Assembly: GCF_900103005.1 (NCBI RefSeq)
Contig: NZ_FMWL01000017.1
Location: 1 to 64,000 of the forward strand
Source: Acidaminobacter hydrogenoformans DSM 2784
Lineage (GTDB): Bacteria > Bacillota > Clostridia > Peptostreptococcales > Acidaminobacteraceae
Length of the DNA: 64,000 bases
Direction: 5' to 3'
The position numbers and the translations under genes were made by a program. The notes under the pieces are model-generated. The model was not told where the DNA came from and did no database searches. It saw only the letters and a program-made list of their open reading frames with translations. Positions 1 through 64,000 of this stretch are shown in pieces (positions within the stretch are counted from its first letter, which is position 1; every line of letters begins with the position of its first letter).

Positions 1-207
1 TAGGAAGTTGACGAGATCAACGGCTGGCTTTCTGCCTTTTTGAGGCTTGGTGCTTGATATTGTGCTTAAATCCATCCTTTCGATAATTTTGCACGCCAGT
101 CTGACCTTGCTATCTTCTGGTATTAATGTGCCCACACTAAAATTCATAGGCAGTTGCCAAAAGTGGACTTTCGGGGTATTATGATTTAGGGTTATTTGGT
201 TCTGCAT
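1..207 (-). CDS. IS1182-like transposase, N-terminal 69 codons only
   Basis: Reading the minus strand from the ATG at 207, the frame stays open to base 1 (69 codons) and continues outside the window. The protein begins MQNQITLNHNTPKVHFWQLP, followed by LIPEDSKVR and IIERMDLS. The LIPEDxxVR...IDxxDLS arrangement is the usual N-terminal region of IS1182/IS5-superfamily DDE transposases. A TATAAT sequence sits just upstream of the ATG (minus strand), but no convincing -35 was found. The catalytic DDE core is outside the window, so whether the gene is intact is unknown. Confidence 0.65.
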   Translation of the reverse strand, partial: MQNQITLNHNTPKVHFWQLPMNFSVGTLIPEDSKVRLACKIIERMDLSTISSTKPQKGRKPAVDLVNFL

Positions 208-269
208 AAATCAATTATACCCTATCGGGACTGGCTCTTGGAGCCGGTCCTGATTAATTTTTTTGAACT

Positions 270-310
270 AAAAAAGACAGATGGTCATCAAAAATTGATT
301 TCCATCTGTC
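270..310 (-). terminator. Intrinsic terminator inside the IS end, facing the transposase
   Basis: On the minus strand GACAGATGG pairs perfectly with CCATCTGTC; an inner ATCAA/TTGAT stem closes on a TTT loop, and six T residues follow. It lies between trkH and the transposase ATG, so it should stop transcription coming out of trkH from entering the transposase gene while also ending the trkA-trkH message. A second weaker dyad (228-250, arms GGACTGGCTC and GAGCCGGTCC) lies nearer the ATG. Confidence 0.75.
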
Positions 311-372
311 CCTTCTATTGGGGACTATTATGCAACAGCCCCTTCGTTTTTCATTTACTTTTAAATTGCTGT

Positions 373-1827
373 TTACCCTTGAAAGACCCGCTCTCTCAGC
401 TGACCAGGTGCAATCAGCGCAATGACTGTGTAGAGCTCGAGACGACCAATCAGCATTAAGAATGACAGCAACAGTTTTGACGGCACGCTGAAGTTAGCGT
501 AGGTCTGGGTTGGCCCAACGAAGTCAAAGCCAGGGCCTATGTTGCCTATAGTCGCGGCAACCGCACTCGCTGAACTGACCAAACCATTGCCTTCGAGGGA
601 GATCAAAATGGTCCCCATGACAAAGGTCATAACGTAAAGCGCGAAAAAGCTCGCTATACTGACGTTAACATCCCCGGACAAAGCTTTCCCGCCAATCCGA
701 ATAGGAATCATAGCTCTCGGATGATAAATCTTGGATATCTCACGCCGGATGAGTTTGAACAAAAAAAGGATCCGGATAATTTTTATACCACCGCCTGTAG
801 AACCTGCGCTTCCTCCCACAAACATCAGCATGAATAAAATGCTCTTGCTGAAATCCGGCCAGATATCAAAATTCGCTGTGGCATATCCCGTTGTCGTGAT
901 GATGGCATTGACTTGAAAGAAAGCATCTCTCAGAGCCAGCATTGTATTCTCATATATGCTGAATCTCAGATTCAAAGTGATCGCCACAGTGGCCAGCGCT
1001 ATAATGGACAAATAAAGTCTCAGCTCTTCATTTTTGAAAATCTCGTGCCATTTGCCCTTGAACCCTTTGTAATAAAGGGAAAAGTTGATGCCGCTGAACA
1101 TCATGAAAAATGCGATTACCAGATGTATATAGGTGCTGTTGAAAGCCCCTATGCTGGCATTCCTGGTGGAGAAACCGCCTGTACCAACGGTTCCAAAGGT
1201 GTGCAGCGCAGCCTCATATAAAGACATGCCACCCACTGTCAGCAGTGCCATTTCAATTAAGGTAATCACAATATAAGTCGTGTAAAGAATAATTGCCGTG
1301 TCTTTCATGCGGGGCGCAATTTTGTCTGCCGTTGGTCCAGGCGACTCCGCTTTAAATAAATGGAAAGTCCCGGAGCCCAAAGTAGGCATGAAGGCCACTG
1401 TGAAGATCAGTATGCCCATACCGCCAATCCAATGGGTTAATGAGCGCCAGAACAAGAGTCCCTTTGGCAGAATTTCAATATCTGTCACAACCGTTGCGCC
1501 AGTAGTGGTAAGACCTGATACCACTTCAAAAAACGCGTCGACAAAGCTCAACGTTCCGGACAAGACAAAGGGAAGTGCACCGAAAATGGAAAAGACAACC
1601 CAGCCAAGGGTGACAATGGACAAGCCTTCCCTTACCTTCATCTTTTGTTTTTCTACGGGCAGCCGTCCCATGACAAAGCCCGCTGAAGCTGTGATTGCCA
1701 CCGTAATGACAAACGCGCGAAGGTCGCGCTCGCCAAGTCCGAGCGCGATCAGCAGCGCCGGCATCATCAGCGCCGACTCAAGAAACAGCAGTTTTCCGAG
1801 GACCTTTAGTACGATTCCATAGTTCAC
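373..1827 (-). CDS. trkH: TrkH/KtrB-family potassium uptake channel subunit
   Basis: Integral membrane K+ translocating subunit, 484 residues from the GTG start. It shows the four pore-loop signatures of the family in order: TTTGAT, TVGTGGFST, TTTGYATA and GNIGPG, separated by hydrophobic segments. The GTG at 1827 is preferred because GGAGG lies 8 nt upstream; the ATGs at 1845/1842 lack a ribosome binding site. The gene overlaps the 3' end of trkA by about 50 bp, implying translational coupling with its regulatory partner. An IS element ends about 30 bp beyond the stop codon and supplies a terminator. Family assignment is secure; Na+ dependence cannot be read from the sequence. Confidence 0.93.
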   Translation of the reverse strand: MNYGIVLKVLGKLLFLESALMMPALLIALGLGERDLRAFVITVAITASAGFVMGRLPVEKQKMKVREGLSIVTLGWVVFSIFGALPFVLSGTLSFVDAFFEVVSGLTTTGATVVTDIEILPKGLLFWRSLTHWIGGMGILIFTVAFMPTLGSGTFHLFKAESPGPTADKIAPRMKDTAIILYTTYIVITLIEMALLTVGGMSLYEAALHTFGTVGTGGFSTRNASIGAFNSTYIHLVIAFFMMFSGINFSLYYKGFKGKWHEIFKNEELRLYLSIIALATVAITLNLRFSIYENTMLALRDAFFQVNAIITTTGYATANFDIWPDFSKSILFMLMFVGGSAGSTGGGIKIIRILFLFKLIRREISKIYHPRAMIPIRIGGKALSGDVNVSIASFFALYVMTFVMGTILISLEGNGLVSSASAVAATIGNIGPGFDFVGPTQTYANFSVPSKLLLSFLMLIGRLELYTVIALIAPGQLRERVFQG

Positions 1828-3184
1828 GGAGAAGACCTCCATCATTTGGTCGAATGAATTGCTGAAGCGCTTCCACAGACGAGTTCAGGCTGAAAATGAC
1901 AAGCCGGTCTCCGGCATGGATCACCGTATCCCCATTTGGGATGATCACCTGATGATTGTGGAGAATAGCGCCTATAATGATACCTTTTGGCAGCTTCAAA
2001 TCTTTGATTTTCTCATTAACACAAGCCAGACTTTCGTTGACAATGACTTCAACGACTTCTGCTTGACGTTCCAAGAGCATGGTGACAGAAACAATCAATC
2101 CACCACGGACATACTTTAAAATCTCGCTGACTGTGATGTCAATTGGATTGAGGGAAAAGTCTATGTTCAGTTTGTCGATCAGATTCACATAGCTTGATCG
2201 TGAAATTTTAGCGATCGTTTTGTCAACGCCCTCCTGCTTAGCCATAATCGCCATCAGAAGGTTCTGTTCATCAAAGCCCGTCGCGCCCACAAACGCGTCC
2301 ATTTGCGCCAGAGACTCCTCTTCCAGGAGCTGAAGATCCGTACCGTCACCATGAATCACGACTGCCTCCGGCAGCTTATTACTTAAATAGTAACAGCGAT
2401 CACGGTTTTGTTCGACAATCACCACATTGACGTTTTGACGGATCAAGTCATTGGCAAGGTAAAATCCAATATTTCCGCCGCCAAAAATCATGATATCCTT
2501 AACTGGCCTGACATCCAGACAAAGCTTGAAGCGTTTTACAAACTCGTTTAACCGGTGTGTTTTACCCAAAATATAGAGTAAGTCCTCAGCTTTCAAAACT
2601 GTTGAACCGTCCGGTATGAGAATGACACCCTCACGCTTGATCGCAGTGATCAGCAGGCCGTCAAAATTTTCGATATTCATTATTTTTTTCCCAATTAAGT
2701 CTGGGATTTGTCCAATCTTGATATCCATCATGGTAACCTTGCCTTTTGCGAAGTCACCTGTATGGAAGTGATAACCCTTCATCAAAAATCGCATGATCTC
2801 ATGGGCTGTGGCGAGGTCCGGATTCACAATATGATCAATCCCCATGTCCTCTGTGAGATAATCCTTTTGACGAATGTATTCAGGATTCCTGATTCTGGCT
2901 ATTGTGCGCCTGACACCCAGCTTTTTAGCTATTGAACAGATTATGGTATTCGCTTCATCCACACCCGTTACGGCAATCAGCATGTCATAGGTCTCTATAC
3001 TCAGCTCTTTGAGCGTTGCCATGTCAAGACCGTTTCCCATAACCGCAAGGACATCCAAATGGTCCTGAACACGTTCAATGGTCTTTTGATTTGTATCGAC
3101 CAAGGTAATGTCAATCTGTTCATTCATCATGGTTTCAGCAAGCCTGTACCCAAGCTTTCCGGCGCCTATGATCATGATTTTCAT
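1778..3184 (-). CDS. trkA: TrkA-type K+ channel regulatory protein with two RCK domains
   Basis: Cytoplasmic gating subunit of the Trk/Ktr system, 468 residues from ATG 3184. It has the full-length duplicated layout: RCK_N with MIIGAGKLGYRLA (residues about 3-15) and RCK_C, then a second RCK_N with FGGGNIGFYLA (about residue 228) and RCK_C at the end. The GxGxxG loops bind NAD(H) or nucleotides in known TrkA proteins. ATG 3184 follows AGGTGAGG by 6 nt and is chosen over the in-frame GTG at 3196. It is the upstream gene of a two-gene operon with trkH. A 27-nt perfect hairpin lies in the leader. Confidence 0.93.
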   Translation of the reverse strand: MKIMIIGAGKLGYRLAETMMNEQIDITLVDTNQKTIERVQDHLDVLAVMGNGLDMATLKELSIETYDMLIAVTGVDEANTIICSIAKKLGVRRTIARIRNPEYIRQKDYLTEDMGIDHIVNPDLATAHEIMRFLMKGYHFHTGDFAKGKVTMMDIKIGQIPDLIGKKIMNIENFDGLLITAIKREGVILIPDGSTVLKAEDLLYILGKTHRLNEFVKRFKLCLDVRPVKDIMIFGGGNIGFYLANDLIRQNVNVVIVEQNRDRCYYLSNKLPEAVVIHGDGTDLQLLEEESLAQMDAFVGATGFDEQNLLMAIMAKQEGVDKTIAKISRSSYVNLIDKLNIDFSLNPIDITVSEILKYVRGGLIVSVTMLLERQAEVVEVIVNESLACVNEKIKDLKLPKGIIIGAILHNHQVIIPNGDTVIHAGDRLVIFSLNSSVEALQQFIRPNDGGLLRELWNRTKGPRKTAVS

Positions 3185-3216
3185 GAGTGCCCTCACCTTT
3201 CCATTGTATGTTCGAA

Positions 3217-3243
3217 GGCTGCAGAATATACAATTCTGCAGCC
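3217..3243 (-). promoter_or_regulatory. Perfect hairpin in the trkA leader
   Basis: GGCTGCAGAAT and ATTCTGCAGCC pair over 11 bp around a 5-nt loop, 33 nt upstream of the trkA ATG. No T-run follows on either strand, so it is not an intrinsic terminator. It may be an operator or an mRNA element. It is far too short for a ydaO-type c-di-AMP riboswitch. Confidence 0.5.
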
Positions 3244-3294
3244 TGATTCATACGCTCGTTTTTCTGCTGTCTTCATAATGCTTTTAGTTCCCTT

Positions 3295-3324
3295 ATTCTA
3301 ACATAAGGCAGCTGCACATGTCCA
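3295..3324 (-). promoter_or_regulatory. Candidate sigma-70-type promoter for trkA-trkH
   Basis: On the minus strand TGGACA (3324-3319) and TAGAAT (3300-3295) are separated by 18 nt. The start site would lie about 100 nt before trkA and just upstream of the leader hairpin. Predicted by eye only. Confidence 0.4.
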
Positions 3325-3342
3325 ATATTATAGGTGACTGAT

Positions 3343-4509
3343 CTATAGGGCGAGCTCATAAATCGCTTTGATGTCTGAAACTTCCAATTTTCTATAACCT
3401 CCAAGCGCACCAAAGATTGAAGCCTTTTCTGTCATAAGATCAAGCTGATCAGATGGCAGGCCAGCCTCTTTGAAGGATTTTGGCAGTCCCATTTCAGTCA
3501 GGAAGGCCTCAAAACGGCGAATGCCTTCGTTAGCAATTTCTGCAGTGCTTCTAAAATCAGCTTCTGAGACGTCAAAGACGCGCTTGGCGAATTGGACAAA
3601 TTTTTCTGGCTGTTCCTCAGAAACATATTTCATCCATGCAGGAAATATAACTGCCAAGGTCACGCCATGGGTTGTCCCGTAAAGCGCTGTGATTTCGTGC
3701 GCTATTCTATGGCTGGCCCAGTCTTCAAGTCTTCCAACCCCAAGTATGCCATTATGGGCTATGGTCCCCGCCAACATAATTTCAGCCCTCGCGTCATAAT
3801 CATCCGGATTTTGGCGAAGCTTGTACGCGTTTTCAATAGTAGCCTTCATGACGCCTTCACACATATAGTCCGTCACATCCACATGGCCGGTCGTCGTAAA
3901 GTATCGCTCAAAGACATGTGAGAGAATGTCCATAACGCCGGCAAAAGTTTGATGCTCTGGTAGTGTCAAGGTAAGCTCAGGACTTAATATAGCAAATACA
4001 GGACGGATCAAGTCGGACTTCATCCCGCGTTTCAGGAGACCCTCCTCGTTGGTGACAACTGTATTGGGACTCGTTTCACTGCCAGTTGCCGGCAGTGTCA
4101 GGATAACACCCAACGGTACGCAGCTTTGAGGCTGAGCTTTTCCCATGAAAAAATCCCAAACCTCCCCGTCATATTTCACTCCAACGCTGATAGCTTTAGC
4201 GGAGTCAATGACACTGCCGCCACCCACCGCAAGGATCAAGTCCACTTGGTTTTCACGGCAAAGGGTTATCCCTTCCTTGACCAGACTAAGCTTAGGGTTT
4301 GGTTCAACGCCTCCAAGCTCAATGACTTTGACGCCCTTCTCCTTCAGAATAGAAAAAACCTGAACATAGAGGCCACTCTGCTTAATGCTTCCGCCCCCAT
4401 AATGAAACATGACGGTTTTAATTTCCGGCGAGAGCTGTGCCCCCAGTCCCGCCGTGGATTCTTTTCCAAAAATTATTGAAGTCGGACTGTAGTATTTGAA
4501 ATTCAACAT
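3343..4509 (-). CDS. Iron-containing alcohol dehydrogenase (butanol dehydrogenase/YqhD type)
   Basis: Group III (iron-dependent) alcohol dehydrogenase, 388 residues, the normal length. The nucleotide loop GGGSVIDSAKAI is near residue 97, and ATGSETSPNTVV follows. Metal ligands expected in the family are present as the Asp/His of VMDILSHVFERY and the later histidines of HRIAHEITALYGTTHG. The sequence is closest in style to clostridial BdhA/BdhB and YqhD enzymes, which reduce aldehydes with NAD(P)H; the natural substrate is inferred. It lies just after the aldehyde oxidoreductase cofactor genes on the same strand, so a shared role in aldehyde/alcohol balance is possible, though a 110-bp gap suggests its own promoter. 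Confidence 0.88.
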   Translation of the reverse strand: MLNFKYYSPTSIIFGKESTAGLGAQLSPEIKTVMFHYGGGSIKQSGLYVQVFSILKEKGVKVIELGGVEPNPKLSLVKEGITLCRENQVDLILAVGGGSVIDSAKAISVGVKYDGEVWDFFMGKAQPQSCVPLGVILTLPATGSETSPNTVVTNEEGLLKRGMKSDLIRPVFAILSPELTLTLPEHQTFAGVMDILSHVFERYFTTTGHVDVTDYMCEGVMKATIENAYKLRQNPDDYDARAEIMLAGTIAHNGILGVGRLEDWASHRIAHEITALYGTTHGVTLAVIFPAWMKYVSEEQPEKFVQFAKRVFDVSEADFRSTAEIANEGIRRFEAFLTEMGLPKSFKEAGLPSDQLDLMTEKASIFGALGGYRKLEVSDIKAIYELAL

Positions 4510-4622
4510 AGCTTAAGTCGCTCCTTTTCTGCAGTCATTTGTTGAAATTTTTAAACGCTTATAGTTTAAGCTATCTTAATTTTACCACGAACTCTTTTTT
4601 TAGCAACCAGAGGTAATTATTG

Positions 4623-5303
4623 CTAAAACTCAAAAATCTGGTACTCATGATCAAGCAAATTTAACGTCAGCAGCTTTCCCTCAAGAGGTTCACCCTTCTT
4701 CAGTAAAACCTTCAAGGCTTCACTGACTTGAATTGACGCTACCAGCGCCGGTGTAAAGGATGGATTACCCAATTCAGTCTCAATGCCTTTATCCGCCGTT
4801 TCAGGATAAAGCTTTGAAAAAACATGGGTACCTGGCATGATTGTCGTCACTTGGCCATACCATCCTGCTATAGCACCGTGAATCAATGGGATGCCTTCAG
4901 CTTCACAAGCCCGTTCCAAAATCCTTCTCGACGAAATGTTGTCGAGGGCATCCAACACTACATCATGCCCAGTGATCAGCGCCAGTGCGTTTTCCTCTTT
5001 TAAAAAGACGGACTTTGTATGGACCACAACTTCTGAATTCACTTTCTGAATGCGGGCTTTAGCTGCTTCCGCCTTTGATTTTCCTATGAGCCCTTCTTCA
5101 GACAGTAGCTGACGGTTTAAATTTGTCTCATCAAAGACATCTCCATCAATAGCAGTGATAATGCCTATACCAAGACGCGCGAGCATTTCTATAATGTAAC
5201 CTCCAAGACCTCCGCATCCGACGACACAGACACGCTTTTCTCTGATCGCGTGATTTTCATCTGGGGTTAACAAATTCATGTTTCTCTGATAACGATTCTT
5301 CAT
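4623..5303 (-). CDS. ThiF/MoeB-like adenylyltransferase associated with AOR
   Basis: E1-like enzyme, 226 residues from ATG 5303 (GGGGGAC 6 nt upstream). The ATP-binding loop VVGCGGLGG is near residue 22, then DGDVFDETNLNRQ, the conserved Arg-containing adenylation motif, and the DALDN motif. Known relatives adenylate the C-terminal GlyGly of a ubiquitin-fold sulfur carrier (ThiS or MoaD). No CxxC zinc pairs are visible, unlike MoeB of E. coli. The preceding gene encodes just such a carrier, and the one before that a tungsten/molybdenum-pterin enzyme. The inferred role is activating that carrier for dithiolene formation on the pterin; thiamine synthesis is the main alternative, but no other thi genes are here. 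Confidence 0.82.
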   Translation of the reverse strand: MKNRYQRNMNLLTPDENHAIREKRVCVVGCGGLGGYIIEMLARLGIGIITAIDGDVFDETNLNRQLLSEEGLIGKSKAEAAKARIQKVNSEVVVHTKSVFLKEENALALITGHDVVLDALDNISSRRILERACEAEGIPLIHGAIAGWYGQVTTIMPGTHVFSKLYPETADKGIETELGNPSFTPALVASIQVSEALKVLLKKGEPLEGKLLTLNLLDHEYQIFEF

Positions 5304-5348
5304 TAAAAGGTCCCCCTGCAATCGATTTCTTGATCTCAATTGTGAGCG

Positions 5349-5546
5349 TTACCCGCCCGCCAACATATGAATAGCCTGTACTTCGTCACCATCCTCAATA
5401 GCTGAAGTGTCATACAGCTGCGGTGGAACGTAAGTCCCATTGATTTTTACGACAATTTTCGCAAAGACATAATTTTTTTCTTTAAGCATGGACGAAACTG
5501 TCATACCTTCTGTCCATGCCATAGGCTTACCATTCACCATAATCAT
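5349..5546 (-). CDS. ThiS/MoaD-like ubiquitin-fold sulfur carrier
   Basis: A 65-residue protein beginning MIMVNGKPMAW and ending HMLAGG. The C-terminal GlyGly is the site that is adenylated and thiocarboxylated in ThiS and MoaD. Size and the ...DGDEVQAIHMLAGG ending match the family. The start ATG follows AGGTGG by 7 nt. The partner ThiF-like gene begins about 45 bp downstream. Position next to an aldehyde oxidoreductase points to a dedicated carrier for tungstopterin assembly rather than thiazole synthesis; this is inference from context. Confidence 0.85.
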   Translation of the reverse strand: MIMVNGKPMAWTEGMTVSSMLKEKNYVFAKIVVKINGTYVPPQLYDTSAIEDGDEVQAIHMLAGG

Positions 5547-5649
5547 CCTTTATCCACCTCTTTACCCTATAAGTGTATCGATCTTTCCATACACCGTCAA
5601 TCATTGAACTCGCCAGCGTCCAAACCAGACGCCCGCTTTTCCGTAATAT

Positions 5650-5679
5650 AATGAAAAGGGGTGCTTCAAGCACCCCTTT
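5650..5679 (-). terminator. Terminator after the aldehyde oxidoreductase gene
   Basis: On the minus strand AAAGGGGTGCTT pairs with AAGCACCCCTTT, followed by a short T-rich stretch (TTTTCATT). It lies between the oxidoreductase stop and the ThiS-like gene. The short T-run suggests partial read-through, so the two downstream genes could get less transcript than the enzyme. Confidence 0.65.
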
Positions 5680-5734
5680 GGTATTGACATAAACTTCGTT
5701 GACTGCTCAGATGTGTCTGCCTGAGACAAGAATG

Positions 5735-7894
5735 CTATCCCTGTAGAGGCGTCACGACACTGATGACCTCCGGCAGATCCATGCCAATTTCACGCAGATA
5801 GTCCACTGTAGGCACACCCTCCGCCGTCCAGCCACGGCGCTTGTACACCGCGTCTGTGAGCTTCTCGTACTGATCCAGTCTGTAGGCTCTCATGAGGGCA
5901 ATCTTTTCCTCCACGGTTTTCCCTGCCGGATCCACACCCTGCAGCTCCAGCAGCTGCTTGTCATAGCGCTCTTCCCTTGACAGATATTCCTCTTTCGTCA
6001 CCGGACCCATGGCTCTGTAAGGCATGGCGTCATGGACTCTGAGCCCTTTTCCCATGCGGATGTTGAAAATCCTCTGGAAGTTATAGACCCTTTCCGACTG
6101 ACGGATCAGCTCATGCTTGTCTATGGACGCCCCCGTCACCCCATTGTAAAGATCCACATAGTTCTGCACGTGCTCCGGAATCTTTGCCGGTTCATCCGTC
6201 AGGCCATTGTCCGCAGGCGTCGTGTCGTTCCACGGCAGCTTACAGAGTCCCATCAGGCCAAACCAGGTCCGGAACATTGGGAAGTAGTGCAGCGCCTCCG
6301 CCTTGTCCTCAAAGGTTGGAATCTGATTGTTGACCATGTCCATGAAGATCAGCCAGGCTTCGTCGTGCTGAGGCCCCTTGTTGGTCAGACCGTAGCCGCC
6401 CTGCTGAGCCAGGGACTCCTTAGGCAGGTACTCCGAAACTTCAAGGCCCTTCTGCTCCATCCCTATATCCTCAAGGAATGCCCGATCCGCGCCAAATGCC
6501 TTCTCAAAGTATTCTTTCAGGTGTCTCACCCCAAGGCCTATGTGGTACCCAAAGCCTTCCCCTCTGGACATCTGGTGCAGCAGCTCAAGCTGGGCCATGC
6601 CGTTTCCAAAGGTAAGCTCCAGACCCCCGGTGTTCTCCCTGTTGATCAGGCCCCGCTCATAGCACTCCATGGCAAAGGCCGTTATGGTCCCAAAGGAAAT
6701 GGTGTCCACTCCATAGGTGTCACAGTAGAAGTTGGCCTCCAAAATCAGCTCCGGATCAAAGATCCCGCAATTTGACCCAAGACCCGCCGCATTCTCATAC
6801 TCCGGACCGTCTATGGTCACTTTGTGGCCCTTGTACGGACCTGTTTTCAGCTCGAAGTGATCCGCTGCCTTGGCGCAGGACAATGAACACCCATACCAGC
6901 ACCCGTCCGGCATCCCCTGGGTCACATACTTTTCAATAAACACATTGGACGCGATTTTGTGCGTCTCCGGATGGCTTCCATACTGGTAGTTATGGGTTGG
7001 AAGCAGGTCATAGGCATCCATGACCTCTATGATGTTGGCCGTCCCAATCTGGTGCATGCGGCACTGGGTGGCGTCCAGGTCGTGGATCTGACGGTGGAGC
7101 TTGATCCCCGCCTTGTTGATCCGGCTTTGGTCCACCGGTTTATTCAGATTCCCCTTGGTTCCCCGGTAACGGATCACCACCGCCTTGATCTTCTTGTCCC
7201 TGAATACTCGGCCTATGCCGCCGCGACCGGCCTGCTTCAGCCTGGCCACCTGACGGCGCAGGTCGTAGAACGAAAAATTCAAAAGGCCTATGTTCGCGTA
7301 ATTCGCCGCTGTGCCTGCGCAAATCACTGAAATGTTCTTTTTGTCTTCCTCGTCCTCAGCGTACATCTCCGTCATCTGCTCCGCCAGCACATGACCGTCC
7401 ACTGCCTCAAGAGGCGCCGTCTCCACAGTGACTTTGCCGCTGTTGCCGTCTATGAAGATGATGACCTCCTGCTCTGACTTCCCGGTGATTTCCATGGCGT
7501 CAAAGCCTGAAAACTTCAGATACGGCCCAAAGTACCCCCCCACATTGGAGTCTATGGGCATGTCCGTCATGGGAGAAATCGTACAGACCAGGGATTTGCC
7601 CGAGCCCGGGTACTGGGTGATCCCGCAGATTGGCCCGCCGGCCACCACTATGGCATTTTCCGGATCGTTCCACCGGGTGGAGGGCTTGACGGCGTCCCAC
7701 AGCATCCGCAGACCGTACCCCTTTCCGCCAATAAACTTTTCCCTGACCTGGGCCGGGATGTCACGCTGCTCTACCGAAGTTTTGCCCAGATTGATATGTA
7801 ACGCCCTGTCTGTATAGCCCCGCTCTACCGGTGCCGGTTCATAATCGAACGCCGTGAGCAGCGTCCGCGCTTCCTTCATTGCTTTGATCTCCAC
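5735..7894 (-). CDS. Aldehyde:ferredoxin oxidoreductase family enzyme, long form
   Basis: Tungsten (or molybdenum) bis-pterin enzyme of the AOR family, 719 residues, roughly 100 more than the archetypal 605-residue archaeal AOR. Early family motifs are GGKGYGLRMLWD, GGPICG and GSGKS; a glycine-rich AGRGGIGRVFRDKKIKA segment follows near residue 225. The [4Fe-4S] cysteines appear as GCWYGCSLSC (CX3CX3C) with a distal Cys in LMGLCKLPWNDT; archetypal AORs have CX2CX3C, so the spacing is a variant. The GTG start has AGGAGG 7 nt upstream. The adjacent upstream gene encodes a four-cluster ferredoxin. Known members oxidise aldehydes to carboxylates with ferredoxin; some AOR-family enzymes act on aromatic substrates. 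The sampled bases are about 57% G+C against about 43% nearby. Confidence 0.9.
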   Translation of the reverse strand: MEIKAMKEARTLLTAFDYEPAPVERGYTDRALHINLGKTSVEQRDIPAQVREKFIGGKGYGLRMLWDAVKPSTRWNDPENAIVVAGGPICGITQYPGSGKSLVCTISPMTDMPIDSNVGGYFGPYLKFSGFDAMEITGKSEQEVIIFIDGNSGKVTVETAPLEAVDGHVLAEQMTEMYAEDEEDKKNISVICAGTAANYANIGLLNFSFYDLRRQVARLKQAGRGGIGRVFRDKKIKAVVIRYRGTKGNLNKPVDQSRINKAGIKLHRQIHDLDATQCRMHQIGTANIIEVMDAYDLLPTHNYQYGSHPETHKIASNVFIEKYVTQGMPDGCWYGCSLSCAKAADHFELKTGPYKGHKVTIDGPEYENAAGLGSNCGIFDPELILEANFYCDTYGVDTISFGTITAFAMECYERGLINRENTGGLELTFGNGMAQLELLHQMSRGEGFGYHIGLGVRHLKEYFEKAFGADRAFLEDIGMEQKGLEVSEYLPKESLAQQGGYGLTNKGPQHDEAWLIFMDMVNNQIPTFEDKAEALHYFPMFRTWFGLMGLCKLPWNDTTPADNGLTDEPAKIPEHVQNYVDLYNGVTGASIDKHELIRQSERVYNFQRIFNIRMGKGLRVHDAMPYRAMGPVTKEEYLSREERYDKQLLELQGVDPAGKTVEEKIALMRAYRLDQYEKLTDAVYKRRGWTAEGVPTVDYLREIGMDLPEVISVVTPLQG

Positions 7895-7954
7895 TGGCTG
7901 ACCTCCTGTCCTCTTTATGCAGATGATAATCCTCTGTTGCGCCGCCCACCTGAC

Positions 7955-8377
7955 CTACTTGAAAAACGTCACCCTTTCAAGGGGCTCGACTTGAGCTTCC
8001 TTGTCAATATAGAGGGCCTCAGCCGGGCAAACGCCGGCGCAGATGCCGCAGGCCACACATTTATAAGGTTCGTGGAAGTCGTCATGCTGCATCATCACAG
8101 CTGCGTCGCAAAAGCCCACGCACATCAAACAACCTACACATTTTTTCTTGTCAATGCGGACCACGCCCTGCGCATCCCTGCGGATCGCCATGACCGGACA
8201 CACATCAATGCAATCACCACACTGGTTGCACACGTGGATCTTTTTATCCTGGCCCTTTTCTGTGATCCGAATCGCGGACTTCTCACGGTCCCTGACCTTG
8301 AAATAGGCGTTTGAACACGCCATTTCACAGGCGCTGCACGCTATGCAGCGGTCTTCAATCTTTTGCAGGATTTTCAA
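7955..8377 (-). CDS. Polyferredoxin with four [4Fe-4S] motifs, electron partner of AOR
   Basis: A 140-residue protein with four cysteine clusters: CIACSACEMAC, CNQCGDCIDVCP, CVGCLMCVGFC and CVACGICAGVCP, each suited to one [4Fe-4S] cluster. It resembles the small electron-transfer subunit AorA described for AOR of Aromatoleum aromaticum, and lies immediately upstream of the catalytic gene with a 60-bp gap. The TTG at 8377 is the likely start because GGAGG lies 8 nt before it; the GTG at 8386 would sit inside that site. Role: accept electrons from the tungsten centre and pass them to free ferredoxin or a flavoprotein. Confidence 0.87.
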   Translation of the reverse strand: MKILQKIEDRCIACSACEMACSNAYFKVRDREKSAIRITEKGQDKKIHVCNQCGDCIDVCPVMAIRRDAQGVVRIDKKKCVGCLMCVGFCDAAVMMQHDDFHEPYKCVACGICAGVCPAEALYIDKEAQVEPLERVTFFK

Positions 8378-8405
8378 ATCCTTCACCTCCGAAAAATATA
8401 ACGTG

Positions 8406-8445
8406 ATGGGGCATAAGCAGAGTAGTAATTCTGCCTTGCCCCCTC
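8406..8445. repeat. Imperfect hairpin between dehydrogenase and ferredoxin genes
   Basis: GGGGCATAAGCAGA and TCTGCCTTGCCCC pair with one bulge and one mismatch around an 8-nt loop. No T-run follows directly on the minus strand, so it is a weak terminator or an RNA-processing element. The dehydrogenase operon could therefore read through into the AOR genes. Confidence 0.45.
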
Positions 8446-8492
8446 AACATGAACTTTAATGTCCTAAAATAGTCTGAGCTCCGAGTTTTTGA

Positions 8493-9641
8493 CTATACTA
8501 CGGAAGGCTCAAAGACCAGTTTGTTATCCTTAATCCTGCTGAGCGTTAAAGTTTCAACAGGCAATGTCAGCTTTTCGCCCAATATATATTCCGACATGAT
8601 GAGTCCTGTCGACGGTCCAAACATAAAACCATGTCCACTGAATCCAGCCGCCAAATAAAAGCCTTCCAAGCCATCAACCGGACCATAAATAGGTTGACGG
8701 TCCGGCGACATATTATAAAGTCCGGCCCATTGTCTCAGAACCCTTGCTTCTCTGAGAGGCGGCAAAAGCTTTGTCGCGCAAAGCGCCATTTCCTCCAGGA
8801 ACTGCCAGCTGGCAGTGGTCCTTAGGTCCCTTGGCTCGTTTTCATCACCACGTCCCATAATAATGCCGCCATGGGGCACCTGCTGACAATAAATATTTAA
8901 GGAAAATGACATGACCATAGGCCCTAAAATTTCTTCAATAGGCTCTGTTACCAGAATCTGATGACGTTCAGAATAAACGGGGAGATCTATGCCCGCCATT
9001 TGGGCAATGATTTGGGAATAGCCTCCTGCTGCGTTGAGAACAACAGGTGTTGCCACATTCCCTTTATTGGTTTTAACACCTTTGATTTTCCCGTTTTCAA
9101 CCTCAATTCCGGTCACCTCGGTATGCGTCATGATGGTGGCCCCAAGGCGTTTTGCAGCGTCCGCGAAAGCTTGCGTAGTATGAAAAGGATTCAAGTGACC
9201 ATCTTTCTCATGAAAGGCTGCAGAAATTAAGCCCTCCGTATTGAGGTACGGCACAATTTCCTTCGCTTCTTCCAAAGTCAAGAGCTTCGAGTTAATCCCC
9301 ATTCGGTTCTGCACTTCAATATTCTTGATAAACTGCTCATGCTCCCGTTCAGTGCTGGAGACCAACAAATAGCCGCCTTGTTTAAACTCAATATCGCCAT
9401 CATATTTCAGTTCTTCATTTGCATTTTCGAAGAAATCACACGAGTGCTTCGAAATCATGCAGTTCAGCTCAGTCCCCCACTGCTGACGAATTCCTGCGCC
9501 ACAGCGGCCAGTGGATCCACTCGCGAGATAACCTTTTTCAATGAGAAGGACATTTTTAACACCCTTTTTCGCTAGAAAATACGCAGTCGCGCAGCCTGAA
9601 ATACCGCCGCCTATGATGACGACATCTGCCGTCTTCATCAT
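8493..9641 (-). CDS. FAD-dependent amino-acid oxidoreductase (DAO family), catalytic subunit
   Basis: A 382-residue flavoprotein with N-terminal FAD-binding VIIGGGISGCATAYF (residue 8 onward) and the GSTGRCGAGIRQQWGT segment seen in sarcosine oxidase beta, L-proline dehydrogenase beta and octopine/nopaline oxidase subunit B. The C-terminal GFYLAAGFSGHGFMFGP is typical of the family. Such subunits oxidise secondary or N-substituted amino acids (sarcosine, proline, hydroxyproline, opines). Its ATG overlaps the stop of the preceding gene (ATGA), indicating one complex. The substrate cannot be read from sequence; import through the upstream NSS transporter suggests a small amino acid. Confidence 0.85.
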   Translation of the reverse strand: MMKTADVVIIGGGISGCATAYFLAKKGVKNVLLIEKGYLASGSTGRCGAGIRQQWGTELNCMISKHSCDFFENANEELKYDGDIEFKQGGYLLVSSTEREHEQFIKNIEVQNRMGINSKLLTLEEAKEIVPYLNTEGLISAAFHEKDGHLNPFHTTQAFADAAKRLGATIMTHTEVTGIEVENGKIKGVKTNKGNVATPVVLNAAGGYSQIIAQMAGIDLPVYSERHQILVTEPIEEILGPMVMSFSLNIYCQQVPHGGIIMGRGDENEPRDLRTTASWQFLEEMALCATKLLPPLREARVLRQWAGLYNMSPDRQPIYGPVDGLEGFYLAAGFSGHGFMFGPSTGLIMSEYILGEKLTLPVETLTLSRIKDNKLVFEPSVV

Positions 9642-10423
9642 TTGAGGTGCCCCCTTTCCGCTTCATCCGCAATTTCACCAAGCTTGAGGGACTTGACAGG
9701 CTGCCTGTACGTTCCCAGTGCAAGGGCATCCAGAGATTTTCCCGTCATGACTGCAATTTCCTTTAGGACTATTGGACCACAGTTTTTTGACTGACAAGGG
9801 CCCATCCCTACACGGCTGATCCGTTTGATTTCATCAAAAGTCGTGTAGCCTTTGCGGATCAATCCTCTGATTTCACCTAAGCTGACATCCGAGCATCTGC
9901 AGACTATGACGTCGTCATCTGCTTGGTTGACCTCCACGGGTTCCACTTTAATATTTCTGATTTGACGGATAAAAGGCTTTCCTACGGCGACTGAAACTAC
10001 CGCCGTCCTGTCTGTTGCTTTTGTGTTGAAGACTTTGACCACTTTCACAGGTGTAATAAAATTACCTTCTCGGTCCAGACCCTTGATGACCATGCCCGGT
10101 TCAGGCATTGGGAAAAATTCATAAGGCAGTTTTACTAATGCCTCAGTTTCTGAATAAGTCATATCCACGGCCATGATCGCAAGGCCAGGACATTTGCTGA
10201 TGCAAAGGCCACAGCCGTTGCAATTCTCTTCGACAACAATTGGCCTGTCATTGATATCCTCGAAAGGCTTGATACCGCCGCGATGACAAACGGTATAACA
10301 TGGATTGCATGGTATTTTTTTGTAACATTCAATCACAATAATTGGCCCCTGATTCAGACGTTCTTCAGACGGAAAGACGCTGTCGATGTCCTCAGGCGTT
10401 GGTATTCCTGTATTTTCGAGCAT
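9638..10423 (-). CDS. Iron-sulfur subunit with ferredoxin and BFD-like domains
   Basis: A 261-residue electron-transfer subunit. Near the N-terminus are CYKKIPCNPCYTVC and CNGCGLCISKCPG, the second a classic [4Fe-4S] motif. The C-terminal third has CRCSDVSLGEIRGLIRKG and GPCQSKNCGP, the C-x-C...C-x4-C layout of BFD-like [2Fe-2S] domains that also occur in HcnB/OoxA-type subunits. The ATG at 10423 is the working start with GGAGG 11 nt upstream; the in-frame GTG at 10441 is an alternative. It sits between the two flavoprotein genes, so it probably bridges electrons between them. Confidence 0.82.
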   Translation of the reverse strand: MLENTGIPTPEDIDSVFPSEERLNQGPIIVIECYKKIPCNPCYTVCHRGGIKPFEDINDRPIVVEENCNGCGLCISKCPGLAIMAVDMTYSETEALVKLPYEFFPMPEPGMVIKGLDREGNFITPVKVVKVFNTKATDRTAVVSVAVGKPFIRQIRNIKVEPVEVNQADDDVIVCRCSDVSLGEIRGLIRKGYTTFDEIKRISRVGMGPCQSKNCGPIVLKEIAVMTGKSLDALALGTYRQPVKSLKLGEIADEAERGHLK

Positions 10424-10489
10424 TGCACTCAACACCTCCACTCCATTTTACAAGCAGGCTATTCAAAATCGTGAAACTGATGAAAGAGA

Positions 10490-11596
10490 CTAAGCGGTAG
10501 TGGCTGCAGTGGCTGTTGTGGCTACAGTGGCTTCGGAGATTCCTTGTCTGATCCTTGTGCCTTCAGGACCAGCGCGAAGGGCCTCAAGCTGACTCATATA
10601 ATCCTTTTTCAATGCCATAAGGCGTTCTGAATGCTTACCTGTATACTCTGCAGCAGAAAGACCTGCCAAATAACCTTCCACCATGGCACTGCTGGCCTCC
10701 TCGATGCCAGCGACGTCCCCGGCAATGAACAGTCCTTGCACAGAGGTCATCATTTCCGAATTTCGTACCGGTACATAACCGCCTAAAGCGGCAAGATATT
10801 TCATTTCACAGCCGGCTTGCCAGAGGAGTTCAGAGAGCGGTGACAGACCTACAGCAATGCACATGACATCCACGTCAAGGTCGATCTCTGTTCCCGGGAT
10901 AGGCCTCCAGTGATCATCCAACTGCCAGATGGTTGCGCTTTCCAGAGAATCTTTCCCTCGCGCTTCTTTGACAGTGTACTTCGTGTAAATTGGAATGCCC
11001 AACCGTCTAATTTTTGAAGCATGAACCAGATAGCCGCCAATTTTCGGACTGCCTTCCACAATTGCCTTAACATTAATGCCTGACTGCATGAGCTGATAGC
11101 TCACAATTAAACCTATATTTCCGGCGCCCACCATGAGTACATTATCACCCGGTTTGACCCCATAGACATTCATCAGCGTCTGAACCGCACCCGCGCCATA
11201 GATGCCAGGCAAATCATTATTCGGGAACGGAATGCTCTTTTCGCTGGCGCCCGTCGCCACAACTATGGACTGCGGCGCGACTTTCAAATATGTACCTTCT
11301 TTTTCAAGTGTGACAATGCGGTCTTCATACATACCTACTACGGTTGTATTTTTCCAGACCTCTATGTTGGGGGCCTGATCTATTTTTTCAAGCAAAAGCT
11401 TGCCAATGTCTATGCCTCTTGTTGATGCGTACTGTTTTTCCGAACCAAAGAACATATGTGTCTGTTTGACAAGCTGTCCCCCAAGGGCGCCGTCTCTTTC
11501 AACCACTAAAACCTGACAACCCATTTCCGCTGCGCTGAGTGCCGCGCATAATCCGGCCGGTCCTCCACCTATGATCAGTGTTTCCACATTCTTCAC
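10490..11596 (-). CDS. FAD/NAD(P)-dependent oxidoreductase subunit (HcnB/OoxA-like)
   Basis: A 368-residue pyridine-nucleotide-disulfide-type flavoprotein with two dinucleotide folds: TLIIGGGPAGLCAALSA at the N-terminus and MVGAGNIGLIVSYQ near residue 153, and the closing LFIAGDVAGIEEASSA motif. It resembles HcnB, OoxA and archaeal proline dehydrogenase alpha cores but lacks their fused BFD domain, which here is a separate gene. The GTG start overlaps the TGA of the preceding (2Fe-2S) gene. The last residues are a low-complexity Ala/Thr tail encoded by four copies of a 9-nt repeat. Confidence 0.83.
   Translation of the reverse strand: MKNVETLIIGGGPAGLCAALSAAEMGCQVLVVERDGALGGQLVKQTHMFFGSEKQYASTRGIDIGKLLLEKIDQAPNIEVWKNTTVVGMYEDRIVTLEKEGTYLKVAPQSIVVATGASEKSIPFPNNDLPGIYGAGAVQTLMNVYGVKPGDNVLMVGAGNIGLIVSYQLMQSGINVKAIVEGSPKIGGYLVHASKIRRLGIPIYTKYTVKEARGKDSLESATIWQLDDHWRPIPGTEIDLDVDVMCIAVGLSPLSELLWQAGCEMKYLAALGGYVPVRNSEMMTSVQGLFIAGDVAGIEEASSAMVEGYLAGLSAAEYTGKHSERLMALKKDYMSQLEALRAGPEGTRIRQGISEATVATTATAATTA
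10500..10535 (+). repeat. Four 9-nt tandem repeats at a gene's 3' end
   Basis: Plus strand GTGGCTNNN occurs four times in register (GTGGCTGCA, GTGGCTGTT, GTGGCTACA, GTGGCTTCG). On the coding strand it gives the Ala/Thr/Val tail of the HcnB-like subunit. The unit is a multiple of three, so copy-number change would lengthen the tail without a frameshift. Confidence 0.7.
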
Positions 11597-11904
11597 AGAA
11601 GCTCACCCTTTCCTTCCTGCGTCCTGACCGTCATTCCCTCCTTGAGCATAGTCACACAAACCTTGACATTTGCTTCACCATTGACCTCCATCATGCAGGA
11701 TGAGCAGTTGCCTATCGCGCAATAGAAACCTCTTGGCCGCCCGCGCTCAATACTATGACTTAACACTTTGACACCAGCGGCGTGCAGTGCCGCTGCGATC
11801 GTTTCACCCTCGAAACCTGAAACCTCTTTGCCATCAAAATTGAAATTTATTTTTTTCCCTCGATTAAAAGTTAATATTGGATGTGATTCGAGTCTGGATG
11901 ACAT
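11593..11904 (-). CDS. (2Fe-2S)-binding small subunit (HcnA-like)
   Basis: A 103-residue ferredoxin-like protein of the Fer2_4 type. The cluster ligands appear as CAIGNCSSC followed by VKVC, the C-x4-C-x2-C...C pattern of HcnA, OoxA-associated and sarcosine-oxidase small subunits. ATG 11904 is preferred (GGGGG about 9 nt upstream). The upstream extension to 11958 has no ribosome site. It is the first gene of the tightly coupled set 11904-8493, overlapping the next gene by four bases. Confidence 0.82.
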   Translation of the reverse strand: MSSRLESHPILTFNRGKKINFNFDGKEVSGFEGETIAAALHAAGVKVLSHSIERGRPRGFYCAIGNCSSCMMEVNGEANVKVCVTMLKEGMTVRTQEGKGELL

Positions 11905-12033
11905 GATGACATACCCCCTTTGGTCGAAGCCCTCATTAAAATTCAAAGCAGAAGGCATTTGTTCAAATTAATCAGCACCACACAGTTTTTCACGCCTAAA
12001 GCCAGTAGATTCTATCAGTCAGAATGACACAAG

Positions 12034-12077
12034 CAGGCAAAATGCCCATAATGAGCGGGTGAAGCATTATGGGCATT
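12034..12077 (-). terminator. Hairpin between transporter and dehydrogenase genes
   Basis: AATGCCCATAATG and CATTATGGGCATT form a perfect 13-bp stem. On the minus strand the stem runs into ATTTTGCC, a short T-run. It lies after the NSS small-subunit gene and before the HcnA-like gene. It probably lowers rather than abolishes read-through, tuning transporter and dehydrogenase levels; no separate promoter for 11904 was recognised. Confidence 0.6.
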
Positions 12078-12107
12078 GCCGGCTTGAAAAAGGCTGTGCT
12101 TCAAATC

Positions 12108-12209
12108 TTACTCAGGCTTTGGCTTGCTTGCTTTGTAAAGCAATAATCCAAATCCCACAAAATATGACCCTGCGACGACTATCATCATAATTATGGACGT
12201 CGTTGACAT
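12108..12209 (-). CDS. 33-residue NSS transporter small subunit (MetS-like)
   Basis: The reading frame from ATG 12209 encodes 33 residues beginning MSTTSIIMMIVVAGSYFVGF and ending YKASKPKPE: one transmembrane helix and a short basic tail. It starts one base after the transporter's stop codon, with GAGGAG 10 nt upstream inside the transporter gene. Small single-span proteins in this position are known companions of NSS transporters (MetS with MetP of Corynebacterium). Short size makes it easy to miss. Role as a stabilising or functional subunit is inferred from position and form. Confidence 0.8.
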   Translation of the reverse strand: MSTTSIIMMIVVAGSYFVGFGLLLYKASKPKPE

Positions 12210-12210
12210 A

Positions 12211-13725
12211 TTACGCACGCTCCTCTGCAATGAACTGGACGTCTTCCTCAGCTGTGATGTCCCGGCCCGGTCCGACCTTGTCTGCCAGCCAGTTGTTGGC
12301 GAGAATAGAGCCAATAATGACAATTGCACACTGGAATATGATCGTTCCAGGTGTGAATACTTCAAACGGCGCCCACCAGTTGTCCGGATACCAGCCAATT
12401 GCCTGCCAGAACCACCAGCCTGTAATCATAACGAAGAAAACTGGGAATAGTCTGATGCAAGTCGACCACCATTTTCCAATCTGGTAATCCGACCAAGGCA
12501 TATTGATGAGTTCTGTACGCGCCTTCTCTACGCCATACTTGACCATAGCGAACGCGACGAAAAGTCCGCTGACGAGGAGACCAATCCCCCAAACCCAGTC
12601 CTGGTTGTCCAGGAAGTTAAGGCTGTAGGCCGATGGTATCCCGAGAAGGAAACTCCCTACAACCACAATAAGCGTGGCTTTCTTTCTGTCGTGGCCCATA
12701 TCCATAAGATTTCGAACGCCAACCTCAACCATTGGAAGAAGTGAGGACAGGGCTGCGATTGCCATTGCAAGGAAGAATATAGCTGCCGCAAAATTGCCTA
12801 ATGGCATCCTCGTAAAGAGCTGAGCCAAATAAATGAAGGTGATCCCCGTGTTGCCCTGAGCGAGCGCTTCGTTAGCGAACTCGACCGTAGGCGACAGCGC
12901 GAAGATCGCAGGAAGGACTGTCATGCCCGCGATGAGTGCACCAACGTTATCTCCTACACCCATGATAAGGCAGTTGCCGGCGACATCTTCTTTTCGTTTC
13001 GTGTAAACTGCATATGTAATAATGAAACCCCAGCCTGCGCCAGTCGACCAAGCTGCCTGCGTGAAAGCTGCCAGCCAAATCTGAGGCTCAGCCAACATGT
13101 GAAGCTTAGGGCTGAACAGATATTCCAATCCTTGAGCTGCCCCAGGAAGGGTGATCGCCCTGATCATAGCCGTGATGAGCAGGAAAAACAGAGTAGGGAT
13201 CATGATTTTCGAAGCTTTTTCTATACCTTTGGTGACACCTTGATAAATAATGAAGCCTGCAATGCCCATTGAAATAAAGTGGAACAAGATGGTTTGCGAT
13301 GGTGTCGTCGTGAATACATTCCAGATTTCAGCAGTCTGCTCTGTTCCCATGCCTGGCTTAAAGGTGCCGGAAACCGCCAAAGTAAAGTATTTGACGCACC
13401 AGCCCATGACAACGGAGTAGTAAAATGCAATGGCCAGACAAACGACCATGATCCAGGTACCCATCCATGTATATTTCTTACCTATGAAATCTCTGAAGGC
13501 ACCTACTGTGCCAAGGCCTGTCTTTCTGCCCATGACCATTTCGCCCATCAGCAGAGGAATTGCCCATACAAACAGCGCGATCGTCCATGCGATAATGAAT
13601 GGTCCACCGCCGTTCGCAGCAGCGACTCGCGGAAATCTCCAGATATTACCTGTTCCGATGGCCATGCCTATCGAAGCAAGAATAAATCCCCAACGACTTC
13701 CCCATTGTTCGGTGTTTTTGCTCAT
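12211..13725 (-). CDS. Sodium:neurotransmitter symporter (NSS) family amino-acid transporter
   Basis: A 504-residue polytopic membrane protein. The N-terminus WGSRWGFILASIGMAIGTGNIWRFP is the diagnostic TM1 of NSS proteins, with the unwound GMAIGTGN sodium/substrate region and NGGGPFIIAW in TM2. Family members import amino acids with Na+. ATG 13725 has AGGGGG upstream. It is the first gene after a sigma-54 promoter, with a leader of about 170 nt, and is followed by a MetS-like small subunit. Together with the amino-acid dehydrogenase genes downstream this suggests import of the dehydrogenase substrate. Substrate identity is unknown. Confidence 0.92.
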   Translation of the reverse strand: MSKNTEQWGSRWGFILASIGMAIGTGNIWRFPRVAAANGGGPFIIAWTIALFVWAIPLLMGEMVMGRKTGLGTVGAFRDFIGKKYTWMGTWIMVVCLAIAFYYSVVMGWCVKYFTLAVSGTFKPGMGTEQTAEIWNVFTTTPSQTILFHFISMGIAGFIIYQGVTKGIEKASKIMIPTLFFLLITAMIRAITLPGAAQGLEYLFSPKLHMLAEPQIWLAAFTQAAWSTGAGWGFIITYAVYTKRKEDVAGNCLIMGVGDNVGALIAGMTVLPAIFALSPTVEFANEALAQGNTGITFIYLAQLFTRMPLGNFAAAIFFLAMAIAALSSLLPMVEVGVRNLMDMGHDRKKATLIVVVGSFLLGIPSAYSLNFLDNQDWVWGIGLLVSGLFVAFAMVKYGVEKARTELINMPWSDYQIGKWWSTCIRLFPVFFVMITGWWFWQAIGWYPDNWWAPFEVFTPGTIIFQCAIVIIGSILANNWLADKVGPGRDITAEEDVQFIAEERA

Positions 13726-13906
13726 TCACATTGTCCCCCTTAGATTTTTTAGTACGAAACGTCGGTCCTCCTTCCTGGCCAGATCATTTAATCTCAACGT
13801 CGCGCCGAGCAAGCGCGGCGGGCCAACCCTCAGTACTGTTATAACCGGTTTAGGTACACTTGTGACAGCAGCGTAATAACTTACAGGTCGCTTTGCTTTA
13901 ATACAC

Positions 13907-13922
13907 TGCAAGCCCTATGCCA
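13907..13922 (-). promoter_or_regulatory. Sigma-54 (-24/-12) promoter for the transporter-dehydrogenase operon
   Basis: The minus strand reads TGGCATAGGGCTTGCA, matching TGGCAC-N5-TTGCA with a single change and exact GG/GC spacing. It faces the NSS transporter gene. A sigma-54 activator gene lies directly upstream on the same strand and TGTC/GACA dyads lie in between. Transcription should begin near 13897. Confidence 0.88.
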
Positions 13923-14028
13923 CATTTTACGTATTCACAAAAAACAATAAAAAAAAATAAAGCTCAGCATTTGGAATGCTTTTAGCTTATTTTTATAAAG
14001 AAAAACTAAATCACGCGCGACACCTTGC

Positions 14029-14044
14029 TGTCAGTTTTTCGACA
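14029..14044. promoter_or_regulatory. Candidate activator site 1 (TGTC-N8-GACA dyad)
   Basis: TGTCAGTTTTTCGACA. It matches the two dyads at 14129 and 14147 in form and lies outside the terminator hairpin, about 140 bp upstream of the predicted sigma-54 start site. Confidence 0.65.
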
Positions 14045-14104
14045 CTTTTCAAACCACTTAATCGTCAATTTCTCGTAAATTCGCTATCCTATGAGTACTT
14101 TTTT

Positions 14105-14156
14105 TATATTTAAGAAAAAAGCCGACACTGTCAATTTGTTGACACGTGTCGGCTTT
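14105..14156 (-). terminator. Terminator of the sigma-54 activator gene
   Basis: On the minus strand AAAAGCCGACAC pairs with GTGTCGGCTTTT, with an inner GTCAA/TTGAC stem on a 4-nt loop, and TTTTTTCTT follows. It lies 17 bases past the activator stop codon and isolates the activator from the sigma-54 operon. It overlaps candidate activator sites 2 and 3. Confidence 0.85.
14129..14144. promoter_or_regulatory. Candidate activator site 2 (TGTC-N8-GACA dyad)
   Basis: TGTCAATTTGTTGACA, a perfect 6-bp dyad around TTTG, exactly 100 bp from site 1. It also forms the apex of the terminator hairpin of the activator gene. Confidence 0.6.
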
Positions 14157-14162
14157 TCGACA
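14147..14162. promoter_or_regulatory. Candidate activator site 3 (TGTC-N8-GACA dyad)
   Basis: TGTCGGCTTTTCGACA, centred 18 bp from site 2. Closely paired sites would suit cooperative loading of an activator dimer pair. It overlaps one arm of the terminator hairpin. Confidence 0.55.
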
Positions 14163-14172
14163 CCCTTAGTAC

Positions 14173-15957
14173 TTAAATCCCATACTGACTGATTTTGTAA
14201 TAGAGTGTACTTCTCGGTATGTTTAAAGCTTCTGCTGCTTTCTTTTTGTTCCCGTTATGCGCTTCAAGCGCTTTTGAAATCATCTCAATCTCTTTTTGCC
14301 GAACCTTACTCTCAACTTCAGACAACGTCTCTGACGCCGTCAACACTTCCCCTGCCCTGTCTTCACAAGGCGATATCATACCCGCTTGCGTCAGAATGGA
14401 CGGCAGCGACTCGGACGTCAATTGATTCGAGCGGCCCACGACCAGCATATATTCGACCACATTTCTCAGCTCGCGGATATTGCCGGGCCAGTTGTAGTTA
14501 AGAAGTGCATTGAAAACCGAATTGTCAACATGGGGCATTTTGCGGTGATTTTTTTTGCAGCCTTCTTCCAGAAAGCGGTTAAAAAGTAGTACAAGATCCT
14601 CGCGTCTCTCCCTCAGTGGTGGCAAATGGATCTCGACGACATTCAAGCGGTAAAAGAGATCCTCTCGAAAATTCCCCGCTTTGACCATTTCAGCGAGGTT
14701 CCTGTTGGTCGCACAAATGACTCTGACGTCGACGGGCGTACGGCGTTCAGCGCCAACTTTGGAGATCATGCCATCCTGAAGCACTCTGAGCAGCTTGGCT
14801 TGATGCTCCAGAGGAAGATCGCCAATTTCATCCAAAAATAGGGTGCCTTCGTTCGCAAGCTCAAAGAATCCAATCTTTCCAGTTCTCAGTGCCCCGGTAA
14901 ACGCCCCGCCCACATAGCCAAAAAACTCGCTTTCAAAGAGCGCAGAAGGAATTGCACTGCAATTGACGGGGACAAACAAACCGGGTCTGCGGCTGCCCTC
15001 GTGAATAGCACGGGCAAACACCTCTTTTCCCGTACCACTTTCCCCTGTCAGCATAACGTTGGTATCTGTCGCCGCCACATGCTTAGCCAGCTCAATGCGA
15101 TCCTGAACCACCGCGTTGTTCCCAAGAATACCGCCAAAAGAAAAGCTGCCCTTAGTCATTTTTTCCACTTCTTTTTTCAATAGGTCAATTTCAACATTTG
15201 CATTGACGAGTTCATTCGTCAGCTGATTGTACTCCGTTACGTCCCTCTCTGTAGCGACAACGCCAAGGTATTCCCCGTCCACGATAATGGGCAAAGCGCT
15301 GATGATGACATAATAATTTGGCTTTGGCGAGTGATACACGTTTTCTATGGGAATACCCGTCTTCATCACTGATAGGCTGAGCGCATTCGGGAAAAAATCT
15401 TCCAGCTTTTTGTAAAGTATTTCTGAGGCTTTCATATTGTAAATGCGTTCTGCGTTCTTGTTCCAGAGCAAGACGTTGCCATCCCTGTCCGTCACAGTGA
15501 CTGCTTCGTGCATTTGGTGGATAACGGCCATATATTGTTTGTTGACGATTTCCAAAAAACGATAATAGCTGTCCCGCAGGTTTGCGATTCGAATAATTCC
15601 AGTGATCCTGCTGCCGTTGAGAATGGGAAGGCATCCAATATTTTGGTCTATAATCGTCTGTCTTGCATCTGTGAGCAGCATTTCCTCTGTACCGGTGACA
15701 ACATTTTTCAGAGCCACGCTGGAAAGCGGCTTATCAAAGCTCACACCTTGCTGCATCAGCGCTGAAACATCCGTATACGTCAGGATGCCAAGCAGCTGCT
15801 CCCCCTCTTTAAGTGTCCGGATGACCAGGACTTCCGGAATGTCGTTCTTCAGCATCTCTTCAACAGCATAAGACAGCTTTTCACTTGGCTCCAGCTTCAA
15901 CAAGTTTTCAGACATGACCCCATTGACTGTATACTTGGAAAATTGGACTTCTAGCAT
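14173..15957 (-). CDS. Sigma-54-dependent transcriptional activator (CBS-CBS-PAS-AAA-Fis HTH)
   Basis: A 594-residue enhancer-binding protein. Residues about 10-135 are a CBS pair, 140-245 a PAS domain (QMHEAVTVTDRDGNVLLWN), 275-500 the AAA+ domain with Walker A GESGTGKE, the sigma-54 contact loop GAFTGA and FLDEIGDLPL, and the end is a Fis-type helix-turn-helix (KKKAAEALNIPRSTLYYKI). CBS domains commonly sense adenine nucleotides and PAS domains small ligands or redox state. It sits upstream of a sigma-54 promoter with three dyad sites. By context it induces the transporter-dehydrogenase operon, much as PrdR-type activators control amino-acid fermentation genes; the signal is unknown. Confidence 0.93.
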   Translation of the reverse strand: MLEVQFSKYTVNGVMSENLLKLEPSEKLSYAVEEMLKNDIPEVLVIRTLKEGEQLLGILTYTDVSALMQQGVSFDKPLSSVALKNVVTGTEEMLLTDARQTIIDQNIGCLPILNGSRITGIIRIANLRDSYYRFLEIVNKQYMAVIHQMHEAVTVTDRDGNVLLWNKNAERIYNMKASEILYKKLEDFFPNALSLSVMKTGIPIENVYHSPKPNYYVIISALPIIVDGEYLGVVATERDVTEYNQLTNELVNANVEIDLLKKEVEKMTKGSFSFGGILGNNAVVQDRIELAKHVAATDTNVMLTGESGTGKEVFARAIHEGSRRPGLFVPVNCSAIPSALFESEFFGYVGGAFTGALRTGKIGFFELANEGTLFLDEIGDLPLEHQAKLLRVLQDGMISKVGAERRTPVDVRVICATNRNLAEMVKAGNFREDLFYRLNVVEIHLPPLRERREDLVLLFNRFLEEGCKKNHRKMPHVDNSVFNALLNYNWPGNIRELRNVVEYMLVVGRSNQLTSESLPSILTQAGMISPCEDRAGEVLTASETLSEVESKVRQKEIEMISKALEAHNGNKKKAAEALNIPRSTLYYKISQYGI

Positions 15958-16010
15958 ATCCTACTTCCTTTCGCACGATCTTGTCTGAGCCGTGACGCTT
16001 CCTTACCGTT

Positions 16011-16688
16011 TTATAATTTGGCCAAATACCTGAAAATACCTAAAAAATGAAACACACTGCCCGCCAACACAAAAAGATGCCAAATAGCATGGTGATACGG
16101 AATCTTTCGAACCGCGTAGAAGATTGTGCCAATGGTATAGGCGGCACCACCCGCTAAAAGCCACACCAGAAACCCTACTGGAACTGTCTGTGTCATTGGT
16201 TTGATGGCAATTACTGCGATCCACCCCATCAAAATATAAAGGGCGAGGGATATCCCTTTATATTTGTCCATCTTTTTGTAAGTCAGCGCCTTAAAGACAA
16301 TGCCAGAGATTGCGATCACCCAGATGGCACTCAGGATTCCTATGCGCCAATAACCCCTCATTGCGATCAGTGTTACAGGTGTATAGGTGCCTGCTATCAA
16401 TAAAAAAATAGCAGAGTGATCCAGCATTCTCATAATCTGTTTAACCTTTACTTTCCTAAAGCTGTGGTAAAGTGTTGACGCGGTATAAAGCAGAATTGAG
16501 CTTACGCCGTAGATCGCGAAACCCGTAATCGCTGCAGGACTTCTCATCCATATGCCGTAAACCAGCAAAATTGTCATGGCGACTATGCTGAATACGATCC
16601 CTATGCCATGAGAGATGCTGTTTGCGATTTCCTCTCTCAAATCATAATTTTTTTTCCTGTCTGAGGAAATCATTTTTTGTTTTTCCAT
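16011..16688 (-). CDS. Haemolysin III family (PAQR-like) membrane protein
   Basis: A 225-residue protein from ATG 16688 (GGAG 10 nt upstream), with seven likely membrane spans. Family signatures are NSISHGIG near the N-terminus, STLYHSF, LDHSAIFLLIAGTYTPV and the C-terminal HHAIWHLFVLAGSVFHF. The conserved Ser, Asp and His residues form the zinc site in PAQR/YqfA proteins, which act as membrane hydrolases or affect membrane lipid state. The name haemolysin is historical. It ends 53 bp before the sigma-54 activator gene. No link to the activator's role is evident. Confidence 0.88.
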   Translation of the reverse strand: MEKQKMISSDRKKNYDLREEIANSISHGIGIVFSIVAMTILLVYGIWMRSPAAITGFAIYGVSSILLYTASTLYHSFRKVKVKQIMRMLDHSAIFLLIAGTYTPVTLIAMRGYWRIGILSAIWVIAISGIVFKALTYKKMDKYKGISLALYILMGWIAVIAIKPMTQTVPVGFLVWLLAGGAAYTIGTIFYAVRKIPYHHAIWHLFVLAGSVFHFLGIFRYLAKL

Positions 16689-16822
16689 TTTTACGCATCT
16701 CCTAAAACTATTAGCACATTCCGGAAATAACTGTGCAATAAAAAAAGAATTATTAACCTGAATTTTGCCAGCAGGTTTTACGTTCTTTTGCATAGATATT
16801 TCAAGAACGTTGTACTTGTCCA

Positions 16823-17197
16823 TTACAAAATGTATTCACCAATCATTTTATTGAATCCGAGAATGTCAAAGTTGCCCTTAAATTCAAATCTTATTTTCCC
16901 AAGTCCGGAAAACCATAAGTCGAGTTCACAATCTTCACCAGGCTCACCGGCAGTTTCAACCGAAAATGCCTTAACTTTATTGTAGGGTAAGGATGTATAA
17001 TCCTTCTTTTGTCCTGTGGTGCCTCGTTCCTTGATGACAATGACACGCTTCGTCGTAAAGATGACATAATCCCTGGAGAAACTAAAGGTCGCGAAGACCT
17101 CTTCGCCCTCAATCAGCATTGGAGTGACACGTTTCAACGCTGTTTTGAAATCGAATGATTCCAAAATAAATAGAACATCCCTTGAAAAGTCGATCAT
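16823..17197 (-). CDS. Bacterial PH-domain protein (bPH_1 type)
   Basis: A 124-residue cytoplasmic protein. The segment LIEGEEVFATFSFSRDYVIFTTKRVIVIKER and the later IPY-like SLPYNKVKAFSVETAGEPGEDCELDLWFSG match the Bacillus YvbH-like pleckstrin-homology fold. The usual first residues of such proteins are not clearly seen, so the start (ATG 17197) is less certain. Function of this family is not known. It is divergent from serC. Confidence 0.75.
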   Translation of the reverse strand: MIDFSRDVLFILESFDFKTALKRVTPMLIEGEEVFATFSFSRDYVIFTTKRVIVIKERGTTGQKKDYTSLPYNKVKAFSVETAGEPGEDCELDLWFSGLGKIRFEFKGNFDILGFNKMIGEYIL

Positions 17198-17607
17198 CCT
17201 GTCAGGCAGGCCTTTAACACTGCGCAGAATAGCGCAGACCGCGTTTGTAATCCTGCCCTTCCCTCCTCCATGACTGAATTTTGTGTTATTTTACCGAATA
17301 AATTATCCTCCAAATCGTTACAATAGTAATAATAGTCGAAGCCGCTGCAGCTTCTGACTTAAAATTATAAAGCGACCTGTTTTCATTATACTGGATTTTC
17401 AGGTGATTGACCAGTAAAGGTCAGGTCTCAAAATTATATCACTTCTTTAGGGGGGATGGGTCAAACTCAGCATCAGATTTCCAGCTATGTGACATAATCT
17501 TTATTGTTAAAAAATTAATTTATTTGTTTTTGACGAAAACAGGGTAGAATAGTAGTGTTAGGCGTTAGATACAAAAATTAAAGACAAAAATGTCAAGGAG
17601 GGTCACT
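17198..17607. other. 410-bp divergent intergenic region between PH-domain gene and serC
   Basis: No gene was recognised. A TAGAAT -10-like element lies at 17545-17550 (plus), with no good -35 at the right distance. GACC and GGTC form a small dyad at 17409-17422. The stretch is A+T-rich. No T-box or SAM-type leader was recognised upstream of serC. Confidence 0.5.
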
Positions 17608-18678
17608 ATGCATAAAAAGCTCTTTATCCCTGGACCAGTGGATGTCAGGGAAGATGTTCTTCAAAAAATGGCAACCCCAATGATTGGCCACCGGTCAAAA
17701 GCAGCTTCTGCGCTTCAAAAAAGCATTTCTGAGAAGCTCCAGAAGTTGATGTACACTGAAAACACTATCCTTCTTTCCACTTCTTCCGGCAGTGGTTTGA
17801 TGGAAGGCGCAGTACGTTCTTGCACCAACAAGAAGGCTGCTGTTTTCTCTGTCGGTGCTTTTGGTGACAGATGGTACGCTATGGCAGTTGCAAACGGCGT
17901 CCCCGCTGACCACTTCAAGTCTGAGCCTGGCAAACATACCTCAGCAGAAATGGTCGAAAAGGCCCTCGCGACTGGCGAATACGATCTCGTGACCGTGACT
18001 CACAATGAAACTTCTTCTGGTATTCAAAACCCTGTTGAAGAGATTGCTGAAGTCATGAAAAAGTATCCTGATGTCATCTTCTGCGTTGATGCTGTAAGCT
18101 CACTGGGTGGCGCCAAAATTGAAGTCGACAAGCTCGGCATTGATATTTGCATCACTTCCAGCCAGAAGTGCCTTGGTCTCCCTCCAGGAATCGCGCTCTG
18201 CAGCATTTCCGAAAAAGCTGTGGAGGCTGCGAAAAAGGTTGAATTCAGAGGCCTCTACCTGGATCTTCTCGCACTCTATGAGTACGTGAAAAAAAGCGAC
18301 CAGTACCCTTCAACACCAACACTTTCTCACATGTACGCACTTGATTATCAGCTCGACCGCATCATGGAGGAAGGCTTCGAAAACAGATTTGCCCGTCACA
18401 CAGAGATGGCAAAAGTTGTCCGCGAGTGGGCCAAGAAGCACTTTGCGCTTTATCCTGAAGAACAATATGCTTCCAACACACTTACAACAATCATCAACAA
18501 TAAGGGCATCAGCGTCGCTGACCTCAACAAAAAACTCGGCGAGCGCGGCTTCGAAATTTCAAACGGCTATGGCGACCTTAAGGAAAAGACCTTCAGAATC
18601 GCACACATGGCTGACATGACTATGGATGAAGTCAAAGAGGTCCTCAAAAACATCGACGAGATCCTCGGTCTCGAATAA
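17608..18678 (+). CDS. serC: Class V aminotransferase, probable phosphoserine aminotransferase
   Basis: PLP enzyme of the alanine-glyoxylate/serine-pyruvate aminotransferase branch, 356 residues. The N-terminus KLFIPGPVDV, a HN-type substrate loop, and the PLP-lysine region TSSQKCLGLPPG (about residue 190) are visible. ATG 17608 follows AAGGAGG by 6 nt; an in-frame ATG at 17590 lacks one. The next gene is serA, so the likely reaction is 3-phosphohydroxypyruvate plus glutamate to phosphoserine, the second step of serine synthesis. Sequence alone would also allow serine-glyoxylate or alanine-glyoxylate transamination. No serB is in the window. Confidence 0.82.
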   Translation: MHKKLFIPGPVDVREDVLQKMATPMIGHRSKAASALQKSISEKLQKLMYTENTILLSTSSGSGLMEGAVRSCTNKKAAVFSVGAFGDRWYAMAVANGVPADHFKSEPGKHTSAEMVEKALATGEYDLVTVTHNETSSGIQNPVEEIAEVMKKYPDVIFCVDAVSSLGGAKIEVDKLGIDICITSSQKCLGLPPGIALCSISEKAVEAAKKVEFRGLYLDLLALYEYVKKSDQYPSTPTLSHMYALDYQLDRIMEEGFENRFARHTEMAKVVREWAKKHFALYPEEQYASNTLTTIINNKGISVADLNKKLGERGFEISNGYGDLKEKTFRIAHMADMTMDEVKEVLKNIDEILGLE

Positions 18679-18768
18679 GCGTCAATAAGACGCTTGGATC
18701 TTGTAAAATTTCCCGAGCCATTAATTAAGATTTTGAAAAAAGAAAAACAATTAGAAAAGGAGTTTTAT

Positions 18769-19677
18769 ATGCTTAAAATTCTCGCGAATGACGGTATGGA
18801 ACAATCCGCGGTTCAACATTTGACGAACCTTGGCCACGAAGTAGACACAAACAACTATGACCAGGAAACGTTAAAAACCAAACTGCGGGACTATGATGTC
18901 ATAGTCATCCGTTCCGCCACAAAGCTACGCAAAGATATTATTGACGCCGTAGAAGGCTCAAAACTTAAGCTGATGATCCGCGCCGGCGTTGGCATTGACA
19001 ACATTGATGTCGCCTATGCGGAGTCCAAAGGCATTGCTGTAAGAAATACGCCTAACTCGAGCAGTGCTTCCGTCGCAGAGCTTGTTATTGGCCACATGTT
19101 CAGCCTCGCACGCTTCCTCCATATCTCCAACTACACCATGAGACAAGGTGAGTGGAATAAGAAGCACTATGTCGGTACTGAAATTTGTGGTAAAACACTT
19201 GGCGTCATAGGTTTTGGAAGAATTGGACAAGAAGCAGCGAAGCGTGCTCTGGCCCTCGGCATGAAGGTGCTCTACCAGGATCTGCTTGGACCAAGACCAG
19301 GTCTTGATGAGTATCACTACGCTGACTTTGAAACCATTCTTGAACATGCCGACTACATTACGCTCCACATTCCAGCGACCGCGGACAATAAGCCGCTTCT
19401 GGACGCAGCAGCCTTTGCGAAAATGAGAGATGGCGTCTATGTCATCAACACCTCCCGCGGCGGCCTGATTGATCCAGACGCGCTTTTGGAAGCCCTGGAT
19501 TCTGGTAAAGTCGCAGGCGCGGGTCTGGATGTCTTCATAGAAGAGCCGCTTAAAGACGAGCGCCTTATGAAGCATCCTAAAATTTCCATGACGCCGCACG
19601 TGGGCGCCTCTACTGAAGAAGCTCAGCTTCGAATTGGCGCTGAAGTCTGCGACGTTATTGAAAAATTCTTTGCGTAA
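18769..19677 (+). CDS. serA: D-3-phosphoglycerate dehydrogenase, short form without ACT domain
   Basis: A 302-residue NAD-dependent D-2-hydroxyacid dehydrogenase. It has GFGRIGQEAAKRA for NAD binding (near residue 147) and the catalytic trio in INTSRGG (Arg), VFIEEP (Glu) and MTPHVGAS (His). It ends right after the catalytic domain, so the ACT domain used for serine feedback in long SerA proteins is missing. AAGGAG precedes ATG 18769 by 5 nt. It follows serC by 90 bp. Function as first step of serine synthesis rests on the serC pairing. Confidence 0.88.
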   Translation: MLKILANDGMEQSAVQHLTNLGHEVDTNNYDQETLKTKLRDYDVIVIRSATKLRKDIIDAVEGSKLKLMIRAGVGIDNIDVAYAESKGIAVRNTPNSSSASVAELVIGHMFSLARFLHISNYTMRQGEWNKKHYVGTEICGKTLGVIGFGRIGQEAAKRALALGMKVLYQDLLGPRPGLDEYHYADFETILEHADYITLHIPATADNKPLLDAAAFAKMRDGVYVINTSRGGLIDPDALLEALDSGKVAGAGLDVFIEEPLKDERLMKHPKISMTPHVGASTEEAQLRIGAEVCDVIEKFFA

Positions 19678-19711
19678 GAACGGGACGATATCCAAAATTA
19701 GGAGGTAAATA

Positions 19712-20959
19712 ATGGCAATTGTAAAACCCTTTAAAGCAATCCGGCCGGCGGCTGAACTCGTAGAGAAAGTTGCTTGTCTGCCGTATGATGTTATGAATAC
19801 TGAAGAAGCTCGGGAAATGGCAAAAGGCAATCCACATTCCTTCCTGCACGTCGTCCGCTCTGAAATCGATCTCGCTGCAGATCAAGATCCATATGCGGAT
19901 CTCGTTTATCAGACGGCAAGAAAGAATCTGGATGCTTTCGTTGAAAAAGGTTACATGAATGAAGAAGCGGCACCGCTTTTCTACATCTACAGGCAATTGA
20001 TGAACGGTCGCGTTCAGACTGGTATTGTCGGATGTACTTCCATTGACGATTACCTGAATGACATCATCAAGAAGCACGAGTTCACCCGCCCTGTCAAGGA
20101 AGTAGACCGGATTCAGAACTTCAGCTTTTGCGAAGCTCACACTGAGCCGGTATTTTTAACTTACCGCAACCGTAAATCACTGAACACCATCATGAATGAC
20201 TGGATCAAGTTCCATATGCCAGTTTACAACTTTACGACTGATGACGGCATCACGCATATCTTCTGGCCAATTGATGACCTCAACCTTGTCAGTGAAATTG
20301 AAAAGGAATTCGCAGACATTGATTTCCTTTATATTGCAGATGGTCATCACCGTTCTGCCTCCTCTGTCAAGGTTGGACTTAAAAAGCGCGAAGAGAATCC
20401 GGGATACGACGGCAGCGAGGAATTCAATTACTTTATGGCTGTTATCTTCCCGGATGATGATCTCTTCATAATGGATTACAACCGCGTGTTGACAGATCTG
20501 AACGGACACAGCGAAGCGGACTTCCTCACGAAAGTTGCGGAAAAGTTTGAAGTCAATGACGCACCTGTTGGTTCGCCATATAAGCCAATGGCGAAGCATA
20601 CTTTCGGGATGCTTCTTGACGGAAAATGGTATGTCCTGAAAGCTAAGGACGGCATCTATGACGAAAAGGATCCTGTAGATCGCCTGGACGTCTCCATTCT
20701 CCAAAAGAATCTGCTTGAGCCGCTTCTCGGAATCCAAGATCCAAGAACGGACAAGCGCATTGACTTTGTCGGGGGCATTCGCGGACTTGAAGAACTCGAA
20801 AGACGCTGTGCGACAGACATGAAGATCGCATTTTCCATGTACCCAACAACAATGGATGATCTGCTCGACATCGCTGATGCCGGAGAGGTTATGCCGCCAA
20901 AATCAACTTGGTTTGAACCAAAATTGAGAAGCGGACTTTTCGTCCACAGCTTCAAGTAA
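19712..20959 (+). CDS. DUF1015 family protein, serine operon companion
   Basis: A 415-residue protein of the DUF1015 family, with the typical opening VKPFKAIRPA...VACLPYDVMNTEEAREMAKGNP, a central YIADGHHRSASS motif (about residue 210) and the C-terminal PPKSTWFEPKLRSGLFVHSF. The HHR motif is strongly conserved in the family. GGAGG precedes the ATG by 7 nt. It is the third gene after serC and serA. Homologues often travel with serA/serC. The family has been linked to serine kinase activity (SerK); I infer a role in serine metabolism without proof here. Confidence 0.85.
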   Translation: MAIVKPFKAIRPAAELVEKVACLPYDVMNTEEAREMAKGNPHSFLHVVRSEIDLAADQDPYADLVYQTARKNLDAFVEKGYMNEEAAPLFYIYRQLMNGRVQTGIVGCTSIDDYLNDIIKKHEFTRPVKEVDRIQNFSFCEAHTEPVFLTYRNRKSLNTIMNDWIKFHMPVYNFTTDDGITHIFWPIDDLNLVSEIEKEFADIDFLYIADGHHRSASSVKVGLKKREENPGYDGSEEFNYFMAVIFPDDDLFIMDYNRVLTDLNGHSEADFLTKVAEKFEVNDAPVGSPYKPMAKHTFGMLLDGKWYVLKAKDGIYDEKDPVDRLDVSILQKNLLEPLLGIQDPRTDKRIDFVGGIRGLEELERRCATDMKIAFSMYPTTMDDLLDIADAGEVMPPKSTWFEPKLRSGLFVHSFK

Positions 20960-20973
20960 TACTTTTAAATAAA

Positions 20974-21021
20974 GAAAGTGGGAAGAGGTTCCTTTTAAAG
21001 GTATCCTCTCCCCACTTTTTT
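20974..21021. terminator. Bidirectional terminator between DUF1015 gene and pncB
   Basis: AAAGTGGG/CCCACTTT with an inner AGAGG/CCTCT stem, then TTTTTTTA on the plus strand. On the minus strand the stem is followed by CTTTATTT. It serves both convergent genes; its end touches the pncB stop codon. Confidence 0.85.
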
Positions 21022-22463
21022 TATGCGCCACTCATGCTTTTTCTCAGGTGATCTCTGCAATCCCACAGCTTTTGAGACAAGTCTACATAATAACTATGCG
21101 GATTCTCAAATCTCAGAACTTCCTCCCACAGCGTACTGATCTGCGCTTTACAGAAGGCTTGAATCTCATGTAAAGACGGCGATTCATAGACTAAGACACC
21201 TTTGTTGAAAATAGGGATCAATAGCGGCTTCGCTGTGAAATTTTCAATAGTCTTTTGTTTCCAGGTCTGCTCAGGATCAAAAATAGTATACGAACCAGAA
21301 TCATCTACTACCTCGTCTTTGTGTGTGATCAAATCTGAAATCGCTTTGCCGGTCGTGCGGTCAAACAACCGCCATACCTGCTTGAAGCCCGGTATTGTGG
21401 TTTTTGAAATATTTTCACTGAGCTTCATCTTTGGAATCCAGACGTCATCCTTCTTGATCGCTGAAAGCTTATAGACACCTCCAAAAACCGGCTCTGATTT
21501 CGAGGTAATCAAGCGTTCACCTACTCCAAAAGTGTCCACCATGGCGCCTTGAATGATAATGTCCCTGATAATATATTCATCCAATGAATTTGAGGCTACT
21601 ATTTTGCAGTCTTGAAAGCCTGCTTCATCCAGCATTTTGCGGGATTCCTTTGACAAATAGGTGATATCGCCACTGTCTATGCGAATCCCTTTTGGTCTGA
21701 ACCCCCTGGGTATGACTACTTCATTAAATACTTTGATGGCATTAGGCACACCAGATTTCAAAACATTGTAAGTATCCACAAGCAAGGTACAACTGTCTGG
21801 ATAGACCTCCGCGTAGGTTTTAAAAGCTTCGTACTCCGAGTCAAACATCTGTACCCAGCTGTGAGCCATAGTTCCCATAGCGGGGATGCCAAAAGTCTGT
21901 TCGACAACTGTACAAGAGGTGCCAATACATCCGCCTATAAAGGCTGCCCTTGCGCCCAAAACTGCACCATCATAGCCATGTGCACGTCTGGATCCAAATT
22001 CCATTACGGACCTTCCGAGAGCCGCTCTGACGATCCTGTTAGCCTTGGTGGCAATCAAGCACTGATGATTTAAGGTTAATAAAACGACCGTCTCTATCAG
22101 CTGCGCTTGGATGACCGGTCCCGTCACAACAAATATTGGCTCATTCGGAAATATTGGTGTGCCTTCAGGCATTGCCCATACATCACAGGAAAACTTGAAA
22201 TTTTCAAGATAATTATAGAATTGTTCGTCAAAATCTGCCTTCTGTCTCAGAAAATCAATGTCCTCTTTTTCAAATTTCAAATCTCTGAGATACCGAATGA
22301 TCTGATCCAGTCCCGCCATGATGGCAAACCCGCCATCATCCGGCACTTTCCTGAAAAACATATCAAAGCAAACAATTTGATCCATTTTTCCCGACAGCAT
22401 ATAACCATTTCCCATAGTTAACTCATAGAAATCCGTCAACATAGCCAGTTTATCGACTTTCAA
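21021..22463 (-). CDS. pncB: Nicotinate phosphoribosyltransferase
   Basis: NAD salvage enzyme that joins nicotinate to PRPP, 480 residues. Family motifs include LTDFYELTMGNGYM at the start, VMEFGSRRAHGYDGAV, GTMAHSWVQMF, LVDTYNVLKSG and IRIDSGDITYLSKESR. The TTG at 22463 is the likely start: GGGGGAGG lies 7 nt upstream, which excludes the GTG at 22484. It stands alone on the minus strand, ending at a bidirectional terminator. Confidence 0.92.
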   Translation of the reverse strand: MKVDKLAMLTDFYELTMGNGYMLSGKMDQIVCFDMFFRKVPDDGGFAIMAGLDQIIRYLRDLKFEKEDIDFLRQKADFDEQFYNYLENFKFSCDVWAMPEGTPIFPNEPIFVVTGPVIQAQLIETVVLLTLNHQCLIATKANRIVRAALGRSVMEFGSRRAHGYDGAVLGARAAFIGGCIGTSCTVVEQTFGIPAMGTMAHSWVQMFDSEYEAFKTYAEVYPDSCTLLVDTYNVLKSGVPNAIKVFNEVVIPRGFRPKGIRIDSGDITYLSKESRKMLDEAGFQDCKIVASNSLDEYIIRDIIIQGAMVDTFGVGERLITSKSEPVFGGVYKLSAIKKDDVWIPKMKLSENISKTTIPGFKQVWRLFDRTTGKAISDLITHKDEVVDDSGSYTIFDPEQTWKQKTIENFTAKPLLIPIFNKGVLVYESPSLHEIQAFCKAQISTLWEEVLRFENPHSYYVDLSQKLWDCRDHLRKSMSGA

Positions 22464-22557
22464 GCTGCAGCCTCCCCCTGGCACAATTTAACAATTGCGC
22501 CTTAATGATGTTATAAACGACACCTTATAAGCATTTTACCTATTTTTCCAACTTCGG

Positions 22558-23655
22558 TCAATTGACCTCTGTCTTTTCTGCTTCCGAAGCTTCTTCTCCA
22601 GCTTGAACGTTTGTTTCTGATGCTGACTTTGAAGATCCGTTCTTCTTTCTCGGTCTGCCCGGCCGTCGCTTTTTCTTTTCAACAGGCTTGTCTGTCTCTG
22701 CAGCAACCTCTGGATTCCCCACGTTCTCCGCCCCAACCTCAGCCGCTTGTTCTTCTGCAGGCAATTTTGGCTCTGCCGCATTCTCTTCTGCGTCAGCTTT
22801 ATGCTTCTCTTCCGCCGGCTTTTTCCTGCGTCCGCGTGGTTTCTTCTTCACCTCTGCTGTTGCTTTTTCGGTTTCAACCACTTCGGATTGGTCGCTTTCC
22901 TTTGGTAACACAGCTGGACTTGGCGCTTCTAACACAGCCTCTGGCGTTAAATCTGCCTGTAGATCAGCAGTATCTGGTGCCTCATCACACGCAGTCTCTA
23001 TGACAGGCAGCGTCTTCTGATACTGCTTGTGAAGTGCCTTGAGCTTGCTGTAAATCTGATGGTTGCCTCTTTTCCCAAAAGACTTTGCCAAACGGTCGTG
23101 CAAGATTGCCAGAGTATGTGCTTCCCTGAAAATCCTGTCAATTTTCGAAAGTTCAGCCTCCGTCAATTTTAAACCTTCAAGACTCTTTATGACAGACTCA
23201 GCGTATTCCCACTCAGGACTATTGTGCGTCTCCTTTAAGCTTTCCTCACAGTTTTCAATAAGCTGGCCAATCTTTGCTATAGTTTCGAATTGAGAAATTT
23301 CAACGCCCCGCTTTGAAAAAACAGTCACGACGTTTTCATAACCACGGTCCTTACTGATGATCACAAACCGCGGCGCCAGTTTCTCATTTGCTTGCCGGCC
23401 TATCTGATAGCCTACTTCAGCGATCAGCTGAAAATCGAGATTGTTTTTCCCGGTGCCTATGGTGTGAATGATATTCAGTTCGCAATTCTTGCGAAGCAAG
23501 GTATCAAGTACAACCAAACTTATTTTATGAGAAACGCTGCTGATGAAAATAGTGACAGCATCTCCAACCCCCAAGGCTTCGACGCCTTCAAAGCCAGACT
23601 CGTGAACATTTTCATAGTCAATAAAACAATGTGTTTTTCTTTTTTCTCGGTTCAT
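22558..23655 (-). CDS. PIN-like domain protein with AT-hook-like basic tail
   Basis: A 365-residue protein. The N-terminal 150 residues start KTHCFIDYENVHESG and contain GKNNLDFQLIAEVG and FVIISKDRGYENVV, a spread of acidic residues fitting a PIN/NYN-type nuclease fold. Residues about 225-365 are low-complexity, rich in Ala, Glu, Lys and Pro, with two short basic blocks: KKPRGRRKKP and KKKRRPGRPRKKNG. The second contains the GRPRK core of AT-hooks. This suggests a nuclease tethered to A+T-rich DNA or RNA, but no activity is established. It has its own ribosome site (TAGGAG) and no obvious operon partner. Confidence 0.72.
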   Translation of the reverse strand: MNREKRKTHCFIDYENVHESGFEGVEALGVGDAVTIFISSVSHKISLVVLDTLLRKNCELNIIHTIGTGKNNLDFQLIAEVGYQIGRQANEKLAPRFVIISKDRGYENVVTVFSKRGVEISQFETIAKIGQLIENCEESLKETHNSPEWEYAESVIKSLEGLKLTEAELSKIDRIFREAHTLAILHDRLAKSFGKRGNHQIYSKLKALHKQYQKTLPVIETACDEAPDTADLQADLTPEAVLEAPSPAVLPKESDQSEVVETEKATAEVKKKPRGRRKKPAEEKHKADAEENAAEPKLPAEEQAAEVGAENVGNPEVAAETDKPVEKKKRRPGRPRKKNGSSKSASETNVQAGEEASEAEKTEVN

Positions 23656-23682
23656 ACCTTTCAGCGCTCCTAATTCTATGGT

Positions 23683-24783
23683 TTATGACGGTTCAGAAGG
23701 ATGGCCATCAGAACGCGTCTTCCTCCGTCTGTATAAATAGAGTGCGGCGGCGAGGATTATGAGCAGGACCACGACTATCGGCAAAAAAAAGATCATCATG
23801 AAGGCCATGCCATAGGAAGGTTTGATAATATTGAGTCCCAAAACCGCCAGACTGGCAACAACAAGTGCAACCGCTGCTTTTTTTCTCCTGCGCATCATGA
23901 GGGCTACTGCAAAACCCACTGCAGCAAGAGGCCAGGTCCACTGGAACAATATTGCTCTGGAATTTAGACCCAGCAGAAGCTGATCTTTGTCGATCAAACT
24001 CAAGTAAAAATCCTCGCTGCTTATGACATAATCCTTCAATAAGTAACGACCGCCGCCCGCGGACTCCAGCGGCAAGTTGGCATCAGCCTCCCAGTTTTCA
24101 GGCACTTTAAGTTCCAGGTCAAGTACGGCGTCCCCATCAAAGAAACTGGCTGGTGACAGCGCATAAAACAAGGTCCTGTACGGCGTGAAATAATCCGAGT
24201 CGTTGAGATAGCCACTCACTGCTTCATAAGCCACCTCGACTTCTGTCGTTTCCCGAGGGCCTAATGTCAGAACCCATTCGGTAATTCTTGCCGGGCTTCC
24301 CGTATCGCCATAGTAGGTTATTTGATCCTCGAGTGGCTTATTATACGGCGTCTCAAAAGTTGGGGAAGGATCGAAATGCCAATTGGTCAACTGATATTTT
24401 TCAGCGGGTATATCAACAAAAGGAAGTGTTTCCCCAGCTTGGGATACTTTAAAGCTCTGAGCTTCATAGTTGCCGCTCATGAACCAAAGGTTCAAGGTCT
24501 TATTTTCTTCAGCTGGATTTTCAAAGGTGTACAGTACTGTTATCGCAGCACTCAGCGTCACAGGATTCCATTCCATTGTGATGGTTTCACGAATCAGCTC
24601 AACCCCTGGATTTTCCTGGAATACCACTTGGCTACGGTCAGGAAGAATTCGGGGTGCTGCGCTATTCGCGAATACAGAGCCAGGCGCTGATGAAACAGTC
24701 AGTTGAAAACTCACCATAGCCACAAGCAACGCTAAGCACCTCACCCAAATAGGGCTTGTGCCTGGCTTTAGAAACACACGCAA
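23683..24783 (-). CDS. Exported membrane-anchored protein of unknown function
   Basis: A 366-residue protein, not recognised as a known family. A signal-type hydrophobic segment near residues 13-35 ends around SVFANSAAP. About 240 residues of soluble, Trp/Tyr-rich sequence follow, expected outside the cell, then three hydrophobic helices near the C-terminus (WTWPLAAVGFAVALMM, VALVVASLAVLGLN, MIFFLPIVVVLLIILAAAL) and a basic tail. The TTG at 24783 has AAAGGAGA 9 nt upstream; a TTG at 24816 has none. It could be an envelope sensor or assembly factor; nothing decides this. Confidence 0.65.
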   Translation of the reverse strand: MRVFLKPGTSPIWVRCLALLVAMVSFQLTVSSAPGSVFANSAAPRILPDRSQVVFQENPGVELIRETITMEWNPVTLSAAITVLYTFENPAEENKTLNLWFMSGNYEAQSFKVSQAGETLPFVDIPAEKYQLTNWHFDPSPTFETPYNKPLEDQITYYGDTGSPARITEWVLTLGPRETTEVEVAYEAVSGYLNDSDYFTPYRTLFYALSPASFFDGDAVLDLELKVPENWEADANLPLESAGGGRYLLKDYVISSEDFYLSLIDKDQLLLGLNSRAILFQWTWPLAAVGFAVALMMRRRKKAAVALVVASLAVLGLNIIKPSYGMAFMMIFFLPIVVVLLIILAAALYLYRRRKTRSDGHPSEPS

Positions 24784-24836
24784 GGAATTCACTCTCCTTT
24801 GTAAGGCAAACTTCAAGAAAAATCCAAAACTAAACT

Positions 24837-25619
24837 TTAACCTCTACTTTGTTGTTTTTGAAAAACGTAGCTTGTCATAGAGACGGATCCCATGACGCAC
24901 GCCTCGTTAAAAACCGTCAGCTCGTCGTCCTCCCTGCTCGCGCCAAGGACGTAGAGCAACGGATCGTAATGTTCACGGGTTTCAAATGCCAATTCAGCAC
25001 ATGGCCCCGCCATTTTGTGGTTCAACACCGCATCCAACTGCCCCTCTTCAATATGACTTCGAATGTAACCATCAAATTCATAGGCCCAATCAAAGCCATT
25101 TGGCATGTCCATACGAACGCGCCTGAGATTATGGACGACATTGCCACTGCCCAGGATCATAACCCCTTCATCTCTGAGGCGGGACAAAGCGCGCCCTATT
25201 TTAAGGTGATTTTCCGGGGCTGTATTTGCATCTATGCTGAGCTGAAGCACTGGAATGTCACGCTCAGGATACATGACATGAAGCACTGACCAAGTCCCGT
25301 GATCCAGTCCCCAGCTGTTGTCTTCCACAACCGGAACTGGAATCATTTTCCTTATTTTATCGCTGGTATCAGGGGCGCCTGGCGCGTCATAGACAATTTG
25401 ATAAAGCGCTGCCGGAAATCCATACATGTCATGAATCGTTCTGGGCGCTGGCTCGCTGCTGATTCTAGTGCCCCGGGTATACCAATGCGCGGAAACAGAA
25501 AGTATGACAGTGGGACGCGGCAAGGTTCCGGCTATATGGCGCCAGCCTTTTGTAAATGCGTTGTCTTCTATTGCATTCATAGGCGATCCGTGGCCTATGA
25601 ATAATGCGGGCATTCTCAC
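24837..25619 (-). CDS. DODA-type extradiol dioxygenase family protein (YgiD-like)
   Basis: A 260-residue LigB-superfamily protein. It opens MPALFIGHGSPMNAIEDN, has SAHWYTRGT, the MYGFPAALYQ segment and GSGNVVHNLR; the histidines at these places bind the metal in 4,5-DOPA dioxygenases. In bacteria the physiological substrate is often unknown. It overlaps the end of rluF by four bases, so the two are co-translated. The GTG at 25619 (GGGAGG 9 nt upstream) and ATG at 25613 are both possible starts. An oxygen-dependent ring cleavage would be odd in a strict anaerobe, so another role is likely. Confidence 0.83.
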   Translation of the reverse strand: MRMPALFIGHGSPMNAIEDNAFTKGWRHIAGTLPRPTVILSVSAHWYTRGTRISSEPAPRTIHDMYGFPAALYQIVYDAPGAPDTSDKIRKMIPVPVVEDNSWGLDHGTWSVLHVMYPERDIPVLQLSIDANTAPENHLKIGRALSRLRDEGVMILGSGNVVHNLRRVRMDMPNGFDWAYEFDGYIRSHIEEGQLDAVLNHKMAGPCAELAFETREHYDPLLYVLGASREDDELTVFNEACVMGSVSMTSYVFQKQQSRG

Positions 25620-26380
25620 TTTTTCCTGCCTCCCTTGTGTTTCGCTGCATCTGACTTCGTTGCCCCAGGGGCTGATAGCTGCCCATGCCTGAGCTCGGCA
25701 ATTTCTTCCTTAGTCAGCGGGCGCCATTGTCCAACGCGTAGGTCCCCAAGGCGCAGCGACATGATTCGGGTGCGTTTCAGCTTGATCACCTCGTAACCCA
25801 TGGCTTCACACATCCTCCTAATCTGCCGGTTCAGTCCCTGAGACAAAACTATACGAAAGCCATATTCAGAGACCCTGACAACTTTGCAGGGCTTTGTTTT
25901 GGTATGCTGTTTTCTGACAGGATTGTAAATCCTAATCCCGTTAGACATGGCTTTAACAAACTCCGGTGTCACAGGACGATTGACTTGAACAAGATACTCT
26001 TTTTCATGGGCATTTTCTTCCCTGAGCACCTCATTAACGATCCCGCCGTCATTGGTTAAGATGATCAGCCCTTCTGAATCTTTGTCCAATCTCCCCACCG
26101 GAAAGATCCTGTAAGGGTGATTGACAAAATCAATAATGTTTCCTTTGATATGTCTCTCAGTAGTACACGTGATCCCCACTGGTTTATTCAGGGCTATATA
26201 GACGTTTGGAACGCGTTTCTTGATATGCCGGCCTTCTACCTCAACGTGGTCTTCTTCGCTTACCTGTGTGCCCACGCCGGCAAGCACGCCGTTGACTTTC
26301 ACTTTTCCTTCAAGGATAAGGCGGTCGGCTTCCCTTCTGGAGCATATTCCCGTACTGCTGATAAAAACATTTAGTCTCAT
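25616..26380 (-). CDS. rluF: 23S rRNA pseudouridine synthase RluF family
   Basis: A 254-residue RsuA/RluB/E/F-type pseudouridine synthase. An S4 RNA-binding domain occupies residues 1-60 (MRLNVFISSTGICSRREADRLI). The catalytic motif VGRLDKDSEGLIILTNDG supplies the active-site Asp. ALNKPVGITCTTE and GLNRQIRRMCEAMGY are typical of RluF, which modifies U2604 of 23S rRNA. The C-terminal 25 residues are a basic tail. It starts an operon with the YgiD-like gene. RluB-type specificity is the alternative. Confidence 0.87.
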   Translation of the reverse strand: MRLNVFISSTGICSRREADRLILEGKVKVNGVLAGVGTQVSEEDHVEVEGRHIKKRVPNVYIALNKPVGITCTTERHIKGNIIDFVNHPYRIFPVGRLDKDSEGLIILTNDGGIVNEVLREENAHEKEYLVQVNRPVTPEFVKAMSNGIRIYNPVRKQHTKTKPCKVVRVSEYGFRIVLSQGLNRQIRRMCEAMGYEVIKLKRTRIMSLRLGDLRVGQWRPLTKEEIAELRHGQLSAPGATKSDAAKHKGGRKK

Positions 26381-26503
26381 TTAAAGTCACTCCATACCTA
26401 CGAAAGCTTTTCAGCAAATCCTATGAATGATTCCCAAAAGGTTGCTTTTATACGTTTTTATTTCTAAAATAGAATAAGGCGTCAATTAGAGCATTCCCCG
26501 GAC

Positions 26504-26528
26504 ATTGATCTTCTGGTATTGATCTTCT
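26504..26528 (+). repeat. Direct repeat ATTGATCTTCT x2 upstream of the AEC transporter
   Basis: ATTGATCTTCT occurs at 26504-26514 and again at 26518-26528, 14 bp apart. It lies in the 229-bp divergent region between rluF and the AEC transporter gene. Spacing is more than one helical turn; an operator role is only a possibility. Nothing else was recognised in this gap. Confidence 0.35.
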
Positions 26529-26609
26529 CCCGAACTTATAGAAAGAGGTCGTTCAATTGCCCAAATATTCAAACACGCTAAAATTTTCCTGCGAAACGAG
26601 ATCTGCTTC

Positions 26610-27608
26610 ATGAATAAATTCCTGCTTTCCATCAGCATTATCTTTTTAGGTCTTTTAACGGGCCAAATCGCAAAACGTCTGCTTCTAAACAAAACAGCCG
26701 GGTGGGAGGACGCCAAAGCTTCACACTATCTTGCACACGCTGAAACCACTGTCAAAAAGATGCAGCTGTTTGCAATGTTTGGTTTAAACCCCATAGTGAC
26801 CTTTGGTGCTTTCTGGGTCGTCCGGCTGGACGACCTTCGCTATGCCGCGCTTCCGCTTATTGGCGCTGCCGCCATCATTTCTGGAGGTGGCCTCGCTTAT
26901 GTGGTCTCAAGAGTTATGGGCCACTCAAAATATCAAACCGGCGCATTCTTTTGTTCTGGCGCGTTCTCAAACCTCGGAAGCTTTGGAAGTCTCTTTTGCT
27001 TTATCTTTCTGGGAGAAGCCAGCTACGCCTTAGCCTCAATGTATCGTTTGCTGGAGGAATTCCTTTATCTGTTGGTTGGCTATCCAATCGCTAAGCTGCA
27101 CGGTAAAGCTTCTGAGAAAGACCATGAGCAATCACCACTCCTGCGCATTCTGAAGGATCCCGTATTTCAGATTTATATCACCAGTATCTCAGCCGGTCTG
27201 ATCCTGAACTTTTCCGGCATGCATCGCCCAGCGTTTTTTTCACCCATGAGCGCAGCTATCATTCCATTTTCGTCCTTTTTGTTAGTGACTTCTATAGGCT
27301 ACCGGTTAAAATTCAGTGCTGTCAGACTTTATCTTAAAGAATGTATCGCGATTTCAGGCGTAAAATTTGCCGCCGTTCCGGCAATTGCAATGATCCTTTC
27401 CTTCGCCATAGGGCTGAATGACCTACAGGATGGACTGGTCGTGAAAGTCATCCTGATTATGTCTTCCATGCCGCCAGCCTTTCATTCTCTGATTCCTCCA
27501 CAGCTTTATGGACTGGATGCAGATATGGCAAATTCCATCTGGCTTTTTTGTACTGGAATGCTGATTTTGGTGCTGCCTGTTCTCTACTTCCTTCAAGGCC
27601 TGATTTAA
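26610..27608 (+). CDS. AEC (auxin efflux carrier) family transporter
   Basis: A 332-residue membrane protein with about ten hydrophobic spans. It belongs to the AEC family by pattern: an N-terminal MNKFLLSISIIFLGLLTGQIAKR helix, the GAFSNLGSFGS loop in the middle and the late MSSMPPAFHSLIPPQLYGLD loop. Family members carry malate, other dicarboxylates or auxin-like acids. The ribosome site is weak (no clear AGGAG near ATG 26610), so expression may be low or the start misplaced. A strong terminator follows. Substrate is unknown. Confidence 0.8.
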   Translation: MNKFLLSISIIFLGLLTGQIAKRLLLNKTAGWEDAKASHYLAHAETTVKKMQLFAMFGLNPIVTFGAFWVVRLDDLRYAALPLIGAAAIISGGGLAYVVSRVMGHSKYQTGAFFCSGAFSNLGSFGSLFCFIFLGEASYALASMYRLLEEFLYLLVGYPIAKLHGKASEKDHEQSPLLRILKDPVFQIYITSISAGLILNFSGMHRPAFFSPMSAAIIPFSSFLLVTSIGYRLKFSAVRLYLKECIAISGVKFAAVPAIAMILSFAIGLNDLQDGLVVKVILIMSSMPPAFHSLIPPQLYGLDADMANSIWLFCTGMLILVLPVLYFLQGLI

Positions 27609-27689
27609 GAAATAGTGAAGCTATCCGTTACAGAGATACGGTGCAGCCAACCAAGCTTTGCTGCAAGACAACTAAAGTCATTGCAAGGA

Positions 27690-27727
27690 ATGAGACCGCT
27701 TATGACAAGCGGTCTCATTTAATTTTC
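27690..27727 (+). terminator. Terminator of the AEC transporter gene
   Basis: ATGAGACCGCTT and AAGCGGTCTCAT form a perfect 12-bp stem on a 5-nt loop, followed by TTTAATTTTC on the plus strand. Confidence 0.85.
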
Positions 27728-27783
27728 ATCTATTGGCGCTTGACCAAAGTCTTTGAACCCCTGTAGCTCAGCAGAAACAGTCT

Positions 27784-29244
27784 CTATTTCTGTTTACATC
27801 CCTCAGAAAGGTACTTCGAAATTTCTGCAGCGAGATGGCTGTGAACTTCAGCGAGCGCTTCACGCAGATCATCCCCTTGCAGGTTTCGAAATGCGAGATA
27901 GGCTTCCTGAGCGTCATCCAAGTCACTCAACGCGCCCGCAAACCCTGTTGCCATCTCCTTGCCCGCCTTATCCATAAGCGCTTTGGAAACCGCCACGTCA
28001 TGAAGAGCACCAGCCAGCGTCTGATAAGCTTCAAGAACTTTTAATAACGCATGTGGCTCTTGTTCTACAAGGCCGCTCGATGCCCTAAGCACATACCTTA
28101 TTTTTTTGACGGCAATCCGGCTCCTATGAACTGAACCCTCATCCTCAAAATCGCACCTTCCAAAGTCACTTAACCAGCGGTCCATGAGACGGTGTAATCG
28201 CTTCATCACAAAGACGTCGAGAGGTGCTTTCGCGCTGGCCTTCTTAAGCTTCGCCTTTTTCATGACCAGAAAGCATTCTTCGAGCGGCTTAATCCAACCA
28301 TTTCCAAGTTCACGTAAAGCGTTGTCCCCTGCCCATTGTTCCAGATAAACCTTCCGTGCAGCTGCCCAATTCAGATGTTTGTCATCCTTCTCACCCTGGC
28401 TGCCGCCTTTGTTGCTTTGTGGAATGAGCTGAGACGTATAGACCTTCAAAGCCTCCAGCTCAACCGCGTGTTCCCTGGCAGTTTCAAAGATGTGCAGGAC
28501 TTCCGTCAAATGATTCTGGATCCTTCGATAATCCTTGGCTTTGATCAGAGGCTTAAAAAGATACTGAATCGCTTTGATCTGCCTTATATAAACTCTGATG
28601 TCATGAACCAGCACCTGATCCAACATGCGGTCCTGATGAAGCGCAACCCAAGCACTTGCCTGTGACACGGCCCTCAAGTACCCTTGGCGGATTGTACCAT
28701 CCTTGGATGAGAGCATCAAAGGATGGCCAGCGTTTTTCAAAGTTAAAGACTTAAGCTCATCTATGACTTTAGAGGCACGCAGGCCCCACGAAGGCTTCAG
28801 AAGGACTGGATCACCCTCAAGGAAGCGGTGAAAGACATCTGCATCTTTTAGAAGCTCATCATATGGCCCGTGATCTTTACCTTTGGAAGAATGATGCCGG
28901 ACAGCGCTGACAACGCATGAATGCAACTCTTTTGGCAGCAGCTTGTTTTCATTAAGAAAGGCAGCGACAGACACAGCCCCGGTTTCAGCGTGATGCACCA
29001 GGCTGCCATTTGGCCTTAGTCGGCCTGCATCATGCAGCAAACCAATGATCTCTGCTATTTGTGGATCCAATCCACGGCCAGGAGCCAATAAGGCCATCAA
29101 CGACGCTACTGTGCGAACATGAAAAAGCTCTTCCGCAATAGTCTGCAGACAGATTGGATTCCTCTTGTGCCAGCCCTCGAAAACCCAGTTTTCAATCACT
29201 TGCGTTAAACATGAATTCTCGCCTGTGAAAGCCGCGTCTTTCAT
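27784..29244 (-). CDS. HD domain-CHAD domain fusion protein
   Basis: A 486-residue protein. Residues about 20-150 form an HD phosphohydrolase domain with H...LLHDAGRL and later VHH and VRHHS histidines. Residues about 215-480 form a CHAD domain, with VHDIRVYIRQIKA and HRSRIAVKKIRYVLRA basic helices and the ALHDVAVSKAL segment. CHAD domains bind inorganic polyphosphate through such basic helices. ATG 29244 (AAGGGA 7 nt upstream) is chosen over an upstream TTG that would overlap the next gene. A polyphosphate kinase gene lies 3.6 kb upstream on the same strand. A hydrolase brought to polyphosphate granules is a reasonable guess. Confidence 0.82.
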   Translation of the reverse strand: MKDAAFTGENSCLTQVIENWVFEGWHKRNPICLQTIAEELFHVRTVASLMALLAPGRGLDPQIAEIIGLLHDAGRLRPNGSLVHHAETGAVSVAAFLNENKLLPKELHSCVVSAVRHHSSKGKDHGPYDELLKDADVFHRFLEGDPVLLKPSWGLRASKVIDELKSLTLKNAGHPLMLSSKDGTIRQGYLRAVSQASAWVALHQDRMLDQVLVHDIRVYIRQIKAIQYLFKPLIKAKDYRRIQNHLTEVLHIFETAREHAVELEALKVYTSQLIPQSNKGGSQGEKDDKHLNWAAARKVYLEQWAGDNALRELGNGWIKPLEECFLVMKKAKLKKASAKAPLDVFVMKRLHRLMDRWLSDFGRCDFEDEGSVHRSRIAVKKIRYVLRASSGLVEQEPHALLKVLEAYQTLAGALHDVAVSKALMDKAGKEMATGFAGALSDLDDAQEAYLAFRNLQGDDLREALAEVHSHLAAEISKYLSEGCKQK

Positions 29245-29269
29245 AACATCATCCCTTAAATTATGGGCT

Positions 29270-30184
29270 TCAGCGATACCTCGATGGTACAAACTGAATC
29301 TTTCTCACCAGCCAGGTAATCCCTTGGAGTGGTACATCTGGCGCCACTTGGTTGCCCTCCTGCGCCTTAATAAACGCTTCAAAGAGCGCTTTCTTTTCCG
29401 GATGCTTCTGCATAAGCTCCTCCGCGCGACCTCGAATAAGCTCTTTCTGCGCTTCATTGAAGGCAAAAAGCGCTTTGCCTTCCGTAACAATAGTTGCTAC
29501 GACCTCCAGCCCCTCTGCCCTGAAAAGCGCCAGCCACTCTTCGTAAGTTAAATAAGGTGCTTCCAACACCTCAGGCGGAAACTCAGGGATCTCGTCAATG
29601 GATTTCTTAGCCGAACCGCACTTAGAACCTGCGACTTCTGACATCTTCAGCGTTTCAACGCCTGCTGCATTATTTTCTTCGTTGATTTTATAAGCATCAT
29701 TGATCAACAAATAACCGCTTTCTTTGATGACATGCCGAATCATTCGGATTGTCTCTGCTGGCGTTCCCAAAACGTCCATAATGGCATCCAGAATCGCGAC
29801 GTCGTAATTTCTTTCAGTCAGAACCGCTTCATTTATGTCACCAACGGCAAATTCACAGAGTGCTTCGACATCGTTTGCCTGTGCATGTTTTTCGGCCGCG
29901 TCTATAAACTCTGGGATAATATCAATGCCCTTGACATGACAGCCCAATGTGCGGGCAAGATAAACCGGCGCCGCGCCTTTCGCGCACCCCATATCGATCA
30001 TCTGAAGTTTGTGCGGAGATGGCAAATACGCCTCAATCAATGCTCTCATGTCCTCCGGCGATGAACCAAGGTCCCATATATCCACCAGCAGCTCCGGCAA
30101 ATATGGAATAAGTTCCGGCGTCTGAGCGGTCAGCGACTTGGCCAGTTTTTCTGCGACTTCATCCTTGTAGGTTTTCTGATACAT
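29270..30184 (-). CDS. Class I SAM-dependent methyltransferase
   Basis: A 304-residue protein with a Rossmann methyltransferase core: LQMIDMGCAKGAAPVYLAR (motif I, near residue 60), an acidic end of strand 2 (KGIDIIPEF), and VAILDAIMDVLG. Cys in motif I (GCAKGA) replaces the more usual GxGxG pattern but the glycine framework is intact. The ATG at 30184 follows GGAGG by 8 nt. The substrate is unknown. The protein ends about 26 bp before the HD-CHAD start. Confidence 0.8.
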   Translation of the reverse strand: MYQKTYKDEVAEKLAKSLTAQTPELIPYLPELLVDIWDLGSSPEDMRALIEAYLPSPHKLQMIDMGCAKGAAPVYLARTLGCHVKGIDIIPEFIDAAEKHAQANDVEALCEFAVGDINEAVLTERNYDVAILDAIMDVLGTPAETIRMIRHVIKESGYLLINDAYKINEENNAAGVETLKMSEVAGSKCGSAKKSIDEIPEFPPEVLEAPYLTYEEWLALFRAEGLEVVATIVTEGKALFAFNEAQKELIRGRAEELMQKHPEKKALFEAFIKAQEGNQVAPDVPLQGITWLVRKIQFVPSRYR

Positions 30185-30231
30185 TGCCATCACCTCCTCA
30201 AATTGTTGGTAATCCTATAATAAGTTTTCCA

Positions 30232-30798
30232 TTAGAAAACATAATTCACCGTACCTTCACGACGGTCCATAGCCTTTGGCAATGGGCCTTCCGGATAACC
30301 AATAGACAAAGCTGAGCAAACGACATTTCCCTTGGGAACCCCAAGCGCACTCATAGCTTCCCTTACCTCAGGCTCCTCCCTCAGACGCGTCAAAACATGG
30401 ACCCAGCAGCTCCCCAAACCCAGGGCATGCGCAGCCAGCATCATATTCCCTGCTGCGAGCGCAGCGTCAGAAACCGGAGACAAAGAAATTGAATTCGCAG
30501 CGTTGCTGATAATTACCAGCACTGGCGCGCCATAAAAATAATTAAAATCTGAAAGAGCGCCCATTTTCTTCAGATAGGGGTCCTCTGATCTGTTCAGCGC
30601 ATTATAAACAGTCTCTTCCAGCGCCTCAAGCTTCTCTCGGTTCTGGATTACACTGAAGTGCCAGCTTTGAGCATTCATACCACTTGGAGCATATTGACCT
30701 GCTTCAATGATCTGACTCAGGATTTCTTGCCGAACAGGCGCCTCCGAATATTTTCTGATGCTCCTTCGGTTTAAAATTGCTTCAATGACAGTGTTCAT
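30232..30798 (-). CDS. Nitroreductase family FMN oxidoreductase
   Basis: A 188-residue nitroreductase. RRSIRKY near residue 10, APSGMNAQSWHF, and GLGSCWVHVLTRL with a later IGYPEG are the standard FMN-binding positions. ATG 30798 overlaps the rRNA methyltransferase stop (ATGA) with GGGGAGG 9 nt upstream, so the two are co-translated. Substrates of such enzymes are broad (quinones, nitro compounds, flavins). Confidence 0.87.
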   Translation of the reverse strand: MNTVIEAILNRRSIRKYSEAPVRQEILSQIIEAGQYAPSGMNAQSWHFSVIQNREKLEALEETVYNALNRSEDPYLKKMGALSDFNYFYGAPVLVIISNAANSISLSPVSDAALAAGNMMLAAHALGLGSCWVHVLTRLREEPEVREAMSALGVPKGNVVCSALSIGYPEGPLPKAMDRREGTVNYVF

Positions 30799-32177
30799 TC
30801 CATATTTCCTCCCCGACGTTTGAGCCAGCAAATGGTTTCGCAATGACCAGTATGTGGAAACATATCAACACCCGTCACTTTGACAGGCTGATATCCTGAT
30901 TGAGACATTACAGACAGATTTTCCACAAGCGTTTTTGGATTGCAAGAGATATATAGTATTTCAGGTGCCCCAAAGGCGATTATTTTTTCAAGAGCTTTTG
31001 GAGCAATTCCCATCCGAGGTGGGTCCACCACTATGACATCAGGTTTATGGCCTTCATAATGATCCAATATTTCGAGCACATCCCCAACGCGGAATTCACA
31101 GCGGGACAACTGATTCTCCGCGGCATTCGCGATAGCTGCTTCAACAGCGTCCGCAACAATTTCGACGCCCACGACACGTTCTGCACGCTGAGCTAATAGC
31201 TGAGCTATTGTTCCCGTTCCACTGAATAAGTCGAAAACATATTTACCCTGAATATCCTCCAACCCATCAAACGCGGTTTGATACAAGCGCTCGGCACCTA
31301 AAGTGTTGGTTTGGAAAAATGAATATAAGGAAACTCGAAATTTCAAACCCAAGATCTCATCAAAATAATGGTCCCGTCCAAACAAAACAACCGGCTCTCC
31401 GTTAACCGCATCCGCTTTGCCGGGGTTTTCAACGTACAGAATTCCAACGATCTCATCTTGAAGCTCCAGCCCGAGCAGCACATCAACAAACACTTTCAAG
31501 TCCTCTGGTCTTGCGCCCACAGCAGACAGGGCAACTAAAATTTCTCCTGTTTTCTCACCCTTGCGTACGACGAGGTGCCTTAACACGCCCTCGTGGCTAA
31601 ACTTACTGTAATGATCCACCCCAAGTCTCTTAAAGAGATTTAGCGCAGCCTCCAGAATATCCGTAAAGTCGCTGTCACAAATCTGACATTGATTCGTCGT
31701 TATGACAGAGCCAAATTGACCTTTCTTGTGAAGTCCAAGATTGGTTTCTCCCCCTTTGACTGCATTTCCAAAAGTGAATTCCATCTTGTTCCTATAAGCC
31801 AGCCGTTTTGGACTTGGAAGGACTCCGGTGAAGTCAATGCTTTCAAAAACCTCTGGGGAGAGCGACGCTTCAAGAAGTCCTCCTATCCAGTCCTTTTTCA
31901 TTTCAACCTGAGTGTCATAGGGCAGCGTCTGAAGCGAACACCCGCCACATTCGCCATAATGACTGCAGAATGATGCTTTTTCAACTTCTGACTTTTCGAG
32001 GACACTCAAAAGCTTTCCTTCTGCGTGAAGTTTTCTGTTGCGCGAAATTCTAACTTCAACCTTTTGACCTTTCAAAGCACCTTTTACATAAACAGGCTTT
32101 TGATCAATGTATCCAATACCCTCCTGCAGATTTTCCATTTCTTCAATTGTCAAATTAACGATTTGATTTTTCTTCAT
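30795..32177 (-). CDS. rlmCD: 23S rRNA (uracil-5)-methyltransferase, RumA/RlmCD type
   Basis: A 460-residue enzyme that makes 5-methyluridine in 23S rRNA. An N-terminal TRAM domain (residues about 1-58) is followed by the iron-sulfur cysteines CSHYGECGGCSLQ and the SAM domain VFDLFSGTGTIAQLLAQ. The catalytic Cys is in YISCNPKTLVENL and DPPRMG precedes it. In Firmicutes one such protein methylates both U747 and U1939; which sites are served here is inferred. First gene of a pair with the nitroreductase. Confidence 0.9.
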   Translation of the reverse strand: MKKNQIVNLTIEEMENLQEGIGYIDQKPVYVKGALKGQKVEVRISRNRKLHAEGKLLSVLEKSEVEKASFCSHYGECGGCSLQTLPYDTQVEMKKDWIGGLLEASLSPEVFESIDFTGVLPSPKRLAYRNKMEFTFGNAVKGGETNLGLHKKGQFGSVITTNQCQICDSDFTDILEAALNLFKRLGVDHYSKFSHEGVLRHLVVRKGEKTGEILVALSAVGARPEDLKVFVDVLLGLELQDEIVGILYVENPGKADAVNGEPVVLFGRDHYFDEILGLKFRVSLYSFFQTNTLGAERLYQTAFDGLEDIQGKYVFDLFSGTGTIAQLLAQRAERVVGVEIVADAVEAAIANAAENQLSRCEFRVGDVLEILDHYEGHKPDVIVVDPPRMGIAPKALEKIIAFGAPEILYISCNPKTLVENLSVMSQSGYQPVKVTGVDMFPHTGHCETICWLKRRGGNME

Positions 32178-32313
32178 GCTTAAGCCCTTTCATAGCATCG
32201 ATTCTTCGAAGCTGTCTGAGTTACTTACTCTACATTATAACGCAAAACCCGCCATCAGAACAGCACCTGCAGCGGGCTCTTTGCGCATGAAGCAGAGCGC
32301 CCTCAAAAGCCTC

Positions 32314-32799
32314 CTATTCTGAATGGGCAATCCTGCTGGCAGCTGCGGCTGCGATCGCGGCTGCCAAATCATCCATAAAAGTATGGACACGGGTGCCTTT
32401 CATCTCGTCCAACTCTTTAATAATGCCTATTTTTTCTTTATCCAAATAACCATAATTGGTAAGTCCTATAGTTCCATACAGATTAGATATTGACAGTGGC
32501 AGGATCTCGTCAATCCCATATAACGGTTCATCTGATTCAACGATCTGCTGAAGGGGCTCAGGCAGAAGTCTTTTCTCAGCGAGCTCGTCCAGTGCAACCC
32601 CTGTAATAATCGCATGCGCGACTTCCCTTTTGTTCAGCACGGCATCAACACTCTCTATGCAGTCGTCCAAGGTCAGATCATCATTATATTTTTTTTGAAG
32701 ATGCATGACTAATATTGCAATATCTTCAAGTTTTACGCCACGCCTGATCAATGTGTCCTTTGCGACAGTATAGAGTGCCTCCATTGAAATTCTTGACAT
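32314..32799 (-). CDS. pgpA: PgpA-family protein (YutG-like)
   Basis: A 161-residue protein with the PgpA-family fold. Distinctive segments are VSMEALYTVAKDTL-like start, LDDCIESVDAVLNKREVAHAIITGVALDEL and YGTIGLTNYGYLDKEKIGIIKELD, with an acidic FMDDLAAAIAAAAASRI ending. E. coli PgpA dephosphorylates phosphatidylglycerophosphate at the membrane, but Firmicute YutG-like members lack clear membrane spans, as here. A role in phospholipid synthesis is therefore tentative. Confidence 0.75.
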   Translation of the reverse strand: MSRISMEALYTVAKDTLIRRGVKLEDIAILVMHLQKKYNDDLTLDDCIESVDAVLNKREVAHAIITGVALDELAEKRLLPEPLQQIVESDEPLYGIDEILPLSISNLYGTIGLTNYGYLDKEKIGIIKELDEMKGTRVHTFMDDLAAAIAAAAASRIAHSE

Positions 32800-32841
32800 A
32801 TTTCCACCTTTACCTCTCTTTTAGCTTTCACTTCAGGTTAT

Positions 32842-33741
32842 TTATGCTTTCTTAAACTGAGCTTGCTGCAATTCCGCCTCAAGCTCGCTCTTGATTTTCA
32901 TCAGTTCTTCTCTATGACTGTCTGAGACTTCTGGATAACGAAGCTCCATTTCATCAAATGCTTCAAGTATTATTTGAGAAATGATCAAACGCGCATTCTT
33001 TTTATCATCCGCCGGTATAATGAACCAAGGCGCATTTTTTTTGCTGGTCGACGCCAGGCAGTCTTCATAAGCCTTCATGTAGTCATTCCAATATTTCCGT
33101 TCTTCAATATCTCCAAGACTCATCTTCCAGTTCTTTTCAGGCTCTTCAATCCTGTCCAGAAATCTTTGCGCCTGTTCTTCCGGTGAAACGTGAAGGAAAA
33201 ACTTTATAACCCTTGTCCCATTTCTGACGAGATGTCTTTCAAAATCAACTATGGACTCATATCTTTTATCCCATAAGCCATGTCCATTCTCAATTTCTTT
33301 TGGCAGTTTTTGTGGCACTAAAATTTCCGGATGCACCTTAGCCACCAGCACCTCTTCGTAATAAGATCGGTTAAAAATTCCAATTCTACCGCGTTCAGGC
33401 AATCGACATGTGGTCCGCCATAAGAAATCGTGGTCCAGCTCCTCCGCACTGGGCTGTTTAAAGCTGAAAACCTGACAGCCTTGAGGGTTGATTCCGGACA
33501 TGACGTGTTTAATCGCGCCATCTTTTCCCGCCGCATCCATGGCTTGAAAAATTAAAAGGAGCGAATATCTGTCATGAGCATAAAACATATTTTGATCTTC
33601 CGTCATATTTTTTTTATATGCTTTCAGCTGCTCTTTATAATCTTTTTTTGAGTCATAAAAAGCCTTGACTTTAGTTGGCCAATCCTTAAGTTGAATCTTT
33701 TGACCTTCTTCGACTAGAAAATTCGTTGTTTCAATTTTCAC
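32842..33741 (-). CDS. Polyphosphate kinase 2 family (polyphosphate:nucleotide phosphotransferase)
   Basis: A 299-residue PPK2 protein. Walker A is [14 protein letters not shown] (near residue 67), followed by the lid motif and the Walker B-like [15 protein letters not shown] with [16 protein letters not shown] near the C-terminus. Members of this size transfer phosphate from polyphosphate to AMP or ADP; class III enzymes do both. The ATG start has GAGGAGGG upstream. It is a polyphosphate user lying near the HD-CHAD gene on the same strand. Confidence 0.9.
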
Positions 33742-33869
33742 TCTGGTCCCTCCTCATTTACTCCAGTTGAACCCTCTACAGAGCTTCTCTTCATGTTTAC
33801 CCAGTCATTAGGCCGTTTAGTCAACAAATGGATCGTCCAACGAAATTGATGCGACTGTTCATGAAGACC

Positions 33870-33904
33870 GAAAAAGCCTTCCACCTGAAAAGAGGTGGAA
33901 GGCT
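33870..33904 (-). terminator. Terminator of the thioesterase-like gene
   Basis: AGCCTTCCACCT and AGGTGGAAGGCT pair over 12 bp; on the minus strand TTTTTC follows. It lies 34 bp past the stop of the gene at 33938. Confidence 0.85.
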
Positions 33905-33937
33905 AAGGTCTATGCTTAATAAACTGTGGGAGTCGAA

Positions 33938-34366
33938 TCAGACATTGACACCAATTTGATTTGAAACCGCTTCTTCTGCAGCTTTTTCCATAAGTCTTGT
34001 CTTGTTGACAACAAACCGATCAAGCTTACCGTGTCCTATAACGCCTTCTTCGTCAAAAGCTTCCATCTCAAGTTGAATATAATTGCTTTCCTGATTGACT
34101 ACAGAAACTTTGATTGTCACCGTTTCGCCAAGGACAGTAGGTTTTTCGTGTGTGATTGACAGCGACTTGCCCACGGAAACATAGCCTTCTGGAAGCCGGC
34201 TGTCAACCAGCCTCGTTGCTGCCTCTATCATCAGTGCTACGAGACTAGGGGTTGCCAGCAATGTGTCAAGGGCACCTGAACCATAATGTACAGCAGTATC
34301 ATCCTCTGTGACAATTTTTTGGATAGTGAGAAATTCTCCAGGTTCAAATACAGGAACATTGATCAT
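33938..34366 (-). CDS. Hotdog-fold thioesterase (FlK-like)
   Basis: A 142-residue single hotdog domain protein from ATG 34366 with AGGAGG 7 nt upstream. GSGALDTLLATPSLVALMIEAATRLVD and VSVGKSLSITHEKPT, plus GHGKLDRFVV at the end, resemble the fluoroacetyl-CoA thioesterase FlK group and related acyl-CoA thioesterases. The acyl-CoA substrate is unknown. Last gene of its cluster before a terminator. Confidence 0.72.
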   Translation of the reverse strand: MINVPVFEPGEFLTIQKIVTEDDTAVHYGSGALDTLLATPSLVALMIEAATRLVDSRLPEGYVSVGKSLSITHEKPTVLGETVTIKVSVVNQESNYIQLEMEAFDEEGVIGHGKLDRFVVNKTRLMEKAAEEAVSNQIGVNV

Positions 34367-34455
34367 ATTAATACCTCCTCTTTCGACTCCTATTGTATAG
34401 ATAACCAAAAGTAGAGTTCTTACACATTTTTTCAATTTTGAAATTTAGAGTTTAC

Positions 34456-35022
34456 TTAATATTTTGTATTTACATAATCATCAATCAGTGATTTTTTTGC
34501 ATCTTCAGCAAAACAGCCCTGAAGTGTCAGCTTTCGCTGAATTCTAACATCCATGGAATGTAGAATAGCCAGAGGTCGATCCGTAAAAACTATTTCAAAA
34601 AGCTTTCCCGTCAAACGTTCAGAGCGCATTTCCAAATAATAAGCTTCAACATTTTTGTATGAGACAATTTCCAGAAGTGCCAAAGTTGCCTGGTCTTTCA
34701 AAAGATAATGCTCATCCATCTTCTTTTCATAAGCTTTAATTTCAGCATAAGTCGCTGTATAGCTTTCATCCATAAGCATTTTGTAATATTTTGCATAAGT
34801 ATTATGATATTGATAATTCATCATGCCTTCTTCAAATGTTTTTATAGGTAGCCTGAAGGGCTTAAGCGCCCTTACTTCAAAATAGTCATGGCACTGCTCC
34901 AAGTAAAATCTCTTGGTAATCTCTCCTGATGCCAATCTTCGAATCAGCAATGTCCTATGCGTAAAAAAGCTTTCAAGAAAGTCAGCAACAGTGCTGTTGT
35001 TATGTTCATTTGTGCTTCTCAT
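34456..35022 (-). CDS. Unrecognised 188-residue protein
   Basis: I do not recognise a family. It is a soluble, mostly helical, Tyr- and Leu-rich protein with no signal peptide or membrane segment. Segments such as MNYQYHNTYAKYYKMLMDESY are unusually rich in tyrosine. AAGGAGA lies 4 nt before ATG. Twelve bases separate it from the metallophosphoesterase stop, so the two are co-transcribed. Confidence 0.6.
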   Translation of the reverse strand: MRSTNEHNNSTVADFLESFFTHRTLLIRRLASGEITKRFYLEQCHDYFEVRALKPFRLPIKTFEEGMMNYQYHNTYAKYYKMLMDESYTATYAEIKAYEKKMDEHYLLKDQATLALLEIVSYKNVEAYYLEMRSERLTGKLFEIVFTDRPLAILHSMDVRIQRKLTLQGCFAEDAKKSLIDDYVNTKY

Positions 35023-35034
35023 TAAATCTCCTTG

Positions 35035-35730
35035 TTATTCTGATTCAAGGCAAAGTGGGACGAATTTTCTATAATCCGCCGAGACCAGTTGATATTCAAC
35101 ACCATTCAAGCATCCTGACAGCCCTGCCTTAAAGCCAAACTCAGTATGCAGATGACCGAAGACAACTTTTTCAACACCGTAGCGCTCAAAGAGCTCTGTA
35201 AAGCCGCTCGGTTCCAGTTTTTCATTTGTAGGCGCATAATGCATGACACCAATTAATTTTCTGTAGCCATCCAGTTTCGCCTGTTTTAAGCTGTTTTCCA
35301 ATCTGAGGAGCTCTCTCTGATAAACGACATCATCTTTTGCTGTAAAGCCACTGCTTCCCGGGCAAAGCCAGCCTCTTGTGCCACAAATGGCGCTCTCCGA
35401 ATAAACCTGATAGTTATTATATAGAAATTTAAAATTAGGCCAGCGTGCCTGCATTTTTTTTAGAGAAGCCCACCAGTAATCATGGTTTCCCTTTAACACA
35501 ATCTTTTGTCCCGGCAAACGATCCAGGAACGCAAAATCCTCATCCGCCTCTTCGAGACGCATTGCCCACGAAATATCCCCTGCCAAAATAATGACATCCT
35601 CAGGCTTGACTGTACTCGTCCAGTTTGTTTTAATTTTTTCTACATAATCCGTCCACGCACCACCAAAAACATCCATAGGTTTTTCTACAGACAAACTTAA
35701 GTGCGTGTCTCCAATGGCATAAAGCGCCAC
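35035..35730 (-). CDS. Calcineurin-like metallophosphoesterase
   Basis: A 231-residue enzyme with the full dinuclear-metal signature: YAIGDTHLS, ILAGDISWAMRL, VLKGNHDYWWASL, VMHYAPT and VFGHLHTEF. GTG 35730 is the likely start (GGGGTGA 4 nt upstream gives MALYAIGDTHLS); an ATG at 35748 is in frame. It follows relQ by about 50 bp. The substrate (phosphoprotein, nucleotide or other) is not known. Confidence 0.85.
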   Translation of the reverse strand: MALYAIGDTHLSLSVEKPMDVFGGAWTDYVEKIKTNWTSTVKPEDVIILAGDISWAMRLEEADEDFAFLDRLPGQKIVLKGNHDYWWASLKKMQARWPNFKFLYNNYQVYSESAICGTRGWLCPGSSGFTAKDDVVYQRELLRLENSLKQAKLDGYRKLIGVMHYAPTNEKLEPSGFTELFERYGVEKVVFGHLHTEFGFKAGLSGCLNGVEYQLVSADYRKFVPLCLESE

Positions 35731-35781
35731 AAAATCACCCCGTGACATTCAATTAATTTGCAGGGCGAATTGAAAGCGTTG

Positions 35782-36627
35782 CTAAACATTCGACGTCCCC
35801 GCTGCATGATCACGATCAGCATTTTCAAACATTTTGTATCGCGGAAGTGTCAGTTTAATTTCGTGCAACAGCTCTTCAAGTTCTTGTTCACTGCTATTTT
35901 CCCATAATAGGTCAAATCTTTCCTGAAATTCGAAGGCCTCTGCTTTTCTTCCAAGCGAGATCAGGACTTCCAAATTCTCCATGATATCGCTGACCAAATT
36001 TGATTTTTGCTCAAACATGAGCTGAGCACGTATAATTTCATTGCGGATATCACTCATTTCAAGATCGAGCATTGAAGCCGCATCTGCCGTCTTTTTCAAT
36101 CTCTCTTTGATATCCAAAGGCAGCTTGTCCTGATACTTGTAGTTTAGAGAATGTTCAATTGTCGCCCAAAAATTCATGGCCAGAGTCCTGATTTGGAGCT
36201 CCGCCAGTACTTCCTTTGTTCCAAAAGCGGTTTGCACCGGATATCTGATAATAATATGATAGCTTTTGTAGCCGCTGTCTTTTGGATTTCCAATATAATC
36301 CTTTTCATAAACAATACTCAGATCTTTGCCGTCTCTTGCACGAATCAAATCAACGACTTTATAGATGTCGTCAATAAATTGACACATAACCCTGATCCCT
36401 GCTATGTCTTCCATTTCATCAATATTTTCCTCTGGTATGTTGTAACGCTTACATTTCTCAAGAATACTTGAAATGCGTTTGACCCTGCCTGTAATAAACT
36501 CGATAGGCGAATACTCGTTCATATCCCGGTATTCTTTTCTGATGGCTTTAAATTTAACCTTGAGCTCTTCAACGGCTTGCTCATAAGGGATCATGACTTG
36601 TTTCCATTCTCTTACTTTATGTTCCAT
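35782..36627 (-). CDS. relQ: Small alarmone synthetase (RelQ/YjbM family), (p)ppGpp synthetase
   Basis: A 281-residue RelA/SpoT synthetase-domain protein without a hydrolase or ACT domain. Motifs KRISSILEKCKRYNI, EDIAGIRVMCQFIDDIYKV, DSGYKSYHIIIRYPV and LAELQIRTLAMNFWATIEHSLNYK match RelQ. It should make pppGpp/ppGpp from ATP and GTP/GDP. ATG 36627 has GGAGG 7 nt upstream. About 40 residues longer than Bacillus YjbM, with a Glu-rich C-terminal extension. The HAD phosphatase lies just upstream on the same strand (23-bp gap). Confidence 0.9.
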   Translation of the reverse strand: MEHKVREWKQVMIPYEQAVEELKVKFKAIRKEYRDMNEYSPIEFITGRVKRISSILEKCKRYNIPEENIDEMEDIAGIRVMCQFIDDIYKVVDLIRARDGKDLSIVYEKDYIGNPKDSGYKSYHIIIRYPVQTAFGTKEVLAELQIRTLAMNFWATIEHSLNYKYQDKLPLDIKERLKKTADAASMLDLEMSDIRNEIIRAQLMFEQKSNLVSDIMENLEVLISLGRKAEAFEFQERFDLLWENSSEQELEELLHEIKLTLPRYKMFENADRDHAAGTSNV

Positions 36628-36650
36628 GGTGACACCTCCTGAATGCAATA

Positions 36651-37334
36651 TCAGCTTCCAAGACCAATCTGCAAAAGAAATTCTTTTGTTTCTGACAGAT
36701 TGTTCAACAGCAGATCCGGCGCATGCAGCCGCAGCTCCGCTTCTGAACAGCTGCCTGTTGCCACAGCCACAGTCATTGCACCAGCCGCTTTACCACTTTC
36801 TATATCCAGCGGTGTGTCTCCAATGACTATTGTATTGGAACCTCTATGCTCATGTCCAAAACGGTGCTTGGCCTGTTCGATAACGTGCTGAATCAACTGA
36901 GGCCTGTTGTCATGATGATCTCCATAGCCACCCAGAATAAACCGGTCATGAAGTCCGACGGCTCTTAATTTTTCGTAAGCCCCAATTTCACAGTTCCCAG
37001 TACCAACAGCGCACAAGATATCCTTTCGCGAGGATACCTCATCTAAAAGCGCTTCTACGCCAGCATAGACCATTACGTTTGGATTAATTTTTAGATTCTT
37101 CTTCAAATAATGACCATATAAGCTGAAAAAGACGGCCTCATCCTCCAGTGTCACCTTGTGGATGCTTAGGGAAGACCTGAGGATTGCCCTGTCAAGACAA
37201 CCCGCCATATTAACTTTTTCAAAGCCATTTTCAATATTAAAAACTTCATAAAAAGCATCATTCATTGACTTTCTGCCGCTTCCGCCGCAAGACATCAGCG
37301 TGCCGTCAATGTCGAAAATCAACAGATGACTCAT
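36651..37334 (-). CDS. HAD-superfamily phosphatase
   Basis: A 227-residue haloacid dehalogenase-type hydrolase. The nucleophile motif LLIFDIDGTLMSCGGSGR, the Thr-containing LCAVGTGN motif II, and VIGDTPLDIESGKAAGA motif III/IV are all present. The layout resembles phosphoglycolate phosphatase and nucleotide phosphatases. It precedes relQ by about 23 bp, so a role linked to nucleotide turnover is possible but unproven. Confidence 0.82.
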   Translation of the reverse strand: MSHLLIFDIDGTLMSCGGSGRKSMNDAFYEVFNIENGFEKVNMAGCLDRAILRSSLSIHKVTLEDEAVFFSLYGHYLKKNLKINPNVMVYAGVEALLDEVSSRKDILCAVGTGNCEIGAYEKLRAVGLHDRFILGGYGDHHDNRPQLIQHVIEQAKHRFGHEHRGSNTIVIGDTPLDIESGKAAGAMTVAVATGSCSEAELRLHAPDLLLNNLSETKEFLLQIGLGS

Positions 37335-37422
37335 CAGGACGCACCTCCACCAGAAATCACACCCATAATATTATACACTATCCTGGCGAGAACAAGAACA
37401 CATTAAAATATCATCTGTGCTC

Positions 37423-37466
37423 ATATAAACCAGGGAGGCAGTAATTCCATTACCGCTCTCCCTGGT
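37423..37466 (-). terminator. Terminator-like hairpin after the UPF0182 gene
   Basis: ACCAGGGAG pairs with CTCCCTGGT, and inner GGTAAT/ATTACT arms close on GGA. On the minus strand TTTATATG follows, a short T-run. It lies 38 bp past the stop codon. Confidence 0.6.
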
Positions 37467-37504
37467 CTAACTTCAAAACCAATTTTCAGTTCATTATTTA
37501 TCCG

Positions 37505-40285
37505 TTATGGCGTTTCACCTGCATCAGGCGTTCCAGCTTCTTCAGTCGCCGTCCCTTCACTGCTTCTTTGTGTCTCGAGTTGCTGAATTAATCTTTGAAT
37601 TTCTGCGAGTGAACGAGACAGCTCATCATAGACGGATTTAACGCGATCCAGCACAGCCTCCAAATTGTCGCCCTCAAGGCTTGGCTGATCACTCTCTGAA
37701 GGCAGTTCACCAGGCAACGCGCTTTCCGGACCAAATATTCGCTCAAGCGCCATCTCCAGCGTCTGCTCCATAACAACCTTATCCCTGTAACCTACAATAA
37801 CACGCTTGGTTTCAGGCAAACTGTTCACATTATCAGCCTGTATAAAAATTGGCTCAATGTACAACAAAGAATTGTTGACAGGCACAACGATAACATTTCC
37901 CCGAAGCACGTTAGACCCCTCTTGACCCCATAACGTAAACTGAGGCGAAATTGTGGAATCCTGGTCTATTCTCGACTCAATCATCATTGGTCCATCAATG
38001 GTCTTGTCCTTAGGGAAACGATAGACATAGAGTTTTCCATAGTTCTCACCGTCATTGCGAGCAACCAAAAGACTTGTCATGTTTGCCTTTTCTCTAGGCG
38101 TATATGGCAAAATCAGAGCGAACTCTTCTTTCTGTTCTTCCGGCAGCTTGAACATGACATAATTGGACTTGGCTTCTTGAATCTGATCCAAATATTTTTC
38201 ATTCGCGATATCCCAGGCATCTTCACCATTATAAAAGACAACAGGATTTGTGATGTGATACAGCCTGTAGACCTCCGCCTGGAGATCGAAGAGATCTCGA
38301 GGATATTTGATATGTGCCTTAAGGCCATCTGGAAACTCACTTACAGGTTTGAATAAATCTTTATAGATCTTCTGATAAGTTTTAACCATAGGGTCATTTT
38401 CATCATAAACATAATAGTCAATTGTCCCTTCATAGGCATCTACAACAATTTTAACAGAATTTCTCACATAATTGACAATGTACCCTTTGAAACCATAACG
38501 CTGAGAATAAGGAAAATCCGCAGTCGCTGTATAGGCATCCACGATCCAATAGAGCTTCCCATCCTCCTGGTTCATGACCAAATACGGATCATGCTCATAG
38601 ACTAAGAATGGCGCAATTTTAGCCGCGCGGTCTATGACATCACGGGTGTGATGAATTTTGCTCTCACTGGTTATATTATCTGAAAACAGCAGCCTCATAC
38701 TGCGCTGTGTCACCGCGTAGAGTAACCTGTTCAAACCTTTCAGTGAAATGCCATCTTTACCCTGATACCTGGTTTCAGTGTTATCCGAGCCGCTCGGATA
38801 ATCGAATTCATCTTCATCCGTCCCCGTTATAATGTACTGATCTGTCATCAGGCCAAAATAGATTTCCGGCCTGAGGAGTTTTAAATCTGTCTCTGTCGTT
38901 GGCGGAATGTTCTTCACCATCAACTTTGGCTGGCCTTCTGGAGTAACTTCATTGACAGGCGCAACGACAACACCGTAGCCATGAGTGTATTTGAGATGCA
39001 AATTGATCCACGTTTTCGCCTTCTCTGTCAGTTTGTCAACGTTCAGCTCTCTTGGCGCTAAAAATATTTGCCTGTATTGACCGTCTATAGTATAGCGGTC
39101 CATGCTGATGTTGCTGAATTGATAATAAAGCCTCAGGCTCTGCAGCTGATTGAAGGTTTGAAGAAGCGGTGTCTCGTCATTGATGCGTATATTCCTGATC
39201 GTGGCTTCGTTATCCTTTAAATCCTGTGCTGTTAACTCTTGATCAACTGGAAACTCCCTGGACTCTACGTTATCCAGTTGAAAACTTTTTTGAGTAAAAG
39301 CTATATTGTATTCAATATAGGGCTGTTCTTTTGAAATTTCATCTGGCTCAACAATCAACCTCTGAACACCAAAGGCAATGACAGAGGTCAGCAGTCCAAT
39401 AAAGACAATCGCGGCGGGACCCGCAAGTATCAAACGCCTTTTTTCTTTGATTAACCCAACAAAAAATAGAACTGCGGATATAAACGACGTAATCGCCAAC
39501 GCAATATAACCTTTCAGTGTTACGGCAACATCCGTGTAACTCGCGCCAAACGCGGCCCCCCTTGGAGAGTAAACGAGATCATAGGTCATGATTAAAAAAA
39601 ACAACCCAAGCAGGACGAAGAAGATTGCACCTAAAGTCGCGATCCGTTTGACTGCATTTCGCAGAATATCCTTTTTAAAAAAGCCGATGACGTTTGGAAT
39701 CCCTACAGTACGATCCAAGTAGTAAACAGTTCCTTCAGAAGGTGGATATTTTTTGAATACCAAAGAATAAAATACAAGGGTTGCAATTATGATGACCAGC
39801 GTAATAAAAATGCCAAGACTCATCAAATTTTCCATTAAAGGTTTGGAAAAAATATAAAAGGCTGCATCATTGTTAAAAATAGGGTCTGACACGCCAAATT
39901 CGGTTCTGTTCAGGAAGAACAACACCTTCAGCCAAAGCTCATTCGTAGCCACCCAGGATAAAAATAGCCCCAATCCTGTTGATGCCAAAACCAAAGCTGT
40001 TCTTGATTTTGCCGTCTCTGGCTTCGAAATGAAAATCTGACCCAGTTTTATATATTTTTCGAATATTTTCAGGAAGTAAAGAGAAAGGGCAACTGCCAAA
40101 GCTATGGATAAAGGAATCCACATAATCATTTTTGTTTTAATTTCTACGAAAAAGGTCTGGGTATAGCCCAGCATTTTAAACCATTGATAGTTAGCAATAA
40201 ATCCGAGAATCTGATCACTTGAAATAAAGAGCAGCAGCAATGCAGCTATTAAGGGGGGCACAATTTTATTTAGCTCTTTCTTCAT
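37505..40285 (-). CDS. UPF0182 family large membrane protein
   Basis: A 926-residue protein with seven or so hydrophobic spans in the first 310 residues, then a long extracytoplasmic part. Family signatures seen are PRGAAFGASYTDVAV, GYVVAPVNEV-like and YTHGYGVVVAPVN, and the ending YRDKVVMEQTLEMALERIFG. The last 60 residues are a Glu/Gln-rich predicted coiled coil and a charged tail. UPF0182 proteins occur widely in Actinobacteria and Clostridia; function is not established. ATG 40285 has GAGGTGA upstream. Confidence 0.85.
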   Translation of the reverse strand: MKKELNKIVPPLIAALLLLFISSDQILGFIANYQWFKMLGYTQTFFVEIKTKMIMWIPLSIALAVALSLYFLKIFEKYIKLGQIFISKPETAKSRTALVLASTGLGLFLSWVATNELWLKVLFFLNRTEFGVSDPIFNNDAAFYIFSKPLMENLMSLGIFITLVIIIATLVFYSLVFKKYPPSEGTVYYLDRTVGIPNVIGFFKKDILRNAVKRIATLGAIFFVLLGLFFLIMTYDLVYSPRGAAFGASYTDVAVTLKGYIALAITSFISAVLFFVGLIKEKRRLILAGPAAIVFIGLLTSVIAFGVQRLIVEPDEISKEQPYIEYNIAFTQKSFQLDNVESREFPVDQELTAQDLKDNEATIRNIRINDETPLLQTFNQLQSLRLYYQFSNISMDRYTIDGQYRQIFLAPRELNVDKLTEKAKTWINLHLKYTHGYGVVVAPVNEVTPEGQPKLMVKNIPPTTETDLKLLRPEIYFGLMTDQYIITGTDEDEFDYPSGSDNTETRYQGKDGISLKGLNRLLYAVTQRSMRLLFSDNITSESKIHHTRDVIDRAAKIAPFLVYEHDPYLVMNQEDGKLYWIVDAYTATADFPYSQRYGFKGYIVNYVRNSVKIVVDAYEGTIDYYVYDENDPMVKTYQKIYKDLFKPVSEFPDGLKAHIKYPRDLFDLQAEVYRLYHITNPVVFYNGEDAWDIANEKYLDQIQEAKSNYVMFKLPEEQKEEFALILPYTPREKANMTSLLVARNDGENYGKLYVYRFPKDKTIDGPMMIESRIDQDSTISPQFTLWGQEGSNVLRGNVIVVPVNNSLLYIEPIFIQADNVNSLPETKRVIVGYRDKVVMEQTLEMALERIFGPESALPGELPSESDQPSLEGDNLEAVLDRVKSVYDELSRSLAEIQRLIQQLETQRSSEGTATEEAGTPDAGETP

Positions 40286-40365
40286 AAGACTCACCTCGCT
40301 TCTTGACTTCACTCCGTTGATACCCCGAAAATGGCTTTTTCACACAACGGTATAAGCAACTGCAC

Positions 40366-40395
40366 GAAAAAGAAGGCCTGACTAAAAGTCAGGCC
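40366..40395 (-). terminator. Terminator of the 5'-nucleotidase gene
   Basis: GGCCTGACT and AGTCAGGCC pair around AAA (plus strand); on the minus strand TTCTTTTTCG follows. Located 41 bp past the stop of 40436-42172. Confidence 0.85.
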
Positions 40396-40435
40396 CCCAC
40401 CAAAATTATTTATAGTCCATAATACATTTTACAAA

Positions 40436-42172
40436 TTACATAGCCGGTATAAGGATTACTTGACCTGGAAGAATAAGATTCGGATTGCTGAGCTTGTTGT
40501 ACTCAGCCAACTTTTGCCAGGTCGTGTTGTGCTTCAGTGCAATATGGGAAAGCGTATCCCCTGAAACAACCGTATAGGCTGTTGCCTGACCTTCTGGAAC
40601 TGGAACTGGAGTTGGAGCTGCAGGCTCTGCAGGTACTGGCGTCGTTGGAGTCTCAATTGCTGGTCCGTCATAGACCTTAATTCTGCCGTCCACTGCTGCG
40701 CTGCCCACACCGACCTCTTTAATGTATTTGACCAACGCTTCATCCAGAGCCATGAATAAACCAGCTTCCGGATAAGTCTTGAACATTTGATAGTCATCAC
40801 CACCAGCAGCCATGAAGTCGTTTGTGGCGACCAAATAACTCTTGGCAGGATCAATGGCCTTGCCGTCGATCATTGCAGTCACAACCCGCTTACCTACTTC
40901 TTTTGACGGGTCAAACTGAACTCTTATGCCCGCAAGATGCGGAAACGCACCCATTTGGTTAGGATAGTCCGTCAAGCCGTGCTCTATAGCTTTTAGCAGG
41001 TCTTCTCCTGTGATCGATTTCGTGACAATATAATTTCCAAATGGCAATACTGTTGAAACTTCACCAACGGTTATATCCCCAACGTCAATAGAAGCCCTTA
41101 TGCCACCGCCGTTTGTAATGGCTACGTCTGCCCCTGTAACGTGCAGCATGGCTTGGGTAATCAGGTTCCCCAGATTTGTTTCGCCTGTTCGAACGAGCTC
41201 ACGGGCCCCTATAAGTTCAACTGAGGTCGATCCTACCACCACTGAAGTTACGACATCCTGTTCACCTTTCAATTCTGTGATCAGATTTTTAACCGTTTCA
41301 TCTTCTGCGAGATCTGCTACCGAAGCAGCTGGAATAAGATAAGGCTTAACTGCCGCAATTTCTCCGCCACTCCAAGTGATGTCGATTCTTCCAAGACTTT
41401 CATTATATCCGCCGGTTTGAACAATTGTCACGCCATTGTTGACAATACCTGTTGAAAAACGCGTATGACTGTGCCCGCCAATGATTAAATCAACACCGGG
41501 AACCTGATAAGCAATCATTCTGTCAGTAAATTCTGAAGCTGGTTCAAGACCAAGATGGGAAAGCACAACAATGAGATCCGCTTTGCCCTCAAGTTCAGCG
41601 ACCATTGCTTTTGCCGTCTCTATTGGATTTTCGATTTTAAGTCCTTTGGTATTGTCAGGATGGGATTTGTAATAAGTCTCTGGAGTAGCAAGTCCAAAGA
41701 CACCCACTTTAACCCCACCTACTTCTTTGATGACATACCGTTCAACGAACGGTGTACCATCCTCGTTGATGACATTAGCTGCGAGGAATGGATAGTTGGC
41801 CATCTCTTCAAGCTGAAGCACTCTTTCTTTGCCATAGTTAAAGTCATGGTTGCCTAAAGTCATGGCATCATAACCAACCGCATTATAAATATCTACAATA
41901 CTTTCCCCTTTGACCAGCGTAGCAATAGTCTGGCCATGGGTAGCGTCTCCTGCGTCCAGCAGCAGAACATTAGGATTTAATGCTTTCTCCTGATTGACAA
42001 GTTTTGCGATCTTTGCGTAACCGACAACGGACGCGCTGGATTCTACCCTTGCGTGAGCGTCATTGGTGTGAAAAATTGTAATTTCGACAGTGTCATCCTC
42101 TGCCGCGAAGCCAAACCCCATCATTGAAAAAACGAGGACCAGCATCAACAGCATACTCATTTTGCGTTTCAT
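40436..42172 (-). CDS. Secreted 5'-nucleotidase/UDP-sugar hydrolase with C-terminal LysM domain
   Basis: A 578-residue exported enzyme. A signal peptide covers residues 1-24 (ends GFGFAAED). The metallophosphatase domain has HTNDAHARVE, LDAGDATHGQ, LGNHDFNYG, LSHLGLEP and GGHSHTRF; the nucleotidase C-terminal domain follows (AITNGGGIRASID, NDFMAAGGDDYQMF). After a Pro/Ala linker (about residues 505-535) a LysM domain ends the protein (YTVVSGDTLSHIALKHNTTW to QVILIPAM). LysM should anchor it to peptidoglycan. Known relatives release adenosine or phosphate from nucleotides for uptake; the fusion keeps the enzyme at the wall. Confidence 0.9.
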   Translation of the reverse strand: MKRKMSMLLMLVLVFSMMGFGFAAEDDTVEITIFHTNDAHARVESSASVVGYAKIAKLVNQEKALNPNVLLLDAGDATHGQTIATLVKGESIVDIYNAVGYDAMTLGNHDFNYGKERVLQLEEMANYPFLAANVINEDGTPFVERYVIKEVGGVKVGVFGLATPETYYKSHPDNTKGLKIENPIETAKAMVAELEGKADLIVVLSHLGLEPASEFTDRMIAYQVPGVDLIIGGHSHTRFSTGIVNNGVTIVQTGGYNESLGRIDITWSGGEIAAVKPYLIPAASVADLAEDETVKNLITELKGEQDVVTSVVVGSTSVELIGARELVRTGETNLGNLITQAMLHVTGADVAITNGGGIRASIDVGDITVGEVSTVLPFGNYIVTKSITGEDLLKAIEHGLTDYPNQMGAFPHLAGIRVQFDPSKEVGKRVVTAMIDGKAIDPAKSYLVATNDFMAAGGDDYQMFKTYPEAGLFMALDEALVKYIKEVGVGSAAVDGRIKVYDGPAIETPTTPVPAEPAAPTPVPVPEGQATAYTVVSGDTLSHIALKHNTTWQKLAEYNKLSNPNLILPGQVILIPAM

Positions 42173-42314
42173 TCAGTACCCTCCTTTTGATCAGACAGTC
42201 TAAATAACCGGCATCCTATTCATACCACTTTTTAGGAGCGCAAAACACCGCACTGACTTTAATTAATACTGGAACTTATATTTCAGACTCGGGTTCACAA
42301 TATCAAAAGGCACT

Positions 42315-42344
42315 AAAAAGAGCCCTCCTCATTGAGAGCTCTTC
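42315..42344 (-). terminator. Terminator of the Usp-like gene
   Basis: Minus strand AAGAGCTCTC and GAGGGCTCTT pair around a short loop, then TTTTTAG follows. It lies just past the stop of the gene at 42352. Confidence 0.7.
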
Positions 42345-42351
42345 ATTAAAA

Positions 42352-42777
42352 TTATATTGAAGCTGATATGGCCAAATCCTGATCCACTTGGATTTCCAGC
42401 GGTACAATTTCAATAATTAAGTCCCTGTTCAGTTTATTCTCCAGACGATGGATCATATTCTGCTGCTTCGTTGATTCAAGGGATTCGCCCATGACAATTA
42501 TATCAACCTGTTCTTTATACGCGAACTTTGTCAAAGCGCTTTCTATGTCCATATCCTTTATCACTGACAATGTAGCGTCATAAGCCTTTGATATATCAAA
42601 GAGATATTCCAGCGCATCAGCTTCCTTCAGCTTTCCAAAATAACGCCAATTCTCTTTTACAACATGAACGACCAGCAATTCATCCTGGGCCTTACAGAGT
42701 TCCGCCCCGCGCTTGATGAGACGTTCGCATGATTTCTGCTGAGTGACGCAGACCATGATTTTTCTTCTGTTTACCAT
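42352..42777 (-). CDS. Universal stress protein-like domain
   Basis: A 141-residue UspA-fold protein. It starts NRRKIMVCVTQQKSCERLI, similar to the Usp domain of KdpD proteins, and contains HVVKENWRYFG and VDIIVMGESLES. ATP-binding G-rich loop G-2X-G-9X-G(S/T) is not clear. ATG 42777 has AAGGGG 7 nt upstream. Function unknown; stress or K+ sensing accessory are both possible given the KdpD likeness. Confidence 0.72.
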   Translation of the reverse strand: MVNRRKIMVCVTQQKSCERLIKRGAELCKAQDELLVVHVVKENWRYFGKLKEADALEYLFDISKAYDATLSVIKDMDIESALTKFAYKEQVDIIVMGESLESTKQQNMIHRLENKLNRDLIIEIVPLEIQVDQDLAISASI

Positions 42778-43103
42778 ATCTAACCCCTTCCAATAGATGT
42801 CTGTCAATCTGAATAACGGGACATTCAGCCATTTCGAGAGCTGTAACCTTATTGATTTACAGTCATTTTTTTCTTTGTACGAATTCTTATACTTATTATA
42901 TCAAACTTTTCTCTATGCCACTCGTGTTTTAATTATTATTTAATCTGTTTAATTTTTCTGAAACTTATTGTCTATGGGTTCCAATTATTTAGACACCTTT
43001 GAAATAATGTACTTCAGTTCCCTTTAGCTCAGTTTTAGCATATAATATTGTAAAACGCTGAGGCATTGCCTCTAAGCGTGCCACAGAAAGGAATGGGAAT
43101 ACC
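42778..43103. other. 326-bp divergent intergenic region
   Basis: A+T-rich gap between the Usp-like gene (minus) and the small gene at 43104 (plus). It holds a TATAAT and a leader hairpin (listed separately) near its right end. Otherwise nothing was recognised. Confidence 0.5.
43041..43079 (+). promoter_or_regulatory. TATAAT box and leader hairpin before the small gene
   Basis: A consensus TATAAT at 43041-43046 (no good -35) is followed by ACGCT/AGCGT and GAGGC/GCCTC arms pairing around ATT, with a 2-nt bulge, at 43055-43079. The hairpin lies at or near the transcript start and 24 nt before the ATG. It could stabilise the short mRNA or hold a regulatory site. Confidence 0.5.
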
Positions 43104-43343
43104 ATGAATACCTATATTAAAGTGATCGGACTTACTGGCAGCCATTTTGTAAAAGAGTTTGTAAAAATAAGGCATCACGACAATAAAGTCAGAGAAATCA
43201 GCGAAGATACCGTGGCAAAAAAATTTAAAAGTGGAAATACAAAAATAATCGTTCATTTCGAAGAAGATGGGCGCGAGATTGAGATCGATGATTTCAGTGA
43301 TCCGGAGATCATTCGCAAATTTCTGGGAAAAGCCTTTTTGTAG
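43104..43343 (+). CDS. Small basic/acidic protein of unknown function (79 residues)
   Basis: I do not recognise a family. The protein has alternating charged segments (DGREIEIDDFSDPEIIRKFLG) typical of real coding sequence. AAGGA and GGGA lie 6-13 nt before the ATG. The opposite frame (43035-43373, minus) is less convincing. The neighbour is a strong terminator on its far side. No signal or membrane segment. Confidence 0.62.
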   Translation: MNTYIKVIGLTGSHFVKEFVKIRHHDNKVREISEDTVAKKFKSGNTKIIVHFEEDGREIEIDDFSDPEIIRKFLGKAFL

Positions 43344-43413
43344 TACATCAGACCTGCTTTTCAATGAAGTCACAGCATTAACTACATGACCATGATATCC
43401 TAATTGACAAGCA

Positions 43414-43462
43414 CAAAAAAACCGCCCCTTTTGACATTTAAGATCAGTCTTAAGGGGCGGTT
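43414..43462 (-). terminator. Terminator of the P-loop gene
   Basis: AACCGCCCCTT and AAGGGGCGGTT pair over 11 bp, and TTTAAGA/TCTTAA pairs inside. On the minus strand TTTTTGTG follows. It may also serve the plus-strand small gene, whose side has a later TTTTT. Confidence 0.8.
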
Positions 43463-43519
43463 CAACCGTTTTTGGGATTTCAGCTGAGCTGAATCAAAGC
43501 CGGGTGTATTCGTTTTTAA

Positions 43520-43933
43520 CTAAGCTTTAATGTATTTCTTTAACGCCTCAGGGATTTCATCTTCTTCACAGGTGATAGTCGCGACAACTTTGACATTGTT
43601 GACCTCCGCGAATGCTTCAATGCGCTGTACATTTTCATAGATATCCTGTTCAGTGCCCTTCATTGTCTTTTTGATCCCATCAATATAAAGATTTTCAAGA
43701 TCATAGTCACTCGCCATCAAGCCACAAACAAAGCCAAAAAACTCCTCCGCAGTCTTGAGTGGCAATTCGATTGTGCTGATGTAACGGACATTGTGCGGCA
43801 GATCGTACATGTGGCTTTTGTCAGCATCAATAAAGATACTGCTTCCGTTTGAGCTCTTTGCCCTTTCATTGGCCATCTCAATCAGCGTCTTTGTCTTCCC
43901 GCTGCCACGATTGCCTGCGATTAGTGAGAACAT
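43520..43933 (-). CDS. Small P-loop NTPase
   Basis: A 137-residue protein whose Walker A is AGNRGSGKTKTL (residues 5-17). A FIDADKSH segment and NLYIDGIKKTMKG with a downstream VVATITCEEDEIP suggest a RecA/ABC-like core. It is short, about the size of a nucleotide-binding domain alone. Similar clostridial proteins are sometimes annotated as PilT-like, but no pilus genes are here. Function unknown. Confidence 0.65.
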   Translation of the reverse strand: MFSLIAGNRGSGKTKTLIEMANERAKSSNGSSIFIDADKSHMYDLPHNVRYISTIELPLKTAEEFFGFVCGLMASDYDLENLYIDGIKKTMKGTEQDIYENVQRIEAFAEVNNVKVVATITCEEDEIPEALKKYIKA

Positions 43934-44036
43934 GTCAATCTCCTCCTCTGGGTTTAGCTGAATTTGAAGATAGTTACTTAGTCGTTAGTATACCCATAAT
44001 ATTCGATTTACCTTCATAGATGTCCTTCATGAACGA

Positions 44037-44067
44037 AAAAAAATTTTCAGACAATTCCATTCGTCTT
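44037..44067 (-). terminator. Terminator-like hairpin after rlmN
   Basis: AGACGAAT and ATTGTCT arms pair with one bulge around GGA; on the minus strand GAAAATTTTTTT follows. Two copies of the palindrome TTCATGAA flank it. Confidence 0.5.
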
Positions 44068-44077
44068 CTTCATGAAC

Positions 44078-45145
44078 TTATTCCTCAGGATCATCCAGAT
44101 AAGATTTTCGAAGCTGTCCGCAGGCTGCGTTTATGTCGCTCCCCAGTTCCCGCCGAATAGTCGTTTCAATGCCGGCGCGTTTCAAAACCTCTGCGAATTT
44201 TCTTACAGCAGCGTCTCCGGCAGCTTTATAGCCGCGCTCTGCCACTGGATTGATTGGGATCAGATTTACGTGACACAGCTTGCCTTTCAGCGCTTTTGCC
44301 AGTTTTTGCGCTTCCATCTCATGATCGTTTTCTCCCCGAATCAGAGCATATTCATAGGTAATCCTGCGACCTGTTTCATTGGCATAAGCATCACAAGCTT
44401 TGATGACTTCGCTGACGGGATACTTTTTGTTGACAGGCATAAGTTCTGACCTGACAGCATTCTCCGCGCTATGCAGGGACACTGCGAGCGTGATCTGATA
44501 ATGCTTCTTTGCCAGTGCTTCTATGCCAGGCACTATGCCGCAGGTTGATAATGTGATATGGCGCTGCCCAAGCTTCAGTCCTTCCTCAGAGCTTGCGAGC
44601 TCAATAAACTTCGTAACTTCTTCAAAATTGTCAAGCGGCTCTCCGCTGCCCATCAAGACGACGCTGGAAACCCTCGTTCCTCCCAAGTTCTGGATTTCAA
44701 GCAACTGTCCCAGCATTTCTCCGGCAGTGAGGTTTCGAACCATGCCATCCAAAGTTGAAGCACAAAAAGTGCACCCCATACGGCAGCCGACTTGTGTTGA
44801 CAGACAGGCTGACACACCGTGGCGGTAGACCATTCTGACAGATTCAATAACATTGCCGTCATTCAGCCTGAACAGGTATTTAGTCGTTTGGTCATTCCCA
44901 GAGGTGAGCGCTTCAACACATCTAACGTTGTCCAGCAAAGTTTTCTCCTGAAGCTTCTCTTTAAACGCACCGGAAAGATCCGTCATTTCATCAAAGGTTT
45001 TCACGCCTTTGTGCACCCAGGCATAAAGCTGCTTCCCCCTGAATTTCTTTTCCCCAAGCTGCTCTGTTAGCTGGATCATCTCGGTGAGGGACATGCTTCT
45101 CAATTCAGGCTTCACTATTGGCAACCTTGAGTTCTTTATATCCAT
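44078..45145 (-). CDS. rlmN: 23S rRNA (adenine-2503-C2)-methyltransferase
   Basis: A 355-residue radical-SAM enzyme. The CX3CX2C cluster motif is GCRMGCTFCAS (near residue 108). LMGSGEPLDNFEEV, LSTCGIVPGI and the C-terminal catalytic Cys in AACGQLR fit RlmN, which makes 2-methyladenosine in the peptidyl-transferase centre and in some tRNAs. ATG 45145 has GGGGGTGG 4 nt upstream. It ends the convergent set with the P-loop gene. Confidence 0.93.
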   Translation of the reverse strand: MDIKNSRLPIVKPELRSMSLTEMIQLTEQLGEKKFRGKQLYAWVHKGVKTFDEMTDLSGAFKEKLQEKTLLDNVRCVEALTSGNDQTTKYLFRLNDGNVIESVRMVYRHGVSACLSTQVGCRMGCTFCASTLDGMVRNLTAGEMLGQLLEIQNLGGTRVSSVVLMGSGEPLDNFEEVTKFIELASSEEGLKLGQRHITLSTCGIVPGIEALAKKHYQITLAVSLHSAENAVRSELMPVNKKYPVSEVIKACDAYANETGRRITYEYALIRGENDHEMEAQKLAKALKGKLCHVNLIPINPVAERGYKAAGDAAVRKFAEVLKRAGIETTIRRELGSDINAACGQLRKSYLDDPEE

Positions 45146-45172
45146 TTTTCCACCCCCTATCACCGCCGATGG

Positions 45173-45919
45173 TTACGCTTCCATCAACGCACCCAAATCC
45201 TTTACTCTGCCTTTTCCCTTCAAATAATTCAGCCATTTTACGGTCGAAGTATTCATGATCAGCGCCTCTGGAACCCCAACCTCTTTAAAAAGTTTGGCGG
45301 CATAGTCAAACTTTCCAAGATCAAAGGCAATATGGCAATCGCTGGAAGCGATCATTCTTACATTGTGAAGGGCCGCGAGTTCTGCAATCTGATAGCAGTT
45401 ATCTTTACTGCCCTTTCTTCCCAAATTTGTGAAAGAAGAATTGTTGATCTCAATGACCTTACCTGTGGCGGCAGCAGCCTCTATAACAGCTTTACGATCG
45501 ATTTGCCAGCGGGGGTTACCCGTGTGTGCCAGGATGTCGACATACGGATTTTGCATGACTTTGATGAGGGTCTCAGTATTTTGGGACTCAGACCCAGGCT
45601 CCAGACAAACGTCATGGAAGCCCGCAATAACATAATCCAGCCGCTTCAGGAACCGCTCCTCAAGATCGATCCCTCCTGAATAGTCTATGATGTTGAGCTC
45701 TGCGCCTCTCAGGACAGTAACACCCTTGTAAGTCCGGGGGATTACCTGTTGATTGCCATGGTGGAAAGGATGAGGTCCACCGGGCATGGCAGGCCCATGG
45801 TCAGAAAATCCAATAAGCTCGAGTCCCTTCTCGACTGCCGCTTCCATGTACTCTTTGACAGTAGAATATGCATGTCCGCTGGCATAAGTATGGACATGAC
45901 AATCTAAAACCAGCTTCAT
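45173..45919 (-). CDS. PHP-domain phosphatase (YcdX family)
   Basis: A 248-residue PHP metal-dependent phosphoesterase. Motifs DCHVHTYASGHAYS, GFSDHGPAMPGGPHPFHHG, VLRGAELNI and ASSDCHIAFDLG supply the metal-binding His and Asp residues. The YcdX-like length and HPFHH segment fit phosphatases of small phosphorylated metabolites. It lies between rlmN and a hydroxyacid dehydrogenase on one strand. Substrate unknown. Confidence 0.85.
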   Translation of the reverse strand: MKLVLDCHVHTYASGHAYSTVKEYMEAAVEKGLELIGFSDHGPAMPGGPHPFHHGNQQVIPRTYKGVTVLRGAELNIIDYSGGIDLEERFLKRLDYVIAGFHDVCLEPGSESQNTETLIKVMQNPYVDILAHTGNPRWQIDRKAVIEAAAATGKVIEINNSSFTNLGRKGSKDNCYQIAELAALHNVRMIASSDCHIAFDLGKFDYAAKLFKEVGVPEALIMNTSTVKWLNYLKGKGRVKDLGALMEA

Positions 45920-45934
45920 ATCTATCTTCCTTTC

Positions 45935-46879
45935 TTAATAACCTCTTCTGACGTCGACTACATTGAGGAGCGGATCGCCAGCGGCAAGGCGCTTCAGATT
46001 TTCGAGGATGAGGGCTAAGCGTCTGTCATTTCTCATTTCAGAAATCCAGGAATTATGCGGTGTAATGTGGACACGTTCAATATCCCACAGAGGATGGGTT
46101 TCCGGAAGCGGTTCTTGTTCGAATACGTCGATATGGACACTTCTCAGGCGGCCTTGCGACAGCGCCTGAATCAGCGCCGCTTCGTCAAGAACCGCCCCCC
46201 TTGAAACGTTGATCAATATGGCATCTGGTTTCATACGCTCCAGGAATGCTTGATCCACAAAGCGCTCTGTTTGCGGTGTCTGAGGCAAAGCAATGACTAT
46301 TGCGTCGCAGCGGGCCGCCAACTCAAGCTTGTCCGTGGCACTGACAACATAATCAAACGCCTCGTGAGGTGTACCATGGGTATTAAGACCAATACGCGTC
46401 GCTTCAAAACCGCTTAAGCGAACAGCAGCTTCTTGGGCAATAGTCCCTGTCCCAAGAAAGCCTATTGTCTTTCCCACCATTTCGAGTACATCTGTAGTGA
46501 TCTTCCAGGTCTTCTTTTTCTTCTGAAGCTCAAACCAGCTGCTGTTCTTGAGGCCGCTGAGTATATTCCAGACAATCCACTCCCCCATGGGCTTTGAATA
46601 ACCACCCCGGTTATTTGTCACCACAATTTCACGGGCGAGGACTTGTTCAGCAGGAAGCTGGTCTATACCAATGGAGGAAAGAAGAATATGCTTCAGCGCA
46701 GGCATTTTGTCCAGATGAATGGACTTAAACGGATTATAGCACACCAGCACCTCAATATCACTGAGATCATGACTTTGGTCATTAAGCTCTGATTCTTTAA
46801 TGAAGACGACTTCATGTCCTAAAGCGCGCATTTTCGCCGCAGCCTCTGGACCATAATCATAGGTGATTAAAAGCTTCAT
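45935..46879 (-). CDS. D-2-hydroxyacid dehydrogenase family protein
   Basis: A 314-residue NAD(P)-dependent dehydrogenase. Nucleotide loop GFLGTGTIAQEAA (near residue 140), and catalytic Arg in INVSRGAVLDE, Glu in DVFEQEPLPE, and His in ITPHNSWIS. ATG 46879 has AAGGATGG upstream. It shows relatedness to phosphoglycerate, hydroxypyruvate and 2-ketoacid dehydrogenases, so the substrate is open. It follows the PHP gene by 15 bp. Confidence 0.85.
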   Translation of the reverse strand: MKLLITYDYGPEAAAKMRALGHEVVFIKESELNDQSHDLSDIEVLVCYNPFKSIHLDKMPALKHILLSSIGIDQLPAEQVLAREIVVTNNRGGYSKPMGEWIVWNILSGLKNSSWFELQKKKKTWKITTDVLEMVGKTIGFLGTGTIAQEAAVRLSGFEATRIGLNTHGTPHEAFDYVVSATDKLELAARCDAIVIALPQTPQTERFVDQAFLERMKPDAILINVSRGAVLDEAALIQALSQGRLRSVHIDVFEQEPLPETHPLWDIERVHITPHNSWISEMRNDRRLALILENLKRLAAGDPLLNVVDVRRGY

Positions 46880-46945
46880 AGAGTCAACCACCATCCTTTC
46901 AAAGGTTTTTTATCATTATATCACGGTCACAGCGCTGACGACTTC

Positions 46946-47605
46946 CTATTTTATGGCGCCTGTAGCAGAGCTGTAAATTTGCAGGAACGCCCTCACCACC
47001 GTGGGATCATAAAGGCGTCCGCTCATTTCGTTAAAATGTGTAAGGACTTCAGGCATAGGCCACGGCCTTTTGTAAACGCGCTCAGAGCTCAAAGCGTCAT
47101 AGACATCCGCTACAGCCACAATACGGCCGTATAAATGGATTCCGGCTCCTGCCAAGCCGTCTGGATAACCAGAACCGTCCCAGCGCTCATGGTGCTGCCT
47201 TGCGATCAGCGCGCCGGTCTTAAAAATTGGGGAAATAGAGGGCATAAGATAGGCCCATCCCCTGACGGAATGAGTCTGCATGATGTGCCTTTCCGCAAAG
47301 GTCAGCGGCCCTGGCTTATTCAGGATCTCGTCAGGCACTTCATGCTTGCCAACATCATGATAAGCTGAAGCCTTACGGATCAAATCCACCTCCCAGGCAG
47401 GAAGTCCTAAAGCCTTTGCGATCCCGGATGCGCAGGCCGACACTTTGGCAATATGCGCATGGGTTTCTTTGGAATAAAGTACGGCATCCAAGCGGGCAGA
47501 AACAACACTTTCCATGATCTCTGCCTCACAGCCGCATGCCTGTGCTTCCCGAACCATCTCAGGCAGCGTAATTAAATCGAAGCTATTAATAAAGTTGACA
47601 CTCAA
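46946..47605 (-). CDS. HD-GYP domain phosphodiesterase, stand-alone
   Basis: A 219-residue protein. The HD pair is YHDVGKHEVPDEILNKPGPLT and the diagnostic GYP motif is HHERWDGSGYPDG, with VADVYDALSSERVYKRPW. Such domains cleave cyclic di-GMP to pGpG or GMP, but here no receiver or sensor domain is attached. The TTG at 47605 fits the GGAGTG site; a GTG at 47614 is the alternative. Ends 67 bp before the next gene's start. Confidence 0.85.
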   Translation of the reverse strand: MSVNFINSFDLITLPEMVREAQACGCEAEIMESVVSARLDAVLYSKETHAHIAKVSACASGIAKALGLPAWEVDLIRKASAYHDVGKHEVPDEILNKPGPLTFAERHIMQTHSVRGWAYLMPSISPIFKTGALIARQHHERWDGSGYPDGLAGAGIHLYGRIVAVADVYDALSSERVYKRPWPMPEVLTHFNEMSGRLYDPTVVRAFLQIYSSATGAIK

Positions 47606-47697
47606 ATGAATCACTCCATTTCTCGGAATGTCACCATCATATAAACTTTTACATTATTTGTCAATTTCACTCCTCACAAATACATGGTTATTACCTT

Positions 47698-47762
47698 GTG
47701 AAAAAAAAAGCAGGAACTGGACATCATTGGCTTTTAAATGCCGTTAACGCCCCATTCCTGCA
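47698..47762 (-). terminator. Terminator of pyc
   Basis: GCAGGAA and TTCCTGC form a 7-bp stem with a large loop; on the minus strand at least nine T residues follow. The short stem is balanced by the very long T-run. Confidence 0.75.
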
Positions 47763-47781
47763 GCTATTAAATTTAAGTGTT

Positions 47782-50700
47782 CTAATGCGCGATAAGCTCG
47801 ATTAAAAGTTCCCCCGACTTAACACTTTGAGCTAAAGCAACGTTGATCTTCGCGACTTTCCCATCCACCGGAGACGTCACAGAAGTTTCCATTTTCATGG
47901 CTTCAACCACCGCTACGGTCTGACCTGCTTTGACTGTTTCCCCTTCCTTAACCAGGAGTTTGGTCACAGTGCCTGGAATTGAGGAGCCTATCTCGAAGGG
48001 ATTGGAGGGATCCGCCATTGAAGAGTACGACTCTGTCACCGTCATCTTGCTTGTTTTGTCCTTGATTTCGATTTCCCTGCGGTTGCCATTGATTTCGAAG
48101 TCGACAGTTCGGTTTCCGGTTTCATCCAGCTTTCCAATTTCAATGAGTTTGATGACCATGGTCTTACCGTATTCAAGTTCGACTTCGCAGGTTTCACCTT
48201 CCGACAAGCCATGGAAAAAGACATCGCTGCCCATTCTGGTAAAATCACCATTCTTGGCAACCCAGTCCAGATAGTCCTCGAAAACCTTAGGATAAAGCGC
48301 ATAGCTGATAATCTCAGCCTGAGAAAACTCACGCTTATACTTGGTTTCCAGCATTGCCTTGATTCCGTCAAGGTCCTCTGGCTCGAGCAGTTCACCCGGT
48401 CTGCAGGTAATAGGCTTTATGTCCTTCAGTACCAGCTTTTGAAGTTTTTCCGGGAACCCGCCCTGCGGCTGGCCCATCATCCCCTCAAAGTATGAGACGA
48501 CAGAATCCGGGAAAGCCATGTCCTTGGCTTTCTCATAGATATTCTCGGCTGTGAGCTCATTTTGGATCATAAAGATTGCCATGTCACCCACCGCTTTTGA
48601 AGACGGCGTTACCTTGACTATGTCACCAAACATGTCATTGACCGTGCGGAACATTTCCTTTACTTCTGTGAACCGGTGTCCAAGTCCAAAGCTTTCGACC
48701 TGTGGCTTCAGATTTGAGTACTGACCACCTGGAATTTCATAACGGTAAATTTCAGTACTCGCTGCCTTGAGATCTGATTCGAATTGAGAATAAACCGGTC
48801 TGACGGATGCCCAATAGTCACTGAGCAACTGGATTGAGCTCAAGTTGATGCCAGTGTCGCGTTCGGTATTCTCAAGCGCTGCGACAATGGAATTCAGCGC
48901 AGGCTGGCTGGTGACGCCTGACATACTGTTGAAAGCCGTATCGACAATGTCCGCACCAGCTTCAGCTGCCATTAGCATAGACGCGACACCATTGCCTGTC
49001 GTGTCGTGCGTGTGTACATGAACAGGGATAGAAATTTCCTCTTTCAATGCTTTGACGAGTTTAAAGGATGCGTAAGGCTTGAGAAGGGCAGACATGTCCT
49101 TGATGGCAAGGATGTGCGCACCCATGCGTTCGAGCTCTTTAGCCATATCGACATAATACCGAAGCGAATACTTGTCCCTGGAGGAATCGAGGATGTCGCC
49201 GGTATAGCAGATAGTCGCCTCGGCTATTTTCCCAGTCTTGATGACTTCGTCAATAGCGACTTCCATGCCCTTGATCCAGTTCAGGGAGTCAAAAATTCTG
49301 AAGACGTCAATGCCTTTGGCGGCTGAGACCTGAATCAGTTCGCGAATGACATTGTCCGGATAGTTCTTGTAGCCCACGCCGTTGGCACCGCGCAGAAGCA
49401 TCTGAAACAGAATGTTCGGGATGCGGTCTCGCAGAATTTCAAGGCGCTCCCATGGCGATTCTTTCAGGAAGCGGTAGGCGACGTCGAAGGTCGCGCCGCC
49501 CCACATCTCGAGTGAGAAAAGGTCCTCGGCTAAATGAGAGGTCGCTTTGGCAATACGGGTCATATCCCGGGTGCGGACTCGGGTTGCCATGAGGGATTGG
49601 TGGGCGTCGCGCATGGTTGTATCTGTGAGAAGGAGCTTCTTTTGGTCGTGGATCCAGGATACGAGACCATCGGCACCACGCTGATCCAAAATTTGTTTTG
49701 TGCCTTGGAGGATCCGCTTCTCGTACTTAGGTACCAGCGGCACGTCGAACTCACGCTTGAAGCCTTTGGTCTCATTGACGACCTTTTCGCCAATATAATT
49801 GAGGACTCTCAGCTCAATATCCTTCTTGACATGGATATCAAAGAGCTCCTTGTTCTTGAGGATGAAGTTCGTATCACAGGCGCCGCGCTTGAAGGTATCG
49901 TGGTTGAGGACATTGATCAGGAACGCTGCGTTCGTCTTCACGCCACGAATGGTAATTTCTCGGATAGAACGGATCTGCTTGCGGATCGCGTCGTCAAAGG
50001 TTCTTCCCCACGTGGTGGATTTCACAAGAAGGCTGTCATAATATGGACTGATGATAGCGCCGGTGAAGCCGCTGCCGCCATCCAGACGTACGCCAAAGCC
50101 GCCGCCAGTTCTGTAGACATCCATTTTGCCTGTATCTGGCGCAAAATTATGCGCTGGGTCTTCTGTCGTGATCCTGCACTGAATTGAATAGCCGCGAATT
50201 TGGACCGCATCTTGGGACGGCAGATTGATTTCCACAGAACCCAGCGGATAACCCTCCGCAACCTTAATCTGAGCTTGAACAATATCAACGCCCGTAACCA
50301 TTTCCGTCACAGTATGCTCCACTTGAATTCTCGGGTTCATTTCAATGAAGTAATGCTTCCCGTCCTGATCCACCAGGAACTCACACGTGCCAGCGTTTTT
50401 GTAGGATACGGCCGAAGCTATCTTGATAGCGTCCTGACAGATTTCAAGCCGCTTCTCTTCCGTAAGGGAGAAGGCAGGCGTGTATTCAATCAGCTTCTGA
50501 TGGCGCCGTTGAATTGAACAATCGCGCTCATACAGATGCACAATATTTCCATAGCCATCCCCAAGAATCTGGACTTCAATATGCTTTGGATCCTCAAGGT
50601 ATTTTTCTATAAAGACGTCTTCGACGCCAAAAGCCTTCCTCGCTTCGTTGCGTGCAGAATGAAGTTCTTCGAGGAGCTTGGCTTCTTCCCTGACAATTCG

Positions 50701-51219
50701 CATCCCCCTGCCGCCGCCGCCAGCTGCAGCTTTGAGCATGATAGGATAGCCTGCGGCATTTGCGAAATGGAGCGCTTCTTCATCCGAACGGATTGGTTTT
50801 TCACTGCCCGGAATGACCGGAACACCCGCAGAAACAGCGACGTTCTTAGAGTTGATTTTATCGCCAACTCTGTCCATCATTTCTGGCGTCGGTCCAATAA
50901 AGGTGATCCCTGCCTCATCACATTTCTTGGCAAATTCCGGGTTCTCCGAAAGGAAACCATAGCCTGGATGGATTGCGTCAACGCCTTTCTTGACAGCGAG
51001 TTTAATAATTTCGTCAATATCCAGATACGCTTCAATTGGACCTTTGTTCTTGCCTATCAGATAAGATTCATCTGCTTTCAGTCGGAACAAGGCATTTTTG
51101 TCTTCGTTGGAATAAATAGCCACTGTTCGGATTCCGAGCTCATTGCATGCCCTGAAAATCCGGATGGCTATTTCGCCGCGGTTGGCTACGAGTACCCGCT
51201 TAAACTTTTTGATCATCAT
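47782..51219 (-). CDS. pyc: Pyruvate carboxylase
   Basis: Biotin enzyme making oxaloacetate from pyruvate, bicarbonate and ATP; 1145 residues, normal single-chain length. Order: biotin carboxylase (RVLVANRGEIAIRIFRAC, KAAAGGGGRGMRIV, MNPRIQVEHTVTE), carboxyltransferase (LLTDTTMRDAHQSLMATRVRT, VHTHDTTGNG) and C-terminal biotin carrier (VVEAMKMETSVTSP, Lys biotinylated). The ATG at 51219 is chosen because a promoter at 51290-51318 overlaps the longer frame. It has its own promoter and terminator, separate from folD. It supplies oxaloacetate for anabolism in fermenting cells. Confidence 0.95.
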   Translation of the reverse strand: MMIKKFKRVLVANRGEIAIRIFRACNELGIRTVAIYSNEDKNALFRLKADESYLIGKNKGPIEAYLDIDEIIKLAVKKGVDAIHPGYGFLSENPEFAKKCDEAGITFIGPTPEMMDRVGDKINSKNVAVSAGVPVIPGSEKPIRSDEEALHFANAAGYPIMLKAAAGGGGRGMRIVREEAKLLEELHSARNEARKAFGVEDVFIEKYLEDPKHIEVQILGDGYGNIVHLYERDCSIQRRHQKLIEYTPAFSLTEEKRLEICQDAIKIASAVSYKNAGTCEFLVDQDGKHYFIEMNPRIQVEHTVTEMVTGVDIVQAQIKVAEGYPLGSVEINLPSQDAVQIRGYSIQCRITTEDPAHNFAPDTGKMDVYRTGGGFGVRLDGGSGFTGAIISPYYDSLLVKSTTWGRTFDDAIRKQIRSIREITIRGVKTNAAFLINVLNHDTFKRGACDTNFILKNKELFDIHVKKDIELRVLNYIGEKVVNETKGFKREFDVPLVPKYEKRILQGTKQILDQRGADGLVSWIHDQKKLLLTDTTMRDAHQSLMATRVRTRDMTRIAKATSHLAEDLFSLEMWGGATFDVAYRFLKESPWERLEILRDRIPNILFQMLLRGANGVGYKNYPDNVIRELIQVSAAKGIDVFRIFDSLNWIKGMEVAIDEVIKTGKIAEATICYTGDILDSSRDKYSLRYYVDMAKELERMGAHILAIKDMSALLKPYASFKLVKALKEEISIPVHVHTHDTTGNGVASMLMAAEAGADIVDTAFNSMSGVTSQPALNSIVAALENTERDTGINLSSIQLLSDYWASVRPVYSQFESDLKAASTEIYRYEIPGGQYSNLKPQVESFGLGHRFTEVKEMFRTVNDMFGDIVKVTPSSKAVGDMAIFMIQNELTAENIYEKAKDMAFPDSVVSYFEGMMGQPQGGFPEKLQKLVLKDIKPITCRPGELLEPEDLDGIKAMLETKYKREFSQAEIISYALYPKVFEDYLDWVAKNGDFTRMGSDVFFHGLSEGETCEVELEYGKTMVIKLIEIGKLDETGNRTVDFEINGNRREIEIKDKTSKMTVTESYSSMADPSNPFEIGSSIPGTVTKLLVKEGETVKAGQTVAVVEAMKMETSVTSPVDGKVAKINVALAQSVKSGELLIELIAH

Positions 51220-51289
51220 TTTCACCTGTCCTGTCTTAAAATTGTATATTAATTTATATTTATGTATACTCCCTTGAGATGTTCCTATC

Positions 51290-51318
51290 AATATATCAGC
51301 ATAAAATAAAGTTTTCAA
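51290..51318 (-). promoter_or_regulatory. Sigma-70-type promoter of pyc
   Basis: On the minus strand TTGAAA (51318-51313), 17 nt, TATATT (51295-51290). The start would be near 51283, giving a leader of about 65 nt before ATG 51219. Confidence 0.75.
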
Positions 51319-51364
51319 CCCTATTTGCTTATTTTTATAAAATTTTTAAGTAATTTTTTTTAAT

Positions 51365-51422
51365 AAAAAAAGGAGCGTGCGTTTATAGAGCGACATTTGT
51401 CCGTTCTACACGCACACTCCTT
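51365..51422 (-). terminator. Terminator of folD
   Basis: AAGGAG/CTCCTT outer arms extend with GTGCGT/ACGCAC, mismatched once, and on the minus strand TTTTTTTATT follows. It separates folD from pyc. Confidence 0.8.
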
Positions 51423-51462
51423 ATTCACTGTTCCAACCCGTTAGGCAGTGGCGGCCTGATGC

Positions 51463-52314
51463 CTAAAATTCAAGCCCATTCTGCTTGTGCGCTGCTTTAA
51501 CCGCGTTATGCATGAGCATTGCGATTGTTGTCGTTCCAACACCACCCGGAACCGGTGTGATCATTGAAACCTTGTCCTTCACATCCTCAAAGTCAACATC
51601 CCCAACGATCTTTCCATCCTCGCTATGGATCCCGACGTCGATTACAATCGCGCCGTCGCCAACCATATTTGCCTTCACAAACTTTTTCTTGCCGATGGCT
51701 GCGATCAAGACATCCGCTTTGGAAGTCACCTCAGCGAGATCCTTGGTCTTGGAATGACAAATCGTTACCGTCGCATTCTTTCTGAGCATCAGCATTGCAG
51801 CCGGTTTACCGACAATATTGCTGCGGCCGAGGACCACAACATTTTTGCCCGTGAAATCGAGCTCTTCAATTTCTGTCATTTTATAAATACCATATGGCGT
51901 GCATGGCACGAACCCATCCTCGCCAATGGACAAGTTGCCTACATTCATAGGATGAAAACCGTCTACATCCTTCAGTGGGTCTATGGTTTCTATGACACGT
52001 TTCTCATCTATGCCTTTCGGAAGCGGCATTTGAACAATCAATCCGTGAACAGACTTATCCCCGTTGATTTCACGAATCTTCTCCAGAAGCTCTGCTTCTG
52101 TAATCGTTGCCGGAAGCGCCACAACTTCAGAAGCAACGCCATATTTTTGAGAAGATCTCGCGATCATACCTACATAAGCCATAGCCGCGTCATCCTCACC
52201 AATGATGATGACATCCAGCTTTGGTTCAATGGATTTGCTTTTAAGAAATTCTACTTTTGCCAATATTTCCTTTTTAACCGCTTCAGCTGTCTTTTTCCCT
52301 TCGAGCAAGCGCAT
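51463..52314 (-). CDS. folD: Methylene-THF dehydrogenase/methenyl-THF cyclohydrolase
   Basis: A 283-residue bifunctional FolD. Motifs: GEDDAAMAYVGMIARSS (active-site Tyr-x3-Lys region), GLIVQMPLPKGID, PCTPYGIYKM and VVLGRSNIVGKPAAMLM, VITPVPGGVGTTTIAML. It interconverts 5,10-methylene-, methenyl- and 10-formyl-THF, taking up the one-carbon unit released by glycine cleavage. ATG 52314 has AGGAGG upstream. It follows gcvPB, but a terminator hairpin lies between them, so partial read-through or a separate promoter is likely. Confidence 0.93.
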   Translation of the reverse strand: MRLLEGKKTAEAVKKEILAKVEFLKSKSIEPKLDVIIIGEDDAAMAYVGMIARSSQKYGVASEVVALPATITEAELLEKIREINGDKSVHGLIVQMPLPKGIDEKRVIETIDPLKDVDGFHPMNVGNLSIGEDGFVPCTPYGIYKMTEIEELDFTGKNVVVLGRSNIVGKPAAMLMLRKNATVTICHSKTKDLAEVTSKADVLIAAIGKKKFVKANMVGDGAIVIDVGIHSEDGKIVGDVDFEDVKDKVSMITPVPGGVGTTTIAMLMHNAVKAAHKQNGLEF

Positions 52315-52349
52315 TTCAAAATAACCTCCTGTCGTGTTAATAGGTTTAT

Positions 52350-52398
52350 AGAAAGAAAGCAAAACAGAGCAGTCTTACAGCACTGATCTGTTTTGCTT
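52350..52398 (-). terminator. Terminator between gcvPB and folD
   Basis: AAGCAAAACAGA and TCTGTTTTGCTT form a 12-bp stem, with CAGT/ACTG inside. On the minus strand TTCTTTCT follows the stem. It should end or reduce gcv transcripts before folD. Confidence 0.75.
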
Positions 52399-52422
52399 AT
52401 CGGTTTGTTTCTTAAGCTCAGG

Positions 52423-53889
52423 CTAGCCTTTGAGCGAATCCTTGTAAGTGAGGATCAGGTCACGCGCAGCCTTGGCTTCATTGATTCTCTTAACAGGTGT
52501 ATTGTGTGGTGCTTCCTTGAGAAGCTCAGGTGACTCAATGGCTTCATGAGCTATCTTGATCATAGCATCGCAAAACTCGTCGAGGGTTTCCTTGCTCTCA
52601 GTTTCCGTTGGCTCGACCATAATTGCTTCGTGGACGATCAGTGGGAAGTAAATGGTTGGCGGATGATACCCATAATCAAGCAAACGCTTGGCAACGTCCA
52701 GCGTGCTGACAACCATGCCATTTTCCTTGACACCCGCAAGAACGAACTCATGCTTGCAAAGTCTGTCCATTGGAAGGTCAAAGTCCTTCTTCAAGCGGTG
52801 CATCATGTAGTTTGCGTTGAGGACAGCCGTTTCACTGACTTCCTTGATGCCCTCGCGACCCATAGTCTTGATATAGGTATAAGCGCGAAGAAGGATGCCA
52901 TAGTTGCCATAGAAACCTTTAATTTTACCAATGGAAAGCGGACGGTCATAATCCATGAAATACTTGCCGTCTTTTAAGCTGACTACCGGCTTTGGAAGGA
53001 ATGGCTCGAGGAATTTCTTGACGCCTACAGGGCCTGCGCCAGGACCGCCGCCGCCGTGAGGCGTGGAGAACGTTTTATGCAGGTTGTAGTGCATAACGTC
53101 AAAGCCCATGTCGCCAGGGCGAGTTTTGCCCATAATGGCATTCATGTTGGCGCCGTCATAGTAGAGGAGACCGCCGGCTTCGTGAACGAGCTCCGCGATT
53201 TCCTTGATGCTTTTCTCGAAAAGGCCAAGGGTGCTCGGGTTTGTCAGCATGAAGCCGGCAACCTCGTCACTCAGTGCTGCTTTTAAAGCTTCCACGTTGA
53301 CGGAGCCATCTGCTTCAGACGCGATCTCAACAATATCAAAGCCTGCTACTGCAGCAGTCGCAGGGTTTGTGCCGTGAGCTGAGTCAGGAACAATGATCTT
53401 GGTTCTCTTGAAATCATTGTTGTGCTGATGATAAGCCTTGATCAGGAACAGGCCAAGGAGCTCACCGTGAGCGCCGGCAGCAGGCTGGAGGGTAACGCTG
53501 TCCATACCTGCAATTTCAGCCAGCATGTCAGAAAGCTCATGCATCATGCGCAGCGTGCCTTGGAGCGTTGAATCCGGCTGATATGGGTGCAGTCTTGACA
53601 TACCTGGTACAGAAGCTGCATCTTCATTAATTTTAGGGTTATATTTCATAGTACAGGAGCCAAGTGGATAGAAACCTGTGTCCACACCGTAGTTCTTGTT
53701 GGAAAGACCAGTGTAATGCCTTACGACATCCACTTCACACAGCTCAGGAAGCTGTGCGTCTTCTTTTCTGAGAAGCTCAGGCGCAATAGCAGATGACAGC
53801 TCCACGGATGGAACACCCGTGGCAGGCAGCGAATATGCCTTACGGCCTTCTTTGGAAACTTCGAAAAGCAGTTTTTCATAAACTCTCAT
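52423..53889 (-). CDS. gcvPB: Glycine dehydrogenase (decarboxylating) subunit 2
   Basis: P-protein beta subunit, 488 residues, which together with GcvPA decarboxylates glycine and loads aminomethyl onto lipoyl-GcvH. The PLP lysine lies in [26 protein letters not shown] 53889 follows the gcvPA stop directly with GGAGG 7 nt upstream. Split P-proteins are typical of Clostridia and Archaea; the long single-chain GcvP is absent. Confidence 0.95.
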
Positions 53890-55236
53890 CTACATCACCT
53901 CCAGCATTGAGCAAAGTCGATCGATTTCCGCCTTGCTCCGCATTTCGGTCACGCAGAAGAGATGGCCGCCCTCGATCCCATAATCCTCAGCAAGGGAAAA
54001 TCCACCAAGGAAGCCGTTGTCGATCAGATATTGGTCAATTTTCTCAAAAGGAACATCACTGACCAAGGCGAACTCTTTGAAGAAGCCTTTGCCTTCAAAA
54101 GCAGGCTTGAATTTGCCAGTTGCGATCAGCTTGTCATAAGTGTACTGCGCTTTGTCAAAGCACTGCTTTGCAACTTCCTTCAAGCCCTCTTTACCCATGG
54201 TCGCCATGTAAATGGAGCCCATAAGAACGTTGAGGCCTTGGTTGGAACAAATGTTGGAAGTCGCTTTGTATCTGCGGATATGCTGCTCACGCGCCTGAAG
54301 TGTCAATACAAAAGCACGCTTGCCGTCCAAGTCTTCGGATTGGCCAACGATTCTGCCTGGAATTTTCCGGACGTGCTCGGAGCGCGTCGCGAGGAATCCG
54401 AGGTAAGGACCGCCAAAGTTGATGACGTTGCCGAGACCCTGGCCTTCGCCAATAACGATGTCAGCGCCGTAATTGCCCGGCGTTTCGAGAACTGCCAGTG
54501 AAATTGGATCTACATAGGCAATGAAGATTGACTTTGTTTCTTTAGCCACTGCACCAAGGGCGTGCATATCTTCTACCATCCCCAGGAAGTTAGGGCTTTG
54601 AATGATAACGCCGGCGCAATTTGGACACATAGCTGCTCTAAGCGTCTCAGGGTTGGTTTTGCCGTTCTCGAGCTCAACTTCAACCATTTCGAAGTCTCTG
54701 AAGTGGAAGTACGTCTTCATGACGCTTCTCGCTTCAGGATTCAATCCCTTTGAAACGACAATTTTCTTTTTGCGCTTGATGGTTGCCGCCATGATAGCCG
54801 CTTCGACCGCAGCCGTAGGGCCGTCATACATGGACGCGTTTGAAGCATCCATACCGGTGAGTTCACACAGCATGGACTGGTACTCAAAGATAACCTGAAG
54901 TGTGCCTTGGCTGATCTCAGGCTGATACGGCGTGTAAGCCGTAAAAAATTCCGAACGGCCAGCCAAATGCTTGATCGTTGTAGGAATGTAGTGATCATAT
55001 GCGCCCGCGCCTCTAAAGCAAACGAGCTGGTCAATGGATTTGTTCAGGCAGGAAAGCTGCTGAAGCTGATTCATCATTTCGATTTCTGAATATCCTGGTT
55101 CAAGATTCAATTCACCATTGAAGCGCAGGTTTTCCGGAATATCAAAAAACAGCGACTCCATGGACGGCGCACCGATCACCTTGAGCATATCCTGGCGATC
55201 TTGCTCCGTGTTGGCAATGAATTTATGCATGTCCAA
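53890..55236 (-). CDS. gcvPA: Glycine dehydrogenase (decarboxylating) subunit 1
   Basis: P-protein alpha subunit, 448 residues. It opens MHKFIANTEQDRQDMLKVIG, has FRGAGAYDHYIPT and YQPEISQGTLQVIFEYQSM, and GEGQGLGNVINFGGPYLGF. It lacks the PLP lysine, which the beta subunit supplies. The stop codon abuts the gcvPB start, and about 160 bp separate it from gcvH. Confidence 0.94.
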   Translation of the reverse strand: MDMHKFIANTEQDRQDMLKVIGAPSMESLFFDIPENLRFNGELNLEPGYSEIEMMNQLQQLSCLNKSIDQLVCFRGAGAYDHYIPTTIKHLAGRSEFFTAYTPYQPEISQGTLQVIFEYQSMLCELTGMDASNASMYDGPTAAVEAAIMAATIKRKKKIVVSKGLNPEARSVMKTYFHFRDFEMVEVELENGKTNPETLRAAMCPNCAGVIIQSPNFLGMVEDMHALGAVAKETKSIFIAYVDPISLAVLETPGNYGADIVIGEGQGLGNVINFGGPYLGFLATRSEHVRKIPGRIVGQSEDLDGKRAFVLTLQAREQHIRRYKATSNICSNQGLNVLMGSIYMATMGKEGLKEVAKQCFDKAQYTYDKLIATGKFKPAFEGKGFFKEFALVSDVPFEKIDQYLIDNGFLGGFSLAEDYGIEGGHLFCVTEMRSKAEIDRLCSMLEVM

Positions 55237-55318
55237 CCTCCTATGATTAATTTCACAAGTTGCGTTACTATGGCTGATGCTTCATTAATTTAAAAAGCGT
55301 GTTCCTTTGGCAATAGAC

Positions 55319-55353
55319 AAGCGGACACGAATCCCGAAGAATTCGTGTCGCTT
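55319..55353. repeat. Hairpin in the gcvH-gcvPA gap
   Basis: ACACGAAT and ATTCGTGT pair with AAGCG/CGCTT outside them. On the minus (sense) strand no T-run follows, but on the plus strand TTTTTA does. It may be an mRNA stability or processing site that balances gcvH against gcvP, rather than a terminator. Confidence 0.5.
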
Positions 55354-55394
55354 TTTACTCGCTTAAACAACGCGGTTTAATTCGTTATCAGCGA

Positions 55395-55772
55395 TTATTC
55401 AGCGATAAACGCTTCGTAAGCTTCAGCGCTCATCAAGCCTTCAAGCTCAGAAGCGTCGCTGAGTTCAATTTCAAAAATCCAGCTCTCGTAAGGATCTGAG
55501 TTAATTGCCTCAGGACCGTCAGCCAGCTCTTCGTTGACAGCTGTAACGACGCCGGAAACAGGAGAGTAAGAGTCAGAAGCCGCCTTAACGGATTCAATAA
55601 CGCCGAAAACATCACCTGCGCTGAGCTCTGCGCCCACTTCTGGAAGCTCAAGGTAAACAATGTCGCCCAACTGATGAGCCGCATGGTCAGTAACGCCGAG
55701 TTTAGCCTTGTTGCCTTCTACCTTTACCCACTCATGGTCTTCAGAATAGTACAGTCCTTTTACAACATTCAT
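55395..55772 (-). CDS. gcvH: Glycine cleavage system H protein
   Basis: A 125-residue lipoyl carrier. The lipoylated lysine is in [23 protein letters not shown] 55772 follows GGAGGG by 7 nt. It shuttles aminomethyl between the P and T proteins and electrons to lipoamide dehydrogenase, which is not in this window. The lipoate ligase gene lies divergently upstream of gcvT. Confidence 0.96.
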
Positions 55773-55799
55773 CAAAAATCCCTCCGTTTAATATGTTTT

Positions 55800-56903
55800 T
55801 TATTTTTTATATTGCTTAGTGTAGAAACGCTTGCTGACAACTTTTGCTTTGGCAGCTTTGCCGCGGATGAGAACATCCACTTCAGTGCCCATCTCTGAGT
55901 ATTTTGCGTCGATTAATGCATTCGCTATGGTTCTGCCAAGGGTTGGAGACGTATAGCCTGTTGCGATATGTCCAATCACTTCGCCATTGACAGCGACTTC
56001 ATAGCCGTGGCGCGGAACGCCTCTGTCAACCATTTCAAGACCTACAGTTTTGCGCGCTAAGCCTTCTGCCTTCTGCTTGACAAGAACATCACTTCCAATA
56101 AAAGGTGTGTCCAGCTTGACAAAGAATCCTACGCCTGCCTCAAGCGGGCTGATGTTGTCGTCGAATTCATTGCCATAGAGCGGAAGTCCAGCTTCAAAAC
56201 GGAGTGTGTCGCGGCAGCCGAGACCAGCAGGTTTGACGCCGAGGTCCTGGCCTTCTTTAAGCATTGCTTCCCAAATGACAGGTGCAGCTTCATGGGACAT
56301 ATAGACTTCGAAACCGTCTTCGCCTGTATAGCCGGTTCTCGACACTATAGTATCATATCCGCAGACTTTGACGCCATCCTTAAAATAGAAGAATTCAATA
56401 CTGTTAAGATCTGTGTCTGTCAAACGTTGAAGGAGCGCCTGAGCATTTGGTCCCTGGATGGCAATTTCACTCATGCCGTCTGACAAATTGACGAGCTCAA
56501 CATCAAAGCCTTCCGCTTGCTTCTGCATCCATGCAAAGTCTTTGTCGACATTGGAAGCATTGATGACGAGAAAATAATGTTCTTCTGAGTACTTGTAGTT
56601 GAGGAGATCATCCACGACGCCGCCATTTTCATTACACATCATGGCATAAGCAATTTGATTAGGATTTAGCAGTGATACGTTGTTGGTAACGAGGTTGTTG
56701 ACAAATTTCTCAGCGTCTTTTCCTTTAACAGAAACTTCACCCATGTGTGAAACATCAAAAATACCTACTTTTTTTCTGACTGCTTCGTGCTCTGCTACGA
56801 GGCCTTCGTACTGTATTGGCATCTCCCAGCCTGCAAACTCGACGATTTTTCCGCCTGCCTTTAGATGCGATTCATACAGCGAGGTTCTCTTAAGCTCTGA
56901 CAT
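55800..56903 (-). CDS. gcvT: Aminomethyltransferase (glycine cleavage T protein)
   Basis: THF-dependent aminomethyltransferase, 367 residues from ATG 56903 (GGGAGGG upstream). Motifs AGWEMPIQYEGLVAEHEAVRKKVGIFDVSHMG, NGGVVDDLLNYKYSEEHYFLV, and RTGYTGEDGFEVYM with the C-terminal VIGHIATGYTSPTLGR. It makes 5,10-methylene-THF and ammonia from the aminomethyl group on GcvH. First gene of the gcv operon, directly after the tandem glycine riboswitch and its terminator. Confidence 0.95.
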   Translation of the reverse strand: MSELKRTSLYESHLKAGGKIVEFAGWEMPIQYEGLVAEHEAVRKKVGIFDVSHMGEVSVKGKDAEKFVNNLVTNNVSLLNPNQIAYAMMCNENGGVVDDLLNYKYSEEHYFLVINASNVDKDFAWMQKQAEGFDVELVNLSDGMSEIAIQGPNAQALLQRLTDTDLNSIEFFYFKDGVKVCGYDTIVSRTGYTGEDGFEVYMSHEAAPVIWEAMLKEGQDLGVKPAGLGCRDTLRFEAGLPLYGNEFDDNISPLEAGVGFFVKLDTPFIGSDVLVKQKAEGLARKTVGLEMVDRGVPRHGYEVAVNGEVIGHIATGYTSPTLGRTIANALIDAKYSEMGTEVDVLIRGKAAKAKVVSKRFYTKQYKK

Positions 56904-57002
56904 TTTTGCATCCCTCCCATTAATCGTGGACTGACTCATTTTTACCCAATTTTTCCTTCTGTAACACATGCCCTGTTGCCTTTTTTTGTTAAGTAATTGA
57001 CA

Positions 57003-57045
57003 ATAAAAAAGAACACAACAACAGGTTTCGCCCGTGCTGCGTTCT
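57003..57045 (-). terminator. Expression-platform terminator of the glycine riboswitch
   Basis: AGAACGCAGCA and TGTTGTGTTCT pair with two G-U wobbles, then TTTTTTAT follows on the minus strand. Its 5' arm overlaps the 3' strand of the second aptamer's P1 (CAGAGA), so ligand-bound aptamer should disrupt it and allow gcv transcription. Confidence 0.8.
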
Positions 57046-57215
57046 CTGTTGATTTGCCTGAGAGCTTTACTCCTTCGGCGCCGCCCAATACGGCTTTTCA
57101 GAGACCTATCCTGAAGCCTTCCTTTTGCCTGAGAGTTTTTGACATCATTTGGCGAACGATATCATTGCTCCTTCGGCTACCCCTGCGGCATCTGCCGCGG
57201 TGTGATCTCAGACTT
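57043..57215 (-). promoter_or_regulatory. Tandem glycine riboswitch controlling gcvT-H-PA-PB
   Basis: On the minus strand two copies of the glycine aptamer core occur: GCCGAAGGAGCAA with CTCTCAGGCAAAAGGA, and GCGCCGAAGGAGTAAA with CTCTCAGGCAAA. The second aptamer is closed by TCTCTG/CAGAGA. Both copies match the known gcvT-type glycine riboswitch core (CGAAGGAG...CTCTCAGGCAAA). Together with the following terminator this reads as an on-switch: glycine should raise transcription of the cleavage operon. Exact ends of the first aptamer are approximate. Confidence 0.92.
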
Positions 57216-57266
57216 CAATCATCTAGAAATATTCAGCTTTTTGAATTGTGACTGGTTTTTAAAGCT

Positions 57267-57294
57267 CATATAGACTATACCTCAACTTAGTCAA
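57267..57294 (-). promoter_or_regulatory. Promoter of the gcv operon
   Basis: On the minus strand TTGACT (57294-57289), 16 nt, TATATG (57272-57267). The riboswitch follows about 45 nt downstream. Confidence 0.65.
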
Positions 57295-57404
57295 TTCCAC
57301 AACTATAATTTATCTTTTCACATACAATTCTGTCAATTCTCTACAAACACAGCGTTTCCATGTCTTTGTTCGTCAACCCAACCTGAACGCCGCTCCCCGC
57401 CAGC

Positions 57405-57433
57405 TTGACGATCCTCTCTTTTAACGCTATTAT
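57405..57433 (+). promoter_or_regulatory. Promoter of lplA
   Basis: TTGACG (57405-57410), 17 nt, TATTAT (57428-57433). The start is near 57440, about 28 nt before the lplA start codon. It diverges from the gcv promoter. Confidence 0.75.
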
Positions 57434-57467
57434 GATTCCATTCACTTAACTGAAAGGAGACTTTGTT

Positions 57468-58460
57468 TTGTTGATTTTGATAAATGACAACAACAATCCC
57501 TATTTCAATTTAGCCTCTGAAGAATATATTCTGAACACTTATCGTGAAGATTGCTTTATGCTGTGGCGCAACCGCCCTTCTATTATCGTGGGAAAAAATC
57601 AAAACACCATGGCAGAAATCAACGTAGATTATGTTAAGGCGCACCAGATCCCAGTCGTTCGGCGTCTATCCGGAGGCGGCGCAGTTTTTCATGACTTTGG
57701 GAACCTGAACTTTACCTTCATTAAGACAGATGCCGGGAAGAGCTTCAGTGATTTCAGGGGCTTCACCGAACCAATTTTGGAAGTGCTTCAGTCGCTGGGT
57801 GTCAACGCGGAATTTTCAGGCCGAAATGATTTGACCATTGACGGGAAAAAATTCTCGGGCAACGCGCAATACAAGCGCCACGACAGAACCCTCCACCACG
57901 GGACTCTCCTTTTTACTTCCGAGATCGCAGACCTTTCTGCGGCACTGAGGCCCAGAGCCAGCAAGTTTGAAGGCAAGAGCGTCCAGTCTGTCGTCAGTCG
58001 CGTTACAAATATTCAGGAACACTTGAAGCATCTGGACACACCTTTGGATCTCGACAAATTTCAAGCAATGATTCAAGATCACGTCATTCAGCGGTTTGGT
58101 GCTGATTCCATCCATCCTTTCAACGAGAAGGACATTGCCGCTATCAATAAACTTGTCGAAGAAAAATATGGCACCTGGGAATGGAACTTTGGTAAATCTC
58201 CGGATTACAGCTATCAAAAAGAAAAGAAATTCGCAGGAGGCCTCGTGGAAATTCACTTGGATGTCCGCCAGGGCGTCATTCAAAAGGCCCGTATCTTCGG
58301 TGATTTTTTCAGCCGTTTAGATGTGAAGGACATAGAAAATGCCCTCGCAGGTCAGCCCCATGATCTCAGTGCTTTGAGAGAAGTCTATGAGCGCTTTGCC
58401 ATAGGCGAAGATTATTTCAATAATATCACAGTTGAGGACCTTCTCGAAATTTCACTTTAG
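57468..58460 (+). CDS. lplA: Lipoate-protein ligase A
   Basis: A 330-residue enzyme that adenylates lipoate and transfers it to lysines of carrier proteins such as GcvH. Motifs NLASEEYIL, WRNRPSIIVGKNQNT, VVRRLSGGGAVFHDFGNLNFTFI and DLTIDGKKFSGNAQYKR. A C-terminal accessory domain is present. TTG 57468 is the start, with AAGGAGA 7 nt upstream. Divergent from the gcv operon, which encodes a lipoyl protein: a functional pairing. Confidence 0.92.
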   Translation: MLILINDNNNPYFNLASEEYILNTYREDCFMLWRNRPSIIVGKNQNTMAEINVDYVKAHQIPVVRRLSGGGAVFHDFGNLNFTFIKTDAGKSFSDFRGFTEPILEVLQSLGVNAEFSGRNDLTIDGKKFSGNAQYKRHDRTLHHGTLLFTSEIADLSAALRPRASKFEGKSVQSVVSRVTNIQEHLKHLDTPLDLDKFQAMIQDHVIQRFGADSIHPFNEKDIAAINKLVEEKYGTWEWNFGKSPDYSYQKEKKFAGGLVEIHLDVRQGVIQKARIFGDFFSRLDVKDIENALAGQPHDLSALREVYERFAIGEDYFNNITVEDLLEISL

Positions 58461-58519
58461 ACCACTGTATGACCTGTCTTTCTCAGATCCCAGCAGACAA
58501 GTTTTTGTATAAAAACGAC

Positions 58520-58568
58520 AAATCCGCTTTGCATTACAGCGCTTAGACTGTGGCAAAGCGGATTTTTT
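58520..58568. terminator. Bidirectional terminator between lplA and the RDD gene
   Basis: AAATCCGCTTTGC and GCAAAGCGGATTT form a 13-bp stem; TTTTTTA follows on the plus strand and the minus strand also has Ts beyond the stem. It overlaps the RDD stop codon. Confidence 0.85.
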
Positions 58569-59016
58569 ATCCTTGAACAAAAAATTCGTCATCATCCTGA
58601 CTTCTCCGGGCAGGCAGCTTTAACTGCACAATTTCCACGACTTGAGAATGAAACATCTTGTCGTGCCATCCCGCAGCCTCGTTGTCAATGATGATCCAGA
58701 TAAATCCAATCATTAAGATCACACCAGACGCCGCTTTGCCAACAGTCTCTCGAAGCAGCATTCTGAAAAATGGCAAGTCACGACCGGTAGGTTTGTCAAT
58801 CACCTTCATATCCAGAATAAACTTGCCAAGGGTGGTCGCATGGGCCATCAAATACAAATTAAGTCCTGTCATTGCGACCAGTCCTGCCCAGGCGCCGGAA
58901 ATCCAAAATGAACCTCCTAAAATGCGCTCAAAAGCGTAGATGACAGAGCCCCATGCCAACAAGTCAAGCAGGAACGCTTCCAATCTCTTAATAGGTTTTG
59001 CAGACCGCGTCATCAT
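58567..59016 (-). CDS. RDD family membrane protein
   Basis: A 149-residue protein with three hydrophobic segments. The family's central cluster LGKFILDMKVIDKPTGRDLPFFRMLLRETVGK is present, followed by GFIWIIIDNEAAGWHDKMFHSQVVEI. The eponymous Arg-Asp-Asp is imperfect at the N-terminus (KRLEAFLLDLL). ATG 59016 has GGGGGTGA 5 nt upstream. Function of the family is uncertain (ion antiport has been suggested in some). Confidence 0.78.
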   Translation of the reverse strand: MMTRSAKPIKRLEAFLLDLLAWGSVIYAFERILGGSFWISGAWAGLVAMTGLNLYLMAHATTLGKFILDMKVIDKPTGRDLPFFRMLLRETVGKAASGVILMIGFIWIIIDNEAAGWHDKMFHSQVVEIVQLKLPARRSQDDDEFFVQG

Positions 59017-59147
59017 AAGGCTCACCCCCTTCTTCAAGACTAACCTCATTATACAACGGATCTCTTAAGAGAATCTTCTCAAAAGATTAACTGTACATAA
59101 CTTCGTCCCAGAATGCCATGCATAGAAAACCGACAACAAAAAACCAA

Positions 59148-60539
59148 TCAGCGCCTCAGATGGATCGCCGCTGTTGTTCCTTTGCCTGGTGCACTGTCGA
59201 GAACCAGCTTCCCACCGTGCAGTTCCACAATTTCGTCACAAATCGCGAGGCCTAACCCACTTCCGGATTTTTTGCTTGTACCCTTATAAAATTTATCTTT
59301 GGCATGTTTGAGTTCTTCCTTCGACATGCCAATGCCCTGATCCGCAATCGTTATGACAACCTCATCCTCCAGCTCCTCAAGGTGAACGGTTACCCGTTTG
59401 CCGGGGAGAGAAAATTTTATGGCATTATCCAGCAAATTGATAACCACTTGCTTCAGCCTGTTGCTGTCACCTTCCAAAAAAACTTCCTCTGACTTCAGTA
59501 CAAATTCAATTTGAACGCCTTCCTTTTCAGCTCTTGGCTTGTACATTTCTATGATTTCAGCAAGCTCCTGATCGAGTCTGAATACTTCCAGATACAAGGT
59601 AAACCTTCCGCTCTCAATTCTTGAAAAGTCCAGCAATTCTGTCACCATAACGGATAACCGCTCAGTTTCACGCATAATGACACCCAGTCCCCGCTCGACT
59701 TGAGACATGTCTTCAAAGCCACCCGTTAAAATGGTTTCTCCCCAACCCGTAATCGCTGTCAGGGGTGTCCGAATCTCGTGTGAAATAGAAGAGATGAACT
59801 CGTTTTTCATAACCTCGGACTTTTGCAGTTGATCCGCCATGTAATTGATAGTTTCGCACAATTCTCCAATTTCATCTTTGTAATGGTAGGGAATGCGTTC
59901 GGACAGATCCCCTTCTGCCATCCTCTTGGATACCCGGATGATGTTTCGAATAGGCGTCAGAATAGAACGACTGAAGCTCTCTGAAGTAATCAACATCAAT
60001 ACCAGTATGACGCCTACCGCAAACAATGAGTATACCGCTGCACGATAAATCATGGCATCAGCGTAGGTCAATGAGGAAACATAGCGAATAGCCGCTATGG
60101 TACTGCCTTCCTGACGCCGGATTGTTCCGGTAATCGCCATGAGCCGCTCACCGGTCTCCGGATTTCTGCCTATCCATTTTGAGGGTTCCCCGGCCAGCGC
60201 CTCAGAATAATCCTCTGTCTGAACGGGCGCTTCAGGAATGAACCCGGCAGAGGAATAGTGAATAACACCTTCGAGGTCAAGCACCTGAAGCTCTACGAGA
60301 TCACCGGACTCGAAGTCCCTGACAATCAGCTGAGCGACCTCATCAAACGAATACTGGTTCTGTTGAAGATATTTTTCATAAAATCCGGTTGTTACGGATA
60401 AATAATTTTCAAGGCCTCTGTAAACGTAATTATAATAAAAGCTGCGTACCGTCAGCAAAAAAGCGAACAGAATAACCAGCGCAACCCCCATGACAATCAA
60501 AAGGTAGGTTCTGACCCAGCGCTTTTTAATTCCCTGCAT
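59148..60539 (-). CDS. Two-component sensor histidine kinase
   Basis: A 463-residue membrane kinase. Two transmembrane helices (near residues 11-35 and 165-185) flank an extracytoplasmic sensor of about 130 residues. A HAMP domain follows, then HisKA with the phospho-accepting His in ISSISHEIRTPLTAITGWGE, and HATPase with N (NLLDNAIKF), G1 (ADQGIGMS) and G2 (GSGLGLAICDEIVELHGGKL) boxes. It is 3 bp downstream of the response regulator. The signal is unknown. Confidence 0.92.
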   Translation of the reverse strand: MQGIKKRWVRTYLLIVMGVALVILFAFLLTVRSFYYNYVYRGLENYLSVTTGFYEKYLQQNQYSFDEVAQLIVRDFESGDLVELQVLDLEGVIHYSSAGFIPEAPVQTEDYSEALAGEPSKWIGRNPETGERLMAITGTIRRQEGSTIAAIRYVSSLTYADAMIYRAAVYSLFAVGVILVLMLITSESFSRSILTPIRNIIRVSKRMAEGDLSERIPYHYKDEIGELCETINYMADQLQKSEVMKNEFISSISHEIRTPLTAITGWGETILTGGFEDMSQVERGLGVIMRETERLSVMVTELLDFSRIESGRFTLYLEVFRLDQELAEIIEMYKPRAEKEGVQIEFVLKSEEVFLEGDSNRLKQVVINLLDNAIKFSLPGKRVTVHLEELEDEVVITIADQGIGMSKEELKHAKDKFYKGTSKKSGSGLGLAICDEIVELHGGKLVLDSAPGKGTTAAIHLRR

Positions 60540-60542
60540 GGG

Positions 60543-61232
60543 TTATTCCGCCTTCTTCCACTTGTAACCAAGTCCCCATACCGTCATGATGAATTCCGGA
60601 TTTGAGGGGTCAGCCTCCAGCTTCTGACGCAGTCTTCTAATGTTCACGTCCACGATCTTATAGCTTCCAAAAAAGTTTTCGCCCCAGACATGGTCAAGGA
60701 TGTATTCCCGGCTTAGCGGTTTGCCTTCGTTTTTTACCAGTGTTGCGACAATAGCGAACTCCAGCTGCGTTAAATCTATTTCTTCATCATTCTTGAAAAT
60801 TTGACGGTTTTCAAAATCAATGACAAATGGCTTCACGTTGTAGCGCTCGCTATTGTCCTCTTTTAGGAGTTTGACGCGTCTGAAGAGAGAATCGATTCTG
60901 GCCACCAGCTCTTTAGGACTGAAGGGTTTGACCATATAATCGTCTGCGCCATTCAAAAGGCCTTGAATTTTATCAGTCTCCATGGATTTAGCCGTCAACA
61001 TGATGATCCCCATGTATTTATTGGTTTCCCGTATACGCTTGCACACCTCAAAACCATCTATACCAGGCAGCATCACGTCGAGTACCGCAATATCAATTTT
61101 AACCTGGGATACGATTTCCAAAGCCTCTTCGCCCGTTCCGGCCTCATAAACCTGATAGCCATACCGCTTTATATTGATCACAACAAATTCCCGGATATCC
61201 GGCTGATCTTCCAAAACCAGAATATTACCCAT
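60543..61232 (-). CDS. OmpR/PhoB-family response regulator
   Basis: A 229-residue regulator: receiver domain with phospho-Asp in IAVLDVMLPGIDGFE (about residue 53) and Lys in MVKPFSPKEL, then a winged-helix DNA-binding domain (LTQLEFAIVATLVKNEGKPLSREYIL to RLRQKLEADPSNPEFIMTVWGLGYKW). ATG has GGAGG upstream. It is translated just before its kinase partner, and a lipoprotein gene precedes it by 57 bp. Confidence 0.93.
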   Translation of the reverse strand: MGNILVLEDQPDIREFVVINIKRYGYQVYEAGTGEEALEIVSQVKIDIAVLDVMLPGIDGFEVCKRIRETNKYMGIIMLTAKSMETDKIQGLLNGADDYMVKPFSPKELVARIDSLFRRVKLLKEDNSERYNVKPFVIDFENRQIFKNDEEIDLTQLEFAIVATLVKNEGKPLSREYILDHVWGENFFGSYKIVDVNIRRLRQKLEADPSNPEFIMTVWGLGYKWKKAE

Positions 61233-61288
61233 AAAGTGCCTCCCATATTGTTATTAAGGCTTATACAGCCTCTTTGCTCCAACACTTA

Positions 61289-62641
61289 TCAGTTCAACAG
61301 TTCAAACGCTTCTAAAAGCTGATCATCTGACATGCCAAATTCCACGGAAGTCAAAGCGTCATTTGAAAAGGTCTTTCCATAATAATAATGATTCATAGTC
61401 CTGGCAAGTTCAAAATACCCAAGGGACTTGATCTGCCCATCCGCCAGATCCGCGTCTGAGCGCTTTATGACCAAAACCTCGAGAATTTTAACCCGTTTGA
61501 TGCCATCCTCCTGAACTTCAACAAAGGCTATGCCCTGATCATTTCGTGTCAACGTCACTGTATCATTCCAAATCAATGGCATAGTTACCCTGAACCCCAG
61601 CCTTTGATCGTCATACGTCTTCATGACCGGAATTAAGTTTTCTTCGCTATCCCAACGATTCCATTGAGTAATCCAGGGCACGTCACGCTTGGCCACACGG
61701 TCATAACCGAGGGGACTGATCAAAGTTGGAATCTCAATCCAGCCATTTTGATCAACATCCTCTGTCAGTCTAAAATCAAAACGGTAAGTAGGCGCGTTCT
61801 CTGACGAACCACTAACCCCAAATCGCTTTATAAGCTTCCCGTCTATTTCAACCAGAGCCTCTGAAAAAGTGGCGCCGCCTGTAAGCGAAGCGTCCAGGAC
61901 AATCCCATAACGGCCATCCTCGACAAGTCCGCTGGTCATGCGCTCATACCTGTGTGCATCACTCGAAAGTGTGACACTGTCCTGTCTGCTGACACCATCC
62001 GCATCCAGGGTATAAAGCCTCGCTTCAGCCCTGTTTTCAGGTCTTGACAGCAAAAAGGTGACGAGTTCATCTGCCCCATCCAAATCCATATCTACAATAT
62101 GAAAGTTTGTATAAACTTCTCTGAAAATCTCCTCATAAACTCCAGTGCCACCACCGAAATCCGTCAATCCGTCATTTGCCTGATAAACAGACAGACCTTT
62201 GCTCAGCGATGAGCCACCCAGCCAACCAACGACGATTTCCTTATTCCCGTCACCGTTCAGATCAGGAAAACCGACTTGATCCACGTCATAACCAATTCCT
62301 ACAATTGGCGCCAAAGTCTCCCAGACGCCGCTTTCATCCTTATACAGAATTGCTGCCTTCAGCGCATTTTGCTCGTTTTCATCCTTAAAAAACGCGACTG
62401 CCTCATCCTGCTGATCACCATTAAGATCGATAAACTGGATCGCAGCCCTCAGCACGCCAGAGGACGGATTCATCAACCTGAGGCCGCCGCCGTAATAATC
62501 AAACAACGCTGTTTTAACCGATTCAAGCTCTGTCGGAAGCTTGGGCGGCCGCATGATCTCCGCGTTCTGCACGTCGAACATGCAGCCTTGCAAGACAAAC
62601 GCTGAAAGTGAAATCAGAAGGACTGTTATTAAACGCCTCAT
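61289..62641 (-). CDS. Lipoprotein with Ca2+-binding-like DxDG repeats
   Basis: A 450-residue exported protein. The lipobox is FVLQGC (Cys 20 would be lipidated). At least four short acid-rich loops recur: IDLNGDQQDE, PDLNGDGNKE, VDMDLDGADE and DVDQNGWIE, the pattern of FG-GAP/VCBS or dockerin-type calcium loops. The rest is beta-rich. It lies upstream of a two-component pair on the same strand, and may be its target or an accessory sensor. Function unknown. Confidence 0.75.
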   Translation of the reverse strand: MRRLITVLLISLSAFVLQGCMFDVQNAEIMRPPKLPTELESVKTALFDYYGGGLRLMNPSSGVLRAAIQFIDLNGDQQDEAVAFFKDENEQNALKAAILYKDESGVWETLAPIVGIGYDVDQVGFPDLNGDGNKEIVVGWLGGSSLSKGLSVYQANDGLTDFGGGTGVYEEIFREVYTNFHIVDMDLDGADELVTFLLSRPENRAEARLYTLDADGVSRQDSVTLSSDAHRYERMTSGLVEDGRYGIVLDASLTGGATFSEALVEIDGKLIKRFGVSGSSENAPTYRFDFRLTEDVDQNGWIEIPTLISPLGYDRVAKRDVPWITQWNRWDSEENLIPVMKTYDDQRLGFRVTMPLIWNDTVTLTRNDQGIAFVEVQEDGIKRVKILEVLVIKRSDADLADGQIKSLGYFELARTMNHYYYGKTFSNDALTSVEFGMSDDQLLEAFELLN

Positions 62642-62750
62642 AAAGCCCTAAACTCCTTTTATACCAATAATTAAGCAACTGCATTAGTTTCGCCTGTTAT
62701 TATTCCTATTGTATCATACACGACAGTTCTTCACAGCTGGTTACAAAACG

Positions 62751-62779
62751 AAAAAAAAGAGGCACGCCTTTATGCCTCA
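62751..62779 (-). terminator. Terminator before the lipoprotein operon
   Basis: GAGGC and GCCTC form a short stem with a 10-nt loop; on the minus strand eight T residues follow. It lies between the glycosyltransferase stop and the lipoprotein start. Confidence 0.65.
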
Positions 62780-62875
62780 TTTCAGGAGCACCAAAGATGG
62801 CACCCCGGCTCTATGGGATAATTTCATCATATTTCACCATTTACATCCTATGAACAACAGTCTGATCTGCTTGGC

Positions 62876-64000
62876 CTAAGCCATCCGTTCACTCTTGATT
62901 AATAACTGGTCTGCCAGGTTTACTATTTTCTCAGTCGAGTAATGTCTGGAAATGTTATCCATACTTTCTATCATAGACAAATAGAGCGTCTTGTCTTTCC
63001 TTAAGCGTTCGAGCTCTTCCCCAATCTGCTCAATGCGCTCGACGTAAATTGCAGCGCCGGTTTCAATGAGGAACTCAGTATTCTCAAACTCCTGACCTGG
63101 GATTGCAAAAGGAACAATCATTGGGATACGCTTTGAAAGCGCTTCAGTCGTTGTGAGTCCGCCCGGCTTAGTCACAATGACATCGCAAAGATCCATCAGC
63201 ATTGAAACCTCCCGTGTGAAGCCATAGACCACGAGCTTCCCGGCAGCTATAGCTTCTGAATAGCTGCTCTCAAGCATGGTCTTCAAGGCTTCGTTTCTTC
63301 CGCAGATCACAAGAAGCTGATAGCTTGATTCAGATTCTGTCAGCGTCTGAACGACATGGCCAATGTCCTTCGAACCCATGCTGCCGCCCATGACGAGCAC
63401 TTTGAAGTCTTGAATCAGCTTTAAAAATTCCGGCGACTTTGGCTGATACGTCTGGAACTCTTCCGTGACCGGGATCCCGTAAGGATGAATTTTTTCAGAA
63501 GGAATCCCCATTTCAACAAGTGACGCCTTGGTATATTCACTGCCAGTGATATAAGCATCAACCTCCGGCGACAAGTAAGTGCAGTGCGCCTTAAAATCCG
63601 TCACAACGGAAAAAAATTTCGCTTTGATTTTTCCCTTCGCTTTCAAATCTGAAATAATCCCTACCGCGAAGGGATGTGTCCCTACTATTATGGACGGATT
63701 CAGGGTCTTCACGTCCTCATAGAGCCTCCGCCTGATCATAAACATGCTGTATCTGAGAAAGCGGCGATTGACGCTTTTTCTGTTAAAAGCCCTGTACATA
63801 AACCCATATAGAGACGGCAGCCGGTTGGCGAGAACTTTATAACCATCTTCCACAACAATATTCATGGAATGGCTCGTCTCTTTAAACAAATCCATAGTTT
63901 TTGTCTCATAACCCGCCTCCCTGAATTTTTGCTCAAGGGAACGCGCAGCAGCATTGTGTCCTTCGCCTGTTGAGGCTGTGAGAATTAGGACTTTTTTCAT
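62876..64000 (-). CDS. MGDG synthase/UgtP-like glycosyltransferase
   Basis: A 374-residue GT28-type glycosyltransferase. It begins MKKVLILTASTGEGHNAAARSL, the N-terminal motif of monogalactosyldiacylglycerol synthases and processive diacylglycerol glucosyltransferases (UgtP). The C-terminal nucleotide-sugar domain has LVMGGSMGSKD and VTKPGGLTTTEALSKRIP. It should transfer a hexose from a UDP-sugar to diacylglycerol at the membrane. The start ATG occupies the last three bases of the window, so the ribosome site and promoter are not visible. Confidence 0.87.
   Translation of the reverse strand: MKKVLILTASTGEGHNAAARSLEQKFREAGYETKTMDLFKETSHSMNIVVEDGYKVLANRLPSLYGFMYRAFNRKSVNRRFLRYSMFMIRRRLYEDVKTLNPSIIVGTHPFAVGIISDLKAKGKIKAKFFSVVTDFKAHCTYLSPEVDAYITGSEYTKASLVEMGIPSEKIHPYGIPVTEEFQTYQPKSPEFLKLIQDFKVLVMGGSMGSKDIGHVVQTLTESESSYQLLVICGRNEALKTMLESSYSEAIAAGKLVVYGFTREVSMLMDLCDVIVTKPGGLTTTEALSKRIPMIVPFAIPGQEFENTEFLIETGAAIYVERIEQIGEELERLRKDKTLYLSMIESMDNISRHYSTEKIVNLADQLLIKSERMA

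Follow-up and report, generated by a model that had tools for sequence, protein, structure and literature searches.

The closest described counterpart of the region analysed here is the PrdR/prd proline-reductase regulon of Clostridia (NF041552; PMC6615313), in which the gene for a CBS-PAS-AAA-Fis activator is followed by multiple TGT-N10-ACA UAS and by the sigma-54 promoter from which an amino-acid operon is read. The UAS class published for PrdR is TGT-N10-12-ACA, with multiple UAS per target at 100-250 bp from the promoter, and the TGT-N10-ACA dyad class is common to many activators (PMC6615313). According to the summary in the same paper, the UAS of NifA and FhlA are also TGT-ACA inverted repeats upstream of a -24/-12 promoter, although these activators belong to families different from the one studied here. 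DNA uptake signal sequences of Neisseria and Pasteurellaceae offer a likeness of another kind, as short recognised motifs whose complementary pairs also make intrinsic terminator hairpins, and they are the nearest precedent in principle for dual use (PMC1852404); uptake signals are distributed genome-wide, whereas the dyads described below appear to serve a single operon as its enhancer and lie where the gene of their presumed binder ends. The sigma-54 promoter, the UAS class and the activator class are therefore already known. To our knowledge, the NifA and FhlA UAS have not been described as overlapping the terminator of their activator gene. No description of an enhancer-terminator overlap was found in the literature, of which our coverage was partial, so that this absence is weak evidence; the main text of the PrdR regulon paper (PMC6615313) mentions neither a terminator nor a hairpin.

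The window, a 64,000-nucleotide stretch of the Acidaminobacter hydrogenoformans genome (3.6 Mb in 41 contigs), carries all the elements discussed here on its minus strand. The sequence-only reading had placed a CBS-PAS-AAA-Fis activator directly above three TGTC-N8-GACA dyads and a -24/-12 element, and each of these was recovered. The activator gene (14173-15957) encodes 594 aa with two CBS domains, a PAS domain, an AAA+ domain and a Fis-type HTH (Pfam, NCBIfam and tree); the protein contains GGAFTGAL and matches PF00158 and PF02954, as a bacterial enhancer-binding protein should. The dyads were located by exact pattern match and by comparison of loci: A (TGTCGAAAAGCCGACA, 14147-14162), B (TGTCAACAAATTGACA, 14129-14144), 18 bp from A, and C (TGTCGAAAAACTGACA, 14029-14044), 100 bp from B. 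The promoter element TGGCATAGGGCTTGCA, recognised by pattern match and conservation, lies exactly at 13907-13922, with its GG and GC doublets in a TGGCA-N6-TTGC context, and its transcription start is expected near 13896.

The predicted target begins with an SNF-family sodium symporter of the amino-acid type (12211-13725, Pfam PF00209) and continues with an operon assigned from Pfam or family profiles and conserved linkage: a 2Fe-2S subunit (Fer2_4, 11593-11958), a sarcosine oxidase alpha-like FAD/NAD oxidoreductase subunit (10490-11596), a BFD / 4Fe-4S subunit (9638-10441), an FAD amine dehydrogenase subunit with 1y56_B as its best PDB sequence match (8493-9641), a polyferredoxin (7955-8386) and an aldehyde ferredoxin oxidoreductase (AOR) family protein (5735-7894). 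No Rfam riboswitch, sought as a clue to the substrate, was detected ahead of the symporter. Elsewhere in the window, a glycine riboswitch aptamer (RF00504, 53.9 bits) was found at 57107-57222 on the minus strand.

Neither motif was informative singly. The pattern TGGC-N7-TTGCW, with at most one mismatch, matched 40 times in the window vs 40 expected from shuffles, and a sigma-54 pattern match alone proves nothing. The sole other exact match in the window, at 41921-41936 (minus), falls within a 578-aa reading frame of that strand and is therefore probably a chance occurrence. Exact TGTC-N8-GACA dyads numbered five in the window vs 0.66 expected, and single dyads showed no genome-wide enrichment (45 vs 47 for a reversed control pattern). 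The non-chance feature is the cluster of dyad and sigma-54 site: a sigma-54 site preceded at 92-122 bp by a dyad occurred once in the genome, at this locus (reversed control, 0). When the activator loci of this genome were compared (n = 30), an exact dyad within about 1.5 kb was present at this one and at 0/29 of the others. The dyads are inverted repeats of the TGT-N10-12-ACA type, in multiple copies, at 100-250 bp from the promoter, as in the UAS published for PrdR.

The activator scored 731.8 bits against the NCBIfam model TF_PrdR (NF041552), below its equivalog cut-off of 795, and its neighbours are not prd genes: unlike the PrdR regulon, with its proline reductase, this locus pairs the activator with the symporter and the dehydrogenase/AOR operon. 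In a maximum-likelihood tree it grouped with PrdR, apart from the other activators of this genome (support 100/99). With the symporter as query in 99 relatives and the activator as query in 394 genomes of the order, searches yielded 15 orthologous activators (51-82% identity), separated by a clear gap from the remaining relatives; a class-wide search for further orthologues returned nothing beyond the window's own genome, and a named-organism search with the activator alignment retrieved distant activators only, the pattern having matched a generic AAA+ motif. The 16 orthologues, including the window protein, formed one group (support 98/96) inside the PrdR-type radiation, indicating from the phylogeny that the activator is sister to PrdR or branches within it. 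As far as we found, the orthologous group with this operon is undescribed.

Wherever the contigs extend far enough, every orthologous activator adjoins this symporter, this dehydrogenase operon or both, and a sigma-54 site (at most one mismatch) precedes the target in 16/16 loci. Most of these loci share the layout A - 18 bp - B - 79-110 bp - C - promoter. Dyad A overlaps the activator stop codon in four orthologues (L063, L096, L097 and L100), so that the enhancer starts inside the activator coding sequence there. Four loci have a divergent gene order; sigma-54 sites were present in all of them and dyads in three, with no clear dyad in L106. In one family (L079, L105 and L106) the activator and the dehydrogenase operon point away from each other, and the sigma-54 site lies in the gap; in L105 and L106 the symporter gene lies past the activator's other end, with no sigma-54 site between the activator and the symporter 3' end. 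Near the divergent locus L101, a T-box leader (RF00230) was detected at 8972-9295 (minus). Symporter homologues without such an activator upstream included none with a sigma-54 site and dyads, and L064, which carries a divergent relative of the activator, has both.

The arrangement extends to PrdR-type genes in general. A gene-blind search of the 394 genomes for the exact A-B tandem gave 14 places vs 2 for the reversed control, and in all 14 a PrdR-type activator gene ended there, the tandem beginning between -14 and +47 nt from the end of the stop codon. In the 250 bp past the stop codon of 78 PrdR-type loci there were 151 dyads (at most one mismatch) vs 4.5 in shuffles; the dominant spacing was 18 (21 pairs; 0 in shuffles), and a sigma-54 site followed within 700 bp in 67/78 loci vs 2% in shuffles. 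Four further PrdR-type loci had a sigma-54 site on the activator's other side. At the end of the PrdR-type gene of L207, two exact dyads lie 17 bp apart, suggesting that the spacing is not rigidly 18, and perfectly complementary 8-nt flanks surround the second. Nine of nine non-orthologous relatives tested against NF041552 passed the cut-off (797-895 bits), and the next gene at such loci was PrdC-like or PrdA-like, as judged by eye from the translation without a profile; by sequence, most of them appear to be PrdR proper. The A-B-C layout is thus also found beside activators above the PrdR cut-off, in front of PrdC- or PrdA-like genes.

Since the TGT-N10-ACA class is common to many activators (PMC6615313), another regulator might bind these sites while the target is read from a sigma-70-type promoter. 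This we consider highly improbable, as the tandem occurs only beside PrdR-type genes and beside no other activator gene examined in this genome, the sigma-54 site is kept in all the orthologous loci, and a scan of 13700-14400 gave no sigma-70-like promoter match on the target strand. The reading of the region as a sigma-54 promoter with a three-site UAS was accordingly supported by the promoter kept in 16/16 loci, by dyads in nearly all of these loci, which span several families, by the tandem exclusive to PrdR-type activators, and by an RpoN gene present in one copy in the genome (E = 3e-61).

The dyads could instead be merely parts of a terminator, with no protein bound to them. The placing of B at the apex of a hairpin, with half of A in the stem, is what such an explanation would predict, whereas C is conserved and 100 bp away, and the conserved spacing of 18 and the restriction of the tandem to PrdR-type genes are foreign to it. 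This explanation, to which we would give hardly any credence, was rejected because dyads survive beside a separate terminator (L098 and L103) and in divergent gene arrangements (L101, L079 and L105). The sequence-only reading had argued from C, outside the hairpin, that the dyads are real sites. This view of the dyads was supported, but C is not the best argument for it, the dyads kept beside separate terminators and in divergent order being better proof.

Folding of the activator message placed a 19-pair hairpin at 14158-14116 (-26.7 kcal/mol, z = -7.2), followed by the U run UUUUUUCUU. The transcribed strand thus has, at 14111-14158 (minus), the stable hairpin and U run of an intrinsic terminator, and this hairpin probably ends the activator message. 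A simple consensus terminator scan missed it, perhaps owing to its one-base bulge. Two dyads had been claimed to lie inside the hairpin: this holds for B, which is wholly within 14116-14158, and for half of A, whose GACA half pairs in the stem with an extra TGTC beyond B, while the other half of A lies outside. A same-genus relative retains the stem with a G-C to A-U exchange. A second, weaker hairpin with a U run (13953-13994, minus; -10.2 kcal/mol by folding) lies between C and the promoter and could possibly act as a back-up terminator.

A set of 61 dereplicated co-directional PrdR-type junctions was examined for the same overlap. A terminator was predicted in 38/61 junctions, with a stem that pairs dyad half-sites in 31, and none was predicted before the promoter in 23/61. 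The arms differ among lineages: A and B are the two arms of one long hairpin in L102, L104 and many PrdR loci (e.g. L209, L210, L217 and L231), B alone forms the terminator hairpin in L099, and C alone does so in L063, L097, L230 and L241. Statistics for the C-only hairpins were weak (flanks, p = 0.015; inner bases, p = 0.19).

The overlap might nevertheless be incidental, the dyads being UAS sites and the true 3' end being at another place, such as the second hairpin (13953-13994). Because the dyads are palindromes, T runs near them yield terminator-like calls for free, and palindromic sites beside T-rich intergenic DNA will resemble terminators; dyad-paired calls were in fact obtained on the opposite strand in 17/61 loci. 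L098 and L103 have a strong separate terminator beyond C, in a place comparable to that of the window's second hairpin, and at the divergent loci the dyad-paired call on the activator's strand was weak and limited to one locus (L079, -8.7 kcal/mol). Against this, calls on the activator strand were more frequent (31/61; discordant loci 19:5, p = 0.007), and the window hairpin is far more stable than expected, as its z value indicates. The palindromic nature of the dyads makes the bases outside the half-sites the more telling test. Complementarity between the spacer of A and that of B was 3.70 of 8 vs 2.92 permuted, and between the outer flanks 4.21 of 8 vs 2.96, both above all 20,000 permutations (p < 5e-5), p values that are optimistic because the loci share ancestry. 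The excess of A-B pairing was confined to the correct register (0.079 vs at most 0.022 elsewhere), with sequences that differ among the loci. An incidental overlap was hence judged rather unlikely, even if it is the most serious of the alternatives. The structure statistics over the 61 loci support the proposed second role of the dyads in ending the activator message, and enhancer/terminator overlap, as predicted from these sequences, recurs in many related bacteria, at about half of the junctions.

Comparative evidence thus favours, with a probability of roughly 0.83, the reading of this region as the control region of a sigma-54 regulon under a PrdR-type activator, in which the A-B hairpin would also end the activator message. 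The sites, their conservation, their exclusive linkage to PrdR-type genes and the RNA-pairing signal are direct observations on the compared loci, from which we infer binding, activation, termination and a signal. A signal, perhaps proline-like, would act on the CBS and PAS domains of the activator, whose dimers would use the Fis-type HTH to bind A, B and C. The 18-bp spacing of A and B would let two dimers sit next to each other, with a third at C, some 110-120 bp away from the promoter. Through looping of the DNA the AAA+ ring would reach the RNA polymerase-sigma-54 at 13907-13922, and opening of the promoter would lead to transcription of the symporter and the dehydrogenase operon. When transcription from the activator gene crosses A-B, the RNA of this stretch would fold into the hairpin and U run at which the activator message ends, sparing the target genes read-through and the enhancer repeated sweeping by activator transcription. 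The binding, looping and insulation steps are proposed by analogy with the families involved.

PrdR responds to proline. The dehydrogenase subunit is closest by sequence in the PDB to 1y56_B, annotated there as sarcosine oxidase; this chain is the beta subunit of an L-proline dehydrogenase from an archaeon. Given these two clues, the substrate may reasonably be guessed to be proline-like or an N-alkyl amino acid, though this is only a guess.

A further, speculative and rather doubtful proposal is that the fusion of enhancer and terminator is a functional switch in PrdR-type regulons, in which bound activator would alter elongation or termination of its own message (a roadblock), linking activator level, enhancer insulation and target output; selection would then have favoured the fusion and rebuilt it from different dyads (A-B arms, B or C) across lineages.

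These results define likely binding sites and a target operon for a widespread, apparently undescribed sister of PrdR. They also indicate that the enhancer of PrdR-type regulons very often acts, once transcribed into RNA, as terminator of the activator gene. One stretch of DNA would then end one transcript and start the next, making a compact and directly testable gene junction. Motif finders are prone to error at such junctions, where terminators may be mistaken for sites and sites for terminators.
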